Source: Tateyamaria sp. ANG-S1 (GTDB lineage: Bacteria > Pseudomonadota > Alphaproteobacteria > Rhodobacterales > Rhodobacteraceae). From it: DNA of 64,000 nt. The stretch is taken from the NCBI RefSeq assembly GCF_000814025.1, contig NZ_JWLL01000001.1, positions 1 to 64,000 of the forward strand, written 5' to 3'. A model generated the notes under the pieces. That model ran no database searches, was not told the origin of the DNA, and saw only the letters and a program-made list of their open reading frames with translations. Each line of letters starts with the position of its first letter. Position 1 is the first letter of the stretch. The translations under genes were made by a program, and so were the position numbers. Of this stretch, positions 1 through 64,000 are shown in pieces.

Positions 1-491
1 GGCAGCGATGCAGCTTTGCTTTTCGTCGCCCGCGCCTGGCGCGACGCCGTGCTCGAAGTGTTCCCGCCGATCACCCATCGCAACACGCGGATGCTCAAAC
101 AGCGCAAAAAGCGCGACCGGCCCGGCGATCATCCCCGCTCCGAGGTCACCAGCGTCCACTACGCTGCCGCCACCAAGGGCCGCTACGGTCGCTGGATCGC
201 CCGCATCGAGATCAAGGACGACATCCGGCCCACCGGCGCCGGACCATCACCCGGAGCTTCTCCGAAGCAGACCTCGGCACAGATGCGGCACGCGAAGCTG
301 CCGAGGCAGCGGGGCTGCAGATGGTCCTCGCCGTCGAGCACGGAGACGACCCGCCCTCCGCAGCCCCGCTGCCAAGCGCCTGCACAAAAGGCCGGGAAGG
401 GGTCGCGGGGACGGGTGAGGACCGCGATGACACATCGGTACCGAGGCCGCTGTCGCCCCGACTACGAAAGAAGACCTCTACGCAGACGTAG
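1..491 (+). pseudogene. broken gene with AP2-like segment, cut by the window edge
   Basis: Frame 1 from the left edge reads through RWIARIEIKDD and then degenerates into low-complexity sequence. From about position 240 another frame (codons starting at 240, stop TAG 489-491) continues plausibly with TRSFSEADLGTDAAREAAEA. Joined, the two halves give W..RI....TRSFS....AA..AA, the layout of AP2-type DNA-binding domains (strands, then a helix rich in Ala). I infer one gene with a one-base frame change near 230-240. Its 5' end lies outside the window. It could instead be two unrelated fragments, and the family assignment is by eye only. Confidence 0.35.
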
Positions 492-538
492 CGAGAAAGG
501 GGGGCAACGACCTGCGCGTTGCCCGCCCGTTTCTCGCT
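490..538. repeat. long hairpin, about 20-bp stem
   Basis: AGCGAGAAA (490-498) pairs with TTTCTCGCT (530-538). GGG (499-501) pairs with CCC (526-528), and GGGCAACG (502-509) pairs with CGTTGCCC (517-524). The only interruptions are two unpaired G on the right arm, and the loop is 7 nt. It starts at the stop codon of the broken gene. There is no T-run, so it is not a standard intrinsic terminator. Confidence 0.7.
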
Positions 539-823
539 GCACGGTGTTCGAATGGCCGGTATTCACGCCGCGCTGCAGCGCGGGCGATGAGGAAAGCGCC
601 GAAAGATCCATGCTACGTGCGCGCGCAGCACAAACATGCGATGACCGGGTTGGGCTCAGTCTAGACCTTCGCCGCTCTGTGTCTCGACGTCGGTACGCAG
701 CCTGAAGCGGTCATTGGCTCAATGTCTTCGACATGACCGCATTGCGGACGAAGCTGCCGTCTGGAACGTGGCGCAGGATGTCTGCTATCAATTAAACAAA
801 CTTTATAAGACAGGTGATTTCCG
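539..823. other. intergenic, no gene seen
   Basis: No reading frame here has convincing protein character. An AT-rich stretch at 788-812 (ATTAAACAAACTTTATAAG region) and AGGTGA just before the ATG at 824 probably hold the promoter and ribosome binding site of the next gene. Confidence 0.4.
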
Positions 824-1213
824 ATGGCACTTCCCGAACCACCATTTGACGGTTCCTGTCTTTGCGGCTCCGTCCAGATTCACATAACTGCACCGCCGCT
901 CCTTACTTTGGCTTGTCATTACTGTGACTGCCAGAAATTTACGGCTAGTGCGTTTTCCCTCACAACTATGTTTCCATTTGATGATTTTGCGTGTTCGGGC
1001 GAACTCTTTCAGGGGGGACTCCAGTCAAGCGGAGAGATCAACTGGCTCTTCGACGTTGTCGCCCCGGATCAAAACACGACAGCGCGTGTGCTCGCTAATT
1101 TCCGGCAAGTGGTGCAGGAAGGTGGTTTGCGGCTGCACCCTCTGATTGGGCGCTTGGTCGATGAGGAAACGCTCAAGAAGATAGCCGGCCAATCGAAGGG
1201 CGGTGAAGACTGA
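824..1213 (+). CDS. chimeric ORF: GFA-domain N-terminus with unrelated tail
   Basis: A 129-aa ORF. Residues 1-65 match the start of a glutathione-dependent formaldehyde-activating (GFA/CENP-V) zinc domain: GSCLCGSV (first Cys pair), then CHYCDCQK (second zinc site). The second half of a GFA domain, with its FCxxCG motif, is absent. After about residue 68 comes an unrelated helical tail (ARVLANFRQVVQEGG, then LVDEETLKKIAG). The stop overlaps the next start as TGATG at 1211-1215, so the two genes are probably co-translated. I infer a recombination product and expect no GFA activity. The tail may be the end of a toxin matched to the immunity-like gene that follows. Base composition is AT-richer than most of the window. 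Confidence 0.5.
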   Translation: MALPEPPFDGSCLCGSVQIHITAPPLLTLACHYCDCQKFTASAFSLTTMFPFDDFACSGELFQGGLQSSGEINWLFDVVAPDQNTTARVLANFRQVVQEGGLRLHPLIGRLVDEETLKKIAGQSKGGED

Positions 1214-1914
1214 TGCCGGTTTTTATTGCGGAAGACTACTACGGGCCATTTTGGAGCAAGTTTGAACTAACGACCTGCGACGAAGCAGATGACGAAAGAA
1301 TTGCCGCGGGAAAAAAGTATCTAAAGGATGCTGAAATGCAGTTCATCATGGAAGACGTAGCCCGCGCTGGCGATCGGAAGTTCGAATTTATTACGGTCGA
1401 AATTGAATGGCCAGAGGAATACTTGCCTCGTAAGCTGCAGCTTTCTCAAGGAACTGCGCTTCCGGATTATATCCACTCGTACCGAGGCGGAAGCAATGGG
1501 CATAACCATTCTGCCCTGCTTAGCGAAAAGGCAATGGAAACGATTGATCAGACTAAATCTGGGTCTGATAATTGGAAATTTCATGAAATTAAGATCGAAG
1601 ATCCCGCCGGTAAAGAGGTCGCAAGGTACTTTGCTTGGCTGATTACAACTCGGAGGGACGCCGTTGATGCTTTGTCACCTGGCGTCAAATCCGTTGGTGG
1701 TCCCATCGATGGCAAGCATCTTTTTGAATATTCTGGCGAACGGTCGCCAGAAAATCTTCGTCTAAAGAAAGACGAAGTAAAAGATCTAAATGCCTGGACG
1801 GATTTTCGTTTCTATGGCAACTATGGGATTTTTGTCTCTGATGAGGTTTTCCAAAAAATGACCGAAGCGAGTTTATCCGGCTTTGCCGCGCAATCTACTT
1901 GGTCCGTAGTCTAG
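1213..1914 (+). CDS. Imm11-like immunity protein (DUF1629 type)
   Basis: A 233-aa soluble protein with no signal peptide. The C-terminal third has the arrangement I associate with the Imm11/MXAN_0049 immunity family: DLNAWTDFRFYGN, then GIFVSDEVFQKM, then a final ...LSGFAAQSTW, i.e. an acidic strand, a VS(D/E) helix and a closing aromatic. Such proteins neutralise polymorphic toxins encoded immediately upstream. Here the upstream gene is a GFA chimera overlapping by 1 nt, so the matching toxin seems lost or reduced to a tail. G+C is clearly lower than in the metabolic genes of the window, consistent with transfer. The assignment is by motif layout only. Confidence 0.5.
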   Translation: MPVFIAEDYYGPFWSKFELTTCDEADDERIAAGKKYLKDAEMQFIMEDVARAGDRKFEFITVEIEWPEEYLPRKLQLSQGTALPDYIHSYRGGSNGHNHSALLSEKAMETIDQTKSGSDNWKFHEIKIEDPAGKEVARYFAWLITTRRDAVDALSPGVKSVGGPIDGKHLFEYSGERSPENLRLKKDEVKDLNAWTDFRFYGNYGIFVSDEVFQKMTEASLSGFAAQSTWSVV

Positions 1915-1932
1915 TTTTAAAAAGATTGTTCT

Positions 1933-2031
1933 ATGACTGACTTTTCATTCAACAAGAATACTCCGTCACTTCAACCTATTTTTACGACTGCGCGACCGGG
2001 CTTGCCGACAAGCGGTCCTGATATTGGCTAG
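1933..2031 (+). pseudogene. 32-codon gene stub downstream of the immunity gene
   Basis: Starting 19 nt after the preceding stop, ATG 1933 opens a 32-codon frame, stop TAG 2029-2031. It begins MTDFSFNKNTPSLQP and ends TSGPDIG. The composition looks like the true N-terminus of a longer protein rather than chance, and coding character stops abruptly near 2031. I interpret it as the head of a gene truncated by a junction. The family is not identified. Confidence 0.3.
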
Positions 2032-2758
2032 TTCTTCTCTCCTGAGATTCAGGACGCCAAACTTCGTAAGTTCCTAGGTCAGAAGAACCATACAAGGGGT
2101 CCATTGCGGGAAGGACGAACGTCGGCTTAGTCGAAAGTCCTTAGAATGTCGTTTCGCCCCGTACCGCAATGGACCTCTTGATGACTGATGAAAAAATGGA
2201 ATGGGCATCGATTCCGGCAAAACATAGCTACCGGCAAAGCCCAGATAGTTTGGAAAAACTACACGCTTTGATGGACGAATACACAGCGTCCGGAGGGTTC
2301 TTCTCCACCTTTCGCCCGTTCCGGCGCAACCCTTGACCGATCCATAGCGGGCATCTGCGCGTCCTGCAGCATCCGTCACAAAGGGCTCACTGCCAACCTC
2401 TGCCGCGCTTGGTCCATGTCGAATTGGCCTCCGCTCAAGAGATCCGGTCGGTGCAGCATCGCTGGGATGCTCTTATCTTGTCAGCGTCAGAAGCGCAGGC
2501 TGCGGGCATCGGGCAGCCCACGGCATTCCTCACCGACCGGCGGCTGCGATTGAACTTGCAAAACAGCGGTCTGCGCAGCGCTCCCTTGCTGGGTGAGCTG
2601 CCGCAACACGCCTTGCATCGTCTCAACGATCACCGCGCTCGGATTGAAGCGCTGCGCGACATCGCAGATCACCGCCGGCAAGGGATGTTCAAACGCGCGC
2701 CCGTCACGCTTCTTCACCCACAAGTGTCACGGAAACCCAGCGCCACAGGAGCTGTCTG
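2032..2758. other. gene-poor region with a 17-bp inverted repeat
   Basis: No frame on either strand is convincing; the frames at 2409-2759 (+) and 2487-2723 (-) oppose each other and match no family I know. The one structured item is the inverted repeat at 2093-2109 and 2164-2180. AGGAG at 2747-2751 is the likely ribosome binding site of the next gene. Confidence 0.4.
2093..2180. repeat. inverted repeat, 17-bp arms
   Basis: The left arm 2093-2109 (CAAGGGGTCCATTGCGG) is the reverse complement of 2164-2180 with one mismatch; the arms enclose 54 bp. It resembles a remnant of a small non-autonomous element or a long RNA hairpin. No transposase and no target-site duplication were recognised. Confidence 0.6.
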
Positions 2759-3226
2759 ATGAACACGATCCCGCAAACCTCCTGCGAAAGGATGAACCGA
2801 AACAGCCAAGCGTACCAAGACGCTTTGGAACGTTTGCGCGACGTCTTCGAGCATGCGCGCATTTTGCAACACAGGCTGCAGGGTCTGCCGGGGGACGTCC
2901 AACAGCACCACAAGGATATGCTCAACAGCTTCAAAGCTGCCGCAGACCTCCGCGAAGAGCCTGCCGACGACTTCAAGTCGTTGCTCGCAGGCCTATGTAC
3001 TGCGCTTCAAGGCCAAGAGGCGCGACGCGAAGTGCCTCCTGAGCTGGTCCAAGTTGACATCGATGACTTTGGCGCGCCCATCTACGACTATGTGGCCGAG
3101 CCCGCCATGTATTGTCCGTTCGAAGCCGCACGCGAAGCGCTCCGCGATGTGCAGCACCATCTTGATCGCTGGCTGGGCCATGCTGCGGCCTGGGAACGGA
3201 TCGATGATCTGGTCGCAAAGTTCTAA
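2759..3226 (+). CDS. hypothetical protein, 155 aa
   Basis: Soluble, largely helical protein: early residues are ERLRDVFEHARILQHRLQG, later EAAREALRDVQHHLDRWLG. There are no membrane segments or signal peptide and no family I recognise. The start at 2759 is supported by AGGAG at 2747-2751 with 7-nt spacing. It is followed 69 nt later by another unknown gene of similar size in the same orientation, so the two may form an accessory pair. Confidence 0.55.
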   Translation: MNTIPQTSCERMNRNSQAYQDALERLRDVFEHARILQHRLQGLPGDVQQHHKDMLNSFKAAADLREEPADDFKSLLAGLCTALQGQEARREVPPELVQVDIDDFGAPIYDYVAEPAMYCPFEAAREALRDVQHHLDRWLGHAAAWERIDDLVAKF

Positions 3227-3295
3227 GCCAAATCTTCTCAGCAAGGGACGTTACACCGCTCCTTGCACCTCCCCCCCTCCGGAAAAGGTGCAAAA

Positions 3296-3730
3296 ATGAA
3301 AACGCGCCCAGCCCCCAATGTGTCCTACGAAGACCTCAACCGCCTCATCGATGCCTCGCCAGACATGGCCCAAAAGGTCGAAGTCACACAGACGCTCCTC
3401 TACGAAACCGTTGCCCATATCTGCGACATCGCGGACGATGAATTGGACATCATCGAAAGCGAGTTCTTCGATGCAATCCTCCCCTTCGTCGCCGAAAAAG
3501 GATGGGTGTCTTACCATGAGGTCCAGAAACCTTCGATGACCTTCCTTGCGATCCTGGTTGGTCGCGACAGTATCCTATCGCCCGGCCCCGATGGGGTGGA
3601 CGTACAGGTCAAGCTCGCCGACACGTTCCGCGTTTGCAGAAAACTCGCACTCGACATCGATCAAATGGTCGAAGAAGCTATCAAAGACGGGCGAGCCAAA
3701 CATCAAAACGACACAAACAACGAGGCCTAA
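3296..3730 (+). CDS. hypothetical acidic protein, 144 aa
   Basis: Soluble, acidic and helical (DIADDELDIIESEFFDAI, then KLALDIDQMVEEAIKDG). An in-frame ATG at 3263 exists, but ATG 3296 has AAAAGG 7 nt upstream and begins MKTRPAPNVSYEDLN, a more natural N-terminus. It lies downstream of the other unknown gene and convergent with the secreted protein at 3763. No family is recognised. Confidence 0.6.
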   Translation: MKTRPAPNVSYEDLNRLIDASPDMAQKVEVTQTLLYETVAHICDIADDELDIIESEFFDAILPFVAEKGWVSYHEVQKPSMTFLAILVGRDSILSPGPDGVDVQVKLADTFRVCRKLALDIDQMVEEAIKDGRAKHQNDTNNEA

Positions 3731-3762
3731 ACCTCCGAAGTATTTTTGGCCAGAAGAAAGGG

Positions 3763-4119
3763 TTAGTCACTCGGGAGGGTGACGATGATTGTGTCTTCGT
3801 TCCATCCAGCGGGCAGGTCGCGGGCCTGAACTTGCACTTGTGTGGTGCCTGCCGGGATGGTCACGCCGCTCAGCGAGCGGGTGAAAGGCTGTTCGTCCAC
3901 GTGCGGGTGGTGCAGCACGCGCATGCCGAGTTCATTGCCGTCCATGTCCAGCACCCGCCAGCCGTCGGCATAGTGGTCCCAGCCGGTGTCGGGGTGGCTG
4001 ATGGTGACGGAGAAGCGGTAGGTGTCCGCGCCTGTCTTGGCGATGTCGACATTTTCGATCACCGGCTCTTCGGCGAGCGCAGGGGTGGCGAGCAGCAGGA
4101 GGGGGATGAGGTGTTTCAT
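3763..4119 (-). CDS. small secreted protein, conserved-looking, unknown function
   Basis: 118 aa with a clear Sec signal peptide: MKHLIPLLLLATPALA followed by EEP, cleavage expected after ALA. The mature part of about 100 residues has a beta-rich look (RFSVTISHPDTGWDHYADGW, then VQVQARDLPAG), suggesting one immunoglobulin-like or CopC-like sandwich in the periplasm. It is encoded just downstream of the DUF599 gene on the same strand, separated by 36 nt, so the two may be co-transcribed. Function is unknown. Confidence 0.65.
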   Translation of the reverse strand: MKHLIPLLLLATPALAEEPVIENVDIAKTGADTYRFSVTISHPDTGWDHYADGWRVLDMDGNELGMRVLHHPHVDEQPFTRSLSGVTIPAGTTQVQVQARDLPAGWNEDTIIVTLPSD

Positions 4120-4155
4120 GTGAGTACGTTACGGTCCGTTTAGGGTGGTGTCATG

Positions 4156-4854
4156 TCACGTGTCTGTGCCCAGCAGGATCGTGCGCGAGTTTGAGGCAAA
4201 CTCGCGCCGCCAGATCACTGCCAGTGTGAACAGTGTTGCCGCGATCAATGTGATCGGGCCAGCCAGCCATGCGATGCAGGCGAGGGCGAAGTAGACGGAT
4301 CTGAGCCCGCGGTTGAACGAGCGTGCGGCGGTGATGTTGATCTCTGCCGCTTGGGCGGCGCGTGGGCTGCACGTGGGGTCCGTGACGTCGTTGGGGACGG
4401 CGGCCATGACGACCGCAGCGTAACCAAAGAGCCGATTGGCCCAGACGAATTTTAGGAAGGCGTTGGTCAGGAACAGCACCACGGTCAGCATCTTGATCTC
4501 CCACACGAAGGCGGGCGTATCCGTCAGGATCAGGTCGTTTGCAATGCCTGTCAGCCGCTCGGCATTGCCGATCAGGGCCAGCGTGCCCCCGATGGCGATG
4601 ACCGAGGTCGAGGCGAAGAACGCCGTGCCCTGCCGCAGGCTCGCCACGATCTGGGCGTCGAAAATGCGCGGCTCGCGCGTGATCATCTGTTGCATCCATT
4701 CGCGCCGAAACCCGGCCATGATCTGCGAGGTCGAGGGATGCTTGGCCCGCGGGTGTTCGATGCGCCAGCCGATGACCTGCCAGCCCAGCACCAGAAGGCC
4801 AAGCGCTGCAAAGTCGAGCGGAGTGAAAAGGGCGATGCGGTCAAGCCAGGTCAT
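4156..4854 (-). CDS. DUF599 family membrane protein
   Basis: 232 aa. ATG 4854 (MTWLDRIALFTPLD) is preferred over the upstream in-frame ATG at 4908 because the additional residues are uncharacteristic. Four hydrophobic segments are visible: near residues 8-24 (LDFAALGLLVLGWQVIGW), around 75-95, around 125-145, and a C-terminal one (LACIAWLAGPITLIAATLF). RREWMQQM between the first two is typical of the DUF599 family of inner-membrane proteins of unknown role. The gene is divergent from glcD. Confidence 0.75.
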   Translation of the reverse strand: MTWLDRIALFTPLDFAALGLLVLGWQVIGWRIEHPRAKHPSTSQIMAGFRREWMQQMITREPRIFDAQIVASLRQGTAFFASTSVIAIGGTLALIGNAERLTGIANDLILTDTPAFVWEIKMLTVVLFLTNAFLKFVWANRLFGYAAVVMAAVPNDVTDPTCSPRAAQAAEINITAARSFNRGLRSVYFALACIAWLAGPITLIAATLFTLAVIWRREFASNSRTILLGTDT

Positions 4855-4938
4855 GGCTGCGGTCTTACACCGCAGGAATTCAGATTGCATCCCGGCCAAA
4901 TTGGTCATATTATTTTACCAATCGACGGAGGACGCCTC

Positions 4939-6387
4939 ATGGAAATGCCCATTCCCGATTCTGATGTACTGGCGCGCAAGGCCCGTGTGGTCGAGCGGTT
5001 GCGCAGTGTGTTACCCGCCGATGCGGTGATCGACGACCCGATGGAAACGCGGGCCTATGAGTGTGATGCGCTTACGGCCTATCGCTGCCCGCCCATGGTG
5101 GCGGTGCTGCCTGCCACGACGGCGGAAGTGTCGGATGTGCTGCGCATTTGCCATGAAGAGGGCGTGCCGGTTGTCCCACGCGGCTCGGGCACCTCGCTTG
5201 CGGGCGGTGCGCTGCCCACCGCAGATTGCGTGATCCTGGGCGTCGCGCGCATGAATGACGTGATCGAGACGGACTACGACAACCGCTTTATCCGGGTGCA
5301 AACAGGGCGGACCAACCTGAGTGTGACCGGTGCGGTGGAAACGGACGGCTTTTTCTACGCCCCCGATCCGTCGAGCCAGTTGGCCTGTGCCATTGCAGGC
5401 AACATCGCGATGAACTCGGGCGGGGCGCATTGCCTGAAATATGGCGTCACGACCAACAACCTGCTGGGCGTGACCATGGTGCAGATGGACGGGACCGTGG
5501 TCGAAATCGGGGGGGCGCATCTGGATTCCGGGGGGCTCGATCTGCTCGGTGTCATTTGCGGGTCAGAAGGGCAGTTGGGTGTTGTGACCGAAGCCACCTT
5601 GCGCATCCTGCACAAGCCCGAGGGCGCGCGGCCCGTGCTGATGGGTTTTGACAGCGCCGAAGTGGCGGGGGCCTGCGTCGCCGACATCATCAAGGCGGGC
5701 GTGCTGCCCGTGGCCATCGAGTTCATGGACAAGATGCTGATCGAGGTCTGCGAGGATTTCGCCAAGGCGGATTATCCGAAATGCGGCGCGCTGTTGATTG
5801 TTGAGGTTGAAGGCTCTGACGCCGAGATCGACGCGCAGCTTGCGCTGATCACCGACATTGCCAAGCGGCACAACCCGGTCGCCCTGCGCGAAAGTGCGTC
5901 GGCCGACGAAAGCGCGCGCATCTGGGCCGGGCGAAAGGCCGCGTTCTCGGCCATTGGGCGGATCAGTGACTACATGTGCCTGGATGGGACAATCCCCGTG
6001 TCGGAACTGCCTTACGTCCTGCGCCGCATCGGTGAGATGTCGGAGAAATATGGCCTGCCTGTGGGCAACGTGTTCCATGCAGGCGACGGCAATATGCACC
6101 CGCTGATTTGCTATGACGCCAACAAGCCGGGCGATTTGGAACTGTGCGAGGAGTTCGGAGCCGAAGTGCTGAAGCTGTGCGTCGAGGTCGGCGGCTGCCT
6201 GACCGGTGAACATGGTGTGGGCATCGAAAAGCGTGATCTGATGACCCACCAATACGCGCCCGCCGATCTGGAAGCGCAGATGGCCGTGAAGGACGTGTTT
6301 GATGCTAAGTGGCTGTTAAACCCTGCCAAGGTATTCCCCTTGGCGGTGTCTGAGCCGCGGCGTGGTGCGGCATTGGCAGCGGAGTAA
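4939..6387 (+). CDS. glcD: glycolate oxidase subunit GlcD
   Basis: 482-aa FAD-linked subunit of glycolate dehydrogenase, oxidising glycolate to glyoxylate. An FAD-binding PCMH domain near the N-terminus is shown by VPVVPRGSGTSLAGGALP (about residues 75-92) and GNIAMNSGGAHCLKYGVT (about 155-172). The C-terminal FAD-oxidase domain carries NVFHAGDGNMHP (about 376) and GEHGVGIEKR (about 422). ACGGAGG at 4925 sits 7 nt before ATG 4939. The frame continues upstream without a stop, but that extension lies in the divergent promoter region. It is the first gene of glcD-glcE-membrane protein-glcF. Confidence 0.93.
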   Translation: MEMPIPDSDVLARKARVVERLRSVLPADAVIDDPMETRAYECDALTAYRCPPMVAVLPATTAEVSDVLRICHEEGVPVVPRGSGTSLAGGALPTADCVILGVARMNDVIETDYDNRFIRVQTGRTNLSVTGAVETDGFFYAPDPSSQLACAIAGNIAMNSGGAHCLKYGVTTNNLLGVTMVQMDGTVVEIGGAHLDSGGLDLLGVICGSEGQLGVVTEATLRILHKPEGARPVLMGFDSAEVAGACVADIIKAGVLPVAIEFMDKMLIEVCEDFAKADYPKCGALLIVEVEGSDAEIDAQLALITDIAKRHNPVALRESASADESARIWAGRKAAFSAIGRISDYMCLDGTIPVSELPYVLRRIGEMSEKYGLPVGNVFHAGDGNMHPLICYDANKPGDLELCEEFGAEVLKLCVEVGGCLTGEHGVGIEKRDLMTHQYAPADLEAQMAVKDVFDAKWLLNPAKVFPLAVSEPRRGAALAAE

Positions 6388-6410
6388 GGGGGCCAGCCCC
6401 CTCGGCCTTG

Positions 6411-6446
6411 CGGCCTCACCCCCGGAGTTTATTGGGCAAGATGAAG
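6411..6446 (+). repeat. 36-bp repeated element, copy A (divergent)
   Basis: Ends in GGAGTTTATTGGGCAAG followed by ATGAAG. 27 of 36 positions match copy D (34926-34961); differences lie mostly in the 5' GC-rich half. It lies between glcD and glcE and includes the ATG used here as the glcE start. Confidence 0.6.
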
Positions 6447-7562
6447 ATGAGCATGTTGACGTCAGAAGATGCAGTTGCGCAGGCGATGGCAGAGGCCAAG
6501 GGCCCCTTGGTTATTCGCGGCGGTGGCACCCGCACGGTGGGTCGCCCTGTGGTGGGTGAGGTTCTGGATGTATCGGGTCTGTCCGGGGTGACGCTGTATG
6601 AACCCGGCGCGCTGACTCTGGTCGCGCAGGCGGGCACGCCGGTGGCCGAGATTGAGTCGGCGTTGGCGGCGGAGAACCAGCGGCTTGCTTTTGAGCCCTA
6701 TGATTTGACCGGCGTGTTGGGCACTTCGGGTGCCTCGACCATTGGTGGGGTGATTGCCACCAACGCAAGCGGGCCGCGCCGTATCATGGCGGGTGCGGCA
6801 CGCGATTTTGCGCTGGGCGTCCGTTTTGTCGATGGCACCGGGCAGGTGATCAAGAACGGTGGGCGCGTGATGAAGAACGTCACGGGCTACGATCTGGTCA
6901 AGCTCATGAGCGGGTCGTGGGGCACTTTGGGCGTGCTGACCGAGGTGAGCCTGAAGGTGCTGCCCTCGGTCGAGGCCGAGACGACGCTTGTGATTGACGG
7001 GCTGGCTGCGGACCAGGCGGTGCTGGCGATGAGCCGGGCGCTGGGCTCGCCTTTTGAGGTGTCGGGTGCGGCCTGGGTCGCGGGTCAGGTCTGGCTGCGG
7101 CTTGAAGGGTTCGAGGGCTCTGTGGCCTATCGCGCGTCACAGTTGAAAACCTTGCTGGCCGCGTTTGGCGACATCGCTGAGATGCAGGTCGACTGGCGCA
7201 CCGTACGAGATGCAATGCCGTTGCATGGGGCGGATGCGGTCTGGCGCATCTCGGTTAAGCCCAGCGATGGGCCAGCGGTGATTGCAGCCTTGCCCAAGGG
7301 GACCGACACGCTGATGGACTGGGGCGGCGGTTTGGTCTGGGCCGGGCATTCCGGTGGCGACATTGCAGCGACGCACTCTGCGGTTCAGGCGGCAGTGGCC
7401 GCGATGGGCGGCCATGCAACGCTGATCAAGGGGCCGGACGCGGTGCGCTCAGCAGTGCCGGTGTTCCAACCCGAAGCGCCCGGCGTGGCCGCACTCACCG
7501 CATCCTTGCGCCACAGGTTCGATCCCAACGGCATCCTGAACCCCGGGCTGATGGCCGCCTGA
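6441..7562 (+). CDS. glcE: glycolate oxidase FAD-binding subunit GlcE
   Basis: 373 aa, a shorter relative of GlcD with only the PCMH FAD-binding half well conserved: LVIRGGGTRTVGRP near the start, GVLGTSGASTIGGVIATNAS around residue 100, and KNVTGYDLVKLMSGSWGTLG around 150. The start is uncertain: ATG 6441 lies inside repeated element copy A, and ATGs at 6447 and 6453 follow in frame; none has a strong ribosome binding site except GGAG at 6424. The stop overlaps the next ATG by 1 nt. It acts with GlcD and GlcF as a membrane-associated glycolate dehydrogenase. Confidence 0.9.
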   Translation: MKMSMLTSEDAVAQAMAEAKGPLVIRGGGTRTVGRPVVGEVLDVSGLSGVTLYEPGALTLVAQAGTPVAEIESALAAENQRLAFEPYDLTGVLGTSGASTIGGVIATNASGPRRIMAGAARDFALGVRFVDGTGQVIKNGGRVMKNVTGYDLVKLMSGSWGTLGVLTEVSLKVLPSVEAETTLVIDGLAADQAVLAMSRALGSPFEVSGAAWVAGQVWLRLEGFEGSVAYRASQLKTLLAAFGDIAEMQVDWRTVRDAMPLHGADAVWRISVKPSDGPAVIAALPKGTDTLMDWGGGLVWAGHSGGDIAATHSAVQAAVAAMGGHATLIKGPDAVRSAVPVFQPEAPGVAALTASLRHRFDPNGILNPGLMAA

Positions 7563-7915
7563 TGGTTGTTGTCCTCTTTATCATGGCCTTTGTGATCGGG
7601 CCCGGCCTTTTCTTCCTGCTGGACCGGGCGGCCGGGCGGCACTGGCCGCTCGCCTTTGTCGCGTCGCTCTTTGTGCTGGCCAGTTTCCTGCTGCGCAGCG
7701 ACGCCTACCTGACCTTCCCCGTTGACGCGACGCGCGTGTTTCTGAGCATCACTTTCATCTGGCTGGGCTGGGTGGTGGTGATGGTTCTGGCCGCCCGCGC
7801 CCTGCGCGAAGCATTTCCGACACCGCGCGGGCACCGCCTTGTGCGGGCCGCGGGTGCGATGGGCACAACCGTTCCGTGGTTCGGCTTTGCCGCAGCCCAA
7901 ATGATGGCGAGATAA
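7562..7915 (+). CDS. small inner-membrane protein inserted in the glc operon
   Basis: 117 aa, mostly hydrophobic. Apparent membrane segments: about residues 1-20 (MVVVLFIMAFVIGPGLFFLL), 28-45, 56-80 (with SITFIWLGWVVVMVLAARAL), and a weak one at the C-terminus. TGATG overlap with glcE and a 1-nt gap to glcF show co-translation with the glycolate dehydrogenase. No family is recognised. It could anchor the complex or help pass electrons to quinone, but that is inferred from position only. Confidence 0.8.
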   Translation: MVVVLFIMAFVIGPGLFFLLDRAAGRHWPLAFVASLFVLASFLLRSDAYLTFPVDATRVFLSITFIWLGWVVVMVLAARALREAFPTPRGHRLVRAAGAMGTTVPWFGFAAAQMMAR

Positions 7916-7916
7916 G

Positions 7917-9230
7917 ATGCAAACCACATTTACCCCCGAACAGCTCAGCGACCCGCAGATCGAGCGGTCGAACGAGATCCTGCGCAATTGCGTGCATTGC
8001 GGGTTCTGCACGGCCACTTGCCCGACCTATCAGGTGCTTGGCGATGAGCTGGATAGCCCGCGGGGCCGTATCTACCTGATCAAGGATATGCTTGAGAATG
8101 ACCGCGACCCGGACGAGAAGGTCGTCAAGCATATCGACCGCTGCCTTTCCTGTCTTGCTTGCATGACGACCTGCCCCTCGGGCGTGCACTACATGCACTT
8201 GGTCGATCATGCGCGGGAATATATCGAAAACCGCTACAAACGCCCCTTCACCGACCGCGCGCTGCGCTGGGTGCTGGCGCGCATTCTGCCCTATCCGATG
8301 CGGTTCCGCGTGGCACTTCTGGGCGCCAAGATCGGGCGTCCTTTTGCCCGTCTGATGCCCGACGCCCGCCTGCGCGCGATGCTGGAGATGGCGCCGGATC
8401 ACATCCCGCCCGTCAGCCGCAATGATGATCCGCAAAGCTTTGCGCCAAAAGCGCCCCGGAAGATGCGCGTTGCGCTGATGACGGGCTGCGCGCAACGGGC
8501 GCTCAACACAGACATCAACGACGCCACCATCCGCCTGCTCACCCGGCTGGGCTGCGAAGTTGTTGTGGCCGAGGGTGCGGGCTGTTGCGGTGCGCTCACC
8601 CACCACATGGGCAAGGCGGACGAAAGCCACGCAACGGCGGCCAAGAACATCCGCGCCTGGGCCAAGGAAATGGATGGCGACGGCCTCGACGCCATAGTCA
8701 TCAACACCTCGGGCTGCGGCACCACGGTCAAGGACTATGGCCACATGTTCCGCAATGATGCGCTGGCGGAGGATGCAGCCCGGGTCGCAGGTATCGCCAT
8801 GGACGTGAGCGAAGTACTGATGAAACTCGACCTGCCCGAAGGCACGCAGCAGGACATGACCATCGCCTACCACGCGGCCTGTTCCCTGCAACACGGCCAA
8901 CAGATCAAGACATACCCCAAGGATCTGCTCAAGCGGGCAGGCTACAAGGTGGTCGAACCCGCCGACAGCCACCTGTGCTGTGGCTCTGCGGGCACCTACA
9001 ACCTCATGCAGCCCGAGATTTCGCAGCAGTTGAAAAAGCGCAAAGTGCGCACGCTCGAGGCCAAGAACCCCGACATCATCGCCGCCGGCAATATCGGCTG
9101 CATGATGCAGATCGGGTCGGCAGCAGGGGTGCCTGTCGTGCACACGGTCGAGCTGCTGGATTGGGCCACCGGCGGGCCGCGTCCGCCCGCGCTCGACCGC
9201 CACCCAAGTGACGTGCCGATTTTGCGTTAA
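7917..9230 (+). CDS. glcF: glycolate oxidase iron-sulfur subunit GlcF
   Basis: 437 aa. Two ferredoxin-type 4Fe-4S motifs near the N-terminus: CVHCGFCTATCPTY (about residues 24-37) and CLSCLACMTTCPSGV (about 74-88). Two cysteine-rich CCG modules follow, with GAGCCGALTHH (about 221) and HLCCGSAGTYN (about 352), as in heterodisulfide-reductase-type subunits. It accepts electrons from GlcD/GlcE and passes them to the membrane. Length and motifs are typical, and it is the last gene of the glc operon. Confidence 0.94.
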   Translation: MQTTFTPEQLSDPQIERSNEILRNCVHCGFCTATCPTYQVLGDELDSPRGRIYLIKDMLENDRDPDEKVVKHIDRCLSCLACMTTCPSGVHYMHLVDHAREYIENRYKRPFTDRALRWVLARILPYPMRFRVALLGAKIGRPFARLMPDARLRAMLEMAPDHIPPVSRNDDPQSFAPKAPRKMRVALMTGCAQRALNTDINDATIRLLTRLGCEVVVAEGAGCCGALTHHMGKADESHATAAKNIRAWAKEMDGDGLDAIVINTSGCGTTVKDYGHMFRNDALAEDAARVAGIAMDVSEVLMKLDLPEGTQQDMTIAYHAACSLQHGQQIKTYPKDLLKRAGYKVVEPADSHLCCGSAGTYNLMQPEISQQLKKRKVRTLEAKNPDIIAAGNIGCMMQIGSAAGVPVVHTVELLDWATGGPRPPALDRHPSDVPILR

Positions 9231-9299
9231 ATTGGACCTATGCCCTAATTTTGCCCCCATTCGCGCCTAGATCCGACTCAACCGTGGGATCGGAGAGTG

Positions 9300-10100
9300 A
9301 TGAGTATGCGCCGATGGATGGCCTTGTTTGTTTTGGCCCTGGCAGTGACAACGACAGCGGTGGCGCAAGACGCGCAACTCAAGCGTCTCGACTCTGGTGC
9401 GGATGCAGCAGGGTGGGAGGCTGTCGGGCGGCTCAATGTCGGCGGCACCGGGTTTTGCACAGGCGCTCTGATCGCGCCGGATCTCGTGCTGACAGCGGGC
9501 CATTGCCTGTTTGACAAGGAAACCGGCGACCGGATCGACCATACGCAGGTCGAGTTCCTGGCGGGCTGGCGCAACGGGCGGGCCTCGGCCTACCGCAATG
9601 TGCGACGTGCCGTGGTGCATCCGGACTACACCTATGCCGGCCATGTGAAATCCGAAGGCGTGCGCAACGACCTAGCACTTCTCGAACTCGAACACCCCAT
9701 TCGCGATGGCAAGATCATGCCCTTCGACACCGCCGCGCGCCCGCCGCGCGGGGCCAAGGTCGGTGTGGTCAGCTATGCGACGGGTCGGTCCGAAGCCCCA
9801 TCGCTGCAGGAACTGTGCCGCGTTCTGGCGCAACAGGACGGCCTGCTTGTGACGTCCTGTTCGGTCGAATTCGGCAGTTCCGGCGCCCCGATCTTTGTGA
9901 TCGACAAGGGCCGCGTCCAGATCGTTTCGGTCGTGTCCGCCAAGGCCGAGGTTGAGGGCAAGGCCGTGTCGCTGGGCACGTCGCTGGGCGCTCCGCTTGC
10001 GCGCCTGCAAGCCGAACTCGTGGCCCAACGCGACGACATCAGCCCCCGTATCTCCGGTGGAATGCGCCGCGACACGGGCGCGAAGTTCATCAAACCATGA
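9300..10100 (+). CDS. secreted trypsin-like serine protease, first of a tandem pair
   Basis: 266 aa, S1 fold. Signal peptide with hydrophobic core WMALFVLALAVTTTAVA, then QDA. Triad: His in LVLTAGHCLF, Asp in RNDLALLELE, Ser in SVEFGSSGAPIF, where canonical GDSGGP is replaced by GSSGAP. A Cys pair brackets the His region (GFCTGAL / AGHC). GTG 9297, ATG 9300 and ATG 9306 are all possible starts; GGAG at 9292 fits 9300 or 9306. The stop overlaps the next gene by 4 nt. Likely periplasmic or exported; substrate unknown. Confidence 0.85.
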   Translation: MSMRRWMALFVLALAVTTTAVAQDAQLKRLDSGADAAGWEAVGRLNVGGTGFCTGALIAPDLVLTAGHCLFDKETGDRIDHTQVEFLAGWRNGRASAYRNVRRAVVHPDYTYAGHVKSEGVRNDLALLELEHPIRDGKIMPFDTAARPPRGAKVGVVSYATGRSEAPSLQELCRVLAQQDGLLVTSCSVEFGSSGAPIFVIDKGRVQIVSVVSAKAEVEGKAVSLGTSLGAPLARLQAELVAQRDDISPRISGGMRRDTGAKFIKP

Positions 10101-10903
10101 GAGCGCTGGCACTCCTCCTGGCCCTGTTGACGGCCACAGCCACGCAGGCGCAGACGACAAAGCTGCGCACGCTCGATACCGATTACTCTGCCGCCAGTTG
10201 GAAGGCCGTGGGCCGGATCGAGTTTGGCGGCGGTCGCGCCTTTTGTTCCGGCACGCTGATCGCGCGCGATCTGGTGCTGACGGCGGCCCATTGCCTCTAC
10301 AAACCCGATACCGACCAGCTTTGGCCCACGGACACGATCCGCTTCCGGGCCGGGTTCCGCAATGGCGAGGCGGCAGCCACCCGCCGCGCATCGGATGCCT
10401 CGGCCCACGAACGGTTCGATGCAATAGGCCCCCTGACAGCCGAAAACGCCAGCTACGACGTGGCCCTGATCCGGCTGGCCGAGCCTGTCTCGACCTTCGA
10501 TGTACCACCGTTCTACGTGCACGAAGGGGCTGTCCCGAGCGGTCCTGTCAGCGTTGTCAGCTACGGGCGTGGCCGCGAAAATGCACAGTCGCGGCAAAAG
10601 CAATGCCAACTGCTCGACCGGGCCGATGACGCGATGCTGTTTGACTGCGACGTCACCTTCGGCTCCTCCGGCGCGCCGGTCTTTACCCACAAGAACGGGC
10701 GGGGGCAGATCGTGTCGGTGATCTCCGGCATGGTGCATATCAAGGGCGAAAAACGGGCGCTCGGGATGGTGCTGCCCGAGCGCATCACGGAAGTGAAACG
10801 CCAGCTCAGGATGCAGGTGGCACCGCCCGTCGCACAGGTGCGCCGGATCACGGTGGGCGGCGGCACTCGCAGCGGCACAGGCGCGAAATTCGTCAAACCC
10901 TAG
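10097..10903 (+). CDS. secreted trypsin-like serine protease, second of the pair
   Basis: 268 aa, a clear paralogue of the preceding protein: signal peptide MRALALLLALLTATATQAQ, His in LVLTAAHCLY, Asp in SYDVALIRLAEP, Ser in DVTFGSSGAPVF. Both proteins end almost identically (..GTGAKFVKP here, ..DTGAKFIKP in the first). An ATGA overlap joins the two genes, so this is a tandem duplication kept as one translation unit. The non-canonical GSSGAP is shared, so the substitution predates the duplication. Confidence 0.85.
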   Translation: MRALALLLALLTATATQAQTTKLRTLDTDYSAASWKAVGRIEFGGGRAFCSGTLIARDLVLTAAHCLYKPDTDQLWPTDTIRFRAGFRNGEAAATRRASDASAHERFDAIGPLTAENASYDVALIRLAEPVSTFDVPPFYVHEGAVPSGPVSVVSYGRGRENAQSRQKQCQLLDRADDAMLFDCDVTFGSSGAPVFTHKNGRGQIVSVISGMVHIKGEKRALGMVLPERITEVKRQLRMQVAPPVAQVRRITVGGGTRSGTGAKFVKP

Positions 10904-10907
10904 GGGT

Positions 10908-10936
10908 CTTGAACGGCCAAAAATCCTCACCACATT
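10908..10936 (+). promoter_or_regulatory. putative RpoH (sigma-32) promoter for hsp20
   Basis: CTTGAA at 10908-10913 is followed after 16 nt by CCACATT at 10930-10936, close to the heat-shock consensus CTTGAA / CCCATnT. It begins 4 nt after the protease stop and lies about 100 nt before the small heat-shock gene, so it would make an independent heat-inducible transcript. Confidence 0.55.
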
Positions 10937-10970
10937 GATGGTATCGGATGCCCAGCCGGGGTCCGACCAT

Positions 10971-10998
10971 AGCAACCTTGCGGGTTTGTCCGGACCGG
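10971..10998 (+). promoter_or_regulatory. hairpin in the hsp20 5' leader
   Basis: GCGGGTTT and AAACCCGC flank a GC-rich loop containing CCGGACCGG, within the predicted untranslated leader. ROSE-type RNA thermometers precede many alphaproteobacterial small heat-shock genes; the final ribosome-site-masking helix is not obvious here, so the role is open. Confidence 0.4.
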
Positions 10999-11032
10999 AA
11001 AACCCGCCGTTAATCGCTCTGATGAGGATGAC

Positions 11033-11497
11033 ATGCGTACATACGACTTTGCACCGCTTTACCGCGCAACAGTTGGTTTCGACCAGATTGCCGACCTGAT
11101 GGACCGGGTCCTTGCGACGGACAACAACGCGGGCACATACCCCCCCTACAACATCGAAAAGACCGACGATGATGCCTACCGCATCTCGATTGCCGTTGCG
11201 GGTTTTTCCGACGCCGACCTTGGTGTCGAGGTCAAGGAAAAGTCGCTGATCGTCTCGGCCCGCAAAGCCGACGAACAGGACAAGACCTACCTCCACCGCG
11301 GCATTGCCACCCGCGCGTTTGAACGTCGCTTCCACCTGGCTGACCACGTGGTCGTGACAGGTGCCTCCCATGTCGATGGCATGCTGCATATCGAACTTGT
11401 GCGCGAGGTGCCCGAGGCCCTCAAACCCCGCCGGATTGAGATTGCCAGCCAAAAGGCGATTGAAACGGACGTGGTGGACGCCAAGGCCGTGAACTAA
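11033..11497 (+). CDS. Hsp20 family small heat-shock protein
   Basis: 154 aa. The N-terminus FAPLYRATVGFDQIADLMD is the IbpA/HspA-type start. The alpha-crystallin domain covers about residues 35-130: YPPYNIEKTDDDAYRISIAV, then GVEVKEKSLIVSARK, then AFERRFHLADHVVV. The C-terminal region has the I-x-I-like tail RRIEIA. It acts as an ATP-independent holdase in the cytoplasm. GAGGA precedes ATG 11033, and it has its own heat-shock-type promoter and a strong terminator after it. Confidence 0.92.
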   Translation: MRTYDFAPLYRATVGFDQIADLMDRVLATDNNAGTYPPYNIEKTDDDAYRISIAVAGFSDADLGVEVKEKSLIVSARKADEQDKTYLHRGIATRAFERRFHLADHVVVTGASHVDGMLHIELVREVPEALKPRRIEIASQKAIETDVVDAKAVN

Positions 11498-11535
11498 GCC
11501 GACCCAAGTCCGACCTCCTCCTCCCTGTCGGACGA

Positions 11536-11568
11536 CCCCGGGGTGCTGCACGCGCCCCGGGGTTTTTT
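11536..11568 (+). terminator. intrinsic terminator after hsp20
   Basis: CCCCGGGG (11536-11543) and CCCCGGGG (11555-11562) form an 8-bp GC stem followed by TTTTTT (11563-11568). Confidence 0.9.
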
Positions 11569-11641
11569 GTGCCCAAATGATCTGGCGCAAAGACGAAGGC
11601 CCGCGCCCCATGCATGGATCGCCCGCAACGGAGGATACGCC

Positions 11642-12145
11642 ATGCCCGCAGCCCAGACGAAAACGGACCTGCTTGCCGTCACGCACAAGGAGTTCGAGAA
11701 ACTCACAACGCTGATCGCCCAAGTCCCGGACGACATTGCGGTCGAGAAACTGGAAGATGACACCTCAATCAAGGATGTCATCGGCCACCGGGCCCATTGG
11801 ATCGACCTGTTTTTTGGCTGGTACGCAGACGGGCAGGCGGGCAAGCCGGTCTTTTTTCCCGCCGAAGGGTACAAGTGGAACGACCTGAAAAGCTACAACG
11901 CCCATCTGCGGCAACGTCAGGCCGATCTGGACTGGGCCGAGGTGGTTGCGATGCTGCGGGACGGCCACGCGCGCCTGCTGGAGTTCATCGAAACCCGGTC
12001 CGAAGCAGAGCTTTATGGCGGGCCGATGAAAGGGGCCAAGAACGCGTGGCGACTTGGCCGCTGGGTCGAAGCGACCGGGCCCAGCCACTACCGCTCCGCG
12101 GCCAAGTTCATCCGCAAGGCGGTCAAGGACAAGGCGTTGACCTGA
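11642..12145 (+). CDS. ClbS/DfsB family four-helix-bundle protein
   Basis: 167 aa, helical. Features of the ClbS/DfsB (DUF1706) family: TKTDLLAVTHKEFEKL at the start, SIKDVIGHRAHWIDLFFGWY (conserved H..W), EGYKWNDLKSYN, and a C-terminal GRWVEATGPSHYRSA. Members are DinB-like bundles; ClbS opens the colibactin warhead, while most members are uncharacterised. GGAGGA at 11630 fits ATG 11642; the upstream in-frame extension reads into the terminator and is rejected. Confidence 0.8.
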   Translation: MPAAQTKTDLLAVTHKEFEKLTTLIAQVPDDIAVEKLEDDTSIKDVIGHRAHWIDLFFGWYADGQAGKPVFFPAEGYKWNDLKSYNAHLRQRQADLDWAEVVAMLRDGHARLLEFIETRSEAELYGGPMKGAKNAWRLGRWVEATGPSHYRSAAKFIRKAVKDKALT

Positions 12146-12149
12146 GCCG

Positions 12150-12899
12150 TCAGGCGGTGTCGGCCCCGATGGCCAGCAGCCGGTCTATCTCCGCATTCAC
12201 AGCCTCGGGCGCATCAAGGTTCGCGATATGCCCTGCGCCGGGCAGCACGACATGCCGACAGGCCGGGATGGCCGCCGCCATCGCCGCTGCGCGCCCATGA
12301 ATGCGCGTGTTGCGCGCACCGACCATGACGGCACAAGGCATCGTCAGCTCCCCCAGATGTCGCCGCCCGTCATAGGCCGTCGCCAGACACAGAACCGCAT
12401 GGGATTGCGTCGCATCCAGCCGCGGCAGGGTGGCTTTCAGGTAGGTCGCCGCTTCGGGCGTCTCGGCCCCCAGATGGCGCGCAGGCAGCCGGGCCATCCA
12501 GCGCGGCGGGATCAGTGCCATGGGCCACAGGCAGGCGTTTATCAGGTGCCGCGCCACCGCACTGCCGGTCACCGTCGGCACCGCTTCGATCATGGCAAGG
12601 TGTGATACCGCGCCCGGCCACCGCGCCGCCATCTCCAGCGCCACCATGCCGCCCATCGACAGCCCGACCACCGCATATCTGTGCACCCCGAGTGCCTCCA
12701 AACGCGCATGCACGTTCTCGGCCATCTGCTCTACGCTCGTTGCTGCCGGAACACTTCCATGCCCAGGCAAATTGGGAACGATCACCCGGCGCGTGCTCCG
12801 AAAATGCGTGCGTTGCGGCGCCCACATGTGGTTGTCCACGCCCGCCCCGTGCAGGAATACAAGGGCAGGGCCATCGCCTTCGTCAATCAGGTCCGTCAT
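12150..12899 (-). CDS. alpha/beta hydrolase
   Basis: 249 aa. Oxyanion motif FLHGAGVDNHMW near residue 17, nucleophile elbow VGLSMGGM near residue 90 (Ser), and catalytic His in GAGHIANLDAPE near the C-terminus. This is the classic fold of enol-lactonase or esterase-like hydrolases of 250 aa; the substrate cannot be told. ATG 12899 (MTDLIDEGDGP) is preferred over ATG 12929. It is convergent with the ClbS-like gene, with only 4 nt between stops. Confidence 0.8.
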   Translation of the reverse strand: MTDLIDEGDGPALVFLHGAGVDNHMWAPQRTHFRSTRRVIVPNLPGHGSVPAATSVEQMAENVHARLEALGVHRYAVVGLSMGGMVALEMAARWPGAVSHLAMIEAVPTVTGSAVARHLINACLWPMALIPPRWMARLPARHLGAETPEAATYLKATLPRLDATQSHAVLCLATAYDGRRHLGELTMPCAVMVGARNTRIHGRAAAMAAAIPACRHVVLPGAGHIANLDAPEAVNAEIDRLLAIGADTA

Positions 12900-12955
12900 G
12901 CGCTGTGGCTTAGCATCGCGCAGGCCCAAGTCCCACCCGTATGGCCCGCCTCCGC

Positions 12956-14203
12956 CTAGCCTGCGTCCCGCGCCCCCGCAGCCAGCGCGAGCCCGTCCGC
13001 AACGGCGGTAAACACCTCGGAAAACGAATGCCGCGCCGCTGGAAACTGATCCTTCATCGTGTCGGTCACCATCGACATCAGGCTCGACCCGCCCACATAA
13101 ATCACCTGGTCAATCTGCTCGGCACGCACCTGCGCCATCTCCAGCGTCTCCGCCACACCTCGGCGCAAAGCAGCCGCATGCGGATCGAGAATGCCCCGCA
13201 GCGCCGCCCCCGGCAACGCCGCCTCCAGCCCCCGCGCGACCTCGCCCAAGGCTATCACGGCATCCCCACGCCCCGAATTGGCATCAATCTTGCCCTGCTC
13301 CACGGCAAAGGCGACGTCATGGCCCAATTCATGCTCCAGCACAGTGCCCAGCCGCGCCATCTTCTCCCGCTCCTCAGCCATCTGCACCATGTCAGCGACC
13401 ATGCGCCGGGTCTGCGCGGTATAGAGAAACGGGATCTTCTCCCAGGTCGCCAGATCATTGAAAATCGCCTTGGGCGCGGGCAGGGTGCCCGGCCCGATGG
13501 CGTTCCTTATCAGCGTCCCAGCCCCAAACAGCGGCATCACCCGGTCAATGCTGATTGCGCGGTCAAAGTCGGTCCCACCAATGCGCACCCCATGGTTCGA
13601 CAGGATGGAGATCCCCTCGCCACCGGTACGAAAGATCGAAAAGTCCGATGTCCCGCCGCCAATATCCACGATCAGACCCGTAGCACCGGGATGGTCCAGC
13701 GCGCCCGCCGCAATGGCTGCTGCCTCAGGCTCCGGCAGGAACGACACGTCCTCAAACCCCGCCGCCAGATAACAGTCCCGCAAATCCGCCTCGGCCTGCG
13801 CTTCTCGCGGATCGCCAGAGCCGTGAAACACCACCGGACGCCCCGACAGGGCGTGATCAAACACATGCCCGGCCTCCGCCTCCGCCCGCCGCTTCACCTC
13901 CGTCAAAAACCGCGCGATGATGTCGACAAAGGTGATCCGCTCATTCAGCAACTGCCGCTTCTCGTGCATGACGGTCGTGCCCAGCACGCGCTTCAGCGCC
14001 CGCATGAACCGCCCTTCGACCCCCTCCAGCAGCGCGTCATTCGCCGGATGGCCCATCAGCATCTTTCGCGCGTCATAATCAAAGAACACGGTGGTCGGCA
14101 GCGTCGTCTGCCCTTGCGCCATGCTCACCAGATGCGGCTGACCATCCCGCACGTAGCCCGCCGCTGAATTCGACGTCCCAAAATCAATACCCAAGGTTGC
14201 CAT
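12956..14203 (-). CDS. Hsp70 family protein, YegD-like, lacking a full substrate domain
   Basis: 415 aa. Actin-like ATPase signatures: LGIDFGTSNSAAGY (phosphate 1), LIVDIGGGTSDFSIF (phosphate 2) and VIYVGGSSLMSMV (adenosine motif). About 200 residues shorter than DnaK, ending soon after the ATPase domain, as in E. coli YegD. No DnaJ or GrpE gene is nearby. The start at 14203 lies 18 nt after repeated element copy B. A cytoplasmic role in protein quality control is likely but the clients are unknown. Confidence 0.85.
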   Translation of the reverse strand: MATLGIDFGTSNSAAGYVRDGQPHLVSMAQGQTTLPTTVFFDYDARKMLMGHPANDALLEGVEGRFMRALKRVLGTTVMHEKRQLLNERITFVDIIARFLTEVKRRAEAEAGHVFDHALSGRPVVFHGSGDPREAQAEADLRDCYLAAGFEDVSFLPEPEAAAIAAGALDHPGATGLIVDIGGGTSDFSIFRTGGEGISILSNHGVRIGGTDFDRAISIDRVMPLFGAGTLIRNAIGPGTLPAPKAIFNDLATWEKIPFLYTAQTRRMVADMVQMAEEREKMARLGTVLEHELGHDVAFAVEQGKIDANSGRGDAVIALGEVARGLEAALPGAALRGILDPHAAALRRGVAETLEMAQVRAEQIDQVIYVGGSSLMSMVTDTMKDQFPAARHSFSEVFTAVADGLALAAGARDAG

Positions 14204-14220
14204 GACGCGCCGTCCTGATC

Positions 14221-14256
14221 CTTCATCTTGCCAGATAAACTCTCCCCGAAGGGCCG
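14221..14256 (-). repeat. 36-bp repeated element, copy B
   Basis: On the minus strand it begins CGGCCCTTCGGGGAGAG and ends GGCAAGATGAAG. 35 of 36 positions match copy D at 34926-34961. It sits immediately upstream of the Hsp70-like gene. Confidence 0.8.
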
Positions 14257-14320
14257 TTTGGCAAACAAAAACGCCGCCCGATTTCTCAGGCGGCGCCAGC
14301 AATGTAAACAGGCAAAAAGG

Positions 14321-16492
14321 TCAGTCCACGGACCCGATGGAAAAGAACATCGTCTCGCCCGAATGGTCATCGACACCGTCATTGTCGGTCGAAATCCAGG
14401 CCGTCCCATCGGCCAGGATCGCCAGCCCCTCGACCTTGTCCAAGACATAGCCGCCGGTCGAGGTCAGATCCGGGATCAGGTCCCGCACCTCTTCCTTGCT
14501 GACGACAGGCAACTCACCACCCAAGGGCGCAGGTTCCATCTCCGCCAGCGGCACGCGGTAGATCTTCTTGGTCACGGCTTCGATGCCATGCTGGTTGTCA
14601 CGCTCCACGACATAGACGTGATCGCCATGCGCCACGATCTCAGACAGGCCAACCCAACCCTTGGCCGGTTCCGCCTTCGGGTAGTGGACTGCGCCCCACT
14701 CCTCGGTCTCAAGGTTATAGGCCACCAGCTTCACATGATTGGCCGGATCATCCTTCCACTCACGCTGCACGGCCATCCACAGGGTATCGCCGACCTTGGT
14801 GATCCCCTCAAAGCCAAAGCGCCGCTCGACCGCCATCAATTCCGGGGGCAGGCCGATCTCTTCTTCAATGCTGCCATCGGCAGCCACCTTGTAGATCGCG
14901 TGCGGAATGACGCGGTCCGTGCGGCCTTCGCTGGCGATCCAGAACGCATCACCATCCAGCGTGATCCCCTCCATGTCCAGCTTCTGCGCAGGCCGACCTG
15001 CACGGGTCACGTCAATCGCCTCTACAATCCGCGCTGGGGTCTGCGAGGGATCAATCTTGAAGATGCGCGGCTGGAACCCATAGAAGCTGTCGGACACGGC
15101 ATAGATCATGCCATCCGCATCAGCGACCATGCCCGAGATAGCACCCCACCCGGTCAACTCCTCCATCCCTTCAGATGTCAGATGCGGATAAATCGCCGGA
15201 CCTTCGGCATATTCAAACAGCATCACATGCGCCCGCGCCGCACCATCTTCCAGCCCGTCCACTTCATTGGCCGACACCAGCAGGTTCCGCTCCGGAATCA
15301 CCACATAGCCTTCCGGCCCGATGCCCGACGGCAGCATCTGCGTCAGCACCGGCGCTTCCAGATTGGTGACGTCATAGACCCCGACGATGGACCCGCGCTC
15401 GGACCCCACGAACACAAACGGCGTGCCGTCAAAACTGGCAAAGGTCACGCTTTCGGGCTCCACGCCCTTCGCGTCCGACCGCTTGTCCGGGTAGTGCCCG
15501 ATCTGCACCATCGCGTGCTCAAAGCTCACGCCGCTTTCATAGACAACCCGCCCGTCCTTGCGGAAAATCGTCCAGCCGCGCGACCCGCCTTCGTAGTCGC
15601 CCTCGTTGGCGGTGGCAAAGTGTTCATCATCAATCCACGTCACCGCATCGGGCTCGCGCAGACGACCCATCTGGCTCTCGTTAAAGATCAGCGCACCACG
15701 CTCATCCGTGGCGTCGATGCCCTCCAGGTCCACAGCCCCGGCAGAGAAATGGCTGACGATGCTACCATCACGCGCCACCACCACCATGTGGTTGTTCTCT
15801 TGGAGCGTCACCACGGTCTCACCCAGAGCATTGATGGACACATATTCCGGCTCGGGGTCCGTGGGGGCGACATCGGCCAACCCTGTCAGATCGGCGGTCA
15901 GGATGCTGTCGCAGTCCAGCGACCCGTCCACCACGTCGATCATCTGCAACGACCCGGCGGGCAGCTGCGGGATCACCCCGTCGTTCAGGTCTTCGTCCCG
16001 CTCATTCTCAATCGCGACGGACACAAAAGACCCGTCAGGCGCCTTGGCCACACTGTCCGGCTGCCCGGCCAGATCGCAGGACGCGATGACGGACCCGTCC
16101 GCCACATTGATCGCCAGCATCTTGCCCGACGGGTTGGTAAAGCTCTCCGACGTGTTGATCCCGACAAAAGCGGTCGTGCCGATGACGGCCACGGATGTCG
16201 GCTCGCCCTCAAGCGCGATATTGCCCAATGGCTGCGGGTTGGCAGGGTCGGTGATGTCCACCCGGCCCAACGCCTCAAGCGGGCTGTCGGTATAGACCAG
16301 CGTCATCCCGTCAGCGGTCACATCGATGATCTCGGGCGAGCTTTCGCGGCTCGTGTCCTCGCCCTCGGCCATATTGGTCACGACCGGGAACGACGCGATG
16401 CGGTTGAAATGCTTGGCTGCATGGCCGTCAGCCACAGCCGCGCCTGCCATCAGGGCCAGCGCAGAGGTCATGCAGAAAAAGGGTTTGGTCAT
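14321..16492 (-). CDS. secreted phytase-like esterase with beta-propeller domain
   Basis: 723 aa. Signal peptide MTKPFFCMTSALALMAGAAVADG. The first half has repeated blade-like strands (DGMTLVYTDSPLEALGRVDI, then GTTAFVGINTSESF, then DGSFVSVAIENE), a choice-of-anchor-I-like propeller. The C-terminal half matches esterase-like phytase domains: KLDMEGITLDGDAFWIASEG, then RRFGFEGITKVGDTLWMAVQ, then VEGLAILADGTAWISTDND. Probably periplasmic or extracellular phosphoesterase activity. ATG 16492 has GGAG upstream. A Pho-box-like repeat at 16550-16567 supports a phosphate link. An in-frame ATG at 16513 is less likely. Confidence 0.8.
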   Translation of the reverse strand: MTKPFFCMTSALALMAGAAVADGHAAKHFNRIASFPVVTNMAEGEDTSRESSPEIIDVTADGMTLVYTDSPLEALGRVDITDPANPQPLGNIALEGEPTSVAVIGTTAFVGINTSESFTNPSGKMLAINVADGSVIASCDLAGQPDSVAKAPDGSFVSVAIENERDEDLNDGVIPQLPAGSLQMIDVVDGSLDCDSILTADLTGLADVAPTDPEPEYVSINALGETVVTLQENNHMVVVARDGSIVSHFSAGAVDLEGIDATDERGALIFNESQMGRLREPDAVTWIDDEHFATANEGDYEGGSRGWTIFRKDGRVVYESGVSFEHAMVQIGHYPDKRSDAKGVEPESVTFASFDGTPFVFVGSERGSIVGVYDVTNLEAPVLTQMLPSGIGPEGYVVIPERNLLVSANEVDGLEDGAARAHVMLFEYAEGPAIYPHLTSEGMEELTGWGAISGMVADADGMIYAVSDSFYGFQPRIFKIDPSQTPARIVEAIDVTRAGRPAQKLDMEGITLDGDAFWIASEGRTDRVIPHAIYKVAADGSIEEEIGLPPELMAVERRFGFEGITKVGDTLWMAVQREWKDDPANHVKLVAYNLETEEWGAVHYPKAEPAKGWVGLSEIVAHGDHVYVVERDNQHGIEAVTKKIYRVPLAEMEPAPLGGELPVVSKEEVRDLIPDLTSTGGYVLDKVEGLAILADGTAWISTDNDGVDDHSGETMFFSIGSVD

Positions 16493-16549
16493 AAGACACT
16501 CCATCGGGATCAAATCCCGGATGCAGTGGCCGCGTTCGTTGACGCTGAC

Positions 16550-16567
16550 GTAACAGTCAGATGTCAG
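16550..16567 (-). promoter_or_regulatory. Pho-box-like direct repeat
   Basis: On the minus strand the sequence is CTGACAT-CTGA-CTGTTAC: two 7-bp repeats 11 bp apart, the geometry of PhoB sites (consensus CTGTCAT-N4-CTGTCAT). It lies 58 bp before the start of the phytase-like esterase gene. Confidence 0.5.
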
Positions 16568-16577
16568 TTTTGTAAAA

Positions 16578-17546
16578 TCAGACCTGCGGTGTCGCGCCGT
16601 CCAGCACCGTCCGGAACCAACCCGTATCGATGTTGCCGCCGCACAGAATGACGCCGACCTTCTTACCCGCCATCTGCGCCCGCTCCTGCATCAACCCGGC
16701 CAGCGGCGCGGCCCCCGCGCCCTCGGCCACATTGTGCGTCGCGGTGAAATAGAGCCGAATGGCTTCCGCCACCTCGTCATCGCTGACGGCAATGATCCGC
16801 TCCGCCCCCTTCGAATAGACTTCAAACGCCTCTTGCACGGGCACCCGCACGGCCATCCCATCGGCGAATGTCGCGGCCGAGTTCGTCTCGATCAGCCGCC
16901 CTGCCTCAACCGACAGTTTCGCCGTCTGCGCCTGATCCGACACGACGCCCACCACCTTGGTCGCCAACCCCAACGCATCCCGCGCCATGATCGTCCCGCA
17001 AATCCCCGACCCGCAGCCAATGGGGACATAGACGGTGTCCAGATCCGGCTGCGCACTGAACAGCTCATAGGCATAGGTCGCCACGCCCCGCACCAGCTCC
17101 GGATGATAGGGCGGCACGATAAACAACCCCTCGGCGGCGGCCACGCGATAGGCTTCCTCGCGCGCGGTATCAAAGTCATCGCCAAATTCGATCAGCTCCG
17201 CGCCGAACGCTTTCATGGCGGCATTCTTCTCCACCGAATTGCCGCGCGGCACGTACACTTTCGCGGTCAAGCCCGCCCCCGTCGCGGCCCAGGCCTGCCC
17301 CTGCCCATGGTTGCCACGGGTTGCGGTGCAGATGCCCGGCACCTCCGGATGCGTGCGGGTCAGCCAGTCCATAAAGGTCAGCGCGCCCCGCACCTTGAAG
17401 GCGCCCGTGGGCGTGTGGTTCTCGTGCTTCACCCACACCTCGGCCCCCGTGGCGGCACTCAGCAGCGGCCAATGGTGCTGCGGGGTGGGGGCCATGCGGG
17501 CGTGAACAAAATCGGCGGCGGTCTCAAGATCGGAACGGGTCAACAT
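16578..17546 (-). CDS. threonine/serine dehydratase-like PLP enzyme
   Basis: 322 aa, fold type II PLP enzyme. The PLP lysine is in TPTGAFKVRGAL (about residue 54), the substrate loop is TATRGNHGQGQAWAATG (about 80-96), and the phosphate-binding glycine loop is VPIGCGSGICGTIMA (about 175). It is shorter than biosynthetic IlvA and has no C-terminal ACT domain, so it is a catabolic or hydroxyamino-acid dehydratase type. The start at 17546 (MLTRSDLETA) lies 19 nt after the preceding hydrolase stop, and the two genes probably share a transcript. Substrate not determined. Confidence 0.82.
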   Translation of the reverse strand: MLTRSDLETAADFVHARMAPTPQHHWPLLSAATGAEVWVKHENHTPTGAFKVRGALTFMDWLTRTHPEVPGICTATRGNHGQGQAWAATGAGLTAKVYVPRGNSVEKNAAMKAFGAELIEFGDDFDTAREEAYRVAAAEGLFIVPPYHPELVRGVATYAYELFSAQPDLDTVYVPIGCGSGICGTIMARDALGLATKVVGVVSDQAQTAKLSVEAGRLIETNSAATFADGMAVRVPVQEAFEVYSKGAERIIAVSDDEVAEAIRLYFTATHNVAEGAGAAPLAGLMQERAQMAGKKVGVILCGGNIDTGWFRTVLDGATPQV

Positions 17547-17565
17547 GCGGCGCATCTGACCCCGA

Positions 17566-18390
17566 TCAGCCCTCAGGGTCCAGCCCCTTGCCCTCAAACC
17601 AGTCCATCACGCGCACGGCCCACCCCTGCGGCGCCCCATGCCCGCCGGGATGCAGCATCAACCGAATGTCGCCAGCGGCACAATCAGTCCAATGACGAAA
17701 CCACAGATCGCCCTCGAAACTGTTCCGCTCCGGCTGGCGGGCATCACAGCCGTTGGTCTCGCGCAGGATCTTCAGCGATGCCCACACATCCCCCTGAACG
17801 ACGGCCCCACCGCCAAAGGACCGCCCCTCAAGCGGCACCACCCGGTCGTTCCAGCCATGGGTATGAAACAGACGCACGGGCGCATCACAGCCCACAGGCA
17901 GATCATCCCAGAACGCCCCGGCAAGCGGTGCATAGGCATCGGCAAAGCCCGGCATCTGACAGGCCATATCCCAGACAAAGGACCCCCCGCGCGAAAACCC
18001 GGCCAAGAGCACCGAGCCCCCCTCCACACCCGTCCGCGCCCGCACATCGGCCATCACATCCGGCAGAAACCCAAAATCCTGCCGGTCGTACTCCAGCCCC
18101 TTGCCACGCACGGACCAATCCCGCTTGAACCGGCGGGTGGGCTGCTCGCCATTGGGGGCGACAAAGACATAGCCCCGCGCCAACGCCTCCCGCGCCAGAC
18201 CGGAGGTCAACAATCCCTGACCGCGCGCGCCGCCGCCATGCAGGTGCATGACAATGCCCTTCGGCACCGCACTCTCCGGCAGGGCCATGTGGTAACTGCC
18301 GCCCGGCACCGCACAGGCATCCTCGGGGCCACCGCAGGCCAGGGCGGGCAGGGACAGAAAGGCAAACAGGACGGCAAGGATACGGGTCAT
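17566..18390 (-). CDS. secreted PHB depolymerase/LpqC-like esterase
   Basis: 274 aa. Signal peptide MTRILAVLFAFLSLPALA then CGG, so a lipoprotein-like cysteine follows the cleavage site. Hydrolase motifs: MHLHGGGARGQG (oxyanion), LLAGFSRGGSFVWDMACQ (Ser elbow), HGWNDRVVPLEG (Asp) and HPGGHGAPQGW (His). This matches the LpqC/feruloyl-esterase/PHB-depolymerase-like group. ATG 18390 chosen; the longer frame from 18447 lacks a signal peptide at its N-terminus. Confidence 0.8.
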   Translation of the reverse strand: MTRILAVLFAFLSLPALACGGPEDACAVPGGSYHMALPESAVPKGIVMHLHGGGARGQGLLTSGLAREALARGYVFVAPNGEQPTRRFKRDWSVRGKGLEYDRQDFGFLPDVMADVRARTGVEGGSVLLAGFSRGGSFVWDMACQMPGFADAYAPLAGAFWDDLPVGCDAPVRLFHTHGWNDRVVPLEGRSFGGGAVVQGDVWASLKILRETNGCDARQPERNSFEGDLWFRHWTDCAAGDIRLMLHPGGHGAPQGWAVRVMDWFEGKGLDPEG

Positions 18391-18555
18391 CAAAACACTC
18401 CGGCTGAAATCTGCGCCCACCTGAGCGCAATCGTTGCGGGCGCGCAACTCACGTCGATGTCAGTGTCGTCACGCCGTTGCAGCCACGCGCCGATGCCGTG
18501 ATAAGTGAAACGAGTGGCGGGCAGGCCCGTCAGACAAGTGCCTTGGGGGACGACT

Positions 18556-18846
18556 ATGACACGGACAGGACTGATGCTGGCAGCGGCGGCTTTCGCGCTG
18601 GCCGCATGTGACGAGACCACGCAATCGGCCGGTTTGGGCGGACCGTTCCTGTCGCCCCTGCCGGACAATATCGTCGCCATAGCCGACCCGAAACAGGACC
18701 TCGACGCGGTCAAGGTCGACCCGGTGGACGGCTGCCTCGTCTACCGCCACGTGGGCCCGGTCGAAACCACCTTCCTGCCCCTGCGCAACAAGCAAGGGCG
18801 CCCGATCTGCACCCGCGCCCCGGCAGAAACGACGCCCGCGACCTAA
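18556..18846 (+). CDS. small lipoprotein, unknown function
   Basis: 96 aa. MTRTGLMLAAAAFALAACDETT shows a lipobox (LAAC) near residues 16-19, so it is anchored to a membrane by lipid. The mature 75 residues are polar with two further cysteines (GCLVYR, ICTRAP) that could form a disulfide. GGGGGA lies before ATG 18556. No family recognised. Confidence 0.65.
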   Translation: MTRTGLMLAAAAFALAACDETTQSAGLGGPFLSPLPDNIVAIADPKQDLDAVKVDPVDGCLVYRHVGPVETTFLPLRNKQGRPICTRAPAETTPAT

Positions 18847-19375
18847 CGCGAGACCTGGCGAAAGCAGTGCCGAGACAGGGTGCTGCGCCGGAGTGACGTG
18901 CGAACAGAATACACCTGTTATCCGTTTTTGACCTTGGCGGACGAGTGACCGCTGAGCGGACTTGGCAAACCCTGCTTCAAAGCACTGACAGGACCGGAAT
19001 CAAGCCGAAGGCGCCGGTCCAACACAAGCCCGTCCCGGCGGGCTGGTGTTTTGGTTTCTGTGCCGAACGGAAATTCTGTGGGATGTGCTTGGCTGCGATA
19101 AAGCGCTGCCGAAGGGATGGCGCGACACCAGCCCACGGGCTTGTCTTGGATCGGCTTAGTGTCGGCTGTGCGCAGAAAGCCGACTTTGCAAAGCGTGGCA
19201 AGATTTCTGCTTCGAGCCCGGAGTGACGGATGTTGCGATGGGCACGAACGTCCGTACTCAGCGACGACCAGACACATACCGGTCGAAATAGCCGCACCGG
19301 TCAATTCTTGGGAACGTAACCCGCCCTTAATCAAAATCGACTTCAACCTTGGCGCGTCCAACACGGAGCGCCCGA
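18847..19375. other. intergenic region with nested inverted repeats
   Basis: No convincing gene. It contains two hairpins with related sequence (19021-19050 and 19125-19146). GGAG near 19365 is the ribosome binding site of the next gene. Composition shifts from about 65% G+C to the lower value of the Hint gene here. Confidence 0.45.
19021..19146. repeat. pair of related inverted repeats
   Basis: AACACAAGCCCG (19021-19032) pairs with CGGGCTGGTGTT (19039-19050), one mismatch, 6-nt loop. ACACCAGCCC (19125-19134) pairs with GGGCTTGTCT (19137-19146), two mismatches. The arms of the two hairpins are also complementary to each other, so the 126 bp could fold in alternative ways. Confidence 0.55.
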
Positions 19376-20389
19376 ATGCCTGTTTATCCATTCAACGTTT
19401 ATGAAGTTGACAGCAGTTACTACTTCACAGACGCACAGAGTCTCATTCTCTCAAAGAACACCTTGGAAATCACAGACACCGTTGACGATGATCTGCACCG
19501 AACTCAGGCAGATGATCCCAATAACGATCAGACTTTCTCATTTGCAGGCGAGAGTGCAGTCACGGATTACACTGTTCAGTACCTGGACTTTGCGCAGGTT
19601 AACGGAACTGGGCAGGAGTTTGAGCTGTACGCAATGGAGGTGTCTTTCGCTGACGGTTCCACCAAGTACTACGTCATGTCAAAGGATGAAAACTTCAAAC
19701 CAGACATTGGCGATGATCTGGCAGTTACAACATTCAGCAGCTTTATCTCCACCGACTATGGATCCATTGGCGCTGCCGTTTGCTTTGCGGAAGGTACGAG
19801 CATTCAGACCAGTTCGGGTGCGACGTCCGTTCAGAACATCAGCATCGGAGACTTTGTTCAGACAAAAGACAACGGTCTCAAAGAGGTTCTGTGGATAGGG
19901 AAACGACACATCCATCGCGCAGAGCTACAGCGCTTTCACCAGCTGCGGCCGGTTCTCATTCGACCAGGCTACTTCGGGGATCATGGACCGTTGCTCTTGT
20001 CACAACAACATCGAGTTCTGGTAACGGGTGATCAGCTGGGGCTTTCATTAAGCTGTGGGGAGGCCTTCATAAAGGCAAAGCATCTCGCGGAATACGTCCC
20101 AAAAGCCGCCCGTGTCGCGAATGGTAAAACTAACGTCTCCTACTACCATATCTTGCTGGAAGGCCATGAAGTTCTGATTTCCGGCAGCATCGAGACTGAG
20201 AGCATGTTTCCGGGAGCAATGGCTCTAAAGGGCATCTCAAGAACTGATCGGCAGCACATAAAACGTTTGTTTCCGAACCGGCCTTCAAACCAAGAAACGG
20301 CCATAGATGGTTTCTCTCTTGCTCGCCCGTGTTTACGAAGAAAGCAGCTCGAACAAGCGACAGTCGCGCTGACAAAAAAAGCGTCGTAA
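19376..20389 (+). CDS. Hint (hedgehog/intein) domain protein
   Basis: 337 aa. Residues 1-135 are acidic, beta-rich and unassigned. Then follows a Hint domain: the start Cys in AAVCFAEGTSIQTSSG (about residue 138), SIGDFVQTKDNGLKEVLWIG, RPGYFGDHGPLLLSQQHRVL with the block-B-type His, and a final GHEVLISGSIETESMFPG. There is no C-extein-like partner and the protein ends about 60 residues later, like the lone Hint proteins frequent in roseobacters. G+C is near 50%, below neighbouring genes, suggesting transfer. It may self-cleave at the Cys. Confidence 0.75.
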   Translation: MPVYPFNVYEVDSSYYFTDAQSLILSKNTLEITDTVDDDLHRTQADDPNNDQTFSFAGESAVTDYTVQYLDFAQVNGTGQEFELYAMEVSFADGSTKYYVMSKDENFKPDIGDDLAVTTFSSFISTDYGSIGAAVCFAEGTSIQTSSGATSVQNISIGDFVQTKDNGLKEVLWIGKRHIHRAELQRFHQLRPVLIRPGYFGDHGPLLLSQQHRVLVTGDQLGLSLSCGEAFIKAKHLAEYVPKAARVANGKTNVSYYHILLEGHEVLISGSIETESMFPGAMALKGISRTDRQHIKRLFPNRPSNQETAIDGFSLARPCLRRKQLEQATVALTKKAS

Positions 20390-20647
20390 GCGCCCAAGGA
20401 CCGGTCGAAATCCACGCCAGCGCAGTGTCCGGTTTACCCTACACTGGTGTCATTCATTGATCAAAGGCAAACGGCGGCAAAGTCCGCAAAGCCGTCATCT
20501 GACCGTTTTTGACCAATGTTAGCTTTGGGCTGAAACCGAACTTCCCCGCCCGCCAACAGGCGCCACGACCTCACCGAAACCCGTCAAAAATGGAAAGGGC
20601 ACCGCACAGGTATCATACCCCACGCAGTGCCAAGTGCTGACTCACTT

Positions 20648-21313
20648 TTAGCTCGCCGCGGTCAGCCCATCCTCCGACGGGTACAGGAACGCCGTCGAGC
20701 CGGGGGTCACATTCGGATAAAGCTGGTTGATATGCGCCATGATCATACGCACGCAGCCCGAGCTTGCCCGACCGCCGATGGAGCGCGGGTGGGGGGTGCC
20801 GTGAATGCGCAGATACGTGTCGCGGTTGCCCACAAACAGGTACAGCGCCCGTGATCCCAGCGGGTTGCGCGGTCCGCCGTTCATGCCATCGGCGTGCTGT
20901 TCAAACAGTTGCGGATCGCGCTCGATCATCGCCTTTGTCGGCGTCCATGTGGGCCACTTGGCCTTGCGCTTGATGTTGTAGGTGCCGGGTTCATACAGGT
21001 TGCCCCGCGCAATCGCCGCGCCATAGCGCATCGCCGTGCCGTCATCCTGGATATGGTATAGGTACCGCGCCACGGCATCCACGTGGATGTCGCCGGGGGT
21101 CAGCCCGTCATTGGCCTGCACCCGCTGCGGCAGGAACCGGCGGTGCACACCCCAGGGGTTCGACGTGGCCAGGTCAAAATTGGCCGGTGTCACCTGCGCG
21201 TCCCAGGCGGACCACTTGGACCGGTCAGAAATCGGGCGGGCCAAGGCGGGCCCTGCAATGGGTGCCGAAAAAAGGGCGGCGGTGGTGATCACGAAATGGC
21301 GTCGGGTCAACAT
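20648..21313 (-). CDS. L,D-transpeptidase (YkuD) with Tat-type signal
   Basis: 221 aa. The N-terminus MLTRRHFVITTAALFSAP has RR plus a hydrophobic stretch (Tat-like; the motif is TRRHFV). The YkuD active site is HGTPHPRSIGGRASSGCVRM (about 168-187) with the catalytic His and Cys in the usual HGT...SSGCVRM arrangement. It forms 3-3 peptidoglycan cross-links or attaches proteins in the periplasm. Start immediately at MLTRRHF. 258 nt separate it from the Hint gene, with nothing recognisable between. Confidence 0.88.
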   Translation of the reverse strand: MLTRRHFVITTAALFSAPIAGPALARPISDRSKWSAWDAQVTPANFDLATSNPWGVHRRFLPQRVQANDGLTPGDIHVDAVARYLYHIQDDGTAMRYGAAIARGNLYEPGTYNIKRKAKWPTWTPTKAMIERDPQLFEQHADGMNGGPRNPLGSRALYLFVGNRDTYLRIHGTPHPRSIGGRASSGCVRMIMAHINQLYPNVTPGSTAFLYPSEDGLTAAS

Positions 21314-21501
21314 GAATCAAAATTCCTCGCACTCAGGTCGCCTATAGATAGAACAAATGTGGGTCTTCGGGCAATCATACGGGCCCGAAGTCACGGCGAT
21401 GTGAGGGCGTATCCTCGCCGGCGCAAATCCTAACATCCGGTAAATACGCCCCTGTAACCCCCTGAATTCTCACAGGTCGCGCGCTGTCCCAGCGTGGGAC
21501 A

Positions 21502-22977
21502 TCACACGCTCATACAGACGTATTTCATCTCCAGAAACTCCTCGATCCCGTGGTGCGACCCCTCCCGGCCGAGGCCGGATTGCTTGACCCCTCCAAAGGG
21601 CGCCACCTCGGTCGAAATGATGCCGGTATTGACCCCCACCATCCCATATTCCAGCGCCTCAGAGACCTTGTGGACCCGGCTCAAATCGTTGGCATAGAAA
21701 TACGCGGCAAGGCCGAAAATGGTATCGTTGGCCATCTCGATCACATCATCCACGTCTTCAAATTTAAAGAGCGGCGCCAGCGGCCCAAACGTCTCCTCAT
21801 GCGCCACTTTCATATCCTGCGTGACCCCGGTCACGACCGTAGGCTGCAAGAACGTCCCGCCCAGATCATGTGGCTGACCCCCGGTCAGAATGGCCCCCCC
21901 ATGCGCCACCACATCCGCCAGATGATCCTGCACCTTCTCAACGGCCTTGTCGGTGATCAGGGGGCCGGTGGTCACGCCATCCTCAAGCCCGTCACCCACC
22001 TTCAAACCCTCAACCGCAGCCTTCAGCTTGGCCGCAAAAGCGTCATAAACCCCCGCCTGCACATAGATCCGGTTGGCACAGACACAGGTTTGCCCGGCAT
22101 TCCGAAACTTGCAGATCATCGCGCCCTCAACAGCGGCATCCAGATCAGCATCATCAAAGACGATGAAGGGCGCATTCCCGCCCAGCTCCATCGAACACTT
22201 CATCACCTGATCAGCCGCCTGTTTCAGCAGGATACGCCCCACTTGCGTAGAGCCGGTAAAGGTCAGCTTCCGCACGGCGGGGTTCTCGCAAAACTCCTTG
22301 CCCGTCTCGGAGGCATTCGAGGTCGTCACCACCTGAAACACCCCCGCCGGAATGCCCGCCCGCTCGGCCAGCACACCCATCGCAATGGCCGACAGCGGCG
22401 TCAGTTCCGCAGGCCGCGCGACAAAGGCACAGCCCGCCGCCAGCGCGGGTGCCGCCTTGCGCGTGATCATCGCGTTCGGAAAGTTCCAAGGGGTGATGGA
22501 GGCGGCGACACCGATGGGCTGTTTCAAAACCGTGATCCGCTTGTCGCGCTGATGGCCGGGGATCGTCTCGCCATAGACGCGCTTGGCTTCTTCGGCAAAG
22601 AACTCCACGAACGAGGCGCCGTAGCCAATCTCGCCCTTGGCCTCTGCCAGCGGCTTGCCCTGCTCGGCGGTCAGGATCACGCCCAGATCATCCTGGTTCT
22701 CCATCATCAGGTCGAACCACTTGCGCAGGACAGCGCCACGCTCCTTGCCTGTCCATGTGGCCCAGTCCTTTTGCGCTGCCTGCGCCCCCGCGATGGCGTT
22801 CGCCACCTGCGTCCGGCTCAGGTCCTGTACCTGCGCGATCACATCGCCACGCGCGGGGTTGGTCACTTCGAACATGCCCTCATCACCCTCCACCCAAGTG
22901 CCGTTCACATAGGCGCGGGTTTCCAGCAGCGTGGGGTCGTTGAGCATGGATTTCAGGTCGGTGGTTTGGTCAAGCAT
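21502..22977 (-). CDS. gabD: NAD(P)-dependent succinate-semialdehyde dehydrogenase
   Basis: 491 aa, ALDH superfamily. General base Glu in MELGGNAPFIVFDDAD, catalytic Cys in RNAGQTCVCANRIYVQ (the CVCANR form is typical of GabD), and KLTFTGSTQVGR for the cofactor. PWNFP is present in ASITPWNFPNAM. It oxidises succinate semialdehyde to succinate. ATG 22977 with AAAGGA upstream is chosen over the longer frame. No GABA aminotransferase is adjacent. Divergent from the alpha/beta hydrolase at 23056. Confidence 0.9.
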   Translation of the reverse strand: MLDQTTDLKSMLNDPTLLETRAYVNGTWVEGDEGMFEVTNPARGDVIAQVQDLSRTQVANAIAGAQAAQKDWATWTGKERGAVLRKWFDLMMENQDDLGVILTAEQGKPLAEAKGEIGYGASFVEFFAEEAKRVYGETIPGHQRDKRITVLKQPIGVAASITPWNFPNAMITRKAAPALAAGCAFVARPAELTPLSAIAMGVLAERAGIPAGVFQVVTTSNASETGKEFCENPAVRKLTFTGSTQVGRILLKQAADQVMKCSMELGGNAPFIVFDDADLDAAVEGAMICKFRNAGQTCVCANRIYVQAGVYDAFAAKLKAAVEGLKVGDGLEDGVTTGPLITDKAVEKVQDHLADVVAHGGAILTGGQPHDLGGTFLQPTVVTGVTQDMKVAHEETFGPLAPLFKFEDVDDVIEMANDTIFGLAAYFYANDLSRVHKVSEALEYGMVGVNTGIISTEVAPFGGVKQSGLGREGSHHGIEEFLEMKYVCMSV

Positions 22978-23055
22978 GGCGCGTCCTTTTGCGGTCCTTT
23001 GCATGTCAAACAACACGGGCTAGTCTTGTCCAGTTCCAAAGTAAGGGGGGACGTG

Positions 23056-23847
23056 ATGCCAGACATGGACGATGCCTATGCCAACGGGGCCTATATTGGC
23101 GGGGCCGCTGACTACCCACCGCGCTGGGCAGAACAGGCGGAGGCGTTCCGCAAAGCCCTTGGGCCAAGGGCGCGGCTGGGGCTGAGCTATGGCCCGTCCG
23201 AACGCATGGCGCTCGATCACTTCCTGCCGGAAGGCGAGGCCAAGGGCACGCTGATCTTTGTTCATGGCGGCTACTGGCTGAAGTTCGATCGCTCCTATTG
23301 GTCGCATCTGGCGGCAGGCGCGCTGGCGCGGGGGTGGAGCGTGACGATGCCCTCCTATGATCTATGCCCAAGCGTCCGGATCGCCGGGATCACGCAGCAG
23401 ATCGCGCAGGCGGTGATGGCGGTGGCCGATGGCAGTATGGGTCCGATCAGCCTGGCGGGGCATTCGGCAGGCGGGCACCTTGTGTCGCGCATGCTGGCGC
23501 CGGGGATGTTGCATGCGTCCGTGATCTCACGCCTGAGCCATGTCATGCCGATCTCGCCCGTGTCCGACCTCGAACCGCTCTTGCAGACGATGATGAATGC
23601 CGAATTCGGCATGGACATGTGCATGGCGCGCGCCGAGAGCCCGGTGCATCAGCCCAAACCGGATGTGCCCGTCACCGTCTGGGTCGGGGCCGAAGAACGC
23701 CCCGTGTTCCTGGATCAGGCGCGCTGGCTGGCCGAAGCATGGTGTGCTGATCACGTGATCACCAAGGGCGAACACCACTTCAACGTGATCGACGCGCTGG
23801 CCGATCCCGACAGCGACATGATCCGGCGCTTGACGACGGCCCGCTGA
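23056..23847 (+). CDS. alpha/beta hydrolase, kynurenine-formamidase-like
   Basis: 263 aa. Oxyanion motif FVHGGYWLKFDRS (HGGYW is typical of arylformamidase-type KynB/AFMID hydrolases), nucleophile elbow SLAGHSAGGHLVSR, acid in VGAEERPVFLDQ and His in KGEHHFNVID. ATG 23056 follows GGGGGGACGTG. A creatinase gene follows in the same direction after 98 nt, with a GC-rich hairpin (GCGGGCGA 23868-23875 / TCGCCCGC 23881-23888) between. No kynureninase or tryptophan dioxygenase nearby, so the substrate is uncertain. Confidence 0.78.
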   Translation: MPDMDDAYANGAYIGGAADYPPRWAEQAEAFRKALGPRARLGLSYGPSERMALDHFLPEGEAKGTLIFVHGGYWLKFDRSYWSHLAAGALARGWSVTMPSYDLCPSVRIAGITQQIAQAVMAVADGSMGPISLAGHSAGGHLVSRMLAPGMLHASVISRLSHVMPISPVSDLEPLLQTMMNAEFGMDMCMARAESPVHQPKPDVPVTVWVGAEERPVFLDQARWLAEAWCADHVITKGEHHFNVIDALADPDSDMIRRLTTAR

Positions 23848-23945
23848 CGCGCAAGATGACGATGGCTGCGGGCGATGGCGTCGCCCGCATACCCAGCCCG
23901 AAACCGTCCTGCACGCCGGGACCTTTCTGCAAAGGAGGGTCAGGC

Positions 23946-25154
23946 ATGACCGCTCGCCCCGATTTCTACCGCTTCCAAAACGGCACCAAAGACGCGCTGC
24001 CATTCGACGCCGCCGAATACGACGCCCGCCTGACCGAACTGCGCGACCGGATGGAGGCGCAGGGTGCCACTGCCGCCGTGCTGACCTCCATGCACAACGT
24101 CGCTTACTACTCAGGCTTCCTCTACTGCGCCTTTGGCCGTCCCTATGCCTGTGTCGTGACCGAAGACGCCTGCGTGACCATCAGCGCGGGCATCGACGCG
24201 GGCCAGCCCTGGCGGCGCAGCCACGGCGACAATATCACCTACACCGACTGGCAGCGCGACAACTTCTGGCGCGCCGTGCGTGAGGTGACGGGCGAGGGGG
24301 CAGTTATAGGCGTTGAATCCGACCACCTGACCCTGCTGCAACAGGGCAAGTTGGAGGATTTCCTGAAACCCGTCGCCACTGTCGACCTGTACGAGACAAC
24401 CATGCGCCAGCGCATGAACAAATCCGAGGCCGAGATCGCCTTGATCCGCCATGGTGCCCAAGTGGCCGATGTGGGCGGCTACGCCATCCGCGACGCGATC
24501 AAGGCGGGTGTGCGGGAAATTGACGTCGCCATGGCAGGCCGCGATGCGATGGAGATGGAGATTGCCAAGCGCTTCCCCGATGCCGAATACCGCGATACCT
24601 GGGTCTGGTTTCAATCCGGCATCAACACCGATGGTGCGCACAACCCGGTCACGGGTCGCGTGCTGGAGCGGGGTGATATCCTGTCGCTCAACACCTTCCC
24701 AATGATCTCCGGCTACTACACCGCGCTGGAACGGACGCTGTTTGTTGAGACGGTCGATGACGCCAGCCTCAAGCTCTGGAACCACAACGTCGCTGCGCAC
24801 GAACTGGGCATGTCGCTGTTGAAGCCCGGCGCGACCTGCGCCGAGGTGACCGAAGGCGTGAACGCCTATTTCCGCGAACACGACCTGCTGCAATACCGCA
24901 GCTTTGGCTACGGTCACTCCTTTGGCGTCCTGTCCCACTACTACGGGCGCGAGGCGGGGCTGGAACTGCGCGAGGACATCGACACGGTGCTCGAACCCGG
25001 CATGGTCATCTCGATGGAGCCGATGCTGACGATCCCCGAGGGCCAACCGGGTGCAGGCGGCTACCGTGAACACGACATTCTGGTGATCACCGAGGATGGG
25101 AACGAAAATATCACCGGCTTCCCCTACGGCCCCGATCACAATATCATCGGCTGA
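23946..25154 (+). CDS. creatinase (creatine amidinohydrolase)
   Basis: 402 aa, the normal length of creatinase (EC 3.5.3.3), which splits creatine to sarcosine and urea. Characteristic stretches: NVAYYSGFLYCAFGRPYA, then GQPWRRSHGDNITYTDWQRD, then DTWVWFQSGINTDGAHNP with the catalytic-His region, then YRSFGYGHSFGVLSHYYGR, then SMEPMLTIPEG. Pita-bread fold without the metal ligands of aminopeptidases. AAAGGAGGG gives a near-perfect ribosome binding site for ATG 23946. No creatininase or sarcosine oxidase gene is within the window. Confidence 0.93.
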   Translation: MTARPDFYRFQNGTKDALPFDAAEYDARLTELRDRMEAQGATAAVLTSMHNVAYYSGFLYCAFGRPYACVVTEDACVTISAGIDAGQPWRRSHGDNITYTDWQRDNFWRAVREVTGEGAVIGVESDHLTLLQQGKLEDFLKPVATVDLYETTMRQRMNKSEAEIALIRHGAQVADVGGYAIRDAIKAGVREIDVAMAGRDAMEMEIAKRFPDAEYRDTWVWFQSGINTDGAHNPVTGRVLERGDILSLNTFPMISGYYTALERTLFVETVDDASLKLWNHNVAAHELGMSLLKPGATCAEVTEGVNAYFREHDLLQYRSFGYGHSFGVLSHYYGREAGLELREDIDTVLEPGMVISMEPMLTIPEGQPGAGGYREHDILVITEDGNENITGFPYGPDHNIIG

Positions 25155-25273
25155 TTAAACTATGACATACAGGGTTGAATTTGTTTCACTCTTTGTAGCC
25201 TGAGTTTGCGGCCTAACTGAGAATCGCGTACCGTCAGATGCGAGCGGTGCGCGTTCAACAATTAGGCCCCCAC

Positions 25274-26359
25274 ATGCTGGCTGATCGCCATCCTTTTCAG
25301 GACGAACGCCTTGACGCGCTACGTTCATATGACGTGCTCGACACCGCTTACGAAGCCGAGTTTGACAGTATTGTCGATGTCGTGGCTGACCTCTGCGAGG
25401 TGCCGATTGCCCTGATCAGTCTGGTGGACGGCCAACGGCAATGGTTCAAGGCGGTCAAGGGGCTGGACGTGCCCGAAACGCCGCTTGAATCCTCGATCTG
25501 CTCGCACGCCATCCTCGAAGGCGACCTGGTCGAGATCGAAGACACCCATGCCGATCCGCGTATGGACGGCAATCCGCTGTGTGTGGATGATGCGGGCCTG
25601 CGCTTCTATGCGGGCGCGGTGCTCAGGTCGCCCGATGGCCTGCCGCTGGGCACATTATGCGTGCTGGATCGGCGCCCCCGCACGCTTACCGATCCGCAGC
25701 GCAAAATGCTCAAGGTGCTGGCGGGGCAGGTCATGGCGCAGTTCGAACTGCGCCGTACCCTTAAGCAACAGGCCATCCTGCACAGCGAGGCGGATCACCG
25801 GATCAAGAACTCGCTCCAGATGCTGTCGTCGCTCACCCGGTTCCAAAGCCGCGTGTCGGAGCTCGACGAAACGCGCGAGGCGCTGGATGCCGTCGGCCAG
25901 CGGATCGAGACGATGGGCCGGCTGCACGAGGTTTTGCAGGCGGGCAACGTTCAAACCCATGTGGACCTCGACGACTACCTGATCCGCATCGTGGATTTCC
26001 TGACCGAACAGTCGCCGGAACACGTGATGATCGACACCGCGCTGTCGCACATTCGCATGACCCCATCCCGCGCCGCGTCCATCGGGATCGTGCTGAACGA
26101 ATGGGTCACAAACGCCTACAAACACGCATTCCCGTCAGAACGTCCCGGCACGATCCGGGTTACGGTGACGGATATGGGATCAGGGACCGCTCAACTTGAA
26201 GTGGCCGATGACGGCTGCGGCACGACGGTCGAGACGCCCACCCGCCGCTCCGGCCTTGGCACACAGATCACGGACGCGGTCGCGCAGGCGCTTGACGGCA
26301 CGCTGACGGCAGATGCCAATGCCTTCGGCACCCGCCACCGGCTGCTTTTCGCCGTCTGA
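25274..26359 (+). CDS. GAF-domain sensor histidine kinase (HisKA_2 type)
   Basis: 361 aa (373 if started at 25238). A GAF domain covers about residues 20-150 (VPIALISLVDGQRQWFKAV, SSICSHAIL, LGTLCVLDRRPRTL). The dimerisation/phosphoacceptor region has SEADHRIKNSLQMLSSL with the His, typical of HisKA_2 kinases. The HATPase has NEWVTNAYKHAFP (N box) and VADDGCGT. Cytoplasmic, no membrane segment, no response regulator adjacent. Neither possible start has a clear ribosome binding site. Sits directly upstream of the unusual AAA+ operon; a functional link is conceivable but not shown. Confidence 0.83.
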   Translation: MLADRHPFQDERLDALRSYDVLDTAYEAEFDSIVDVVADLCEVPIALISLVDGQRQWFKAVKGLDVPETPLESSICSHAILEGDLVEIEDTHADPRMDGNPLCVDDAGLRFYAGAVLRSPDGLPLGTLCVLDRRPRTLTDPQRKMLKVLAGQVMAQFELRRTLKQQAILHSEADHRIKNSLQMLSSLTRFQSRVSELDETREALDAVGQRIETMGRLHEVLQAGNVQTHVDLDDYLIRIVDFLTEQSPEHVMIDTALSHIRMTPSRAASIGIVLNEWVTNAYKHAFPSERPGTIRVTVTDMGSGTAQLEVADDGCGTTVETPTRRSGLGTQITDAVAQALDGTLTADANAFGTRHRLLFAV

Positions 26360-26417
26360 CCACCTTTCCTTGTCGCAACCTTTTTGCAACTATTCGCTCG
26401 AATATCGGCCGGTGCCG

Positions 26418-26449
26418 ATGTAAATGCGTGTTACATTGCCTATATGTAA
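26418..26449 (+). promoter_or_regulatory. operator-like triple half-site array
   Basis: ATGTAA (26418-26423), TTACAT (26431-26436) and ATGTAA (26444-26449): three half-sites in alternating orientation, each starting 13 bp after the last, giving two overlapping palindromes. It lies 30-61 bp before the coiled-coil gene start, overlapping the expected promoter. Probably the binding site of a regulator of the operon. Confidence 0.55.
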
Positions 26450-26478
26450 CGCAACACATTGAACGTAGAGGACATTTT

Positions 26479-27555
26479 ATGGCCGATTTCGCAAGTCAGG
26501 TGGCAGAATCTCAATCCCAGGTGGCCGAGGCGCAACAAAAGATCTCGGAACTCACCAGCCGGATCGAGGCGGCGCGGTCCAAGATGAAGTCGGGCGATGA
26601 CATCTCGATGGACATCGAAAACGCGACGCTCGAGGACGTCCATGCCCACACCGACGTGATGAATTCTAACATCGCCGAGCTGATCATGGGTCTCGACGAT
26701 GTCACCGCTGCATTCTCCAAGGATTTTGACGAGATGCGGTCCAAGACAGGCTGGGAAAGCTTTGTCGGCATCTTTGCCAAGGCCAAGTCGGAGAGCATGC
26801 GGCAAGAGCGCGTGCGCTCTGCCTCGATTGACGACAAGCTGCAGGATCTGATCTCGAAATCCGACGTGATCGTGCAGTTGTTGCAGGGTCAGCTGACCAT
26901 GCTGGAAGATCAGAAAACGAAGGTCGAGGCCAACCTGACCGAAACGCTGGACGAGCGCGAATTCACCGTGCAGGAACTTTCCGCCCTGCAAGCCGACATC
27001 CAGGCGATGGAGCCGCAGACCATCACGCTGGAAAACAAGATCGCATCCGAAACCGACGCAGCCAAGCGCACGGCGCTTGAGACGGAACTGGCCGACCTCA
27101 ACTCGAAATACAACGAGATGGTGCAGGAAGAGCAGGTCAAGGTGGCCAAGTCCCAGACGCTTGAGCGCTATATCGAAAAGGGCAAAACCTGGGTGGACAG
27201 CCTGCAAAACCAGGCTGCGACCCAGATGGTGCTGATCAACAAGCTGCAAACAGACACCAAGCAGCGTGTGGTGCTGTATGATGCGCTTACGAAGTCGCTG
27301 AAAACGGCCCAGCAACAGGACGTCGCCCACCGCATCAACGAGATCGGCGTGAAGACGGACCAGGAGGCGCAAACCGCCATGGCCGGGATCGGTGCGGCGA
27401 CGAACGCCCGCATGGCCGACATGCTGGAAGCGCACGAAGACCAGATGGTCTTTGCCCGCGACGTGCTGGAGCAGAAGGCGAAGGCGGATGAGCGGTTTGC
27501 CCGGCGCTTCGCTCAGATTGTCGAGAAGCATGACAGCAATGCGTATGGTGGGTGA
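26479..27555 (+). CDS. long coiled-coil protein, first gene of the AAA+ operon
   Basis: 358 aa, almost wholly predicted coiled coil: about residues 5-40 (QVAESQSQVAEAQQKISELT), 120-190 (QLTMLEDQKTKVEANLTETL) and 190-260 (ENKIASETDAAKRTALETEL). A shorter helical tail ends in ERFARRFAQIVEKHDSN. No signal peptide or membrane segment. GAGG at 26468 supports ATG 26479. The overall design recalls PspA/ESCRT-III-like or TelA-like proteins, but I see no diagnostic motif. Position with an AAA+ ATPase and membrane proteins suggests it is the polymer or scaffold acted upon. Confidence 0.75.
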   Translation: MADFASQVAESQSQVAEAQQKISELTSRIEAARSKMKSGDDISMDIENATLEDVHAHTDVMNSNIAELIMGLDDVTAAFSKDFDEMRSKTGWESFVGIFAKAKSESMRQERVRSASIDDKLQDLISKSDVIVQLLQGQLTMLEDQKTKVEANLTETLDEREFTVQELSALQADIQAMEPQTITLENKIASETDAAKRTALETELADLNSKYNEMVQEEQVKVAKSQTLERYIEKGKTWVDSLQNQAATQMVLINKLQTDTKQRVVLYDALTKSLKTAQQQDVAHRINEIGVKTDQEAQTAMAGIGAATNARMADMLEAHEDQMVFARDVLEQKAKADERFARRFAQIVEKHDSNAYGG

Positions 27556-27564
27556 GGTCAGTAA

Positions 27565-27933
27565 ATGCTGACTGGCATGGCCGGGGTTCTCTACGGCTTT
27601 CTTCTGATGATTGCGACTTTCTTTCGTGTTGTTTTGCCAATCTTAGCGATTTGGTTGCTGATGGTGATGGCCGCGATGGCTTTGGGGTATTCATCGGGCG
27701 ATGCGGTTGGCTTTTCGTCAGCCTTGATGATGCCTTTTGTGCTTTTCACTTTCGTCGTATCGGCGCCTATTTTGTTTGGCAGTTACTTTGAAATCTTCAA
27801 AAGTGTGGGGCCGTTTCAACAGCGCCTCAACAACTTCTCTCCAAATGAGGCTTCGAAGATTGTGGCGCGAAACAAGCTAAAATCGCGAAATCTATGTCCT
27901 CCGAAATTTCGCTGGATCACGGGCCTAGAATGA
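27565..27933 (+). CDS. small low-G+C membrane protein
   Basis: 122 aa. Two or three membrane segments in the first 75 residues (LLMIATFFRVVLPILAIWLL, then VLFTFVVSAPILFGSYF) and a basic cytoplasmic tail (IVARNKLKSRNLCPPKFRW). It overlaps the next gene as ATGA at 27930-27933. G+C is visibly lower than both neighbours, so it may be a later insertion that kept coupling. No family recognised. Confidence 0.65.
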   Translation: MLTGMAGVLYGFLLMIATFFRVVLPILAIWLLMVMAAMALGYSSGDAVGFSSALMMPFVLFTFVVSAPILFGSYFEIFKSVGPFQQRLNNFSPNEASKIVARNKLKSRNLCPPKFRWITGLE

Positions 27934-29045
27934 CCAAACCTGAAACCTCCGGCCTCACTGATCTCTTCGCCTCCCGCCGTTACTTCAAGAAATTCGAGAC
28001 GATCACCGGGCACCTCGCCCGTGTCGCAGGCGTGATGGAAGCCGAGGGCGATCTGAACCGGGACGAGGTCAAGATCCTCACCCGCTACATCGCCGAGTTG
28101 ACCTTCACCTTCCGCGCGCTCAGCCAGAAGTACCTGCTTGTCGGGCGCGACACCGGGCGGTTCTTCGGCTCGCTTGCCATCGACAAGCGCTATAGCGGTT
28201 TTCCCGCGGCCGAAGAACTGCTCACCATGGCCTCGGACGCGATCCAGGCGGGCGTCCATCTCGATCGGATCGACCCGGCGGATGAGCTGAAAAAGCAGAT
28301 GGTCGAGGTGATCATCGGCGACCGGCAGGTGCCCACGAAACTGCAATTCGCCCTGTCCCAGCGGCTCTACTACGAGGACCTGCAACGCGGCCAACTCTTC
28401 TGGCCCCGCAACGACCCGCAAATCGTCTGGACCGGCAATCTGAGCGACGACCGCCGCAGCTTCCGCATCCATTGGGCCGTCTACGACACCGAACTGAACC
28501 TGCCCGTCATCTACATGATGGAGGTTGAGGACACGGGCCGCACAGCCCTGCCCAAGGACCCCCGCCGCTGGCCCGAAGCGCAGGCGCATCTGATGGCGCA
28601 GTCGCTGGGCAAGCTGAAGCTCGTGACCATCGCCAAAGGGTTCGACGAGGATTTCGACGACATCCACCCCAAACGCCTGCGCCGCTTTTACGTGGGGCCG
28701 ATGTACTCCTCCGCCTTCACCGCGCAATCGGGGCCCATCCTCGATGTCCTCAAAGCCGCCCGCGCGCCCGAAGGGCAAGACTGGGCGCTGGTCTGGACCG
28801 AGGAAGACCTGCGCTCCGAACGGGTGATCGAGGAACGCTCCGGCTGGTTCTCCTCCGTCGAACGCCAGATTTTCACGCTCGATCCGTTCTCGCATCACGG
28901 CGCGGATATTGGTGCCACAAGGATGCAACGCAGCATCGTCTTGCCCCAACGGGCATTCCAGGCGCTGCAAGAAATGAACCCGCAGGGCTTCGGCTCCGTC
29001 CGCAAATTCGTGGTTAGCCCGTCGGGTCGGGTCCTTCGGTATTGA
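27930..29045 (+). CDS. unknown 371-aa protein of the AAA+ operon
   Basis: Soluble, no signal peptide, no family known to me. N-terminal 150 residues helical (FKKFETITGHLARVAGVMEA, RDEVKILTRYIAELTFTFRA); the middle looks like mixed strands (FRIHWAVYDTELNLPVIYMM, then DTGRTALPKDPRRWPEAQAH), and the C-terminus has RMQRSIVLPQRAFQALQEM. The start at 27930 is fixed by the ATGA overlap. Its place next to the AAA+ gene suggests an adaptor or regulator of the ATPase; inference from position only. Confidence 0.7.
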   Translation: MTKPETSGLTDLFASRRYFKKFETITGHLARVAGVMEAEGDLNRDEVKILTRYIAELTFTFRALSQKYLLVGRDTGRFFGSLAIDKRYSGFPAAEELLTMASDAIQAGVHLDRIDPADELKKQMVEVIIGDRQVPTKLQFALSQRLYYEDLQRGQLFWPRNDPQIVWTGNLSDDRRSFRIHWAVYDTELNLPVIYMMEVEDTGRTALPKDPRRWPEAQAHLMAQSLGKLKLVTIAKGFDEDFDDIHPKRLRRFYVGPMYSSAFTAQSGPILDVLKAARAPEGQDWALVWTEEDLRSERVIEERSGWFSSVERQIFTLDPFSHHGADIGATRMQRSIVLPQRAFQALQEMNPQGFGSVRKFVVSPSGRVLRY

Positions 29046-29066
29046 CGGGTGGGACAGGTGGTAAAT

Positions 29067-29102
29067 CGGCCCTCCGGGGGGAGTTTATTTTGCAAGATGA
29101 AG
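29067..29102 (+). repeat. 36-bp repeated element, copy C
   Basis: Begins CGGCCCTCCGGGGGGAG and ends TTGCAAGATGAAG; 33 of 36 positions match copy D. It fills most of the gap before the AAA+ gene. Its ATG (29097) opens a 7-codon frame whose TGA (29118-29120) overlaps the AAA+ start codon. Confidence 0.8.
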
Positions 29103-29116
29103 CAGGGAATCAGTGA

Positions 29117-31051
29117 ATGAGCCAAACGTCAGATCAGATGGAACTGCGCGAGGCCGAGATTACGGCGCATTACCCCATGGCGCTGTCCATGCTGCAGGGG
29201 TTCGACCATGCCCCCCGGATCGGGAAGGGCAAGGAGGTGGCGCAGCAGGAACGCTCAAGCGGTGTGGGCACCCGCCGCCGTTTCCGCACCACGACGCCGG
29301 GCCTTGTCACCCGCCGCACCGTGCCCACCGGGGCCGTGCAACTGATGGCCACCATCGAGGGGGCCGATGACGACGACGCGCTGATGTCGCCCGTGCAGGC
29401 CACCACGCTCAACGCCCTGCGCCGCGCCATCTCTATCGCGCTGGCGGTGGCCGAAAACTACGCCTCTGTTTCCGGTCTTGGTGATCTGAAACGCGCCAAC
29501 CTCGAAGGGGCCCTGCCCGCCGCCCGCAAGACCGAGTTTGCCGAGCTGCTCGCCGCAGAGGCGCTCATCACCCTCTACGTCTTCGGCAACGCCACTGCCT
29601 ACCTTCTCTCGGCCCACCAGACCGAAGTTACGGCCGAGGTGGGTGAGATCGAGGAAATCCTCACCGACAACGGTCAGACCGCCCTGCACGGCTGCCTCTG
29701 GGAACTCGACCAGGACATCGCCATCCACGCCCCGGACGACGCCCACCTTGTCGCCACGATCACCGCCTTTGCCGAGGCGCTGATGGAAAAGGTGTCCTTG
29801 CGCGCCCAGAACGCCCCGCGCCTTGCCCCCTTCACCGGGGCCTCATGGCATGTTGAGGCCGACGACTTCACCGTCCAGGGCTTTACCCCCGCAACGAAGG
29901 CCAAGACCCAAACCCTCACCATGACCTTCAAGAAACCGCACGAGGTCGTGGGCAACCATATCGCCAAATACCAAGCCATGAAGCTCGCCAAGATGCTGAT
30001 GGCCTATGATTTCGACCGGCGGCTCAACCCTTTTGCCGAGTTGGGCGGCTTCATCTTTACTTTCATGGGCGACGGCAAGCCCGGCACGGGCAAAACGACG
30101 CTGATCCAGATGATGGCCGGTCTGATCAACGACTATTGCAGCGTCGCGGGCTACGCCTTCCGCTACCAGAACCTGTCGACGGACAACATCGACAGTTACC
30201 AGGGCAAGTCGGGCCAGAACGCCAAGGCGTTCATCTCGAACGTGCTCGATCCGGGCGTGATCGGCTTCGGCACCATCGACGACATTGACCAGCTGGCGGG
30301 CAAGCGCGGCGACCGCCAATCCTCCGCCGGGCAGCTCGAAATCACCGCCGTGCTGATGGAGAGTTTTGCCGGCGCCAACACCGTCGTGCGCGGGAACTGC
30401 ACCTTCGGCATGTTCTCGAACTACCCCGAGAATGTGGACGACGCCCTGCGCCAACGCGCCGGGGCGCGGTTCCTCGTGGACGGGCCGCAAACGCGTGAGG
30501 ACTATATCGACATCCTCGCCCTGCTGATGGGCAAGAACCACGACATCCCCATGGGCGCGCACGAACTGTTCTCGGCCCAGGAGATCAAGAAAGCGGTGGC
30601 GGCGTCCTTCGACAGCCACAACCGCCCGCACGAGGCGGGGCTGATGGACGTGTTCGACCGTGTGCATTCGGACGTGGGCGAGTTGGACACGATTGCCAAG
30701 CTGGGCACGTATCTCAAGGCGATCCAGCAGGCGGATGAGCGCTTCACCGGCCGCGCGATCAAGAACATCACGGACGCGGTCAAGGTCCGCGCCATGGATT
30801 TCGAACTGCCCGACGAGTGGATGGAAAACCCCGAGCTGTTCCTGTTCAAAACCTACGACGAGAAGAAAGCGATGATCGAAGACCTGCGCGTGCCGATCAC
30901 GGTCGACATGGTGGTGCAGGAGATCAACCGGTACGCGGATTCTGAGTTCCGCTATGCAGACAAGTCGGACGAAGTCGCGATCGAGGCGATGGTGCGCGAC
31001 TTCGGACGGCAGGAAGAGGCGAAGAAGCGGTATTTGGGGGGTGAGCGATGA
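29117..31051 (+). CDS. AAA+ ATPase of unknown system
   Basis: 644 aa. Residues 1-300 have no recognised domain: an Arg/Thr-rich stretch (TRRRFRTTTPGLVTRRT) and then helices. The AAA+ core follows: Walker A GDGKPGTGKTTLIQ (about 317-330), Walker B IGFGTIDDIDQLAG (about 382-395), and an arginine-finger candidate in DALRQRAGARF (about 442). The C-terminal 180 residues are helical. Cytoplasmic ATPase likely driving remodelling of the coiled-coil or membrane partners encoded around it. The ATG overlaps TGA of a 7-codon leader, and its own stop overlaps the next gene as ATGA. Confidence 0.85.
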   Translation: MSQTSDQMELREAEITAHYPMALSMLQGFDHAPRIGKGKEVAQQERSSGVGTRRRFRTTTPGLVTRRTVPTGAVQLMATIEGADDDDALMSPVQATTLNALRRAISIALAVAENYASVSGLGDLKRANLEGALPAARKTEFAELLAAEALITLYVFGNATAYLLSAHQTEVTAEVGEIEEILTDNGQTALHGCLWELDQDIAIHAPDDAHLVATITAFAEALMEKVSLRAQNAPRLAPFTGASWHVEADDFTVQGFTPATKAKTQTLTMTFKKPHEVVGNHIAKYQAMKLAKMLMAYDFDRRLNPFAELGGFIFTFMGDGKPGTGKTTLIQMMAGLINDYCSVAGYAFRYQNLSTDNIDSYQGKSGQNAKAFISNVLDPGVIGFGTIDDIDQLAGKRGDRQSSAGQLEITAVLMESFAGANTVVRGNCTFGMFSNYPENVDDALRQRAGARFLVDGPQTREDYIDILALLMGKNHDIPMGAHELFSAQEIKKAVAASFDSHNRPHEAGLMDVFDRVHSDVGELDTIAKLGTYLKAIQQADERFTGRAIKNITDAVKVRAMDFELPDEWMENPELFLFKTYDEKKAMIEDLRVPITVDMVVQEINRYADSEFRYADKSDEVAIEAMVRDFGRQEEAKKRYLGGER

Positions 31052-32079
31052 TCAAGAAACGCTCCGGGGGAGCGTTTCCATCGCGAACGGGCGGAGCCCC
31101 ATTACGAAGCTCGTACAAAGCCGTTACATTCTTGTTCGTTTTGATCTTTGCGATTTTTGTGTTCGCGCAAGGCCATGCCCGCACATGGAAGGAATCCATT
31201 GAAATAGTTGAAGAAAAGTCAGAAGAACTCTGGCAAAAAGGCTTGTCGCTCGGTGGCTTTGGTCACTTAGGAACGGCATACAACGAAATTGATATTCCCA
31301 AGCACCGTTGTGCCATTCTGGGGCGCATGTTTGAGATGTCAGACGTCATTTCCCATCTCGAACATCATCCGGAACCGGAGTTGTCGGATTCGCCGAGTCC
31401 GGATGAAATTCATGCACTCATGGTTTACGCTCACTCGTTGAGTAACTGGGCGTTTGTCGCCTCGCATCTGCTTGAACAAAATGAAGAAACGCGCAAGCAA
31501 GTTTGGAACCTGGATTGCGTAGGAAAGATGGGGATTGGGAAACAATATGCGCTTCCGGTTGTCGATAGCGCCGCAAAATTCCGCGTCGAACAGCATGATC
31601 TTTTGGTACTAGGAAACATAGTAAGCGGGTTCGCTGAAAGCCTGGAACTCAAGTTGTCAGAAAACCCAGGAATAGATCGTGTTGTCCTAGGTAGTGGGGG
31701 CGGCAATGTCGTCGAAGCTCTTCACGCTGGTGTGCTAATTCGAAAGCTGGGGCTGAAGACTACATTGGGACAAAGTTGCTATTCTGCGTGTCCGCTCGTC
31801 TTCCTTGGCGGTGTTGAAAGAACAGTTTGGTCGCCATACCCAAAACTCGGATTCCATAAACTGTCTGACGGTGAAGGGGATGCAATCGGTACTACACACC
31901 CGGCCTATTCCTTAATCTTTGACTATGTGAAAGCCATGGGGAGCGATCCGAACTTTGTTTTAGCCAGTATTTTGCGGGCCGAACCTTCCGATATGTACGA
32001 GCCAACACTTTTGGATTTGTGTGAGTACTACGTGGTTACGTGGGTACAACGGGCTTGTTTCGGCGGTGACAAACAATGA
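31048..32079 (+). CDS. ClpP/SppA-like serine protease homologue, low G+C
   Basis: 343 aa. A basic start is followed by one hydrophobic segment (AVTFLFVLIFAIFVFAQGHA, about residues 24-43), so it is exported or membrane-anchored. The C-terminal half has the ClpP/crotonase fold pattern of COG3904-type periplasmic proteins: VVLGSGGGNVVEALHAGVLI, then QSCYSACPLVFLGG with the candidate nucleophile Ser (about 246), then KLGFHKLS with the candidate His. G+C is well below adjacent operon genes. A 10-bp inverted repeat (31056-31078) sits inside the first codons, so the true start may be later. ATGA overlaps on both sides. Confidence 0.7.
   Translation: MIKKRSGGAFPSRTGGAPLRSSYKAVTFLFVLIFAIFVFAQGHARTWKESIEIVEEKSEELWQKGLSLGGFGHLGTAYNEIDIPKHRCAILGRMFEMSDVISHLEHHPEPELSDSPSPDEIHALMVYAHSLSNWAFVASHLLEQNEETRKQVWNLDCVGKMGIGKQYALPVVDSAAKFRVEQHDLLVLGNIVSGFAESLELKLSENPGIDRVVLGSGGGNVVEALHAGVLIRKLGLKTTLGQSCYSACPLVFLGGVERTVWSPYPKLGFHKLSDGEGDAIGTTHPAYSLIFDYVKAMGSDPNFVLASILRAEPSDMYEPTLLDLCEYYVVTWVQRACFGGDKQ
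31056..31078 (+). repeat. perfect 10-bp inverted repeat at the 5' end of the protease-like gene
   Basis: GAAACGCTCC (31056-31065) and GGAGCGTTTC (31069-31078) with a GGG loop, directly after the overlapping start/stop junction and at the edge of the low-G+C segment. Confidence 0.75.
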
Positions 32080-32369
32080 CCCTCCTCCTCGCCACAACCA
32101 TCGCCGCCCTCATCCTCGGCACCTTCCTCCCCCTGCGCTGGGGCGTCTTCGGCTTCCTCGCCGCCGCTGCCCTCCTGTTCCTCACCCAAGCCGCCATCCA
32201 CACCCTCATGGGCTTCGAAGGCACGCCGCTCTCTGAAACCATGCTGCTCTTCAACAACTCCTGGCCTGCCTATATCGGCTACAACCTCCAGATCACCGTC
32301 CGCAGCTTCGCCCTGCCGCTTCTGGCCCTCTCCACCCCGCTGATCTTCCGCATGGGGAGGCGCGCATGA
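32076..32369 (+). CDS. small membrane protein, 97 aa
   Basis: Hydrophobic N-terminal half with two segments (LLLATTIAALILGTFLPL and FGFLAAAALLFLTQAAI) and a third near the C-terminus (FALPLLALSTPLIF). It overlaps both neighbours by 4 nt (ATGA), showing tight translational coupling. No family recognised. Confidence 0.75.
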   Translation: MTLLLATTIAALILGTFLPLRWGVFGFLAAAALLFLTQAAIHTLMGFEGTPLSETMLLFNNSWPAYIGYNLQITVRSFALPLLALSTPLIFRMGRRA

Positions 32370-32662
32370 TCCTGACCGGCATCATCGCAATGGGCCTGAT
32401 CGTGGTCGCCGCATGGCTCCTGCCGCCGTACATCAAGCGCGCGCTGCCGTTGCCGGAGTTCCTGTTTGGTATGGTCTGCACCAGCGCCATCATCGGGATC
32501 GCTGCTGTGATGGTCCTCCTCATCCAAGCCATGGGGCTACCGCTGCCAATCATTGGCCCCAGCGGGGACGCAGGCTTTGCCAACGCGCTCCTGTCACTCT
32601 CCATGCCCAGCGTCGGCGTGCTGGTCATCCGGCTGGCGCAACTTAGGGGGACCCGCCCATGA
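32366..32662 (+). CDS. small membrane protein, 98 aa
   Basis: Three hydrophobic segments: ILTGIIAMGLIVVAAWLLPP, VCTSAIIGIAAVMVLLIQAM, and a third containing LLSLSMPSVGVLVIRLAQL. It overlaps the genes before and after by 4 nt. Probably a partner of the 97-aa membrane protein; no family recognised. Confidence 0.75.
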   Translation: MILTGIIAMGLIVVAAWLLPPYIKRALPLPEFLFGMVCTSAIIGIAAVMVLLIQAMGLPLPIIGPSGDAGFANALLSLSMPSVGVLVIRLAQLRGTRP

Positions 32663-33990
32663 TCCGCCTCATCCAACGTGGCCTCATGTTCGGCAACCTC
32701 TTCCACGTGGCCTCACCTGCGCTGGTCGAACGCTACAACCGCGCGCTCGAACATCTCACGGGCAAGCGCACCGCCCTCACCGACTTCTACATCGACATCT
32801 CCGGCTACTCGCCCGAGGTGGGCAACGAGCTGAACGACCCGCTCTACCTCAACCACAACGGGGTCAATCGGCAGTTCATCCTGCTCTCGACCGAACAACG
32901 CAAATGCCCGCTGCTCGACGCGGAATTCTCCACGTCCCAAGGTATCCTCAAACGGTTCATCGCCGAAAACGAGGCGGCGCTCTTTGCCCTCACCGCCCGC
33001 GACGCCGTAGCGGGGGAGCTGGTGAACTCCGTCTACGACATCTCCAGCCCCGCGCGGCTGTTCGATCTGCGCGCCATCACGGTCGAGGCGGACACCACGC
33101 GAGGCACCGTCCGCAACGCCGCCAGACTGGCGGAGAAGGTGGACACGTTTCTGCAAGAAGACGAGGCCTGGTTCGACGACGTCCTGATTGGCGAGATGAT
33201 CCAGCTTGCGGGCCAGACCGGCGACGTCAGCCGCAACCCCGTTTCGCTCAAGCCCATGCGCGTGGAAAAAGGCAACTTCTGGACGTCGCATTTCGGCGGG
33301 CTCTACATCTTCCAGACGCTTGACCACCCGGCGACCATCGCGGCGACGGAGAAGCCCGAGGATGTGCCGACCAAATACACCTTCGATCTGACCCAACGAA
33401 ACCGCATCGCCAAGTTCCTCGAATACAATGACTTGGTCGAACCCATCGTCAAAGCGCGGGGAATCGATGGCGCGGCCATCCTGAAGCAAAAGATGGACTT
33501 CATTCTCGTGTCCGCCGTGACCGAAGCGGGCGTCGATCTCGCCGGCACCACACGCCGCGACATGCGCAGGCTTGCCCGCGACCACGGGCATTTGCTGCCC
33601 GATGAATTCCACGGTCTGGCACAACTGGTCGACTGGGCCGAACACGGCGGCAAATGGCCCCGCATCAGCTCCGAACACCCGGCCTATTTCTACACCCTTC
33701 GCGCCGCCGATACGCCTGACGCAGACCTCGTCAACATGCTGCTGTCGGAACTCAGCCCGCGCGACGTGCGGCAACTCTTCATCTGCCACAAACAGGCGTT
33801 CTACGCGGCTTACGCCACTTGGGCGGACGCGAAAAAGGAATATGTCGCACAGTATCTGGAAGATGAGTACAAAGCCGACAAGGCGGGCGCGCGCGAGGCG
33901 CTCTTTGGGCACGATGCCCCCATGGAACCCGACCCGCAGCCCCGCGACCTAATCGCGCGCGTGGGGCCCTGGGGCGCAGTACGGAGGTAA
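32659..33990 (+). CDS. DUF6638-like protein
   Basis: 443 aa, soluble. I associate it from memory with the DUF6638 family found in Rhodobacterales. It starts MIRLIQRGLMFGNLFHVASP. Striking features are IDISGYSPEVGNELND early, then LSTEQRKCPLLDAEFSTS, and a helical C-terminal half (FICHKQAFYAAYATWADAKK). No catalytic motif is obvious. Coupled to the preceding membrane protein by ATGA overlap, it is a core part of the block; function unknown. Confidence 0.75.
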   Translation: MIRLIQRGLMFGNLFHVASPALVERYNRALEHLTGKRTALTDFYIDISGYSPEVGNELNDPLYLNHNGVNRQFILLSTEQRKCPLLDAEFSTSQGILKRFIAENEAALFALTARDAVAGELVNSVYDISSPARLFDLRAITVEADTTRGTVRNAARLAEKVDTFLQEDEAWFDDVLIGEMIQLAGQTGDVSRNPVSLKPMRVEKGNFWTSHFGGLYIFQTLDHPATIAATEKPEDVPTKYTFDLTQRNRIAKFLEYNDLVEPIVKARGIDGAAILKQKMDFILVSAVTEAGVDLAGTTRRDMRRLARDHGHLLPDEFHGLAQLVDWAEHGGKWPRISSEHPAYFYTLRAADTPDADLVNMLLSELSPRDVRQLFICHKQAFYAAYATWADAKKEYVAQYLEDEYKADKAGAREALFGHDAPMEPDPQPRDLIARVGPWGAVRR

Positions 33991-33994
33991 GGAC

Positions 33995-34258
33995 ATGGCC
34001 GTAGCGAGACTGTTTCTGATCGCCCTCGTGGTGCTGACGGTGATCTACTTTTCGCTGTCGCTCTATTCACGCGCCCGGGCCCGCGACCGGTTGGAGGCCG
34101 AATGGGACGAGGGCGACAAACCCGGCCCGCGCGAGGCTTACATCAAACACGGGCTCGCTGATTATGATGGCTCGCTGCGGCGCAAGCTGATCCTCGGGGT
34201 CTATATCGTGCCCATGGCGCTTGTGTGCCTTATCATCTACCTTGTGAACTTCGCCTAA
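33995..34258 (+). CDS. small membrane protein, 87 aa
   Basis: Two hydrophobic segments, residues 5-23 (LFLIALVVLTVIYFSLSLY) and near the C-terminus (GVYIVPMALVCLIIYLV), joined by a charged loop (RLEAEWDEGDKPGPREAYIK). Starts 4 nt after the DUF6638-like stop, preceded by ACGGAGG. A hairpin-shaped inner-membrane protein in the AAA+ operon. Confidence 0.78.
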   Translation: MAVARLFLIALVVLTVIYFSLSLYSRARARDRLEAEWDEGDKPGPREAYIKHGLADYDGSLRRKLILGVYIVPMALVCLIIYLVNFA

Positions 34259-34270
34259 AAGGACCCCGCA

Positions 34271-34918
34271 ATGCGTTACATCGGCTGGACCCTCCTGATC
34301 ACCTTCTGGGTCGCTTTCGGAGCGTTCCTGCACTACACCCTACCGCAACGCGACATCGTTCGGATCGTGAACACCTACGAGGAACGGCAGGAGCTGGGCG
34401 ACTGGACGCGCATGTTCTGGTCGCGGCCCGACACGCAGTCCGACGGGCTGATCAACCGCGATGTGCAGTTCATCCAGACAGTGCGCGCCAATGGGCGGCC
34501 CATGGTCTACCGGAACGAGGACACGGGCTGGAGCTGGCCGCCCTATTTCAAGTTCGACACCTCGAACCTTTATACTGAGGCAGCGGATTCCGTGTCGCCC
34601 CGCGCAGCTCCTGAATGGTACGTGATCACGCATTACGGCTGGCGGAACGAGTTCCTGACGATCTTCCCCAACGCGATCTCCCTGCGGCGGGTGGACGGGC
34701 CGGACGCCTCCAAGGGCATCCCGTGGATCAACATCCTGATCCTAACGACCATCGCGGCGATCTTCTACGCCACCTGGGTCCGCTGGCGGCGCTTCCGCCG
34801 GGCGCGGATCGATCCCAAGCTCGAAGAAATGCAGGACAGTTGGGACGCGGCCGGGGACGCGGTCTCGGAAAAGCGGGGCCGGTTCCAGCGCTGGCTTGGC
34901 ACTTGGAAAGCCAAGTAA
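34271..34918 (+). CDS. DUF1523 family membrane protein
   Basis: 215 aa. N-terminal membrane anchor (YIGWTLLITFWVAFGAFLHY), then a periplasmic domain with RDIVRIVNTYEER and WSWPPYFKFDTSNL, then a second membrane segment (WINILILTTIAAIFYATWV), then a basic cytoplasmic tail with ARIDPKLEEMQDSWDAAGD. This matches DUF1523 proteins of Rhodobacteraceae. Last gene of the AAA+ operon, followed by repeated element copy D. Confidence 0.82.
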   Translation: MRYIGWTLLITFWVAFGAFLHYTLPQRDIVRIVNTYEERQELGDWTRMFWSRPDTQSDGLINRDVQFIQTVRANGRPMVYRNEDTGWSWPPYFKFDTSNLYTEAADSVSPRAAPEWYVITHYGWRNEFLTIFPNAISLRRVDGPDASKGIPWINILILTTIAAIFYATWVRWRRFRRARIDPKLEEMQDSWDAAGDAVSEKRGRFQRWLGTWKAK

Positions 34919-34925
34919 TCCACTC

Positions 34926-34961
34926 CTTCATCTTGCCAAATAAACTCTCCCCGAAGGGCCG
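34926..34961 (-). repeat. 36-bp repeated element, copy D
   Basis: On the minus strand it begins CGGCCCTTCGGGGAGAG and ends TTGGCAAGATGAAG. It lies between the convergent ends of the DUF1523 gene and the RNA methyltransferase gene, so here it is not upstream of a start codon. Confidence 0.8.
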
Positions 34962-34975
34962 GTAAGCAACTGGGC

Positions 34976-36094
34976 CTATCCTAACGGGTCTGTGCGCCAC
35001 AACTTCACACGCAAACCGCCATGGGCGATGCTCGGACCTTCGGGCAGAAACGGCAGCCCCGTGGCCTTGGCCAGTGAGGCCTCGCTGGTGACGATGCCCA
35101 CACGCCAGCCCGAAAACCGCTCGGCCAGAACCTGCCCCAACCGGCCATAAACCGGGTAAAGCGCCTTCTTGTTCCCGATCCGCGCGCCGTAGGGCGGGTT
35201 CACGATCACCAGACCCGGCGGCCCGTCGGGCGGGGTGATTTCCCCGGCATTCCCGGTCTCGAATGACACAAGGTCCGCGACGCCAGCCCGCTCCGCATTG
35301 GCACGCGCCATGGCGATCACGCCCTGATCCCGGTCCGACCCTGTAAGGCGCACCTCAGGTGCGCCCCGGCGGTCAGATGTCCGCAACGCAGCCACCGCAT
35401 CGGCGTCGAACCCGGCCAACTGCTCAAAGGCAAAGCCGCGCGCTCGTCCCGCCTGTAGGCCCGCCGCCATCTCGGCCGCCTCAATGACAAAGGTGCCAGA
35501 CCCGCACATTGGGTCGAACACCGGCTGCGACCCGTCAAATCCGCACTGGCGCAGGAACAGCGCGGCGAGCGTCTCACGCATAGGGGCCTTGCCCACGGCC
35601 TCTTTATGCCCGCGCTTGTGCAACGGCTCGCCGGATGTATCGACGCTGATCGTCACCCGGTTGTCGTCAATGCGCACCTTAAGCGTGACAGGCGCATTTG
35701 CGGCCACGGTCATCCCGGCACTCTCAACCAACGCCGTCTCGATCCGCTTGGTCGCCGCACCTGCGTGATAGATCTTGGACTTGCGCGAGGTGGCAACCTC
35801 CACCCGCACGGGCACGTCCGGGCGCAGCACATCGGCCCACGGAAACTTCCGCGCCCGCTTGTCGAGCTGTGCCAGATGAAACGCCATGAAGGACCCCATG
35901 CGCCACAGCACGCGGGTGGCGCCCCGCAGCTCCAGATTGGCGCGCCAGACCTCCGCCCAGCCGCCGCGCAGGCTGACCCCGCCCGGCACCACATCGGCCA
36001 CGTCAAAGCCATGTTCCCGCGCCTCATCGGCGAGGGTCTGTTCCATCCCCGGCAGGGTGATGGCAAAGATCGGGGCAGGTGTTTCGTCGGACAT
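34976..36094 (-). CDS. THUMP-domain RNA methyltransferase (RlmL N-terminal type)
   Basis: 372 aa. The N-terminal third is a THUMP-like RNA-binding part (FAITLPGMEQTLADEAREHG). The C-terminal Rossmann methyltransferase has FDPMCGSGTFVIEAAEMAAG as the SAM loop and VIVNPPYGARIG as the NPPY catalytic motif of N2-guanine methyltransferases. Matches the class that includes the first half of E. coli RlmL (23S m2G2445). ATG 36094 (MSDETPAP) is preferred over ATG 36130. Confidence 0.86.
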   Translation of the reverse strand: MSDETPAPIFAITLPGMEQTLADEAREHGFDVADVVPGGVSLRGGWAEVWRANLELRGATRVLWRMGSFMAFHLAQLDKRARKFPWADVLRPDVPVRVEVATSRKSKIYHAGAATKRIETALVESAGMTVAANAPVTLKVRIDDNRVTISVDTSGEPLHKRGHKEAVGKAPMRETLAALFLRQCGFDGSQPVFDPMCGSGTFVIEAAEMAAGLQAGRARGFAFEQLAGFDADAVAALRTSDRRGAPEVRLTGSDRDQGVIAMARANAERAGVADLVSFETGNAGEITPPDGPPGLVIVNPPYGARIGNKKALYPVYGRLGQVLAERFSGWRVGIVTSEASLAKATGLPFLPEGPSIAHGGLRVKLWRTDPLG

Positions 36095-36139
36095 GGCGCC
36101 GTCTATAGGGCCGCCTGCCTCGATCCGCAAAGGTGCAGA

Positions 36140-37717
36140 TCAGTCGGCAAACAGATAGTCCACCGCCGCGATCTCGCGCGCCTTTTCCGGGGCGACGCTC
36201 AGGAAACCGGTCAGGGCGGCGGCATTGTCGTCCAGATCGGCGGTCTCCTCCATCCGGTACAGATGCTCGAAATCCGCATCACGAAGCCTGTCGGATTCGT
36301 AGGTCATGTCGTGGCGGATGGTGGGCAGCAACCGGTCCAGCGTATCGGTGCTCGTCTGCTCTCCGGCCAGCCCGACACGCATGGCGTGCCCAATCAGGTA
36401 TTCATCGGAAAACGAACACTGAATCTCAAGAATACGGGTGATCGAGCGGTCGCCAGCAAAGTCCTGCAACAGGTCCAGATTGCCGGGGTCCATACATACG
36501 ATCAGCCGGTCGGTGTCGAAATAGTCAAACAGCATCCGCATCAATGCGCGGCGGTGGCGGGTGCGCTTTTCCAGTGTCTTCTGGATACCGCCCAGATCGG
36601 GCAGGGGGGTGTGCTCTTCGTTGAACAGGTATTCGATGGCGGGCACGTTGGTCATAACCCGGATGCGCTCCAGCAACCGCTTGGCCACATGCCACTTCTT
36701 GCACACGATGATCAGCAATTCGCGGTTGCGGCCCAGGGTGCTCTCGGTCTCCCAGAACCGCATGGCAAAGCGGCGCCCAATCCGGCCCCGGCCGGTCAGG
36801 AACTTGAACAGGCTCGCCCCCTCGTTCGAGATCTGGAATTGCACGTTTTCAGCCGCATACAGCAACCCAAGACGACGCTTGAGGTCCTTGGCCTCGGGGC
36901 TGATCTTGCGGGCAAACAGGAAATCCTGGCTCAGCAGCAGATCATAGTGATCGTCATAGAAGGTCACCGGCATACCGTAGTCGGTGAACATCAGGAATGT
37001 CAGCGTGCGGCTGCGGATCTCCTCTTCGGGCACGACATGGCGCACGATGGTCTGAAAGAACGTCTCGTCCGGGATCCACGTGGTACGGAAAAAGCGCATG
37101 ACATCCTTGCGCTCTCGGGTGAAATCCAGAACCCACTCGATGGTGCGACGGCGCAGGCACCACCACTGGCTGCCGATCTGCACCTGGATATCGGCGGGTA
37201 TCTCCCGCTTCAGACCAAAACGCTCCTGCAGGCGGTAGCTGGTGTAGAACCGCCACTTCTGGGTGCGCTCGTTAAAGAAGTGGCGGTAGATCAGCCGCTC
37301 TTCCCGCATGCCGGTCTTGATCCAGTCGCTGTCGAAATAGTCCAGACTTTCGATAAAATCCGCGTCGTTTTCGTCCAGAAAGTGATGGGTGTATTCGGCG
37401 CTCTTGATCGCCATGCAGTCGCCCGACAGCATGTAGAAATGCGTCGCCCGCGGGAACGCGTCTACCGCACTTTCGACAGCGTACAGGGTGGCCTGCACCA
37501 GGCTCCACTCGCCCCAGCCGCACCGGATACGCCGATGGGCAAAGGTGACATTCGGGTTGTGTTTCAACGCCTTGGTGATCTGGGCAAAATGCGCAGGATT
37601 GGCGCGCGCGTCAAAATGAATCGACATGTAGTCGCCCGCCGCAGTCAACCGCTCCGCTTGCTTGATGATGGCATCGGGGTCCTTGTGACATAGCAGAATA
37701 TAGGCGATCTTTGCCAT
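36140..37717 (-). CDS. GT14-type glycosyltransferase with long C-terminal domain
   Basis: 525 aa. N-terminal 250 residues fit the Branch/GT14 fold (beta-1,6-N-acetylglucosaminyltransferase-like): KIAYILLCHKDPDAIIKQAE, then SIHFDARANP, then ATHFYMLSGDCMAIKS, then GSQWWCLRRRTIEWVLDF and TTWIPDETFFQTI. The remaining 270 residues resemble the DUF5928 extension seen in Rhodobacterales. Cytoplasmic, no membrane segment. Divergent from a sulfotransferase gene over an AT-rich spacer, suggesting both decorate a surface polysaccharide. Confidence 0.82.
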   Translation of the reverse strand: MAKIAYILLCHKDPDAIIKQAERLTAAGDYMSIHFDARANPAHFAQITKALKHNPNVTFAHRRIRCGWGEWSLVQATLYAVESAVDAFPRATHFYMLSGDCMAIKSAEYTHHFLDENDADFIESLDYFDSDWIKTGMREERLIYRHFFNERTQKWRFYTSYRLQERFGLKREIPADIQVQIGSQWWCLRRRTIEWVLDFTRERKDVMRFFRTTWIPDETFFQTIVRHVVPEEEIRSRTLTFLMFTDYGMPVTFYDDHYDLLLSQDFLFARKISPEAKDLKRRLGLLYAAENVQFQISNEGASLFKFLTGRGRIGRRFAMRFWETESTLGRNRELLIIVCKKWHVAKRLLERIRVMTNVPAIEYLFNEEHTPLPDLGGIQKTLEKRTRHRRALMRMLFDYFDTDRLIVCMDPGNLDLLQDFAGDRSITRILEIQCSFSDEYLIGHAMRVGLAGEQTSTDTLDRLLPTIRHDMTYESDRLRDADFEHLYRMEETADLDDNAAALTGFLSVAPEKAREIAAVDYLFAD

Positions 37718-37859
37718 TCAGGAAACTTTACCACCGATCAACATGCGATTGTTTACGGTGATAAAGCTAAGCAGAGATTGAATAAACAGGATTTCTTTGC
37801 TTTTTTGCGCGACAAGCCAGTGACGCGGAGCACTGCAAGTAAAAAGGGCGAGTAGTCGT
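37718..37859. promoter_or_regulatory. AT-rich divergent promoter region
   Basis: 142 bp separating the divergent GT14 and sulfotransferase genes, clearly AT-richer than either. It should hold both promoters; no specific operator recognised. Confidence 0.45.
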
Positions 37860-38678
37860 ATGGGTTTCCCTGGCACCTGGATGACGGAAAGCGAAAGCGT
37901 GGTGTATCGGGTTGTGCCCAAATGCGCCTGTTCGACCATCGGTCAGATCATGTTCTACTCGGACCATGGCGCATTCTTTGATGGCGACATCCACGACGCC
38001 CAGGGCGGCATGCACAAATGGGCGCTTGAAGCGAGCCAGCCGGTCATCACCGACAACGTGAAAACGCACGGCTCCTACGCCTTCACCTGCGTGCGCAACC
38101 CCTACACCCGCATCTTGTCGTCCTTCTTTGACAAGATCTGCGGCATCCAGCGCAACGGCAAACGCTACCGCGGCAACCTCGTGCCGCTCCTGATCCAGAA
38201 ATACGGGATCGAGGTGGGCGGCGACGACGGCAAACAGGAGTTCGACCAGATCAAGTCGTTCCGCCGCTTCCTGCTCTTTGCGCGCGACACCATCCGCTGG
38301 CGCCGCCCGATGGAGCCGGACATTCACTGGTCCGCGATGTCAGGGCACGTCTCAACCTTCATCGTGAACGGCGGCCGCTATGACAAGATCATTTGGACCG
38401 AGAAATTCAACGACGGCATGGAAGAGGTGATGCAGGCGATCAAGACGCCGCACGCCGTCAACATCGCCGACATCCCCCGCTTCAACGAAAGCGAAGGACA
38501 CGGGCCCAAACGCGCCCACCCTGTCGAGGATTACTTCGACGACCTGTCCATGCACCTCGTCTACGAAATCTACAAACGCGACTTCGACCTCTTCAAATAC
38601 GATTTCGAGGATCCCTCGAACAAGATGCCCGTGGGTGAGATTGACCTCGACGAGGTGCACAAGAAACTGGGCGACTGA
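37860..38678 (+). CDS. sulfotransferase family 2 protein (carbohydrate sulfotransferase-like)
   Basis: 272 aa. PAPS-binding motifs: 5'-phosphosulfate loop YRVVPKCACSTIGQIM (about residues 16-31) and 3'-phosphate motif YAFTCVRNPYTRILSSFF (about 73-90). These are the signatures of Golgi-type carbohydrate sulfotransferases and their bacterial relatives. No signal peptide. Would transfer sulfate from PAPS to a sugar; acceptor unknown. An in-frame ATG at 37881 is an alternative start. Confidence 0.84.
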   Translation: MGFPGTWMTESESVVYRVVPKCACSTIGQIMFYSDHGAFFDGDIHDAQGGMHKWALEASQPVITDNVKTHGSYAFTCVRNPYTRILSSFFDKICGIQRNGKRYRGNLVPLLIQKYGIEVGGDDGKQEFDQIKSFRRFLLFARDTIRWRRPMEPDIHWSAMSGHVSTFIVNGGRYDKIIWTEKFNDGMEEVMQAIKTPHAVNIADIPRFNESEGHGPKRAHPVEDYFDDLSMHLVYEIYKRDFDLFKYDFEDPSNKMPVGEIDLDEVHKKLGD

Positions 38679-38681
38679 CCC

Positions 38682-39419
38682 CTAGTTCAACAGCACAGGC
38701 TCGGTCCGGCCCATGCGGCACAGGTCACAGACGCGCACGGCCTCCGTGATCCCCATCTTGGCCAGATCACGGAACTCAGGCAGGTCAAACGGGTCCGCAG
38801 CCGCGTAGTCCACGGCATAGCCAAGGTCTTCGAACGACCCCAGCGTCAGACGGCTCAGCGGGCGTACCTCGCCCGACAGAAACCCGGTCATCAACTCATT
38901 GCCAAACACCAGCTCGCGCCAATGCCCTTCGCGCGTGCCGGGGCCGCCGGTGTTGGCAACCGGCACGGCCTGTCCGCCAGCGGGGTCCAGATCGGCAAAC
39001 TCGCGCGTCGCAGACGGCCCGACAAAGCGCGGGTCCATTGTGCCAGTCCCCGCAATCAGCCCCTTGCGCGCCCACAGCGTGCCAAAGCCCAGCACATGGG
39101 CCATCTCGTGCAGTACCACGTCCTCGAACCGGTTCTCGGCCTCCAGCGTTTCAACATCGGCCTGGTCAAATTCCATGATGCCCACGACCGGCAGTTCGGT
39201 GTCGGGCCGTAACACGGTGGGGCCAGCCTGCCCCAAAACCCCGTTCGCCCCGTCGAGGGGGCGCACCGACACGTCAATGCGCACGCCGCTCAGGGTCTCT
39301 CCCTCAAAGGTGACGGGCTCAAACTCCGTCTGCATCACCGCGTCCCAGCGTTCGGCGGCGCGGTCAAACACAGCGCGGCGGGCGGTGGGCAATTGTCCAT
39401 CAAATCTCAGCGTGATCAT
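38682..39419 (-). CDS. leishmanolysin-related zinc metallopeptidase
   Basis: 245 aa. Zinc motif VVLHEMAHVLGFGTLWARKG (HExxH with the following G....W pattern of M8 relatives) near residue 103, and a third ligand candidate in EGHWRELVFGNELM. It begins directly with ITLRFDGQLPTARRAVFDRA and has no signal peptide, so it is cytoplasmic or exported by another route. C-terminal CDLCRMG could bind a further metal. The gene converges on the sulfotransferase gene, 3 nt apart. Confidence 0.78.
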   Translation of the reverse strand: MITLRFDGQLPTARRAVFDRAAERWDAVMQTEFEPVTFEGETLSGVRIDVSVRPLDGANGVLGQAGPTVLRPDTELPVVGIMEFDQADVETLEAENRFEDVVLHEMAHVLGFGTLWARKGLIAGTGTMDPRFVGPSATREFADLDPAGGQAVPVANTGGPGTREGHWRELVFGNELMTGFLSGEVRPLSRLTLGSFEDLGYAVDYAAADPFDLPEFRDLAKMGITEAVRVCDLCRMGRTEPVLLN

Positions 39420-39565
39420 GATCCTGCTCCGATTTTGTCAGTGGTCCATCCAATGTTGGAACCGATGGGCCGGGTGCCAATGGCAGACGGCAAACCGGCA
39501 CCCCGCAGCCGAAACGCGGGATCAGCACTGGCCAAATCCTGCCGGATGTCAGGAAATTGAACCGC

Positions 39566-40117
39566 TTAGGCGTCCTCTTCCTCTGCGTCCTCGTCCCAGT
39601 ATTCCCACGCCACCACCCAAGTGACGGCAAAGAACAAAGCGAACCAGGCAAAGTCGGAAAAGCCGTTATACAGCACCCACACCCGGTCGGTCGCATTGCG
39701 CCACACCAGTTCATTGGCACCGGCGCGCAGCAGCGTGATGCCGATCCAGCTGTAGTTCAGCAGCAGCCACCCTTCATCGACCAGCTTGATCTTGTAGCCC
39801 AACGTCCGCTCGACCAGGCTGGGCTTGAAAAACAGCCCCACGCCCAGAATCACGGCAAAGACCAGCGATCCCACGGTTGCGCTGATCTTGACGAAGGCCG
39901 TGTCGTTGAAAAAGAACCCCGCCGTGACCATGACCGCCGTGAGGAAAAAAATCGAGATGGCGAGCCACGGCAGGCTCTGATCCCACCGCCACCGCAGGAC
40001 AATAGCGATCAGTGTTGCGACAGCGGCAAAGGCCGACCCAACCCAGATGCCTCCCAGCGTGTCTCCAAGGACAAAGGCGATGCCCGGCGCAAATTCGACG
40101 ATCAGACGTTTGTCCAT
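39566..40117 (-). CDS. YciB/IspZ family inner-membrane septation protein
   Basis: 183 aa with about five membrane segments, including FAPGIAFVLGDTLGGIWVGS, LAISIFFLTAVMVTAGFFFN and VGSLVFAVILGVGLFF. GYKIKLVDEGWLLLNYSW and WRNATDRVWVLYNGFSD are typical of YciB. An acidic tail (DEDAEEEDA) ends it. Linked in other bacteria to septation and envelope integrity. Short intergenic spacers on both sides; no operon partner. Confidence 0.85.
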   Translation of the reverse strand: MDKRLIVEFAPGIAFVLGDTLGGIWVGSAFAAVATLIAIVLRWRWDQSLPWLAISIFFLTAVMVTAGFFFNDTAFVKISATVGSLVFAVILGVGLFFKPSLVERTLGYKIKLVDEGWLLLNYSWIGITLLRAGANELVWRNATDRVWVLYNGFSDFAWFALFFAVTWVVAWEYWDEDAEEEDA

Positions 40118-40324
40118 AAATTCCTGCTCTCAAATCGCTCAAAGACAATGACGCCAGCCAGTAGCGCGCCTGATGACGACACCTGCGGTCAGCGAAAGAC
40201 CGAAATCCGTTTTATTATTTAAGAACGCGCCGCGCGCATGGAATACGCACCCGTCCAAAATTTACGGATGCTGGGGTCTGAACGGCACGCAGCATACATC
40301 GCGACGACCTGATGTGGACTGTGA

Positions 40325-40996
40325 CTACCTGATGATGGCAGCAATCCGCGCGGCAATGGCCGCACTGCCCTTGGCTGAGGGGTGAATGCGGTCGATGTCG
40401 TGAAAACTCAGATCGCCATGCGGCACCAGATCGGCCACCGACACGAACGTCACCCCCGCATCGCGCGCCGCCATGCGGGCCAGCCGCGCCTCGAACCGGT
40501 CACCCAATGTGCGGCAGTGATCAATAATCGACCCGCGCCCCGGCGTGCGCAGATACCCGACATAGGCGACCCGCGCGCCGTCGGCCCGTGCCCGCTTCAC
40601 CGCAGTGACAACCGTTCCGGAGGATCCGTCCTCGGCGATCAGCCGATCAAGCTGCGCCTCGCACTTGCGGCACCCGCAGCCCAGCCACAGATCATTGCCG
40701 CCCCCGTTCATGACAACCCAGTCCCACGGACCAGACCGGTACTGACTGCCAATACGCAGGCCCAGACTGCCGCTGACCGGCAAGACATAGTGATACCGCG
40801 CGCCGACCACGGATCGGTCAATCACTTGCGTGCCCAGTCGCCGCTCCAATTCCGACGCTACCGATTTCTTGGATGCGGCATTCCACGCCAGCATACTGTC
40901 GCCCGTCGCGATGATCCGCGCGGCACCCGATGACGGCACCGGCTCACCGCATGCCAACAGCATGACACAGGCCATCAAGGCCACCCAAAGCCGCAT
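40325..40996 (-). CDS. SGNH/GDSL hydrolase, lipoprotein
   Basis: 223 aa. [19 protein letters not shown] has a lipobox (LLAC) so the enzyme is lipid-anchored. SGNH blocks: [10 protein letters not shown] (block I Ser), [12 protein letters not shown] (block III Asn) and [13 protein letters not shown] (block V Asp/His). Four cysteines in [11 protein letters not shown] and DHCRTL may form disulfides. Likely de-esterifies a periplasmic or surface glycan or lipid. About 210 nt to the next gene with nothing recognised. Confidence 0.82.
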
Positions 40997-41107
40997 GTCA
41001 TTCGCTCCAATCCGTCCCGTATGGGCACCCTACACACGCGAATCCCAACATTCCATAAACACCGGCCCCCTTGCTTGCATGCGCCCGACCGCCTACATGC
41101 GCATGCC

Positions 41108-41584
41108 ATGGCGCAAGGAAAATCAGACCCAAACTACAAGGTCGCCGCCGAAAACCGGCGCGCGCGCTTTGACTACGCGATCGAGGATGACCTCGAATGC
41201 GGCATCGTGCTTGAAGGGTCCGAGGTCAAATCCCTGCGCGCAGGCGGCGCCAACATCGCCGAAAGCTACGCCCACGTGGACAATGGCGAGTTGTGGCTGG
41301 TGAACTCCTACATCGCCCCCTACGACCAGGCGAAATCCTTCAAACACGAGGAACGGCGCCCGCGCAAACTGCTGGTCAGCCGCAAGGAACTGTCGAACCT
41401 CTGGAACGCCACCCAGCGCAAGGGCATGACGCTGGTGCCCATCGTGCTCTATTTCAACCACAAGGGCATGGCCAAGCTAAAGATCGGTATCGCCAAGGGC
41501 AAGAAGCTGCACGACAAGCGCGACACCTCCGCGAAACGCGACTGGAACCGCCAGAAACAGCGGCTTCTCAAGGAACGCGGCTGA
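41108..41584 (+). CDS. smpB: SsrA-binding protein SmpB
   Basis: 158 aa. Typical Smp[21 protein letters not shown], then [20 protein letters not shown], then [16 protein letters not shown], then the basic tail [18 protein letters not shown]. Needed with tmRNA to rescue stalled ribosomes. ATG 41108 ([11 protein letters not shown]) starts the conserved region; the frame extends upstream without conserved content. The tmRNA gene was not found in the window. Confidence 0.94.
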
Positions 41585-41708
41585 CGTCCCCTTCCCTGTT
41601 TCCAAAAAATCCCGGGGTGAGCGCGCAACGCGAGGGGCAGAGCCCCTTGAACGGCGGCCCCCACAGCGGTACGAACAAGCGTTTTTTGTCGCCCGAGGGG
41701 ACTCACCC
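41585..41708 (+). promoter_or_regulatory. spacer with two small hairpins before the sulfurtransferase gene
   Basis: 124 nt containing CGCGCAACGCG and AGGGGCAGAGCCCCT, both self-complementary, then a T-run in AAGCGTTTTTTGTCG. The second hairpin with later T-run may end the smpB transcript. No known riboswitch class recognised. Confidence 0.35.
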
Positions 41709-42563
41709 ATGTCCGATGATCCACGCACACTCGTTTCCACGGACTGGCTCGCCGCCCATATCAAGGACCCGGACCTGCGGATTCTCGACGCCTCTTGGTA
41801 TCTGCCCGACGCAGGCCGCGACGCCCGCGCAGAATACGAAGCCGCCCATATCCCCGGCGCGCGGTTCTTTGACATTGACGAAATCAGCGACGCCCGCTCG
41901 GACCTGCCGCACATGGCACCTCCGCCCGAGAAATTCATGTCCCGCATGCGCGCCATGGGTGTGGGTGACGGGCATCAGGTCGTTGTCTACGACGGCGCTG
42001 GTCTGTTGTCTGCAGCCCGCGTCTGGTGGCTCTTTCGCCTGATGGGCCACCGCGACGTCGCCGTGCTCGACGGCGGTTTCCCCAAATGGCATGCCGAAGG
42101 GCGCGCTATCGAAGACATGGCCCCCGTGATCAAGGACCGCCACCTCACAGCCCGCTTCCAAAACCACCTCGTCCGCGACGTCACCCAAGTCAGCCAGGCG
42201 GCCAAACTCGGCTCCACCCAAGTGGTCGATGCCCGCGCCGCCGCCCGCTTCAAGGGTGAAGCGCCGGAACCACGCGAAGGCATGCGCCCCGGCCACATCC
42301 CAGGCTCGCGCAACGTGCCCTACGACACGCTCCTCAATGACGACAAGACGATGAAATCCCCCGCCGACACCCGCGCCGTATTCGAAGCGGCGGGCGTGGA
42401 CCTGCAAAAACCCATCATCACCAGCTGCGGCTCAGGTATCACCGCCGCAATCCTCGCCCTCGCGCTCGAACGCATGGGACACGACAGCTGGTCGCTATAT
42501 GACGGCAGTTGGGCCGAATGGGGCATGTCGCCCATGGTCCCCGTCGCAACCGGAGAGGCCTGA
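41709..42563 (+). CDS. sseA: 3-mercaptopyruvate sulfurtransferase
   Basis: 284 aa, two rhodanese domains. The first ends near VVVYDGAGLLSAARVWWLF (inactive, Asp in place of Cys). The second holds the active loop ITSCGSGITAAILALAL, close to the CGSGVT loop that marks mercaptopyruvate sulfurtransferases. RPGHIPGSRNVPY and AEYEAAHIPGARFFDID are the conserved rhodanese strands. Transfers sulfur from 3-mercaptopyruvate to thiols. Its stop overlaps the next ATG by 1 nt (TGATG at 42561-42565). Confidence 0.9.
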   Translation: MSDDPRTLVSTDWLAAHIKDPDLRILDASWYLPDAGRDARAEYEAAHIPGARFFDIDEISDARSDLPHMAPPPEKFMSRMRAMGVGDGHQVVVYDGAGLLSAARVWWLFRLMGHRDVAVLDGGFPKWHAEGRAIEDMAPVIKDRHLTARFQNHLVRDVTQVSQAAKLGSTQVVDARAAARFKGEAPEPREGMRPGHIPGSRNVPYDTLLNDDKTMKSPADTRAVFEAAGVDLQKPIITSCGSGITAAILALALERMGHDSWSLYDGSWAEWGMSPMVPVATGEA

Positions 42564-43744
42564 TGTTCGAATCCCTCAAAGCCCAGAAACCCGACGGCAT
42601 CCTGATGCTGATGCAAATGTACCGCGAGGACCCGCGTGAGGCGAAGGTGGACCTCGGCGTCGGCGTCTACAAGGACGCCTCGGGCAACACGCCCGTCATG
42701 CGCGCGATCAAAGCGGCGGAGCAAAGGGTCTGGGAAACCCAAGACAGCAAGTCCTATGTCGGCCTCGCCGGTGCGCCCGATTTCAACGACGCCATGGTCA
42801 AGCTGGTGCTTGGCGAAGCGCTGCCCCGCGACGCGGTGAACTCGGTCGCCACACCGGGCGGCACGGGTGCTGTGCGCCAGGCCTTCGAACTGTTCAAGAT
42901 GGCCAGCCCCGGCGGGCGCGTTTTCGTGTCGAACCCCACATGGCCGAACCACCTGTCCATCCTCGACTATCTCGGCCTCGAAACCGTGCTCTACCGCTAT
43001 TTCGACGACGACACGCGCGGCGTCGACTTCGACGGCCTCATCGCAGATCTGAAACAGGCGAAGAAGGGCGACCTGATCCTCCTGCACGGCTGCTGCCACA
43101 ACCCCACGGGCGCCAACCTGACCGGCCCGCAATGGGACGAGGTGATCAAGGTTCTGCACGACACCGGTGCCACGCCCATGATCGACATCGCCTACCAGGG
43201 TTTTGGCGACAGTCTGGAGGAGGACGCCGCAGGCACGCGCAAGGTCGCCTCAGCCGTGCCAGAATGCCTGATCGCGGCCAGCTGCTCGAAAAACTTCGGC
43301 ATCTACCGCGAGCGCACCGGCATCCTGATGATGGTCGCAAACAGCACCGAAAAGGGCATCGCTCAGGGCACGCTTAACTTCCTCAACCGCCAGAACTACT
43401 CCTTCCCGCCCGACCACGGCGCGCGGCTGGTGACAACGATCCTGAACGACGACGCCCTGCGCGCCGACTGGATGGCCGAGCTGGAAGAGATGCGGACCGG
43501 CATGCTGGGCTTGCGCGAACAACTCGCCAAGGAACTGGAGACCCGCTCCGGCTCCAACCGCTTCGGCTTTATCGCGGAACATCGGGGCATGTTCTCGCGC
43601 CTGGGCGCGGCACCCGAACTGGTGGTGAAGATGCGGGAAGAAAGCGGCATCTACATGGTCGGCGACAGCCGCCTGAACATCGCAGGGCTCAACGCCCAAA
43701 CAGTGCCGGTACTGGCCGAAGCAATCGTTAAGGCTGGGGTCTGA
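42563..43744 (+). CDS. aromatic/aspartate aminotransferase (class I)
   Basis: 393 aa. Typical of TyrB/AspC enzymes: VDLGVGVYKDASGNTPVMRA at the start, SNPTWPNHLSI, CCHNPTGANLTGPQWDEV, and the PLP lysine in AASCSKNFGIYRERTG. Translationally coupled to the mercaptopyruvate sulfurtransferase. An aspartate or aromatic transaminase can make mercaptopyruvate from cysteine, so the pair may form a cysteine desulfuration route (inference). Confidence 0.88.
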   Translation: MFESLKAQKPDGILMLMQMYREDPREAKVDLGVGVYKDASGNTPVMRAIKAAEQRVWETQDSKSYVGLAGAPDFNDAMVKLVLGEALPRDAVNSVATPGGTGAVRQAFELFKMASPGGRVFVSNPTWPNHLSILDYLGLETVLYRYFDDDTRGVDFDGLIADLKQAKKGDLILLHGCCHNPTGANLTGPQWDEVIKVLHDTGATPMIDIAYQGFGDSLEEDAAGTRKVASAVPECLIAASCSKNFGIYRERTGILMMVANSTEKGIAQGTLNFLNRQNYSFPPDHGARLVTTILNDDALRADWMAELEEMRTGMLGLREQLAKELETRSGSNRFGFIAEHRGMFSRLGAAPELVVKMREESGIYMVGDSRLNIAGLNAQTVPVLAEAIVKAGV

Positions 43745-43749
43745 CCCAA

Positions 43750-43789
43750 GGTGCGCCGTGAAGGCGCACCGTACACCACCCTGTAGGGT
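43750..43789 (+). terminator. hairpins after the aminotransferase gene
   Basis: GGTGCGCC (43750-43757) and GGCGCACC (43763-43770) form a perfect 8-bp stem; a second short palindrome ACCCT / AGGGT (43778-43789) follows. No T-run, so terminator function is uncertain. Confidence 0.45.
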
Positions 43790-43858
43790 GTGCGGTCCTC
43801 GCGCACCATCCGCGTGATCTACATCGCGAACGGGTCCGATTATCCGAGAAAACCCCGC

Positions 43859-44419
43859 ATGGAAAAGCACGTCTTTCTCATCGGACCCGGCGGGATCGGA
43901 AAAACATCTACCGGCCCGTTTCTGGCGCGCCTCATCGGGCGGGAGTTCGTCGACCTCGACCAAGAGTTCATGGTCCGCATCGGACATATCGGTCGCTACA
44001 TTCGGCAACACGGCTACGCCGCCTATGTACGTCAGAACGCAGATCTGTTACTTCAGCACGTCGCAGGCCGATCCTCGCCCGCCGTTGTCGCTCTGTCATC
44101 GGGGTTTCTGATCGCAGAGACCGAACATGACACAGTGATGAAGAACAGACAGATCGTCAAAGATCTCGGTCATACGGTGATGCCACTGCCTTATCACGAT
44201 ATTGAGCGTTGTGCAGACATCGTAACAGCCCGGCAAGTCGGGCGAGGCTTCAACCTGCAGCGCTCCATTGAGCGGCCAAAGTTTCTGGCCCGCGTGGCTG
44301 TGTACCGGACCCTCGTGGATCACATCGTGGTCTCACAAGGACGACCGGAAGAGGTGGCGCGTGATACATTTATGCGCATCTCTAACGCCGATACGGCACT
44401 TGGCAAACCGGACCCGTAG
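43859..44419 (+). CDS. shikimate-kinase-like P-loop protein, altered active site
   Basis: 186 aa. Walker A FLIGPGGIGKTSTGPFLARL, then EFVDLDQEFMVRIGHI (shikimate-kinase-like DxD region). Where shikimate kinases have the substrate-binding GGG, this protein reads VVALSSGFLIAE. RP in SIERPKFLARV sits where the lid region is expected. Probably a small-molecule kinase of changed specificity rather than the pathway AroK. ATG 43859 is chosen (MEKHVFLIGPG). Flanked by related direct repeats at 43783 and 44416. Confidence 0.7.
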   Translation: MEKHVFLIGPGGIGKTSTGPFLARLIGREFVDLDQEFMVRIGHIGRYIRQHGYAAYVRQNADLLLQHVAGRSSPAVVALSSGFLIAETEHDTVMKNRQIVKDLGHTVMPLPYHDIERCADIVTARQVGRGFNLQRSIERPKFLARVAVYRTLVDHIVVSQGRPEEVARDTFMRISNADTALGKPDP

Positions 44420-44541
44420 GGTGCGCGATCCCCGCGCACTGTCCGCATGATCCAATCAGACCTTGCGCAAAGACCAGTGCACGGGACACGATACATGAAA
44501 AGGTTGACTATACGCCTTCCGAGGTCTGCTACGACGCCACA

Positions 44542-45182
44542 ATGCGCCGCCCAAATTCTCCCGATCATCTCCGCGCCGCCCTGTCCCACATCCGCTGGCT
44601 GGGCGGCGGCAGCGGCGCAGGCAAAACGACGCTTGCGAGGGAACTGGCGCAGACCCACTGCGCGCATCTCTATTCCAGCGACGACACCATGCAGGATCAC
44701 GCCGCGCGCTGTTCTGCGCATCGCTGCCCCCGCCTTGCCGCCTTCAAGCGGATGAGCATGGACGACCGCTGGGTGAACCGGCCACCGGAGGAGATGCTGG
44801 ACAGCTTCCACTGGTTCGCGGGCGAAGGGTTTGACCTGATCGTGCAGGACCTCCTCGCGCTGCCCCGCGACACACCGGTCATTGTCGAAGGCTTCCGCCC
44901 CTGGTCGCGCCCCTCCTGTCGGACCCGCAACACGCGCTCTGGCTCCTGCCCACCGCGGCCTTCCGCCGCCGCGCCTTCGACGCACGGGGATCAACATGGG
45001 ACATCCCGAACCGCACCAGCAATCCCGAACGCGCGCTTGCCAATCTGCTGGCACGCGACGCGCTGTTTACGACCCGTGTAGAGGCGGATTGTGATCAGCT
45101 TGGGCTTCATACTATGCCGGTCACCGGCTCACCTGGGCAGGCCGACATATTGCACCATCTGAGCGGGCATTTCTTCGCGTGA
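44542..45182 (+). pseudogene. frameshifted P-loop kinase-like gene
   Basis: From ATG 44542 the frame encodes IRWLGGGSGAGKTTLAREL (Walker A), then LYSSDDTM, then PRDTPVIVEGFRP up to about 44900. There the frame degenerates, while the frame beginning at 44901 continues naturally with LVAPLLSDPQHALWLLPT, RTSNPERALANLLARDALF and the stop TGA 45180-45182. The switch is at a CCCC run (44898-44901), consistent with loss of one C. Intact, it would be about 213 aa, in the AAA_18/cytidylate-kinase-like group. A sequencing error in the C-run cannot be excluded. Confidence 0.7.
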
Positions 45183-45534
45183 TGCGGTGCGCTCACCCGG
45201 TAATTTTGCGCGTCGCGCAATCGCAAAATCGGACCGTGTCAGAGAGCCATACAGCCCTCATATTCGCAACATGTCCCTTACCAATCCGTAAACGGTGCAC
45301 AAATTTCCAGCGAAATGCGTTGCGTTAACCCGCACCCGTCCGACCGCTGGGAGAAAACGCGCAGTTTCGGCTCCAAAATGTGCAGTTCCCGGAATCCGCC
45401 CCAAAAGACGCCCAAGTCGTCCCCCGCAAAACACGCAGTTTGCGGCCCAAAACATGCAGTTTCAAATCAAAGCACGTGCGCTGATGGGTGTTGCACTAGG
45501 CGGGTAAACGCACCGCACGCCCCCGTCACAAAAC
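45183..45534. other. non-coding region with hairpin and phased direct repeats
   Basis: No gene on either strand. It holds a hairpin (ATTTTGCG 45203-45210 / CGCAAAAT 45222-45229) and the four direct repeats at 45354-45463. It lies between two convergent genes, so these elements are not in an ordinary promoter position. Confidence 0.6.
45354..45463 (+). repeat. four 15-bp direct repeats in two pairs
   Basis: AAAACGCGCAGTTTC (45354), AAAATGTGCAGTTCC (45375), AAAACACGCAGTTTG (45428) and AAAACATGCAGTTTC (45449). Consensus AAAAYRYGCAGTTYS. Within each pair the copies are 21 bp apart, and the pairs are 74 bp apart, close to 2 and 7 turns of B-DNA. A weaker fifth match begins at 45403. Confidence 0.8.
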
Positions 45535-45561
45535 AAAAAGACCGGGCGCGAACGCCCGGTC
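45535..45561 (-). terminator. intrinsic terminator of amtB
   Basis: Read on the minus strand: GACCGGGCG, loop TTCG, CGCCCGGTC, then TTTTT. The 9-bp stem with UUCG-type tetraloop (plus-strand 45540-45561) lies about 30 nt after the amtB stop. Confidence 0.92.
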
Positions 45562-45591
45562 AGTCGGTTCTCTAACTGAGAGGAAGGAGCC

Positions 45592-46902
45592 TCAGCCTTT
45601 CGAGAAATCCGGATAAGCTTCCATGCCCATTTCCGACATGTCGAGGCCCGCGATCTCCTCCTCTTCGCCGACACGGATGCCGACAACAGCTTTGAGGATG
45701 AACCACAGAACCAGCGACGCGACGAAGGTGAACACGCCGTAAGCGATGATACCTGTGATCTGCGTGCCGAGCGATGCGTCGGAGTTGTAGAACACAACGG
45801 CAATGGTGCCCCAGATGCCTGCAAACAGGTGGACCGGGATCGCACCAACAACGTCGTCGATCTTCAGCTTGTCGAGGAATGGCACAGCAAAGACAACGAT
45901 CACACCACCGATGGCACCGATCCAAAGCGCACCGAACAGCGTGGGTGCAAGCGGCTCAGCCGTGATCGAAACAAGGCCTGCCAGCGCGCCGTTCAGCACC
46001 ATGGTGAGGTCAGGTTTTTTGTATAGAACCTGCGTCAGGATGAGCGCTGTGACAGCACCGGCAGCCGCCGCCATGTTGGTGTTGGCAAAGATGCGTGACA
46101 CGTCAGATACGTCACCCACGGTGCCCATTGCGAGCTGCGAACCGCCGTTGAAGCCGAACCAACCCAGCCACAGGATGAATGTCCCCAGAGTGGCGAGGGC
46201 GAGGTTGGAACCCGGCATCGGGTTGACCTTGCCGTCCTTGTATTTGCCCAGACGCGGACCCAGCACGATGGCACCGGCCAGAGCGGCCCAGCCACCCACG
46301 GAGTGCACGACGGTTGAGCCAGCAAAGTCGGAGAAACCGGCTTCGGACAACCAGCCGCCGCCCCACTGCCAGGAGCCCGAGATCGGGTACATAAAGCCAG
46401 TCAAAACAACGACAAAGATCAGAAAGGGCCACAGTTTGATACGCTCGGCCAGGGCACCCGAAACGATGGATGCGGTGGCCGCAACAAACACCAGCTGGAA
46501 GAAGAAGTCAGAGCCGATGGATGCGTAGTCCAGTGCGGCATCAGCGGCTGCGACACCCACGGGATCCAGCACGGTTTGACCGCCAAGGGCGAAGTAACCG
46601 TTGAAGTCACCGGGGTACATCGTGTTGAAACCAACCAGCCAGTACATGATGGCCGCGATCGAGAAGAGACCGATGTTCTTGGTCATCTGCATGGTCACGT
46701 TCTTGGAACGGACCAGACCACCTTCGAGCATGGCAAAACCGGCCGCCATGAAGAAGACCAGGAAGCCTGCCATGCAGAACAGCAGGGTGGTCATGATGTA
46801 GGGGCCGATCTCGTCAAAGCCCGGGGCGGCGTCTTGCGCCAGCGCCAGCGTCGGCAATGCGGTCAGCGCCGCGCCGGCAATAAGAGATTTCGTGAGTTTC
46901 AT
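45592..46902 (-). CDS. amtB: ammonium transporter
   Basis: 436 aa. Cleavable signal MKLTKSLIAGAALTALPTLALAQ, then 11 membrane segments. Amt hallmarks: FMAAGFAMLEGGLVRSKN, DFAGSTVVHSVGGWAALAGA (signature with the twin-His pore His), LGWFGFNGGS and IPVHLFAGIWGTIA with the second pore His. A cytoplasmic C-terminal tail of about 35 residues (RVGEEEEIAGLDMSEM) is the GlnK-binding part. ATG 46902 lies 28 nt after the glnK stop; co-transcribed. Confidence 0.95.
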   Translation of the reverse strand: MKLTKSLIAGAALTALPTLALAQDAAPGFDEIGPYIMTTLLFCMAGFLVFFMAAGFAMLEGGLVRSKNVTMQMTKNIGLFSIAAIMYWLVGFNTMYPGDFNGYFALGGQTVLDPVGVAAADAALDYASIGSDFFFQLVFVAATASIVSGALAERIKLWPFLIFVVVLTGFMYPISGSWQWGGGWLSEAGFSDFAGSTVVHSVGGWAALAGAIVLGPRLGKYKDGKVNPMPGSNLALATLGTFILWLGWFGFNGGSQLAMGTVGDVSDVSRIFANTNMAAAAGAVTALILTQVLYKKPDLTMVLNGALAGLVSITAEPLAPTLFGALWIGAIGGVIVVFAVPFLDKLKIDDVVGAIPVHLFAGIWGTIAVVFYNSDASLGTQITGIIAYGVFTFVASLVLWFILKAVVGIRVGEEEEIAGLDMSEMGMEAYPDFSKG

Positions 46903-46930
46903 TGTGCGTGTTTTCCCTTTGATGGCGCGC

Positions 46931-47428
<498 letters not shown>

Positions 47429-47520
47429 TTAGGAATCGTTAACGAAGCGCGCGCAGGGCGTGGCAAACCCCGTCAAAACGGATAAACTGGCGCAAACAAA
47501 AGGCCGGGCAGGGGTCGTCA

Positions 47521-49686
47521 ATGAGTGATTCAAGAAAGGGCAAGCGCCCCTTGGTGGCGGACCGTCGCTATCCAAAAAAAAAGAAGACGGCCAAGCCAGC
47601 GGCCCGCAAGGCACCGGCGAAGCTTCGCAAGGCGCCCGCCCGCAAGCCTTCACGCAATATCTTTGTGCGTTTGTTCAAGTGGATACTGCGCCTCGTGTGG
47701 TGGATCACGTGGCGGGTTGGTCTGACGGTTGCGGCAGGGATTGCCTTGGCCGTTGGCTATTTCTGGACCACGCTGCCTGACGTAGATGAACTGCTCGACG
47801 GACGCGCGCGCGGCTCGGTGACACTGCTGGACGGTGAAGGGAACCGATTTGCTTGGCGTGGCGACCAGTTCGGCGGCGTCGTCATGGCCAGCACCGTGTC
47901 GCCTGGCCTCAAAAATGCGGTGATCGCGATCGAGGACAGGCGGTTCTACCGCCATTTCGGCGTCAGCCCGCGGGGCGTTGCCAGCGCCGTGCGCATCAAC
48001 CTGCGCGAAGGGCGCGGTCCGCTGCAGGGGCATGGCGGCTCAACGATCACACAGCAGACGGCAAAGCTGCTCTGCCTTGGTGTGGTATACGATCCTGCCG
48101 AATGGGAATCCGAGGCAGCCTATGTCTCCGACTGCCGCCGAGGTTCGCTTCAGCGCAAGGCCAAGGAAGCCGTCTATGCGATGGCGATGGAGGCAAAGTA
48201 TTCCAAGGAAGAGATCCTCTCGATCTATCTGAACCGTGCCTATATGGGCGCGGGCGCCTATGGGGCCGAGGCTGCGGCACAACGCTATTTCGGCAAACCT
48301 GCCGCCACGCTAACGCCTGCCGAAGGGGCGATGCTTGCGGGCCTTCTGACGGCGCCCTCGCGCCTGGCGCCTACATCGAACCTAGAGCGTTCGCGCGACC
48401 GAGCAGCGACCGTGCTGCGCCTGATGGGCGAGCAGGGATATCTGTCGCGCGCAGAGGTTGCGCAATGGCAGGAGAACCCGGCCAGCCTGTCACCCGCTGC
48501 GCGGCGCAACGCGGGCGGGTACTTTGCCGACTGGGTGATGTCGACGGGGCCGGAGTTCTTCACCCGCAACACAACTGAAGACGTGATCATCCGCACGACG
48601 CTGGATCAGCGCCTGCAACGCGCCGCCGAAGACGCGCTGAAACAGGTGTTTGAAACCAAGGTGCGTGAAGGATCGAAAGCCCAGGCTGCCATCGTGGTGA
48701 TGAGCGCAGATGGCGCTGTGCGCGCCATGGTCGGCGGACGCGAAACACAGGTGGCGGGCGTATTCAACCGGGCGATCCAGGCGCAACGACAGACGGGATC
48801 GGCATTCAAACCCTTTGTCTACGCTGCGGCCTTGGAACTGGGGTATTCACCGCTCGATTTCGTAGATGACGAACCGCTCACCCTCGATATTCCTGGGTCC
48901 GGTCGCTGGTCGCCTCGCAACTACACAAATACCTATTCGGGCCGCGTCACGCTCACCAAGGCTCTCGCGGACTCGTTGAACATTCCAGCCGTTAAGGTGT
49001 CCGAGAGTATGGGGCGGGATTTGGTGCGCCGTGTTGCCACTGACTTCGGGATCGATGGCGCGATGGCCGACGGACCGGCGCTGGCGCTTGGCGCGTCCGA
49101 AAGTACACTTCTCGATATGACAGGCGCCTATGCGGGAATTCTGAATGGCGGCTCGTCGGTCACGCCCTACGGGCTGATCGACCTGCGCTTGCGTGGTGAC
49201 AGTGAGCCGCTGATGGGCACAGGCGGCGGCATTCGCGAGCGTGTCATACAGGAGGGGGCCGCCAAAGAGCTTATCTGGATGATGGAAAAGGTCGTGAGCG
49301 AGGGCACCGGTCAGCGGGCTCAATTCGGCGGCTGGCAAATTGCGGGCAAGACGGGAACGACGCAAGCGGCCAGAGATGCCTGGTTTATCGGCTTTACAGC
49401 AGACTACGTGGCAGGCGTCTGGATGGGGTATGATGACAATACGCCGCTCACAGGCGTCACCGGGGGCGGGCTCCCGACAGAAATCTGGCGCGAAACCATG
49501 GCGCGCGTCCACGAGGGCATGTCCCCACGCCCGTTGCCTCTGCAAGTGCCAGAACGGGCCGTACGCCAGGCGCAGACTCCCGCCCAGCAGGCACCACAGT
49601 CGCGCCAACCCGAAGTGCCCCGCACCACGGAAGGTCTGATCGAGACGCTGCTCCGCGACATATTGGGGGGTGGCCGCGATCGGTAG
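47521..49686 (+). CDS. class A penicillin-binding protein, PBP1A family
   Basis: 721 aa. Lys/Ala-rich cytoplasmic tail (1-48, with KKKKTAKPAARKAPAK), one membrane anchor (about 55-85), then glycosyltransferase GT51: AIEDRRFYRHFG (about 137, catalytic Glu) and GGSTITQQTAKLL. Then comes a transpeptidase with SxxK in RQTGSAFKPFVYAAA (about 425), SLN in LADSLNIPAVK (about 484) and KTG in IAGKTGTTQAA (about 609). A Gln/Pro-rich tail follows. Builds and cross-links peptidoglycan. ATG 47521 is just after an AGGGGTC. Divergent from glnK. Confidence 0.92.
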   Translation: MSDSRKGKRPLVADRRYPKKKKTAKPAARKAPAKLRKAPARKPSRNIFVRLFKWILRLVWWITWRVGLTVAAGIALAVGYFWTTLPDVDELLDGRARGSVTLLDGEGNRFAWRGDQFGGVVMASTVSPGLKNAVIAIEDRRFYRHFGVSPRGVASAVRINLREGRGPLQGHGGSTITQQTAKLLCLGVVYDPAEWESEAAYVSDCRRGSLQRKAKEAVYAMAMEAKYSKEEILSIYLNRAYMGAGAYGAEAAAQRYFGKPAATLTPAEGAMLAGLLTAPSRLAPTSNLERSRDRAATVLRLMGEQGYLSRAEVAQWQENPASLSPAARRNAGGYFADWVMSTGPEFFTRNTTEDVIIRTTLDQRLQRAAEDALKQVFETKVREGSKAQAAIVVMSADGAVRAMVGGRETQVAGVFNRAIQAQRQTGSAFKPFVYAAALELGYSPLDFVDDEPLTLDIPGSGRWSPRNYTNTYSGRVTLTKALADSLNIPAVKVSESMGRDLVRRVATDFGIDGAMADGPALALGASESTLLDMTGAYAGILNGGSSVTPYGLIDLRLRGDSEPLMGTGGGIRERVIQEGAAKELIWMMEKVVSEGTGQRAQFGGWQIAGKTGTTQAARDAWFIGFTADYVAGVWMGYDDNTPLTGVTGGGLPTEIWRETMARVHEGMSPRPLPLQVPERAVRQAQTPAQQAPQSRQPEVPRTTEGLIETLLRDILGGGRDR

Positions 49687-49780
49687 GCTCAGTGTGCAAG
49701 GGCGCGAAATCTTATCGACTTCGCGATCTTTCGTAGCGCATTCATGTCCGAACTGAACTCACAGAGCGGAGTCTGGCGAT

Positions 49781-50371
49781 TTAGCCCAGATTTTTGAGAT
49801 CGGCGATCATGGCGTCGATATTGCCGCCATTGCGGTCGATCAGCGCGCCAATCTCTGTCCGTTCGGTCAGCAGCAGGTTCACGCCTTCGATGAACATATT
49901 GAAGAACAGGTCGCGTCCGGACCGGTTCGACACATGAAAGGTCACGGCAAAGGGCGACTCACCACGCAGAAACGCCGTGGTCTCGACCTCGAACCAGTTC
50001 TTGACTTGACGCACGCCCTTCACTTCCAGCCGTCCGCCGATGAACTCGCGGAAGCGACGGCCATATTTGCGGGCGATGTACCCTTGGAACGCATTCGAAA
50101 ATGCGCGCTTCTGCGCGTTGCTGGCGCGGCGGCCATCCACACCCATGGCGTAGGCCGAGATGTAGGAGGTGTCGCTGTAACGGGCAAAGATGCGCTCGAA
50201 ATCCCGGAACATCGCGCTCTCGCCCTTGCCCGAGCCGATGACGTTGTTGATGTCGCCGACCAGCGAGTTGATCAGCTGCTTGGCGCCTGCTTCGTTCAGA
50301 GCAAAGGCCGGCAGTGCAGGCGCAAACGCGGCAAAGCTGGTGCCGGTTGCCAGGAAAAAACGTCTGTTCAT
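49781..50371 (-). CDS. MlaC-type periplasmic phospholipid-binding protein
   Basis: 196 aa. Twin-Arg-like start MNRRFFLATGTSFAAFAPAL, cleaved near PAFA. Body fits MlaC/Ttg2D: INSLVGDINNVIGSGK, FERIFARYSDTSYISAYAMG, FSNAFQGYIARKYGRRF, and the closing FIEGVNLLLTERTEIGALID. Shuttles phospholipids between the outer-membrane MlaA complex and the inner-membrane MlaFEDB transporter. Start 1 nt after the MlaA stop, so the two are an operon. No MlaFED genes in the window. Confidence 0.88.
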   Translation of the reverse strand: MNRRFFLATGTSFAAFAPALPAFALNEAGAKQLINSLVGDINNVIGSGKGESAMFRDFERIFARYSDTSYISAYAMGVDGRRASNAQKRAFSNAFQGYIARKYGRRFREFIGGRLEVKGVRQVKNWFEVETTAFLRGESPFAVTFHVSNRSGRDLFFNMFIEGVNLLLTERTEIGALIDRNGGNIDAMIADLKNLG

Positions 50372-50372
50372 G

Positions 50373-51134
50373 TCAAAATCCCTCGGTGTCCAAGGCAAAC
50401 GGGTCAATCTCTGCAGCCGCACCGGTGTCACCCAACTCGAACCGTCGGTTCTGTAGCCAGATCAAACGTGCCTGGGCGTAGCTGTCAGCACTCTCATATA
50501 GAATGGAATCGACAGTATCGGTAAACCGGCCGCGCCGGGACAGGCCGGAAGCTGCCGCAGCGACCGTTCCGTAATACTGTTCCGGGCTGTCCACCATATA
50601 GCTCAGCGGGTTGGTGAACAGGTCAACGACCTTGCCGGTCGTGTTACGGGCCGTCGATGGCCCAAGAAGGGGAAGTTCAAGATAGGCACCTTCGCCGACG
50701 CCCCAAACAAACAGCGTTTCGCCAAAATCGGTATCGTGCGGCGGCAGTTGGAAGTCGGATGCGACATCGAACAGGCCAAAAATGCCAAGAACCGAGTTTG
50801 CCATAAAGCGAACGGTCGAAATGCCCGCACCTTCCAGATCACCTTGCAGCAGGCTGTTTACGACAACCGATGGCTCACCCAGATTGCGCGCGAAATTGCT
50901 CACGCTGTCTTCGATCTCGTCCGGCAGCACCGACGAGTACCCGATGGCGGCGGGGCGCACCAATGCGCGGTCAAGGCCACGGTTGAACGCATGAACCTTA
51001 CGATTCTGGCGTTCATACGGGTCATTTATCCCGTCTGGTTGCGCCAGGCGCTGATCAGAAGCCGCACACGCGGCGAGCAGCCCAGCTGCCAGCAATAAGA
51101 ATGCGGCATTCCGGGCGCGATAAAAAAGAGACAA
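50373..51134 (-). CDS. mlaA: MlaA (VacJ) outer-membrane lipoprotein
   Basis: 253 aa. Lipoprotein signal MSLFYRARNAAFLLLAAGLLAAC. MlaA hallmarks: DPYERQNRKVHAFNRGLDRA, RNLGEPSVVVNSLLQGDLEG, RFMANSVLGIFGLFDVAS, DFGETLFVWGVGEGAYLELP and LGPSTARN. Removes phospholipids from the outer leaflet and hands them to MlaC. Upstream AT-rich spacer is shared with the divergent type I secretion genes. Confidence 0.92.
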   Translation of the reverse strand: MSLFYRARNAAFLLLAAGLLAACAASDQRLAQPDGINDPYERQNRKVHAFNRGLDRALVRPAAIGYSSVLPDEIEDSVSNFARNLGEPSVVVNSLLQGDLEGAGISTVRFMANSVLGIFGLFDVASDFQLPPHDTDFGETLFVWGVGEGAYLELPLLGPSTARNTTGKVVDLFTNPLSYMVDSPEQYYGTVAAAASGLSRRGRFTDTVDSILYESADSYAQARLIWLQNRRFELGDTGAAAEIDPFALDTEGF

Positions 51135-51292
51135 AGCAAATCTCCGCTGGATATTTACGACGTGTAATTAATGGTGTTGTCCTAAATGCCCATAGCGCCG
51201 AAAGTGTATCCTTGTACATGTGGCACTTGCGCGACACGCAAAATACTCGATCGTAGACAGAAAACAAATTTGAGCAGCAGACAAGCGAATTG

Positions 51293-53035
51293 ATGCCGAT
51301 GCAAAATGACATGACAAAGCGGGGACATGCGGAACTGCGATCCGTAAGGCGCAAGAGCCGGGGCCTGTACTGGGCCGTTGGCTTGTTCAGCCTCTTCGCA
51401 AACCTGCTGATGCTGACCGGCCCTATGTACATGCTGCAGGTCTATGACCGCGTGCTTGGCAGCCGCAGCGAGGAAACGCTGATCGCGCTCTCGCTGTTGG
51501 TCGTATTCTTGTACGGCATCATGGGTATTCTCGACTTCACTCGCAGCCGGGTCATGGCGCGGGTCGGAGCGCGGTTCCAGAACGATCTGGACCGGCGAGT
51601 CTTCGATGCCGTTGTCCGCAAGTCGGCCGTCGCACCTGATCTGCGGACGCAGACCGGTCTCGCCGATCTCGAAGCGGTGCAGCGGTTCATCACGTCGCCG
51701 GTTCTGATGGCGTTTTTCGACCTGCCATGGACGCCCATCTTTATCGCTGCGATCTTTATGTTTCATCCCTGGTTGGGGTTCTTGGCGCTTGCGGGTGGTA
51801 CGCTTCTGATCCTGATTGCGCTGGCCAACCAGCTTCTGTCACGCCTGCCACAACAAAAGGCGGGTCAGGCAGGGCAAGTGGCGTCCTCCATGTCTGATCA
51901 GCTTCGGGTCGAGGCTGAGATGGTGCAGGCCATGGGGATGCGCGGCGCTGCCTTTGACCGCTGGCAAAAGGCCCGTGGCGTTGCCCTCGACGAGCAGATC
52001 AAGGCCACCGATGTGGGGGGTGGCTTCACATCCCTGACCAAGACGCTGCGCCTGTTTTTGCAAAGCGCGATGCTGGGGCTCGGGGCCTATCTTGTGCTGC
52101 AGAACCAAATGACGCCGGGTGCCATGATCGCAGGTTCGATCCTTCTGGGTCGGGCATTGGCGCCCATCGAACTAATGCTGACGCAATGGCCTGTGGTGCA
52201 GCGCGCGATCAAGGGGTGGTCGGCCCTTGCCGAGCTTCTTGGCGCGGTGCCCCCCGAACAGCCGCGCACGGCATTGCCCAAACCCAAGGCCAGGCTTGTG
52301 GCCAAGTCATTGATCGTCGTGCCGCCCGGCGAAACTTCGGCCGCGCTGCGCAGCCTCAACTTCGACCTTCCGCCGGGCCACGCCATGGGTGTCATCGGCC
52401 CGTCCGGAGCAGGCAAATCCACCCTTGCGCGATGCCTCACCGGCGTGTGGCGCCCAGCAGGCGGATCGATCCGCCTTGATGCAGCGGCGCTCGATCAGTA
52501 CGCACCCGAAGTCCTTGGCACGCACATAGGCTATCTGCCGCAGCGGGTGCAGCTGTTCGACGGCACGATTGCCGAAAACATTGCGCGTCTGTCCACCGAA
52601 CCGGATGATGAAAAAGTGGTCGCTGCCGCACAGAAAGCAGACGCGCATCGCATGATCCTGGAGTTGCCCGACGGGTACGACACGAGAATCAATGCGGGTC
52701 AGCAACGCCTCTCAGGTGGCCAGATACAGCGCATCGGCCTTGCCCGCGCGCTTTACAACGATCCGGTCATCCTTGTGCTGGATGAACCCAACTCGAACCT
52801 CGACAACGAAGGAACCATGGCACTTAACAAGGCGATCCGCGCGTCAAAGGCAGACGGGCGCTCAGTCATCATCATGGCGCACCGGCCTGCCGCCATTCAG
52901 GAATGCGACCTGCTGTTGGTCATTGATGGTGGCGTGCGGACGGCGTTTGGCCCCAAGGACGAGGTGCTGAAATCCATGGTCAAGAACCACCAACAAATCC
53001 AAACTGCGCCAGCCAGTGCAGGAGGCGTGACATGA
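51293..53035 (+). CDS. type I secretion ABC transporter (PrtD family)
   Basis: About 580 aa. The membrane domain has six segments, including LYWAVGLFSLFANLLMLTGP and ETLIALSLLVVFLYGIMGIL. ATPase: Walker A VIGPSGAGKSTLARCLTG, Q-loop YLPQRVQLFDGT, signature RLSGGQIQRIGLARAL, Walker B VILVLDEPNSNLDNEG, H-loop MAHRP. Lacks an N-terminal C39 peptidase, as PrtD/LapB types do. Start is among ATGs at 51293, 51299 and 51311. Its stop overlaps the adaptor gene by ATGA. Exports an unidentified RTX-type protein. Confidence 0.9.
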   Translation: MPMQNDMTKRGHAELRSVRRKSRGLYWAVGLFSLFANLLMLTGPMYMLQVYDRVLGSRSEETLIALSLLVVFLYGIMGILDFTRSRVMARVGARFQNDLDRRVFDAVVRKSAVAPDLRTQTGLADLEAVQRFITSPVLMAFFDLPWTPIFIAAIFMFHPWLGFLALAGGTLLILIALANQLLSRLPQQKAGQAGQVASSMSDQLRVEAEMVQAMGMRGAAFDRWQKARGVALDEQIKATDVGGGFTSLTKTLRLFLQSAMLGLGAYLVLQNQMTPGAMIAGSILLGRALAPIELMLTQWPVVQRAIKGWSALAELLGAVPPEQPRTALPKPKARLVAKSLIVVPPGETSAALRSLNFDLPPGHAMGVIGPSGAGKSTLARCLTGVWRPAGGSIRLDAAALDQYAPEVLGTHIGYLPQRVQLFDGTIAENIARLSTEPDDEKVVAAAQKADAHRMILELPDGYDTRINAGQQRLSGGQIQRIGLARALYNDPVILVLDEPNSNLDNEGTMALNKAIRASKADGRSVIIMAHRPAAIQECDLLLVIDGGVRTAFGPKDEVLKSMVKNHQQIQTAPASAGGVT

Positions 53036-54333
53036 GCGAGAAACGCTGGTCCGCGACCACACCTCTGATTATCGGGTTCTTCGGCCTCTTCGGTTTGCTA
53101 GGCGGGGTGGCAGCCTGGGCCACGCTCACCGAGATCGCAGGCGCGGTTATCGCCTCCGGTCGGATCGAAGTCGACCAGAACCGCCAGATTGTGCAGCATT
53201 CTACCGGCGGCATTGTGTCCGAAATCGCGGTTAAGGAAGGCGACAGCGTCGATGCTGGCGACCTTTTGATCCAACTCGACGTCGCGCAAATGCAGTCCAG
53301 CCTCGCCATCGTTGAAAGCCAGCTTTACGAATTTATGGCCCGCCGCGGTCGTTTGGAAGCCGAGCGCGATGAGCAGAACGTGATCACCTTCGAAGAAGAG
53401 GTTCTGGCCGTCGCCAAGGATTGGCCCGACGTGCAGGAACTGATCACTGGGCAGGAAAACCTGTTTCATGCGCGCCGCGAGTCGATCGAAAGACAGACCG
53501 AACAACTGGCCGAGCGTGCAGCCCAGACGCGCAATCAGATCAAGGGGATTGAAGCGCAGGAAGCGTCCCTTGGCCGCCAGCTTGAACTGATCGAACAGGA
53601 ACTCGCGGCACAAGAAAGCTTGCTTGAACGTGGTCTCACGCAGGCGTCTGGCGTGTTGGCCCTGCAACGGCAGCAGGCCTCGCTCGACGGGCAGATCGGC
53701 GAATTGGCCGCGTCCAAGGCACAGTCCGAACAGCGCATCACCGAGATCGAGATCGAGGTGCTACGCCTCAACTCCACCCGGCGCGAGGAAGCGATCACCA
53801 TGCTCCGCGACCTGCGCGCGCGTGAGTTGGAATTGATCGAACAGCGCCAGTCTCTGCTCACCGACATTGAGCGCATGGAAATCCGCGCGCCTGTGTCGGG
53901 CATCGTCTACAACATGCGTGTGCAAACCCCTCGCTCGGTTGTGCGGGCGGCCGATCCCGTGCTGTTCCTGATCCCGCAGGACCGCCCCTTGGTCATTGCT
54001 GCCCGTGTCGATCCGATCCACATCGACCAGATCGTGGCTGGGCAGTCGGTGAACCTGCGCTTTTCTGCCCTCGACCAGCGCACCACCCCCGAACTCATCG
54101 GCGAAGTGGTCCTTGTCTCTGCCGACGCGTTTGAGGATGAGGCCGTTGGCATCAGCTACTACCGGGCCGAGATTGTGCTGAGCCCGGGCGAGATAGACAG
54201 ATTGGACGAAAACCAGATCCTTGTCCCCGGTATGCCGGTCGAGGCGTTCATCCGCACCGCCGACCGCACGCCGCTGGCCTATCTGGTCAAACCGGTGGCC
54301 GACTACTTCAACCGGGCGTTCCGCGAATCCTGA
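53032..54333 (+). CDS. HlyD-family type I secretion adaptor (PrtE family)
   Basis: 433 aa. One N-terminal membrane anchor (LIIGFFGLFGLLGGVAAWA), lipoyl-like halves (QIVQHSTGGIVSEIAVKEGD and IRAPVSGIVYNMRVQTPRSV), a long coiled-coil hairpin between them (residues about 130-280), and a final beta-barrel region (VLVPGMPVEAFIRTADRTPL). Bridges the PrtD-type ABC transporter to an outer-membrane channel. ATGA overlap with the transporter gene. No TolC-type gene or RTX substrate gene in the window. Confidence 0.9.
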   Translation: MSEKRWSATTPLIIGFFGLFGLLGGVAAWATLTEIAGAVIASGRIEVDQNRQIVQHSTGGIVSEIAVKEGDSVDAGDLLIQLDVAQMQSSLAIVESQLYEFMARRGRLEAERDEQNVITFEEEVLAVAKDWPDVQELITGQENLFHARRESIERQTEQLAERAAQTRNQIKGIEAQEASLGRQLELIEQELAAQESLLERGLTQASGVLALQRQQASLDGQIGELAASKAQSEQRITEIEIEVLRLNSTRREEAITMLRDLRARELELIEQRQSLLTDIERMEIRAPVSGIVYNMRVQTPRSVVRAADPVLFLIPQDRPLVIAARVDPIHIDQIVAGQSVNLRFSALDQRTTPELIGEVVLVSADAFEDEAVGISYYRAEIVLSPGEIDRLDENQILVPGMPVEAFIRTADRTPLAYLVKPVADYFNRAFRES

Positions 54334-54400
54334 CATCGGCCCTTTTCAGTCCCGCGCGGGCGGTCTAGCGTCCGCGCAACAGACAAAAAGGAGCCGTTCA

Positions 54401-54859
54401 ATGTCCATCGAATCCCGCCTTGCCGAACTGGGCGTGACCCTGCCCGACGCCCCCGCGCCTGCCGCCAATTACGTGCCCTTCGTGCAGGTGGGCGACATCG
54501 TCTATGTCTCGGGCCAGATTTCGAACGGGCCGGATGGGCTGATCACAGGCAAGCTAGGCCATGACATGGAGGTCGAAGCAGGCGCCGCCGCCGCCAAGAC
54601 CTGCGCCATCAGCCTGCTCGCTCAGGTCAAAGCCGCGTGCGGTGGCGATCTCGACCGCCTCGTCCGCGTGGTCAAACTGACCGGCTTCGTCAACTCCACC
54701 GCCGACTTCACCAACCAGCCGCAGGTCATCAACGGCGCTTCAGACTTCCTGGTCGAAGCGCTGGGCGATGCAGGCCGCCACAGCCGCTCCGCCGTGTCTG
54801 CCGCGGCCCTGCCCCTCGGCGTCGCGGTCGAAATCGAAGGCATCTTCCAGATCAAATGA
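54401..54859 (+). CDS. RidA family protein
   Basis: 152 aa. YjgF/YER057c fold: SRLAELGVTLPDAPAPAANY, VGDIVYVSGQISNGPDG, KLTGFVNSTADFTNQPQVIN, and RSAVSAAALPLGVAVEIEGI. The catalytic Arg of enamine deaminases is present (HSRSAVSAAALP region). Removes reactive enamine/imine intermediates from PLP enzymes. AAGGAG precedes ATG 54401. Overlaps the next gene as ATGA. Confidence 0.88.
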   Translation: MSIESRLAELGVTLPDAPAPAANYVPFVQVGDIVYVSGQISNGPDGLITGKLGHDMEVEAGAAAAKTCAISLLAQVKAACGGDLDRLVRVVKLTGFVNSTADFTNQPQVINGASDFLVEALGDAGRHSRSAVSAAALPLGVAVEIEGIFQIK

Positions 54860-55623
54860 CCCCCCGACTGCCCGACGCCTTCCTCGGTGCGCCGCTCGCG
54901 CACCGGGCGCTGCATGACGTGACCGATGGCCGTCCGGAAAACAGCCGCGCCGCCATCCGCGCGGCCATCGCGCATGGCTACGGCATCGAGATTGACCTGC
55001 AACTCAGTGCCGACAATCAGGCGATGGTGTTCCACGACTATGCCCTCGACCGTCTGGCCAAAGGCACAGGACCAATCCGCATTGTCCCCGCGGGGACACT
55101 CACGAAGACGCCGCTGAAAGGCGGCGATGAGGGCATTCCGACCCTGACCGAAGTGCTTGAGATCGTGGCGGGCCAAGTCCCCCTGCTGATCGAGATCAAG
55201 GATCAGGATGGCGCCATGGGTGACGTCATCGGCCCGCTGGAACAGGCCACGGCAGACGCGCTGACAGGCTACACAGGCCCCGTCGCCATGATGTCCTTCA
55301 ACCCGCACAGCGTCGCGCGCATGGCGGACCTCTGCCCCGATATCCCCCGCGGCATCGTCACAAGCGCTTATGCCGAAGGGGACTGGCCCCTCAACCAAAC
55401 CACCCGCGACCACCTGCGCGACATCCCGGATTACGACAGGGTCGGCGCCTCCTTCATCAGCCACGAGGTCGCAGACCTCGCTCGTGCCCGCGTGGCCGAC
55501 CTCAAAGCCCAAGGCGCAAACATTCTCTGCTGGACTGTCAGATCGCCCGCTCAAGAGGCCCAAGCGCGCAAGGTCGCGCAAAATATCACGTTCGAGGGCT
55601 ACCTCGCCCCCCATCCCGGTTGA
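54856..55623 (+). CDS. glycerophosphodiester phosphodiesterase
   Basis: 255 aa TIM barrel. Catalytic region LAHRALHDVTDGRPENSRAA (His, Glu-Asn), then GIEIDLQLSADNQAMVFHD (Glu, Asp, His), then LLIEIKDQDG. ILCWTVRSPAQEAQAR near the end is the usual barrel closing strand. Cytoplasmic (no signal). Splits glycerophosphodiesters to glycerol-3-phosphate and alcohol. Start is within the ATGA overlap with ridA. Confidence 0.87.
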   Translation: MTPRLPDAFLGAPLAHRALHDVTDGRPENSRAAIRAAIAHGYGIEIDLQLSADNQAMVFHDYALDRLAKGTGPIRIVPAGTLTKTPLKGGDEGIPTLTEVLEIVAGQVPLLIEIKDQDGAMGDVIGPLEQATADALTGYTGPVAMMSFNPHSVARMADLCPDIPRGIVTSAYAEGDWPLNQTTRDHLRDIPDYDRVGASFISHEVADLARARVADLKAQGANILCWTVRSPAQEAQARKVAQNITFEGYLAPHPG

Positions 55624-55675
55624 AGCGCGGCCCGCGCGCTACACATCTCAACCTGTTGAGCAGGGAAGGCTGTTT

Positions 55676-56863
55676 GTGTCCGAACAAGAAATAGAAATCC
55701 GTGTGGTGCCCAGTCTGTCCGAGATCCCGGAGACGGAGTGGGACGCTTGCGCCTGCCCAGAAGCGGCAAATGGCGGCAGGCCCAACGACCCATTCACCAC
55801 GCACCGCTTTCTGAAAGCGTTGGAAGACAGCAATTCCGTGGGCCCCGGCACCGGTTGGCAGCCGCAGTACCTGCAAGCGGTCGTGGACGGGCAAACGGTG
55901 GGCTTCGCGCCCATGTACGCCAAGAACCACAGCCAGGGCGAATACATCTTCGACCACAACTGGGCGCACGCTTACGAACGGGCAGGCGGGCGGTACTACC
56001 CCAAACTGCAAATCGCCGTGCCGCACACGCCCGCCACCGGGCGGCGATTCCTGACACACCCCGACTTCCCCGAGCTGGGCATGCGTGGCCTCATCTCGGG
56101 TGCGGTGCAACTGGGCGAGAACAATAAACTCAGTTCAATGCACGTCACCTTCTGCACCGAAGCCGAACGCGACTTCGGCGCGGACCTAGGCCTCATGCCG
56201 CGCACCACCCAGCAATTTCACTGGCTGAACGACGGCTACAACACATTCGACGATTTCCTCGGCAGCCTCTCCAGCCGCAAGCGCAAGAACATCCGCAAGG
56301 AACGCGCGCGGGCGCAGGATTTCGGCGGCACCATCCATGTGCTGACAGGCGATGACCTGCGGCCCGAACACTGGGACGCCTTCTGGCGCTTCTACCAGGA
56401 CACAGGCGCGCGCAAATGGGGTACGCCCTACCTCACCCGCCGCTTCTTTGACATCGCACACGAGACGCTGGCCGACGACATGGCGCTGGTGCTGGCGGAA
56501 CGGGATGGGCATTTTGTTGCGGGTGCGCTGAACTTTATCGGCGCTCAGACGTTATACGGCCGCTACTGGGGCTGCACCGAACACCATCCCTGCCTACATT
56601 TCGAGTTGTGCTACTACCAAGCCATCGACATCGCGATCCAGCACGGGTTGCAACGGGTCGAGGCAGGCGCACAGGGCGAACACAAGCTGGCGCGGGGATA
56701 CCTGCCGACACAGACCCACAGCCTGCACTGGGTGGGCGATCCGGGCTTTGCCGACGCTATCGCCCGCTACCTCCAAGCCGAACGTGAGGCGGTGGAAGAG
56801 GAGATCGAAATTCTCACGGATTACGGACCTTTCAGACAGGTCCAGATCGAGGAACAGGAATAA
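55676..56863 (+). CDS. FemAB-like N-acyltransferase (COG3146 type)
   Basis: 395 aa. Start is GTG 55676 with GGAAGG upstream. Two GNAT-like halves: [20 protein letters not shown] and [20 protein letters not shown] in the first; [18 protein letters not shown], then [20 protein letters not shown], then [17 protein letters not shown] in the second. Members of this family are annotated as peptidogalycan-biosynthesis or N-acyltransferase proteins. Reaction unknown. The stop overlaps the ATG of the next gene (TAATG). Confidence 0.82.
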
Positions 56864-57156
56864 TGGAAAAACTCAGCGAAGAGACGCGGGCCACCCTGCT
56901 GGATCCGCTGCTGGCGACCGGATGGGCCGTGACCGAAGGGCGAGACGCGATTCACAAGACCTTTGAGTTCAACGACTTCGTGGATGCCTTCGCCTGGATG
57001 ACTCGCGCGGCCATCTGGGCCGAAAAGTGGGACCACCACCCCGAATGGTTCAACGTCTATAAACGGGTCGACGTTACGTTGACGACGCATGACGTGGGTG
57101 GACTGAGCACGCTTGATGTGAAATTGGCCCGCAAACTGGACAGCCTCGCAGACTAA
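56863..57156 (+). CDS. pterin-4a-carbinolamine dehydratase
   Basis: 97 aa, complete PCD family: [20 protein letters not shown], then the active-site [20 protein letters not shown] (His-His-Pro-Glu-Trp motif), then [11 protein letters not shown]. Recycles tetrahydrobiopterin for aromatic hydroxylases or acts as a DCoH-type protein. No phenylalanine hydroxylase nearby. Co-translated with the acyltransferase gene. Confidence 0.92.
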
Positions 57157-57162
57157 AAGACT

Positions 57163-58017
57163 ATGGAAAAATTGAACAGCTTCCTTGCCACCGAGATTTG
57201 GCAGGGCAAAACCGTGGGCGACTACCTGTCGCTTGAATTCCTCGCCTCTTTCTTCGGCTCGATCCTTGCCGCGATCACCATCCTGATCGTCGGTTGGATC
57301 GTGGCCGCGTGGCTCGGGCGCCGCGTCACCAACATCTCCAAGCGCAGCCGGCATCTGGACGACACGCTTTTCAACTTCCTCGGCTCCATCGTCCGCTACG
57401 TCCTGTTGGGGTTCACCTTCCTCATTGTCCTGAACACGTTCGGCGTGCGCACAACTTCCGTTGTCGCGGCGGTCGGTGCCGCCGGTCTTGCCATTGGTCT
57501 GGCCTTGCAGGGCACGCTGTCGAACGTGGCCGCAGGGGTCATGCTGATCCTGTTCCGTCCGCTCAAGATCGGAGACTTCGTCCAGATCGCGGACAAGATG
57601 GGCACGGTGAAGGACGTGACGCTCAACTTCACAGAGCTTGCAGATGTGAGCAACGCACAGGTGATCATCCCGAACTCGGAAGTGTGGGGCAACGTCATCA
57701 CCAACTACTCCATTTACCCAACCCGCCGAGCAGAATGGACCTTTGGCGTGGGCTACGGCGTGAACCTCAAACAGGCCGAAGATGTCATCCGCGACACGAT
57801 CATGGCCGATGAGCGGTCGAAGTCAGACCCGGCCCCCTTCATCCAGGTGAACAACCTGAACGCCAGCTCGGTCGATTTCCTGGTGCGCGTCTGGTGCGAC
57901 GGCGCCGTCTATTTCCAGTACCAGGCCGACATGAAGCGGAAGGTCAAAGAAGCGCTGGACGACGCTGGGGTCAACATCCCCTTCCCAACCCGCACGATCA
58001 TCCAGGCGGCGGAGTAA
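57163..58017 (+). CDS. MscS family mechanosensitive channel
   Basis: 284 aa. Three membrane segments; the pore helix has VGAAGLAIGLALQGTLSNVA then GVMLILFRPLKIGDFV. Beta domain: KMGTVKDVTLNFTELADVSN and VIIPNSEVWGNVITNYSIYP. Same length class as E. coli MscS. Releases solutes under hypoosmotic shock. Starts 6 nt after the PCD stop; a terminator follows. Confidence 0.93.
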   Translation: MEKLNSFLATEIWQGKTVGDYLSLEFLASFFGSILAAITILIVGWIVAAWLGRRVTNISKRSRHLDDTLFNFLGSIVRYVLLGFTFLIVLNTFGVRTTSVVAAVGAAGLAIGLALQGTLSNVAAGVMLILFRPLKIGDFVQIADKMGTVKDVTLNFTELADVSNAQVIIPNSEVWGNVITNYSIYPTRRAEWTFGVGYGVNLKQAEDVIRDTIMADERSKSDPAPFIQVNNLNASSVDFLVRVWCDGAVYFQYQADMKRKVKEALDDAGVNIPFPTRTIIQAAE

Positions 58018-58038
58018 ATCCAACCGTAATCCAAATGA

Positions 58039-58064
58039 AAAAGGCCCCCGATTGGGGGCCTTTT
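58039..58064. terminator. bidirectional intrinsic terminator
   Basis: AAAAGGCCCCC (58039-58049), loop GATT, GGGGGCCTTTT (58054-58064): perfect stem with T-runs on both strands, between the convergent MscS and peroxiredoxin genes. Confidence 0.93.
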
Positions 58065-58090
58065 GCGTCATTCCTGATTTGGTGCTCAGA

Positions 58091-58579
58091 TCAGAGCGCT
58101 TCCAGCAGCGCCTCACCGCCCGACACGTCGCAGACGCCGGGGTTCTCTTCCTCCTGAAGAACCGTCACCTTGCCGTCCTCGACGACCATCGCGTAGCGGG
58201 TGGAGCGGTCATAGAGGCCCACGGGCGGTGCTGTGAACGCCCGGCCCATCGCCTTGGTAAAGGACGCATCCGCATCGCCCAGCATCGTGATGCCCGCGGC
58301 CGTGGCCCCCGTCGCGTCGCCCCATGCGCCCATGACGAACGGATCGTTTACCGATACACACATCACCTCGTCCACGCCCTTGGCCTTGAACTGGTCGATG
58401 GTGCGGATGAAGCTGGGTACATGGGCCGTGCTGCACGTGCCGGTATAGGCGCCAGGCAGGGCAAAGATCACGACCTTGCGGCCTGCAGTCTTCTCGCTCA
58501 GCTTCACCTCGGCAGGCCCATCGGCCCCCAGATGAACAAGCGATGCGTCGGGCAGGGTGTCGCCTACGGAAATTGCCAT
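58091..58579 (-). CDS. peroxiredoxin (PRX5-like)
   Basis: 162 aa. Active site PGAYTGTCSTAHVPSF with the peroxidatic Cys in T-x-x-C; resolving Cys candidate in ENPGVCDVSGG. ATG 58579 (MAISVGDTLPDASLVHLG) is preferred over the frame from 58654. Reduces peroxides with thioredoxin or glutaredoxin. Divergent from the ferredoxin reductase. Confidence 0.92.
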   Translation of the reverse strand: MAISVGDTLPDASLVHLGADGPAEVKLSEKTAGRKVVIFALPGAYTGTCSTAHVPSFIRTIDQFKAKGVDEVMCVSVNDPFVMGAWGDATGATAAGITMLGDADASFTKAMGRAFTAPPVGLYDRSTRYAMVVEDGKVTVLQEEENPGVCDVSGGEALLEAL

Positions 58580-58665
58580 GATGTGCGCCTTTCTTGGAAT
58601 TGCGTCTGTGTTCCCCTGCGATATAGGCTCCACCTTGGCAAAGGGCGAGGACAAAGGTGCAGGAC

Positions 58666-59868
58666 ATGAACCATGTGATCGTGATCGGGGCAGGGCAGGC
58701 GGGGTCGTCCTGCGTGGCCAAGCTGCGCAATGGCGGGTTCGAGGGGGCGATCACGCTCATCGGGTCCGAACCTGCGCTGCCCTACCAGCGCCCGCCGCTG
58801 TCCAAGGCCTATCTGCTGGGCGACATGCCGCTCGAACGCATGTTCCTGCGCCCCGACAGCTTCTATGCCGACCACAACATCACCGTGCGTACGGGCGAGA
58901 CGGTCAGCGCCATCGACACGGACGCCCAAACCGTCACCGTGGGCAACGACACGCTAGACTACACCGATCTGGTCCTGACCACCGGCTCCGCTCCTCGACG
59001 CCTTCCAGCGTCCATCGGCGGTGATCTGGAGGGGGGCTTCACCGTCCGCGACCTCGCAGATGTCGACAAGATGGCCCCATGGTGCCAATCCGGCAAAACG
59101 GCGTTGATCGTAGGCGGCGGCTACATTGGTCTCGAAGCGGCGGCGGTCTGCTGCAAGCTGGGCCTGAACGTCTTGCTGGTCGAAATGGCCGACCGCATCC
59201 TGCAGCGGGTCGCGGCAGCGGAAACAAGCGACTACTTCCGCGCACTTCACACATCCCACGGCGTCGATGTGCGCGAAGGCGCTGGGCTGACCCGCCTCAC
59301 CGGCGAAGGCACCGTTTCTGGCGCAGAGCTGACGGACGGCACCACACTGGACGTCGACCTCGTGATCGTCGGCGTCGGCATCGCGCCTGAAACTGACCTT
59401 GCCGAAGCGGCTGGCATCAGCCTCGACAACGGCATCGCTACCGACGCACAGGGCCGCACTTCCGCCCCCCATGTCTGGGCCGCTGGCGATTGCGCCTCCT
59501 TCCCGTACAAAGGCGACCGCATCCGCCTCGAATCCGTGCCCAACGCAATTGATCAGGCCGAATGCGTGGCCGAGAACATCATGGGCGCGGCCAAGGACTA
59601 TGTCGCCCGCCCATGGTTCTGGTCCGACCAGTTCGACGTCAAACTGCAAATCGCGGGCCTGAACACCGGCTACGACCGGGTCGTCACCCGTGACGGCGGC
59701 GGCGCCAAATCCTTCTGGTACTATGCGGGCGACACACTGCTGGCCGTGGACGCCGCCAATGACCCACGCGCCTACATGATCGGCAAACGGCTGATCGAAG
59801 CGGGCAAGTCGGCGGACCCAAGCGTGGTTGCCGACCCCGAGGGTGACCTGAAAGCCCTCCTGAAGTGA
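58666..59868 (+). CDS. FAD-dependent ferredoxin reductase
   Basis: 400 aa. Two Rossmann folds: FAD motif VIVIGAGQAGSSC at the start and NAD motif LIVGGGYIGLEAAAVC (about residue 147). YQRPPLSKAYLLGD and HVWAAGDCASFPY identify the putidaredoxin/rhodocoxin reductase type; a C-terminal domain closes it. Passes electrons from NADH to a ferredoxin, often for P450s; none is encoded nearby. ATG 58666 chosen (an in-frame GTG lies 9 nt upstream). Its stop overlaps rsmD. Confidence 0.88.
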   Translation: MNHVIVIGAGQAGSSCVAKLRNGGFEGAITLIGSEPALPYQRPPLSKAYLLGDMPLERMFLRPDSFYADHNITVRTGETVSAIDTDAQTVTVGNDTLDYTDLVLTTGSAPRRLPASIGGDLEGGFTVRDLADVDKMAPWCQSGKTALIVGGGYIGLEAAAVCCKLGLNVLLVEMADRILQRVAAAETSDYFRALHTSHGVDVREGAGLTRLTGEGTVSGAELTDGTTLDVDLVIVGVGIAPETDLAEAAGISLDNGIATDAQGRTSAPHVWAAGDCASFPYKGDRIRLESVPNAIDQAECVAENIMGAAKDYVARPWFWSDQFDVKLQIAGLNTGYDRVVTRDGGGAKSFWYYAGDTLLAVDAANDPRAYMIGKRLIEAGKSADPSVVADPEGDLKALLK

Positions 59869-60410
59869 GGATCATCGCAGGCCAATGGCGTGGTGTGCCG
59901 CTTGCCACGGTCGGCAAAGGCGATCCGGGTGCGCACCTGCGTCCCACACCCGACCGGGTGCGGGAAAGCCTATTCTCCATGCTCACCCATCGTGGGGTGA
60001 TTGACGGTGCGCATGTGCTGGACCTGTTCGCAGGCACCGGCGCGCTGGGGCTTGAGGCGCTGTCGCGTGGGGCGACAAGTGCGGTCTTTGTTGAAAATGG
60101 GCGCACCGGCCAAAGGTTGATTTCTGAGAATATCAAGAAGCTGAAGGCGCAGGATCAGGCCAAACTCTTGCGCACCGACGCCACCCGTTCACTTGCATGG
60201 GATGGCCCTGCCTTCGACCTCGTCTTCCTCGATCCACCCTACGGCAAAGGCATGGGGGAGAAGGCGCTGACCGTCATCCGCAACCACTGCGTTGAGGGTG
60301 CCCTCATCGTCTGGGAAGAAAACGCACCGCAAGTCCCGCCAGAAGGATACGCCCTACAGGACCAGCGCCGCTTCGGCAGCACCCATGTCACGCTGTTGGA
60401 AACCGGCTAG
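59865..60410 (+). CDS. rsmD: 16S rRNA (guanine966-N2)-methyltransferase
   Basis: 181 aa. Starts GTG within the stop of the preceding gene: MRIIAGQWRGVPLATVG, then TPDRVRESLFSML, then LDLFAGTGALGLEALSRGA (SAM site), then FDLVFLDPPYGKGMGE (DPPY catalytic motif). Complete length for RsmD. Confidence 0.92.
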   Translation: MRIIAGQWRGVPLATVGKGDPGAHLRPTPDRVRESLFSMLTHRGVIDGAHVLDLFAGTGALGLEALSRGATSAVFVENGRTGQRLISENIKKLKAQDQAKLLRTDATRSLAWDGPAFDLVFLDPPYGKGMGEKALTVIRNHCVEGALIVWEENAPQVPPEGYALQDQRRFGSTHVTLLETG

Positions 60411-60456
60411 GGCGCATCAGGATGCGCCCTACCGTAAGGCGGATGCGTCATCCGCC
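60409..60456. repeat. two adjacent palindromic hairpins (REP-like)
   Basis: AGGGCGCATC (60409-60418) / GATGCGCCCT (60421-60430), then GGCGGATG (60438-60445) / CATCCGCC (60449-60456). It lies between the convergent rsmD and map genes and probably helps 3' end formation. Confidence 0.75.
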
Positions 60457-60463
60457 ATAGCCA

Positions 60464-61288
60464 TCATCCATATGTGGGATGGAACGTCCCTGCGGGCGAC
60501 AGGGTGAAAATCTCCACCCCGTCCTCGGTCACACCCACCGAATGCTCAAACTGCGCCGACAGCGACTTGTCGCGGGTCACAGCGGTCCAGTCATCCGCCA
60601 GCGTCTTGGTCTCGGGCCGCCCGAGATTCACCATCGGCTCGATGGTAAAAAACATCCCCGGCTCCAAAATAGCCCCCGTCCCGGGACGGCCATAGTGCAG
60701 GACATTCGGCGGCGCGTGGAACACCCGACCCAGCCCGTGACCGCAAAAATCGCGCACAACAGACATCCTGTGCGCTTCGACAAAACTCTGAATCGCATAG
60801 CCGATGTCGCCAAAGGTGTTGCCGGGCTTCACCGCCTCGATCCCGCGCATCAGGCTGTCATGGGTGACCTCGATCAGCCGCTCTGCCTTGCGGGGCAGCT
60901 TGCCCGCCACGAACATGCGGGATGTGTCGCCGAACCAGCCATCCACGATCACGGTCACGTCGATGTTCAGGATGTCGCCATCCTTCAGCACCTTGTCGCC
61001 CGGAATGCCGTGGCAGACCACATGGTTCACGCTGATGCAGCTTGCGTGCTGGTAGCCTTTGTAGCCGATGGTGGCCGAGGTTGCGCCTGCCTCCTCGACC
61101 ATATCCGTGATGATCTTGTCGATGGCACCTGTCGTCTGACCCGGAAACACATGCGCTGACATCGCGTCCAGAATCTCGGCCGCAAGCCGCCCTGCCGCGT
61201 GCATCCCGGCAAAGTCCGAAGGGTCATAGATGCGTATGCCGTCCTTGGTCAGACGGCCACGGGTGTCACGGTCCAAAGCGCGCTCCAT
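60464..61288 (-). CDS. map: type I methionine aminopeptidase
   Basis: 274 aa. Metal-site stretches: SCISVNHVVCHGIPGDKVLK, then DGDILNIDVTVIVDGWFGDT (two Asp ligands), then VRDFCGHGLGRVFHAPPNVL (His), then MFFTIEPMVNLG (Glu) and SAQFEHSVGVTEDG (Glu). Removes N-terminal Met from new proteins. Normal length. Confidence 0.95.
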   Translation of the reverse strand: MERALDRDTRGRLTKDGIRIYDPSDFAGMHAAGRLAAEILDAMSAHVFPGQTTGAIDKIITDMVEEAGATSATIGYKGYQHASCISVNHVVCHGIPGDKVLKDGDILNIDVTVIVDGWFGDTSRMFVAGKLPRKAERLIEVTHDSLMRGIEAVKPGNTFGDIGYAIQSFVEAHRMSVVRDFCGHGLGRVFHAPPNVLHYGRPGTGAILEPGMFFTIEPMVNLGRPETKTLADDWTAVTRDKSLSAQFEHSVGVTEDGVEIFTLSPAGTFHPTYG

Positions 61289-61338
61289 CAGCGTTCACCT
61301 GTCAAATATACTGCACTGCGGCAAAAAGGGCCAGTGGG

Positions 61339-62043
61339 TCATAGAGCCACGGCTATAGGCGCGCCGACGAGCACGCCCTTTGGTGTTATATGGGTGCCCA
61401 GGCACAGCGTTTCCACCCCTGCCGCGGTCGCAGCCGCATAGGCGGCGGCGTAGGTCGGGTCGATGTCTGCGGCGAGGGTGAAACGATCACAATCCGTGCG
61501 CTGTACCAGATACAGCATAACCGCCCGATGCCCGGCCTCTGCCATACGGGCCAATTCGCCGAGATGTTTCGCGCCGCGCGCGGTGACACTATCGGGGAAT
61601 TCGGCACGTCCCGGCTGCCTCGCCAACGTGACGGACTTCACCTCAACATAAGCGTCCGCCAGCCCATCACCCTGCAAGAGAAAGTCGATCCGGCTCCCTT
61701 GGCCATATTTCTGCTCGGGCCGCACGGTGGAATACCCGTCAAACCCCGGCACGTCGCCTGCCTCGAATGCCGCGCGCAGCGCCTTGTTCGGGACTGCCGT
61801 ATCCACACCGGTGAAATGCCCGCCAGCATGCTCCACCAGCCGCCAGCCAAACTTCAGCTTCTTCTTCGGATCGTCGTTGGGCTCCAACCAGATGCGCATC
61901 CCCGGCTCTGCCAAACCCATCATCGACCCGGGGTTCGCACAATGGGCCACCACCTCACGCCCATCCTCCAGCGTGCAATCGGCCAGAAACCGTTTGTAGC
62001 GTCGGATCAGCGTTGCGGGGACAAGTTCGGTTTGAAAGCGCAT
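61339..62043 (-). CDS. sfsA: SfsA DNA/RNA nuclease family protein
   Basis: 234 aa. Typical sequence: ATLIRRYKRFLADCTLEDG, then VVAHCANPGSMMGLAEPGMR, then SRIDFLLQGDGLADAYVEVK (nuclease-like D...ExK core) and FPDSVTARGAKHLGELARMA. Originally named for sugar fermentation stimulation; now viewed as a PD-(D/E)XK-type nucleic acid enzyme. Downstream of map on the same strand only by position; 50 nt separate them. Confidence 0.92.
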   Translation of the reverse strand: MRFQTELVPATLIRRYKRFLADCTLEDGREVVAHCANPGSMMGLAEPGMRIWLEPNDDPKKKLKFGWRLVEHAGGHFTGVDTAVPNKALRAAFEAGDVPGFDGYSTVRPEQKYGQGSRIDFLLQGDGLADAYVEVKSVTLARQPGRAEFPDSVTARGAKHLGELARMAEAGHRAVMLYLVQRTDCDRFTLAADIDPTYAAAYAAATAAGVETLCLGTHITPKGVLVGAPIAVAL

Positions 62044-62089
62044 GGGCGCAGCCCTATACCGTCACTGGCCGTGCAACAAGGAGGCCATA

Positions 62090-62812
62090 ATGCCCAACCC
62101 CACAGCCGCCATGCTGGTGATCGGAGACGAGATCCTCTCGGGCCGCACCCGCGACGCCAATATGCACTATCTGGCGGGCCAACTGACCGACCACGGTATC
62201 GACCTCAAGGAAGTGCGCGTGGTCAGCGACGACCCCGACGCGATCATCGCAGCGACAAAAGCGCTCAGCGCGGCATACGATAGTGTCTTCACCTCCGGCG
62301 GCATCGGCCCGACGCACGATGATATCACCGCCGACTGCATCGCGGCGGCGTTCGAAACGCATATCGACATCCGCGACGATGCCCGTGCAATCCTGGCCGA
62401 ACACTACGCCAAATCCGGCACCGAACTGAACGCTGCACGGCTGCGCATGGCACGCATCCCCGACGGAGCCGCGCTGATCGAAAACCCGGTCTCCGCCGCC
62501 CCCGGCTTCACGATCAAGAACGTCCACGTCATGGCAGGCGTGCCCTCGGTCTTCCAAGCCATGGTCGCCTCTATCCTGCCCACGCTCACGGGCGGAGCGC
62601 CCCTGATCTCAAAGACGATGCGGATCGAGCGGGGCGAGGGGGACATCGCAGGTCCGCTGGGTGACATCGCCACGGCCCACCCAGACCTCAGCATCGGCTC
62701 CTACCCGTTCCAGAAGGATGGGCGCTATGGTGCCAACGTCGTCATCCGCGGCACCGACGGGGCGGAGGTGGATGCCGCCCTCACCAAACTCGCCGAACAC
62801 TTCCCGGCATGA
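62090..62812 (+). CDS. molybdopterin-binding (MoaB/Mog, CinA N-terminal-like) protein
   Basis: 240 aa. MoCF_biosynth fold: AMLVIGDEILSGRTRDANMH, then VFTSGGIGPTHDDITADCIA, then NVHVMAGVPSVFQAM. Same length as the stand-alone CinA N-terminal homologues, without the C-terminal deamidase. AAGGAGG before ATG 62090. Function likely in nucleotide clean-up rather than molybdenum cofactor. Overlaps the next gene by 4 nt. Confidence 0.86.
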   Translation: MPNPTAAMLVIGDEILSGRTRDANMHYLAGQLTDHGIDLKEVRVVSDDPDAIIAATKALSAAYDSVFTSGGIGPTHDDITADCIAAAFETHIDIRDDARAILAEHYAKSGTELNAARLRMARIPDGAALIENPVSAAPGFTIKNVHVMAGVPSVFQAMVASILPTLTGGAPLISKTMRIERGEGDIAGPLGDIATAHPDLSIGSYPFQKDGRYGANVVIRGTDGAEVDAALTKLAEHFPA

Positions 62813-63522
62813 CGACGCCCGCCGCCTTCTACGCGGCCATCGATGGCACCTGGCCTGCTGCGGCTGTCACGCGCGCAGGCCCCTGGACCATTCGGGACGG
62901 CCAAGGGGGTGGCAAGCGCGTGTCGGCGGCGACGGCGGATGAGCCAACCACAGACCTCGGCCATGCCGAACAAGCCATGCGTGCCGCAGACCAGACGCCC
63001 CTCTTCATGGTCCGGCAAGGCGAAGACGCCCTTGACCACCTGCTCGACCACGCAGGCTACACTGTCGTTGATCCTACAAACGGCTACATCGCTCCCGTCG
63101 ACGCACTAACGGACATCCCCATCCCGCGCGTCACCGCCTTTACCCTCTGGGAGCCGCTGGCGATCATGGAGGACATCTGGGCCAAGGGCGGCATCGGCCC
63201 GGCGCGGGTCGCCATCATGCACCGCGCCAAGACAAAAACGGCGATCCTGGCACGGCACAAGGACAAACCGGCGGGTGCCGCCTTTGCGGCCATCCACGAC
63301 GGCATCGCCATGGTCCACGCGGTCGAGGTACTGGCCCATCAAAGGCGCCAGGGCGTCGCCCAATGGATCATGCGGCAGGCGGCCTTCTGGGCAGCGGACA
63401 ACGGCGCAAACCACATCGCGGTCCTGACGACAGCGGCAAACGGCCCTGCCAACGCGCTCTATCAGGGGTTGGGCTTCCAGCACCTCTGCGGCTATCATTA
63501 CCGCACCGCGCCCAAGACATAG
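62809..63522 (+). CDS. GNAT family N-acetyltransferase
   Basis: 237 aa. The C-terminal half carries GNAT motif A: AMVHAVEVLAHQRRQGVAQW (RRQGVA is the acetyl-CoA pyrophosphate loop), then ANGPANALYQGLGFQHLCGY. The N-terminal 120 residues are degenerate, as in two-domain GNATs. Substrate unknown. ATGA overlap with the MoaB-like gene. Confidence 0.85.
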   Translation: MTTPAAFYAAIDGTWPAAAVTRAGPWTIRDGQGGGKRVSAATADEPTTDLGHAEQAMRAADQTPLFMVRQGEDALDHLLDHAGYTVVDPTNGYIAPVDALTDIPIPRVTAFTLWEPLAIMEDIWAKGGIGPARVAIMHRAKTKTAILARHKDKPAGAAFAAIHDGIAMVHAVEVLAHQRRQGVAQWIMRQAAFWAADNGANHIAVLTTAANGPANALYQGLGFQHLCGYHYRTAPKT

Positions 63523-63532
63523 TGACGGACCC

Positions 63533-64000
63533 ATGACAGACCAGCCGACCGCCCTCGACCTGCCCATGCTCGACCCGCTGCCCATGGCCACGCAGAAGTA
63601 TTTCGACGTGTGCCAGGACAAGCTTGGCATGATCCCCAACGTCCTGAAAGCGCACGCTTTCGATGTCGGCAAACTCAACGCCTTCACCGCGCTCTACAAT
63701 GACCTGATGCTGGCCGACAGCGGCCTGACCAAGCTTGAACGCGAGATGGTAGCGGTGGTCGTCAGTGCCACAAACCGGTGCTACTACTGCCTCACAGCCC
63801 ACGGGGCTGCCGTCCGGGACCTGTCGGGCAACCCGATCCTTGGCGAACAACTCGTGATGAACTGGCGGGTGGCCGACGTCACACCACGCCAGCGGGCCAT
63901 GCTGGTCTTTGCAGAAAAGGTCACGCTCGCTTCGGCTCAGATCGAGGAAGACGACCGGCAGGCTCTGCGCGACCACGACCTGAGCGACCGGGACATCTGG
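63533..64000 (+). CDS. AhpD/carboxymuconolactone-decarboxylase-like peroxidase, cut by the window edge
   Basis: 156 codons read without a stop to the end of the window. MTDQPTALDLPMLDPLPM at the start, then LGMIPNVLKAHAFDVGKL, then LTKLEREMVAVVVSATNRCY and CYYCLTAHGAAVRDLSG, the C-x-x-C...H active site of AhpD-like peroxidase-related enzymes. ATG 63533 lies 10 nt after the GNAT stop, so it probably belongs to the same operon. Confidence 0.87.
   Translation, partial: MTDQPTALDLPMLDPLPMATQKYFDVCQDKLGMIPNVLKAHAFDVGKLNAFTALYNDLMLADSGLTKLEREMVAVVVSATNRCYYCLTAHGAAVRDLSGNPILGEQLVMNWRVADVTPRQRAMLVFAEKVTLASAQIEEDDRQALRDHDLSDRDIW

Follow-up and report, generated by a model that had tools for sequence, protein, structure and literature searches.

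The window analysed here is a stretch of 64,000 nucleotides from Tateyamaria sp. ANG-S1, and one part of it raises the question of whether a compact run of ten open reading frames (ORFs) encodes a single membrane machine and, if not, which of its genes belong together and what they might do. A first-pass annotation had proposed an envelope-remodelling or membrane-stress system of Rhodobacterales built from all ten genes. The ORFs are given below, with slot A denoting the interval between the coiled-coil gene and P0003, and slot C that between the ATPase and DUF6638 genes; the sizes of the cargo clusters retain duplicates.

26479..27555, + strand: P0001 (cc), coiled-coil protein, first core gene; no TM segment by hydropathy; seen in 78 of 80 named loci
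27565..27933, + strand: P0002, 122 aa, 3-TM protein, slot A cargo; GC 0.48
27930..29045, + strand: P0003 (g3), 371 aa, soluble, family-less core protein
29117..31051, + strand: P0004, AAA ATPase, core; Walker A/B and sensor 1 intact, Arg-finger candidates
31048..32079, + strand: P0005, 343 aa, N-terminal hydrophobic segment, weakly protease-like, slot C cargo; GC 0.49
32076..32369, + strand: P0006, 97 aa, 3-TM protein, slot C cargo; its cluster holds 13 other members
32366..32662, + strand: P0007, 98 aa, TM protein, slot C cargo; its cluster holds 5 other members
32659..33990, + strand: P0008, DUF6638 (PF20343), core
33995..34258, + strand: P0009, 87 aa, 2-TM protein accompanying DUF1523
34271..34918, + strand: P0010, DUF1523 (PF07509), membrane protein; occurs without the core too

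All ten ORFs lie on the + strand between 26479 and 34918, confirming the compact, one-direction run first described. Five 4-nt ATGA overlaps were counted (P0002/P0003, P0004/P0005, P0005/P0006, P0006/P0007, and P0007/P0008) rather than the six claimed, and the widest intergenic gap is 71 nt, in keeping with the claimed maximum of about 70 nt. A hydropathy scan agrees with the five membrane proteins reported earlier, P0005 having a single N-terminal hydrophobic segment in addition, and it predicts the four core proteins to be soluble. Promoter- and terminator-like sites at the locus showed no excess over shuffled sequence.

The annotation of P0004 as an AAA+ ATPase with Walker A, Walker B, and a candidate arginine finger is borne out by a match to Pfam AAA (PF00004; E=3.1e-11, 44.3 bits against a cut-off of 21.2) and by its motifs, with Walker A at 320, the Walker B region at 383-391, the sensor-1 Asn at 435, and Arg-finger candidates at 445-451; these key residues are invariant in an alignment of 13 sequences. 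P0008, previously termed DUF6638-like, matches that family over its full length (E=3.8e-229, profile positions 1-439 of 439). For P0001 and P0003, Pfam, NCBIfam, PADLOC, and PHROGs gave only weak, coiled-coil-type or chance-level matches, and Pfam searches with 11 members of each again returned no family; P0003, first described as having no known fold, thus belongs to no family in these four collections. Profile searches of the PDB with the coiled coil, P0003, and DUF6638 found nothing credible, and kinship between P0003 and P0008 was rejected on comparison. The last gene of the run, which the first reading left unnamed, encodes a DUF1523 protein (E=5.8e-67, profile positions 1-176 of 176).

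Conservation and spread of the core

At least 562 candidate loci were confirmed, of which the 80 named loci form a part, and some genomes occur in more than one locus set (e.g., L032/L074, L043/L059, and L073/L208). Once identical ATPase DNA and identical ORFs had been removed, 96 distinct neighbourhoods remained, and 89 of them show the full series of coiled coil, 371-aa protein, AAA ATPase, DUF6638, P0009, and DUF1523. Contig ends cut four of the seven incomplete ones; untruncated exceptions are L108, with the ATPase only, and L114, with no DUF6638, P0009, or DUF1523 within 10 kb downstream, and L053 has no P0009 match. The order is kept beyond general synteny, as the nearest upstream and downstream flank genes recur in just 2 and 7 of 80 loci, respectively, compared to 78 for the coiled coil. 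Homologues scattered outside a conserved neighbourhood, which the first-pass annotation had named as evidence against itself, were looked for, and a gene order independent of the flanks was found instead. Co-occurrence of the core is all-or-none across genera: among 100 genera, each represented by a single genome, the coiled coil is present in 46, the ATPase in 45, and DUF6638 in 48, and the genomes with a surplus coiled coil or DUF6638 are G827 and G853 (76-77% complete) and G805, in which DUF6638 lies 529 bases from a contig start.

The locus is nonetheless not one ten-gene machine, and that candidate was rejected, because four of the ten genes (P0002, P0005, P0006, and P0007) are not conserved and vary between lineages. 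Nor is it restricted to Rhodobacterales, as rhizobia, Vibrio replicons of 0.88-0.94 Mb (the order being read in two), and a 359-kb IMG/VR viral contig hold the first four genes only. Given this distribution and the finding that DUF1523 also occurs without the four core genes, the P0009-DUF1523 pair being separable, the locus is best described as a four-gene module plus cargo. Compared with GenBank phages, the window ATPase had no match, the ATPase of the viral contig had one partial match at 26% identity, and the 14-kb stretch of that contig had no near match.

In Sinorhizobium, Rhizobium, and a viral contig, a DUF2333 gene adjoins the coiled coil or DUF6638. What survives of the proposed AAA/coiled-coil membrane unit is its conservation and its link to membrane proteins (P0009-DUF1523 and DUF2333), whereas its ten-gene extent and its confinement to Rhodobacterales do not. 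These recurrent partners, together with cargo rich in multi-TM proteins, speak for the envelope-stress or membrane-remodelling machine originally envisaged, in which an AAA ring at the inner membrane would work on the coiled coil, and the small membrane proteins that vary would serve as lineage-specific adaptors or clients. However, housekeeping adaptors would be unlikely to swap between species with ATPases 94-97% identical, or to count Mrr, AbiJ, and putAbiC proteins among their number, and we consider this explanation somewhat unlikely, though a serious contender.

Turnover and composition of the cargo

A homologous slot-C gene was found in 17 of 134 locus pairs with ATPases at least 95% identical, a turnover count that leaves out L071, whose ATPase frame is a fragment, and that, like the occupancy counts, in part retains duplicates. 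After removal of duplicates, slot C of the Rhodobacterales loci supplied 150 ORFs of 90 aa or more, which fall into 55 clusters, 34 of them singletons. P0002 has no relative among the slot ORFs, and P0005 has relatives in 2 of 84 loci (a match in L117 and a partial relative in L064), for which reason this protease-like protein was rejected as a part of the core. Two or more hydrophobic segments are present in 105 of the 150 slot-C ORFs versus 14 of 113 flank ORFs, and the median GC of slot-C cargo is 0.53, compared to 0.60 for the adjacent ATPase and 0.59 for flank ORFs.

The cargo is also coupled to the ATPase gene. Of 89 distinct loci, 76 have an ORF of 50 aa or more that starts between -8 and +15 of the ATPase stop, at -4 in 52 of them, versus 23% when slots were shuffled behind the same start (duplicates kept), and the longer slot ORF is on the + strand in 82 of 91 loci (duplicates likewise kept). 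Slots hold an ORF of 50 aa or more in 93 of the 98 loci of the first set and in all 33 further Rhodobacteraceae loci, the two sets sharing a few genomes, implying that slots are kept filled in Rhodobacteraceae. In L034, L052, and L053 the slots yielded no ORF, and slot C is short both in L167 of Vibrio (48 nt) and in the viral contig (about 16 nt). Together, turnover and start coupling describe a conserved core with fast-exchanged, operon-coupled cargo.

These observations bear on the possibility that the slots are a permissive insertion hotspot, where gaps in an operon whose core has an unrelated function would gather mobile, low-GC hitchhikers. The low GC of the cargo, the presence in the S. 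meliloti slot of a DUF559 gene and an IS4-type transposase, and the empty slots of some lineages are consistent with such a hotspot, but the strand bias, the coupling to the ATPase stop, and the occupancy in Rhodobacteraceae all argue against it, and we regard it as improbable.

Few cargo proteins have recognisable domains. In Pfam (E<=0.001), a set of 113 slot-C ORFs (duplicates kept) matched putAbiC (2), AbiJ_NTD4 (2), Mrr (1), DUF2971 (1), and DUF3825 (1). Of the 154 Rhodobacterales slot-C ORFs, a total that counts four duplicates, 7 at most have a match, five of them to abortive-infection or restriction families. The sole Pfam matches in a second ORF set, also with duplicates kept, were seven to DUF559, which were assigned to rhizobial ORFs and may be hitchhikers. 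The 113 flank ORFs matched 94 Pfam families, of which the 25 shown are ordinary (e.g., trypsin, HSP20, flagellin, and MotB), and set beside these 25 the cargo matches are mainly to defence families. PADLOC member-hits do not tell cargo and flanks apart: the 113 slot-C ORFs gave 19, of which 10 fall on a single Mrr protein, and the 113 flank ORFs gave 14.

Distant kinship of the core proteins

Vps4/ESCRT-III and PspF/PspA, to which the locus was first likened, also combine an AAA protein with a coiled coil, a formal analogy. The Vps4 comparison held in part: in a single-sequence phmmer search of solved structures, Vps4/SKD1 accounted for 11 of 17 ATPase matches, which favours the envelope machine, and the best match was Fidgetin-like 1 (E=1e-4), but a wide profile of the ATPase ranks VCP-like and proteasomal AAA proteins first in the PDB, and a 13-row profile had no match to solved structures reaching 0.01. 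Kinship of the coiled coil with PspA did not stand and was rejected, to the detriment of the envelope machine, as PspA/IM30 (PF04012) scored 22.0 in hhalign with a deeper alignment versus 25.6 for the reversed control; an earlier comparison had given a probability of 12.8%, and PspA/IM30 was absent from the Pfam matches of the coiled coil, including those of 11 diverse members.

The coiled coil may instead be distantly related to TelA, which would make the module kin to TelA-containing stress loci. The coiled coil and TelA are similar in length and helical make-up, and TelA (PF05816) exceeds its controls in hhalign both locally (25.4 versus 21.5 reversed and 20.7 for the best of 60 shuffles) and in global mode (13.3 versus 3.4 and 12.6). 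The probability is, however, just 1.5-2.6%, short of significant homology; the shuffle control is weak, because PspA likewise beats all 60 shuffles; TelA is missing from the Pfam matches of all 11 diverse coiled-coil members; and the same genome carries a clear, separate TelA. A TelA origin is accordingly very improbable. Among the cargo, the ClpP/SppA-like protease reported for P0005 is faintly visible, with a PHROGs 'protease' match at E=0.057, but its best Pfam match is a chance 'Lysis_col' at 0.42 and the PDB offers nothing credible; an unnamed PHROG matches at 8.7e-5.

Against PADLOC-DB 2.0.0 (2023), the core gives only weak matches to unrelated anti-phage systems: the ATPase matches TRIP13 (3.7e-6) and IetA (0.0035), and the coiled coil matches REase_II (3e-4) and LmuB; P0009 weakly matches AbiZ (0.04). 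IetA is an AAA ATPase paired with a protease. The locus shares the AAA fold with CBASS TRIP13 and IetA, but its family matches in Pfam, NCBIfam, PADLOC, and PHROGs include no HORMA protein or nucleotide cyclase, its partners are of unrelated families, and its protease-like gene is cargo only. An architectural parallel is found in BREX and BREX-related loci, described (PMC12839542) as having a multi-gene core with an AAA ATPase and variable nuclease- or HEPN-type effectors within the operon. The locus differs in that none of the PADLOC hits of its ten proteins is a BREX protein, its cargo consists mostly of small membrane proteins, and neither a methyltransferase nor PglZ was observed.

A possible conflict system with swappable effectors

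At the level of sequence, the core is kept all-or-none, and the cargo is fast-turning, low in GC, membrane-rich, and coupled to the ATPase stop, with a few defence-type domains. The explanation we tentatively favour is a conflict system, probably directed at phages, whose effectors can be exchanged; the occurrence of the four genes on Vibrio replicons and on the IMG/VR contig also speaks for it. The four-gene module (coiled coil, P0003, AAA ATPase, and DUF6638), predicted to be soluble, would work beside membrane partners, P0009-DUF1523 here and DUF2333 in some other lineages, and would control interchangeable effectors encoded in slots A and C, which in this window would be P0002, P0005, P0006, and P0007. 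Upon sensing an invader, most likely a phage, the ATPase ring would remodel a complex of the coiled coil, P0003, and DUF6638 and thereby unleash the cargo; small TM proteins would permeabilise the membrane, Mrr-type proteins would cut nucleic acid, and infection would stop. Counting against a conflict system are the low frequency of abortive-infection or restriction domains (just 5 of 154 Rhodobacterales slot-C ORFs), the PADLOC counts that are alike for cargo and flanks, the weakness of the PADLOC matches of the core, the limited variation of the core within the family, unlike many defence loci, and the empty slots of some lineages.

In the collection of papers searched, DUF6638 was absent, DUF1523 occurred in four and DUF2333 in one, and no description of this locus came up; of the four core members, two are family-less and one is a DUF. 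It is plausible that the locus represents an undescribed immune system, with a four-part AAA core that is shared by Rhodobacterales, rhizobia, replicons of Vibrio, and one large viral contig and that in Rhodobacterales arms an open-ended range of exchangeable, mostly orphan membrane effectors encoded within the operon itself. If so, an abundant marine group would contribute to bacterial immunity a core with no recognised kin, and the locus would be a source of dozens of unknown membrane effectors, readable between two conserved genes. If the envelope machine is instead correct, it would still be a widespread, uncharacterised AAA machine with a hypervariable operon site in need of explanation.

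By gene order, SMc02733 is presumably the ATPase of this module, an assignment not used as evidence here. SMc02733 appears once in a ChvI DNA-binding screen.

Conservation of gene order at the locus

The locus comprises ten consecutive genes (P0001 to P0010); a further ORF lies upstream of it:

26479-34918, + strand: operon encoding a coiled-coil protein (P0001), a 371-aa protein (P0003), an AAA ATPase (P0004), a DUF6638 protein (P0008), an 87-aa protein with two TM segments (P0009), a DUF1523 protein (P0010), and the cargo genes P0002, P0005 (weakly protease-like), P0006, and P0007
25238-26359: upstream ORF, which from its letters we take to resemble a GAF-type sensor histidine kinase; present in 2 of 80 related loci

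Five junctions within the operon are ATGA overlaps, and the remaining gaps span 4 to 71 nt. Among the ten proteins, Pfam recognized an AAA domain (E=3.1e-11), DUF6638 (3.8e-229), and, in the last gene, DUF1523 (5.8e-67), and no other family; NCBIfam, PADLOC, and PHROGs added only weak or generic matches. The ATPase is 98% identical to those of the nearest named relatives, of the genus Tateyamaria.

The first-pass annotation had interpreted this gene set as a candidate ten-gene AAA+ machine for envelope remodelling or membrane stress. The gene set itself is confirmed and conserved, and the conservation of gene order, a check which that annotation had asked for, holds for six genes: those for the coiled coil, P0003, the ATPase, DUF6638, P0009, and DUF1523 follow one another in the same order in each of the 13 fetched neighbourhoods and occur in order in 89 of 96 distinct loci (those left once loci with identical ATPase DNA were dropped). 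Across 84 further loci, the exceptions are four truncated loci (L067, L077, L099, and L116), L053 without a P0009 match, L108 with the ATPase only, and L114 with nothing past the ATPase. In the 80 named loci, the coiled-coil gene was found 78 times and DUF1523 75 times, while flanking genes are poorly kept (next upstream 2, second upstream 33, next downstream 7, second downstream 23). The interpretation given in that annotation is supported in part. The remaining operon genes are hypervariable cargo, which is the main new result. Within the 13 neighbourhoods, P0006 was matched in two, P0007 in one, and P0002 and P0005 in none.

Turnover and identity of the cargo

The ORF content of the intervals between the coiled-coil gene and P0003 (slot A) and between the ATPase and DUF6638 (slot C) varies between loci. 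The 224 first-set ORFs of slots A, B, and C form 120 clusters with 90 singletons, and the 150 distinct Rhodobacterales slot-C ORFs of at least 90 aa (first and second sets, duplicates removed) form 55 clusters with 34 singletons, some of these mechanically called ORFs looking spurious, such as several without TM segments. A homologous slot-C ORF is common to 17 of 134 locus pairs with ATPases at least 95% identical, and cargo differs among Ruegeria strains whose ATPases are 94-97% identical: L093 has an AbiJ-type protein, L094 an Mrr restriction enzyme, L100 a 254-aa orphan, and L122 a small TM protein.

Two observations are evidence that many slot ORFs are genes of the operon. The longer ORF of a slot is the + strand one at 82 of 91 loci, and at 76 of 89 distinct loci an ORF begins between -8 and +15 relative to the stop codon of the ATPase (exactly -4 at 52), the share being 23% when slots are shuffled behind an unchanged start. 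GC is higher at third than at second positions in 101 of 112 slot-C ORFs. At least two hydrophobic segments were found in 105 of 150 slot-C ORFs versus 14 of 113 flank ORFs (Fisher p 9e-22), a comparison based on hydropathy only and on related loci that are not independent. Slot-C ORFs have a GC of 0.53 against 0.60 for the neighbouring ATPase (lower in 88 of 112), with flank ORFs intermediate at 0.59 (lower in 66 of 111). In the window, GC is 0.48-0.49 for P0002 and P0005, 0.64-0.65 for P0006 and P0007, and 0.58-0.63 for the six conserved genes.

Pfam families (E<=0.001) were matched in at most 7 of 113 first-set slot-C ORFs (putAbiC 2, AbiJ_NTD4 2, Mrr 1, DUF2971 1, DUF3825 1), a tally by family rather than member, with carriers identified for five of the seven. 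An HNH match in L073 (0.0012) and a HEPN hint in L062 (0.0036) fell under their cut-offs, and the putAbiC protein of L113 is one of 15 proteins in a cluster, most of them with two TM segments. Among the 49 second-set ORFs, DUF559 (with the related MTES_1575) was matched in 7 and no other family was; these hits presumably belong to an eight-member rhizobial cluster. DUF559 endonuclease-like genes occupy rhizobial slot C in L160, L161, L162, L168, L222, L223, and L225, several having a repeat-like upstream stretch in common, and slot C of S. meliloti holds a DUF559 gene and an IS4-type transposase. In total, 5 of 154 Rhodobacterales slot-C ORFs (150 distinct) match a family whose name refers to abortive infection or restriction. 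The 113 flank ORFs matched 94 Pfam families, and the 25 of these that were listed are ordinary ones. PADLOC member-hits do not separate slot C (19, of which 10 on L094) from the flanks (14), which counts against a simple claim of defence enrichment; the flank hits seem to be trypsin- and MotB-like proteins picked up by the LmuA and ZorB models.

AbiJ, AbiC, and Mrr-type proteins have roles in abortive infection or restriction, and AAA ATPases are ring-shaped protein remodellers. We tentatively favour a conflict system with swappable effectors, in which the ATPase ring and its partners, at the inner membrane, would sense and switch, leaving the cargo to execute the response. Swapping of cargo while the core stays fixed would be expected where effectors come under attack from phage counter-measures. 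The auxiliary effectors embedded in BREX loci (PMC12839542) offer a precedent to which the slot cargo can be likened.

Core proteins

In a wide alignment of the ATPase, the nucleotide motifs of the AAA core are nearly invariant down to 40% identity and the N-terminal region is variable. As a single sequence, it lies nearest Fidgetin-like 1 (E=1e-4) among solved chains, followed by Vps4/SKD1, which accounts for 11 of 17; the wide profile prefers VCP-like and proteasomal AAA proteins. Kept positions of P0003 and DUF6638 are mostly aromatic, proline, and glycine, and the coiled coil is best conserved in its C-terminal half. Its profile comparison with TelA scored above shuffles and the reversed control, far from significance; kinship with PspA was rejected, the score beating shuffles but not its own reversed control. 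A true TelA gene lies elsewhere in the same genome (G000:C23, about 6267-7259), near a frame that we take to be SPFH/YdjI-like.

A diverged coiled-coil gene adjoins DUF2333 on R. leguminosarum pSK03 (L169, 8881-11235), with the other three module genes absent from the surrounding 18.9 kb, and lies near DUF2333 in G453:C1448 and G511:C23, where only these two genes were located; both genomes are outside the ATPase-positive ones listed in the phylum profile search. These arrangements establish a tie between the coiled coil and a membrane protein that does not depend on the ATPase.

Distribution of the module

With the source genome counted, 29 of 61 relatives gave a single-sequence match to the ATPase, and the 24 from beyond the family gave none. 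Profile search found it in 7 of 385 class genomes (2 outside the family) and, at the level of the phylum, in 26 of 398 genomes. Of these 26, the same family accounts for 14 and another alphaproteobacterial family, with genomes of 5.5-7 Mb, for 10; one comes from a third such family and one from outside the class. We infer that the large-genome family is rhizobia, given the same gene arrangement and its DUF2333. Across 100 genera of the family, one genome each, the coiled coil was found in 46, the ATPase in 45, and DUF6638 in 48, the 45 genomes being the same for all three; the surplus falls in G827 (76% complete, partial matches), G853 (77% complete), and G805, where DUF6638 lies 529 bases from a contig start and the other core genes were not found.

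Three genomes from the large-genome family carry a unit of coiled coil, P0003, ATPase, and DUF6638, as do the stretches read from Sinorhizobium, Rhizobium, and Vibrio (two), and none of these units has a match to P0009 or DUF1523 beside it. DUF1523 occurs in 88 of 100 genera and without the core in 14 selected core-less genomes, P0009 being adjacent in 10. These four-gene units and the occurrence of DUF1523 without the core indicate a module of four genes, which in Rhodobacterales sits beside an independent P0009-DUF1523 membrane pair. All six genes are found in L052 and, outside the class, L164, and five in L053 and L163, from other families. Among the Ruegeria comparisons listed (L078-L100), DUF1523 pairs are about 62-72% or 83-97% identical and the ATPase and coiled coil about 94-99%, so DUF1523 too may be exchanged among these strains.

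Among records labelled 'plasmid', the ATPase occurs in Sinorhizobium, Shinella, Rhizobium, and Vibrio replicons of 0.88-0.94 Mb. On the 0.93-0.94-Mb 'plasmids' of V. vulnificus (L167, NZ_CP015514.1) and V. parahaemolyticus (L171, CP099927.1), the module adjoins an mfd gene and DUF2333 sits elsewhere. The four core genes also stand in order on a 359-kb IMG/VR viral contig (L252, IMGVR_UViG_3300035698_035310), where DUF2333 immediately precedes the coiled coil and three small frames separate P0003 from the ATPase. GC is 35% in this stretch, and nearby frames seem, from their letters, to resemble SmpB, DnaJ, and a pair of overlapping spanins.
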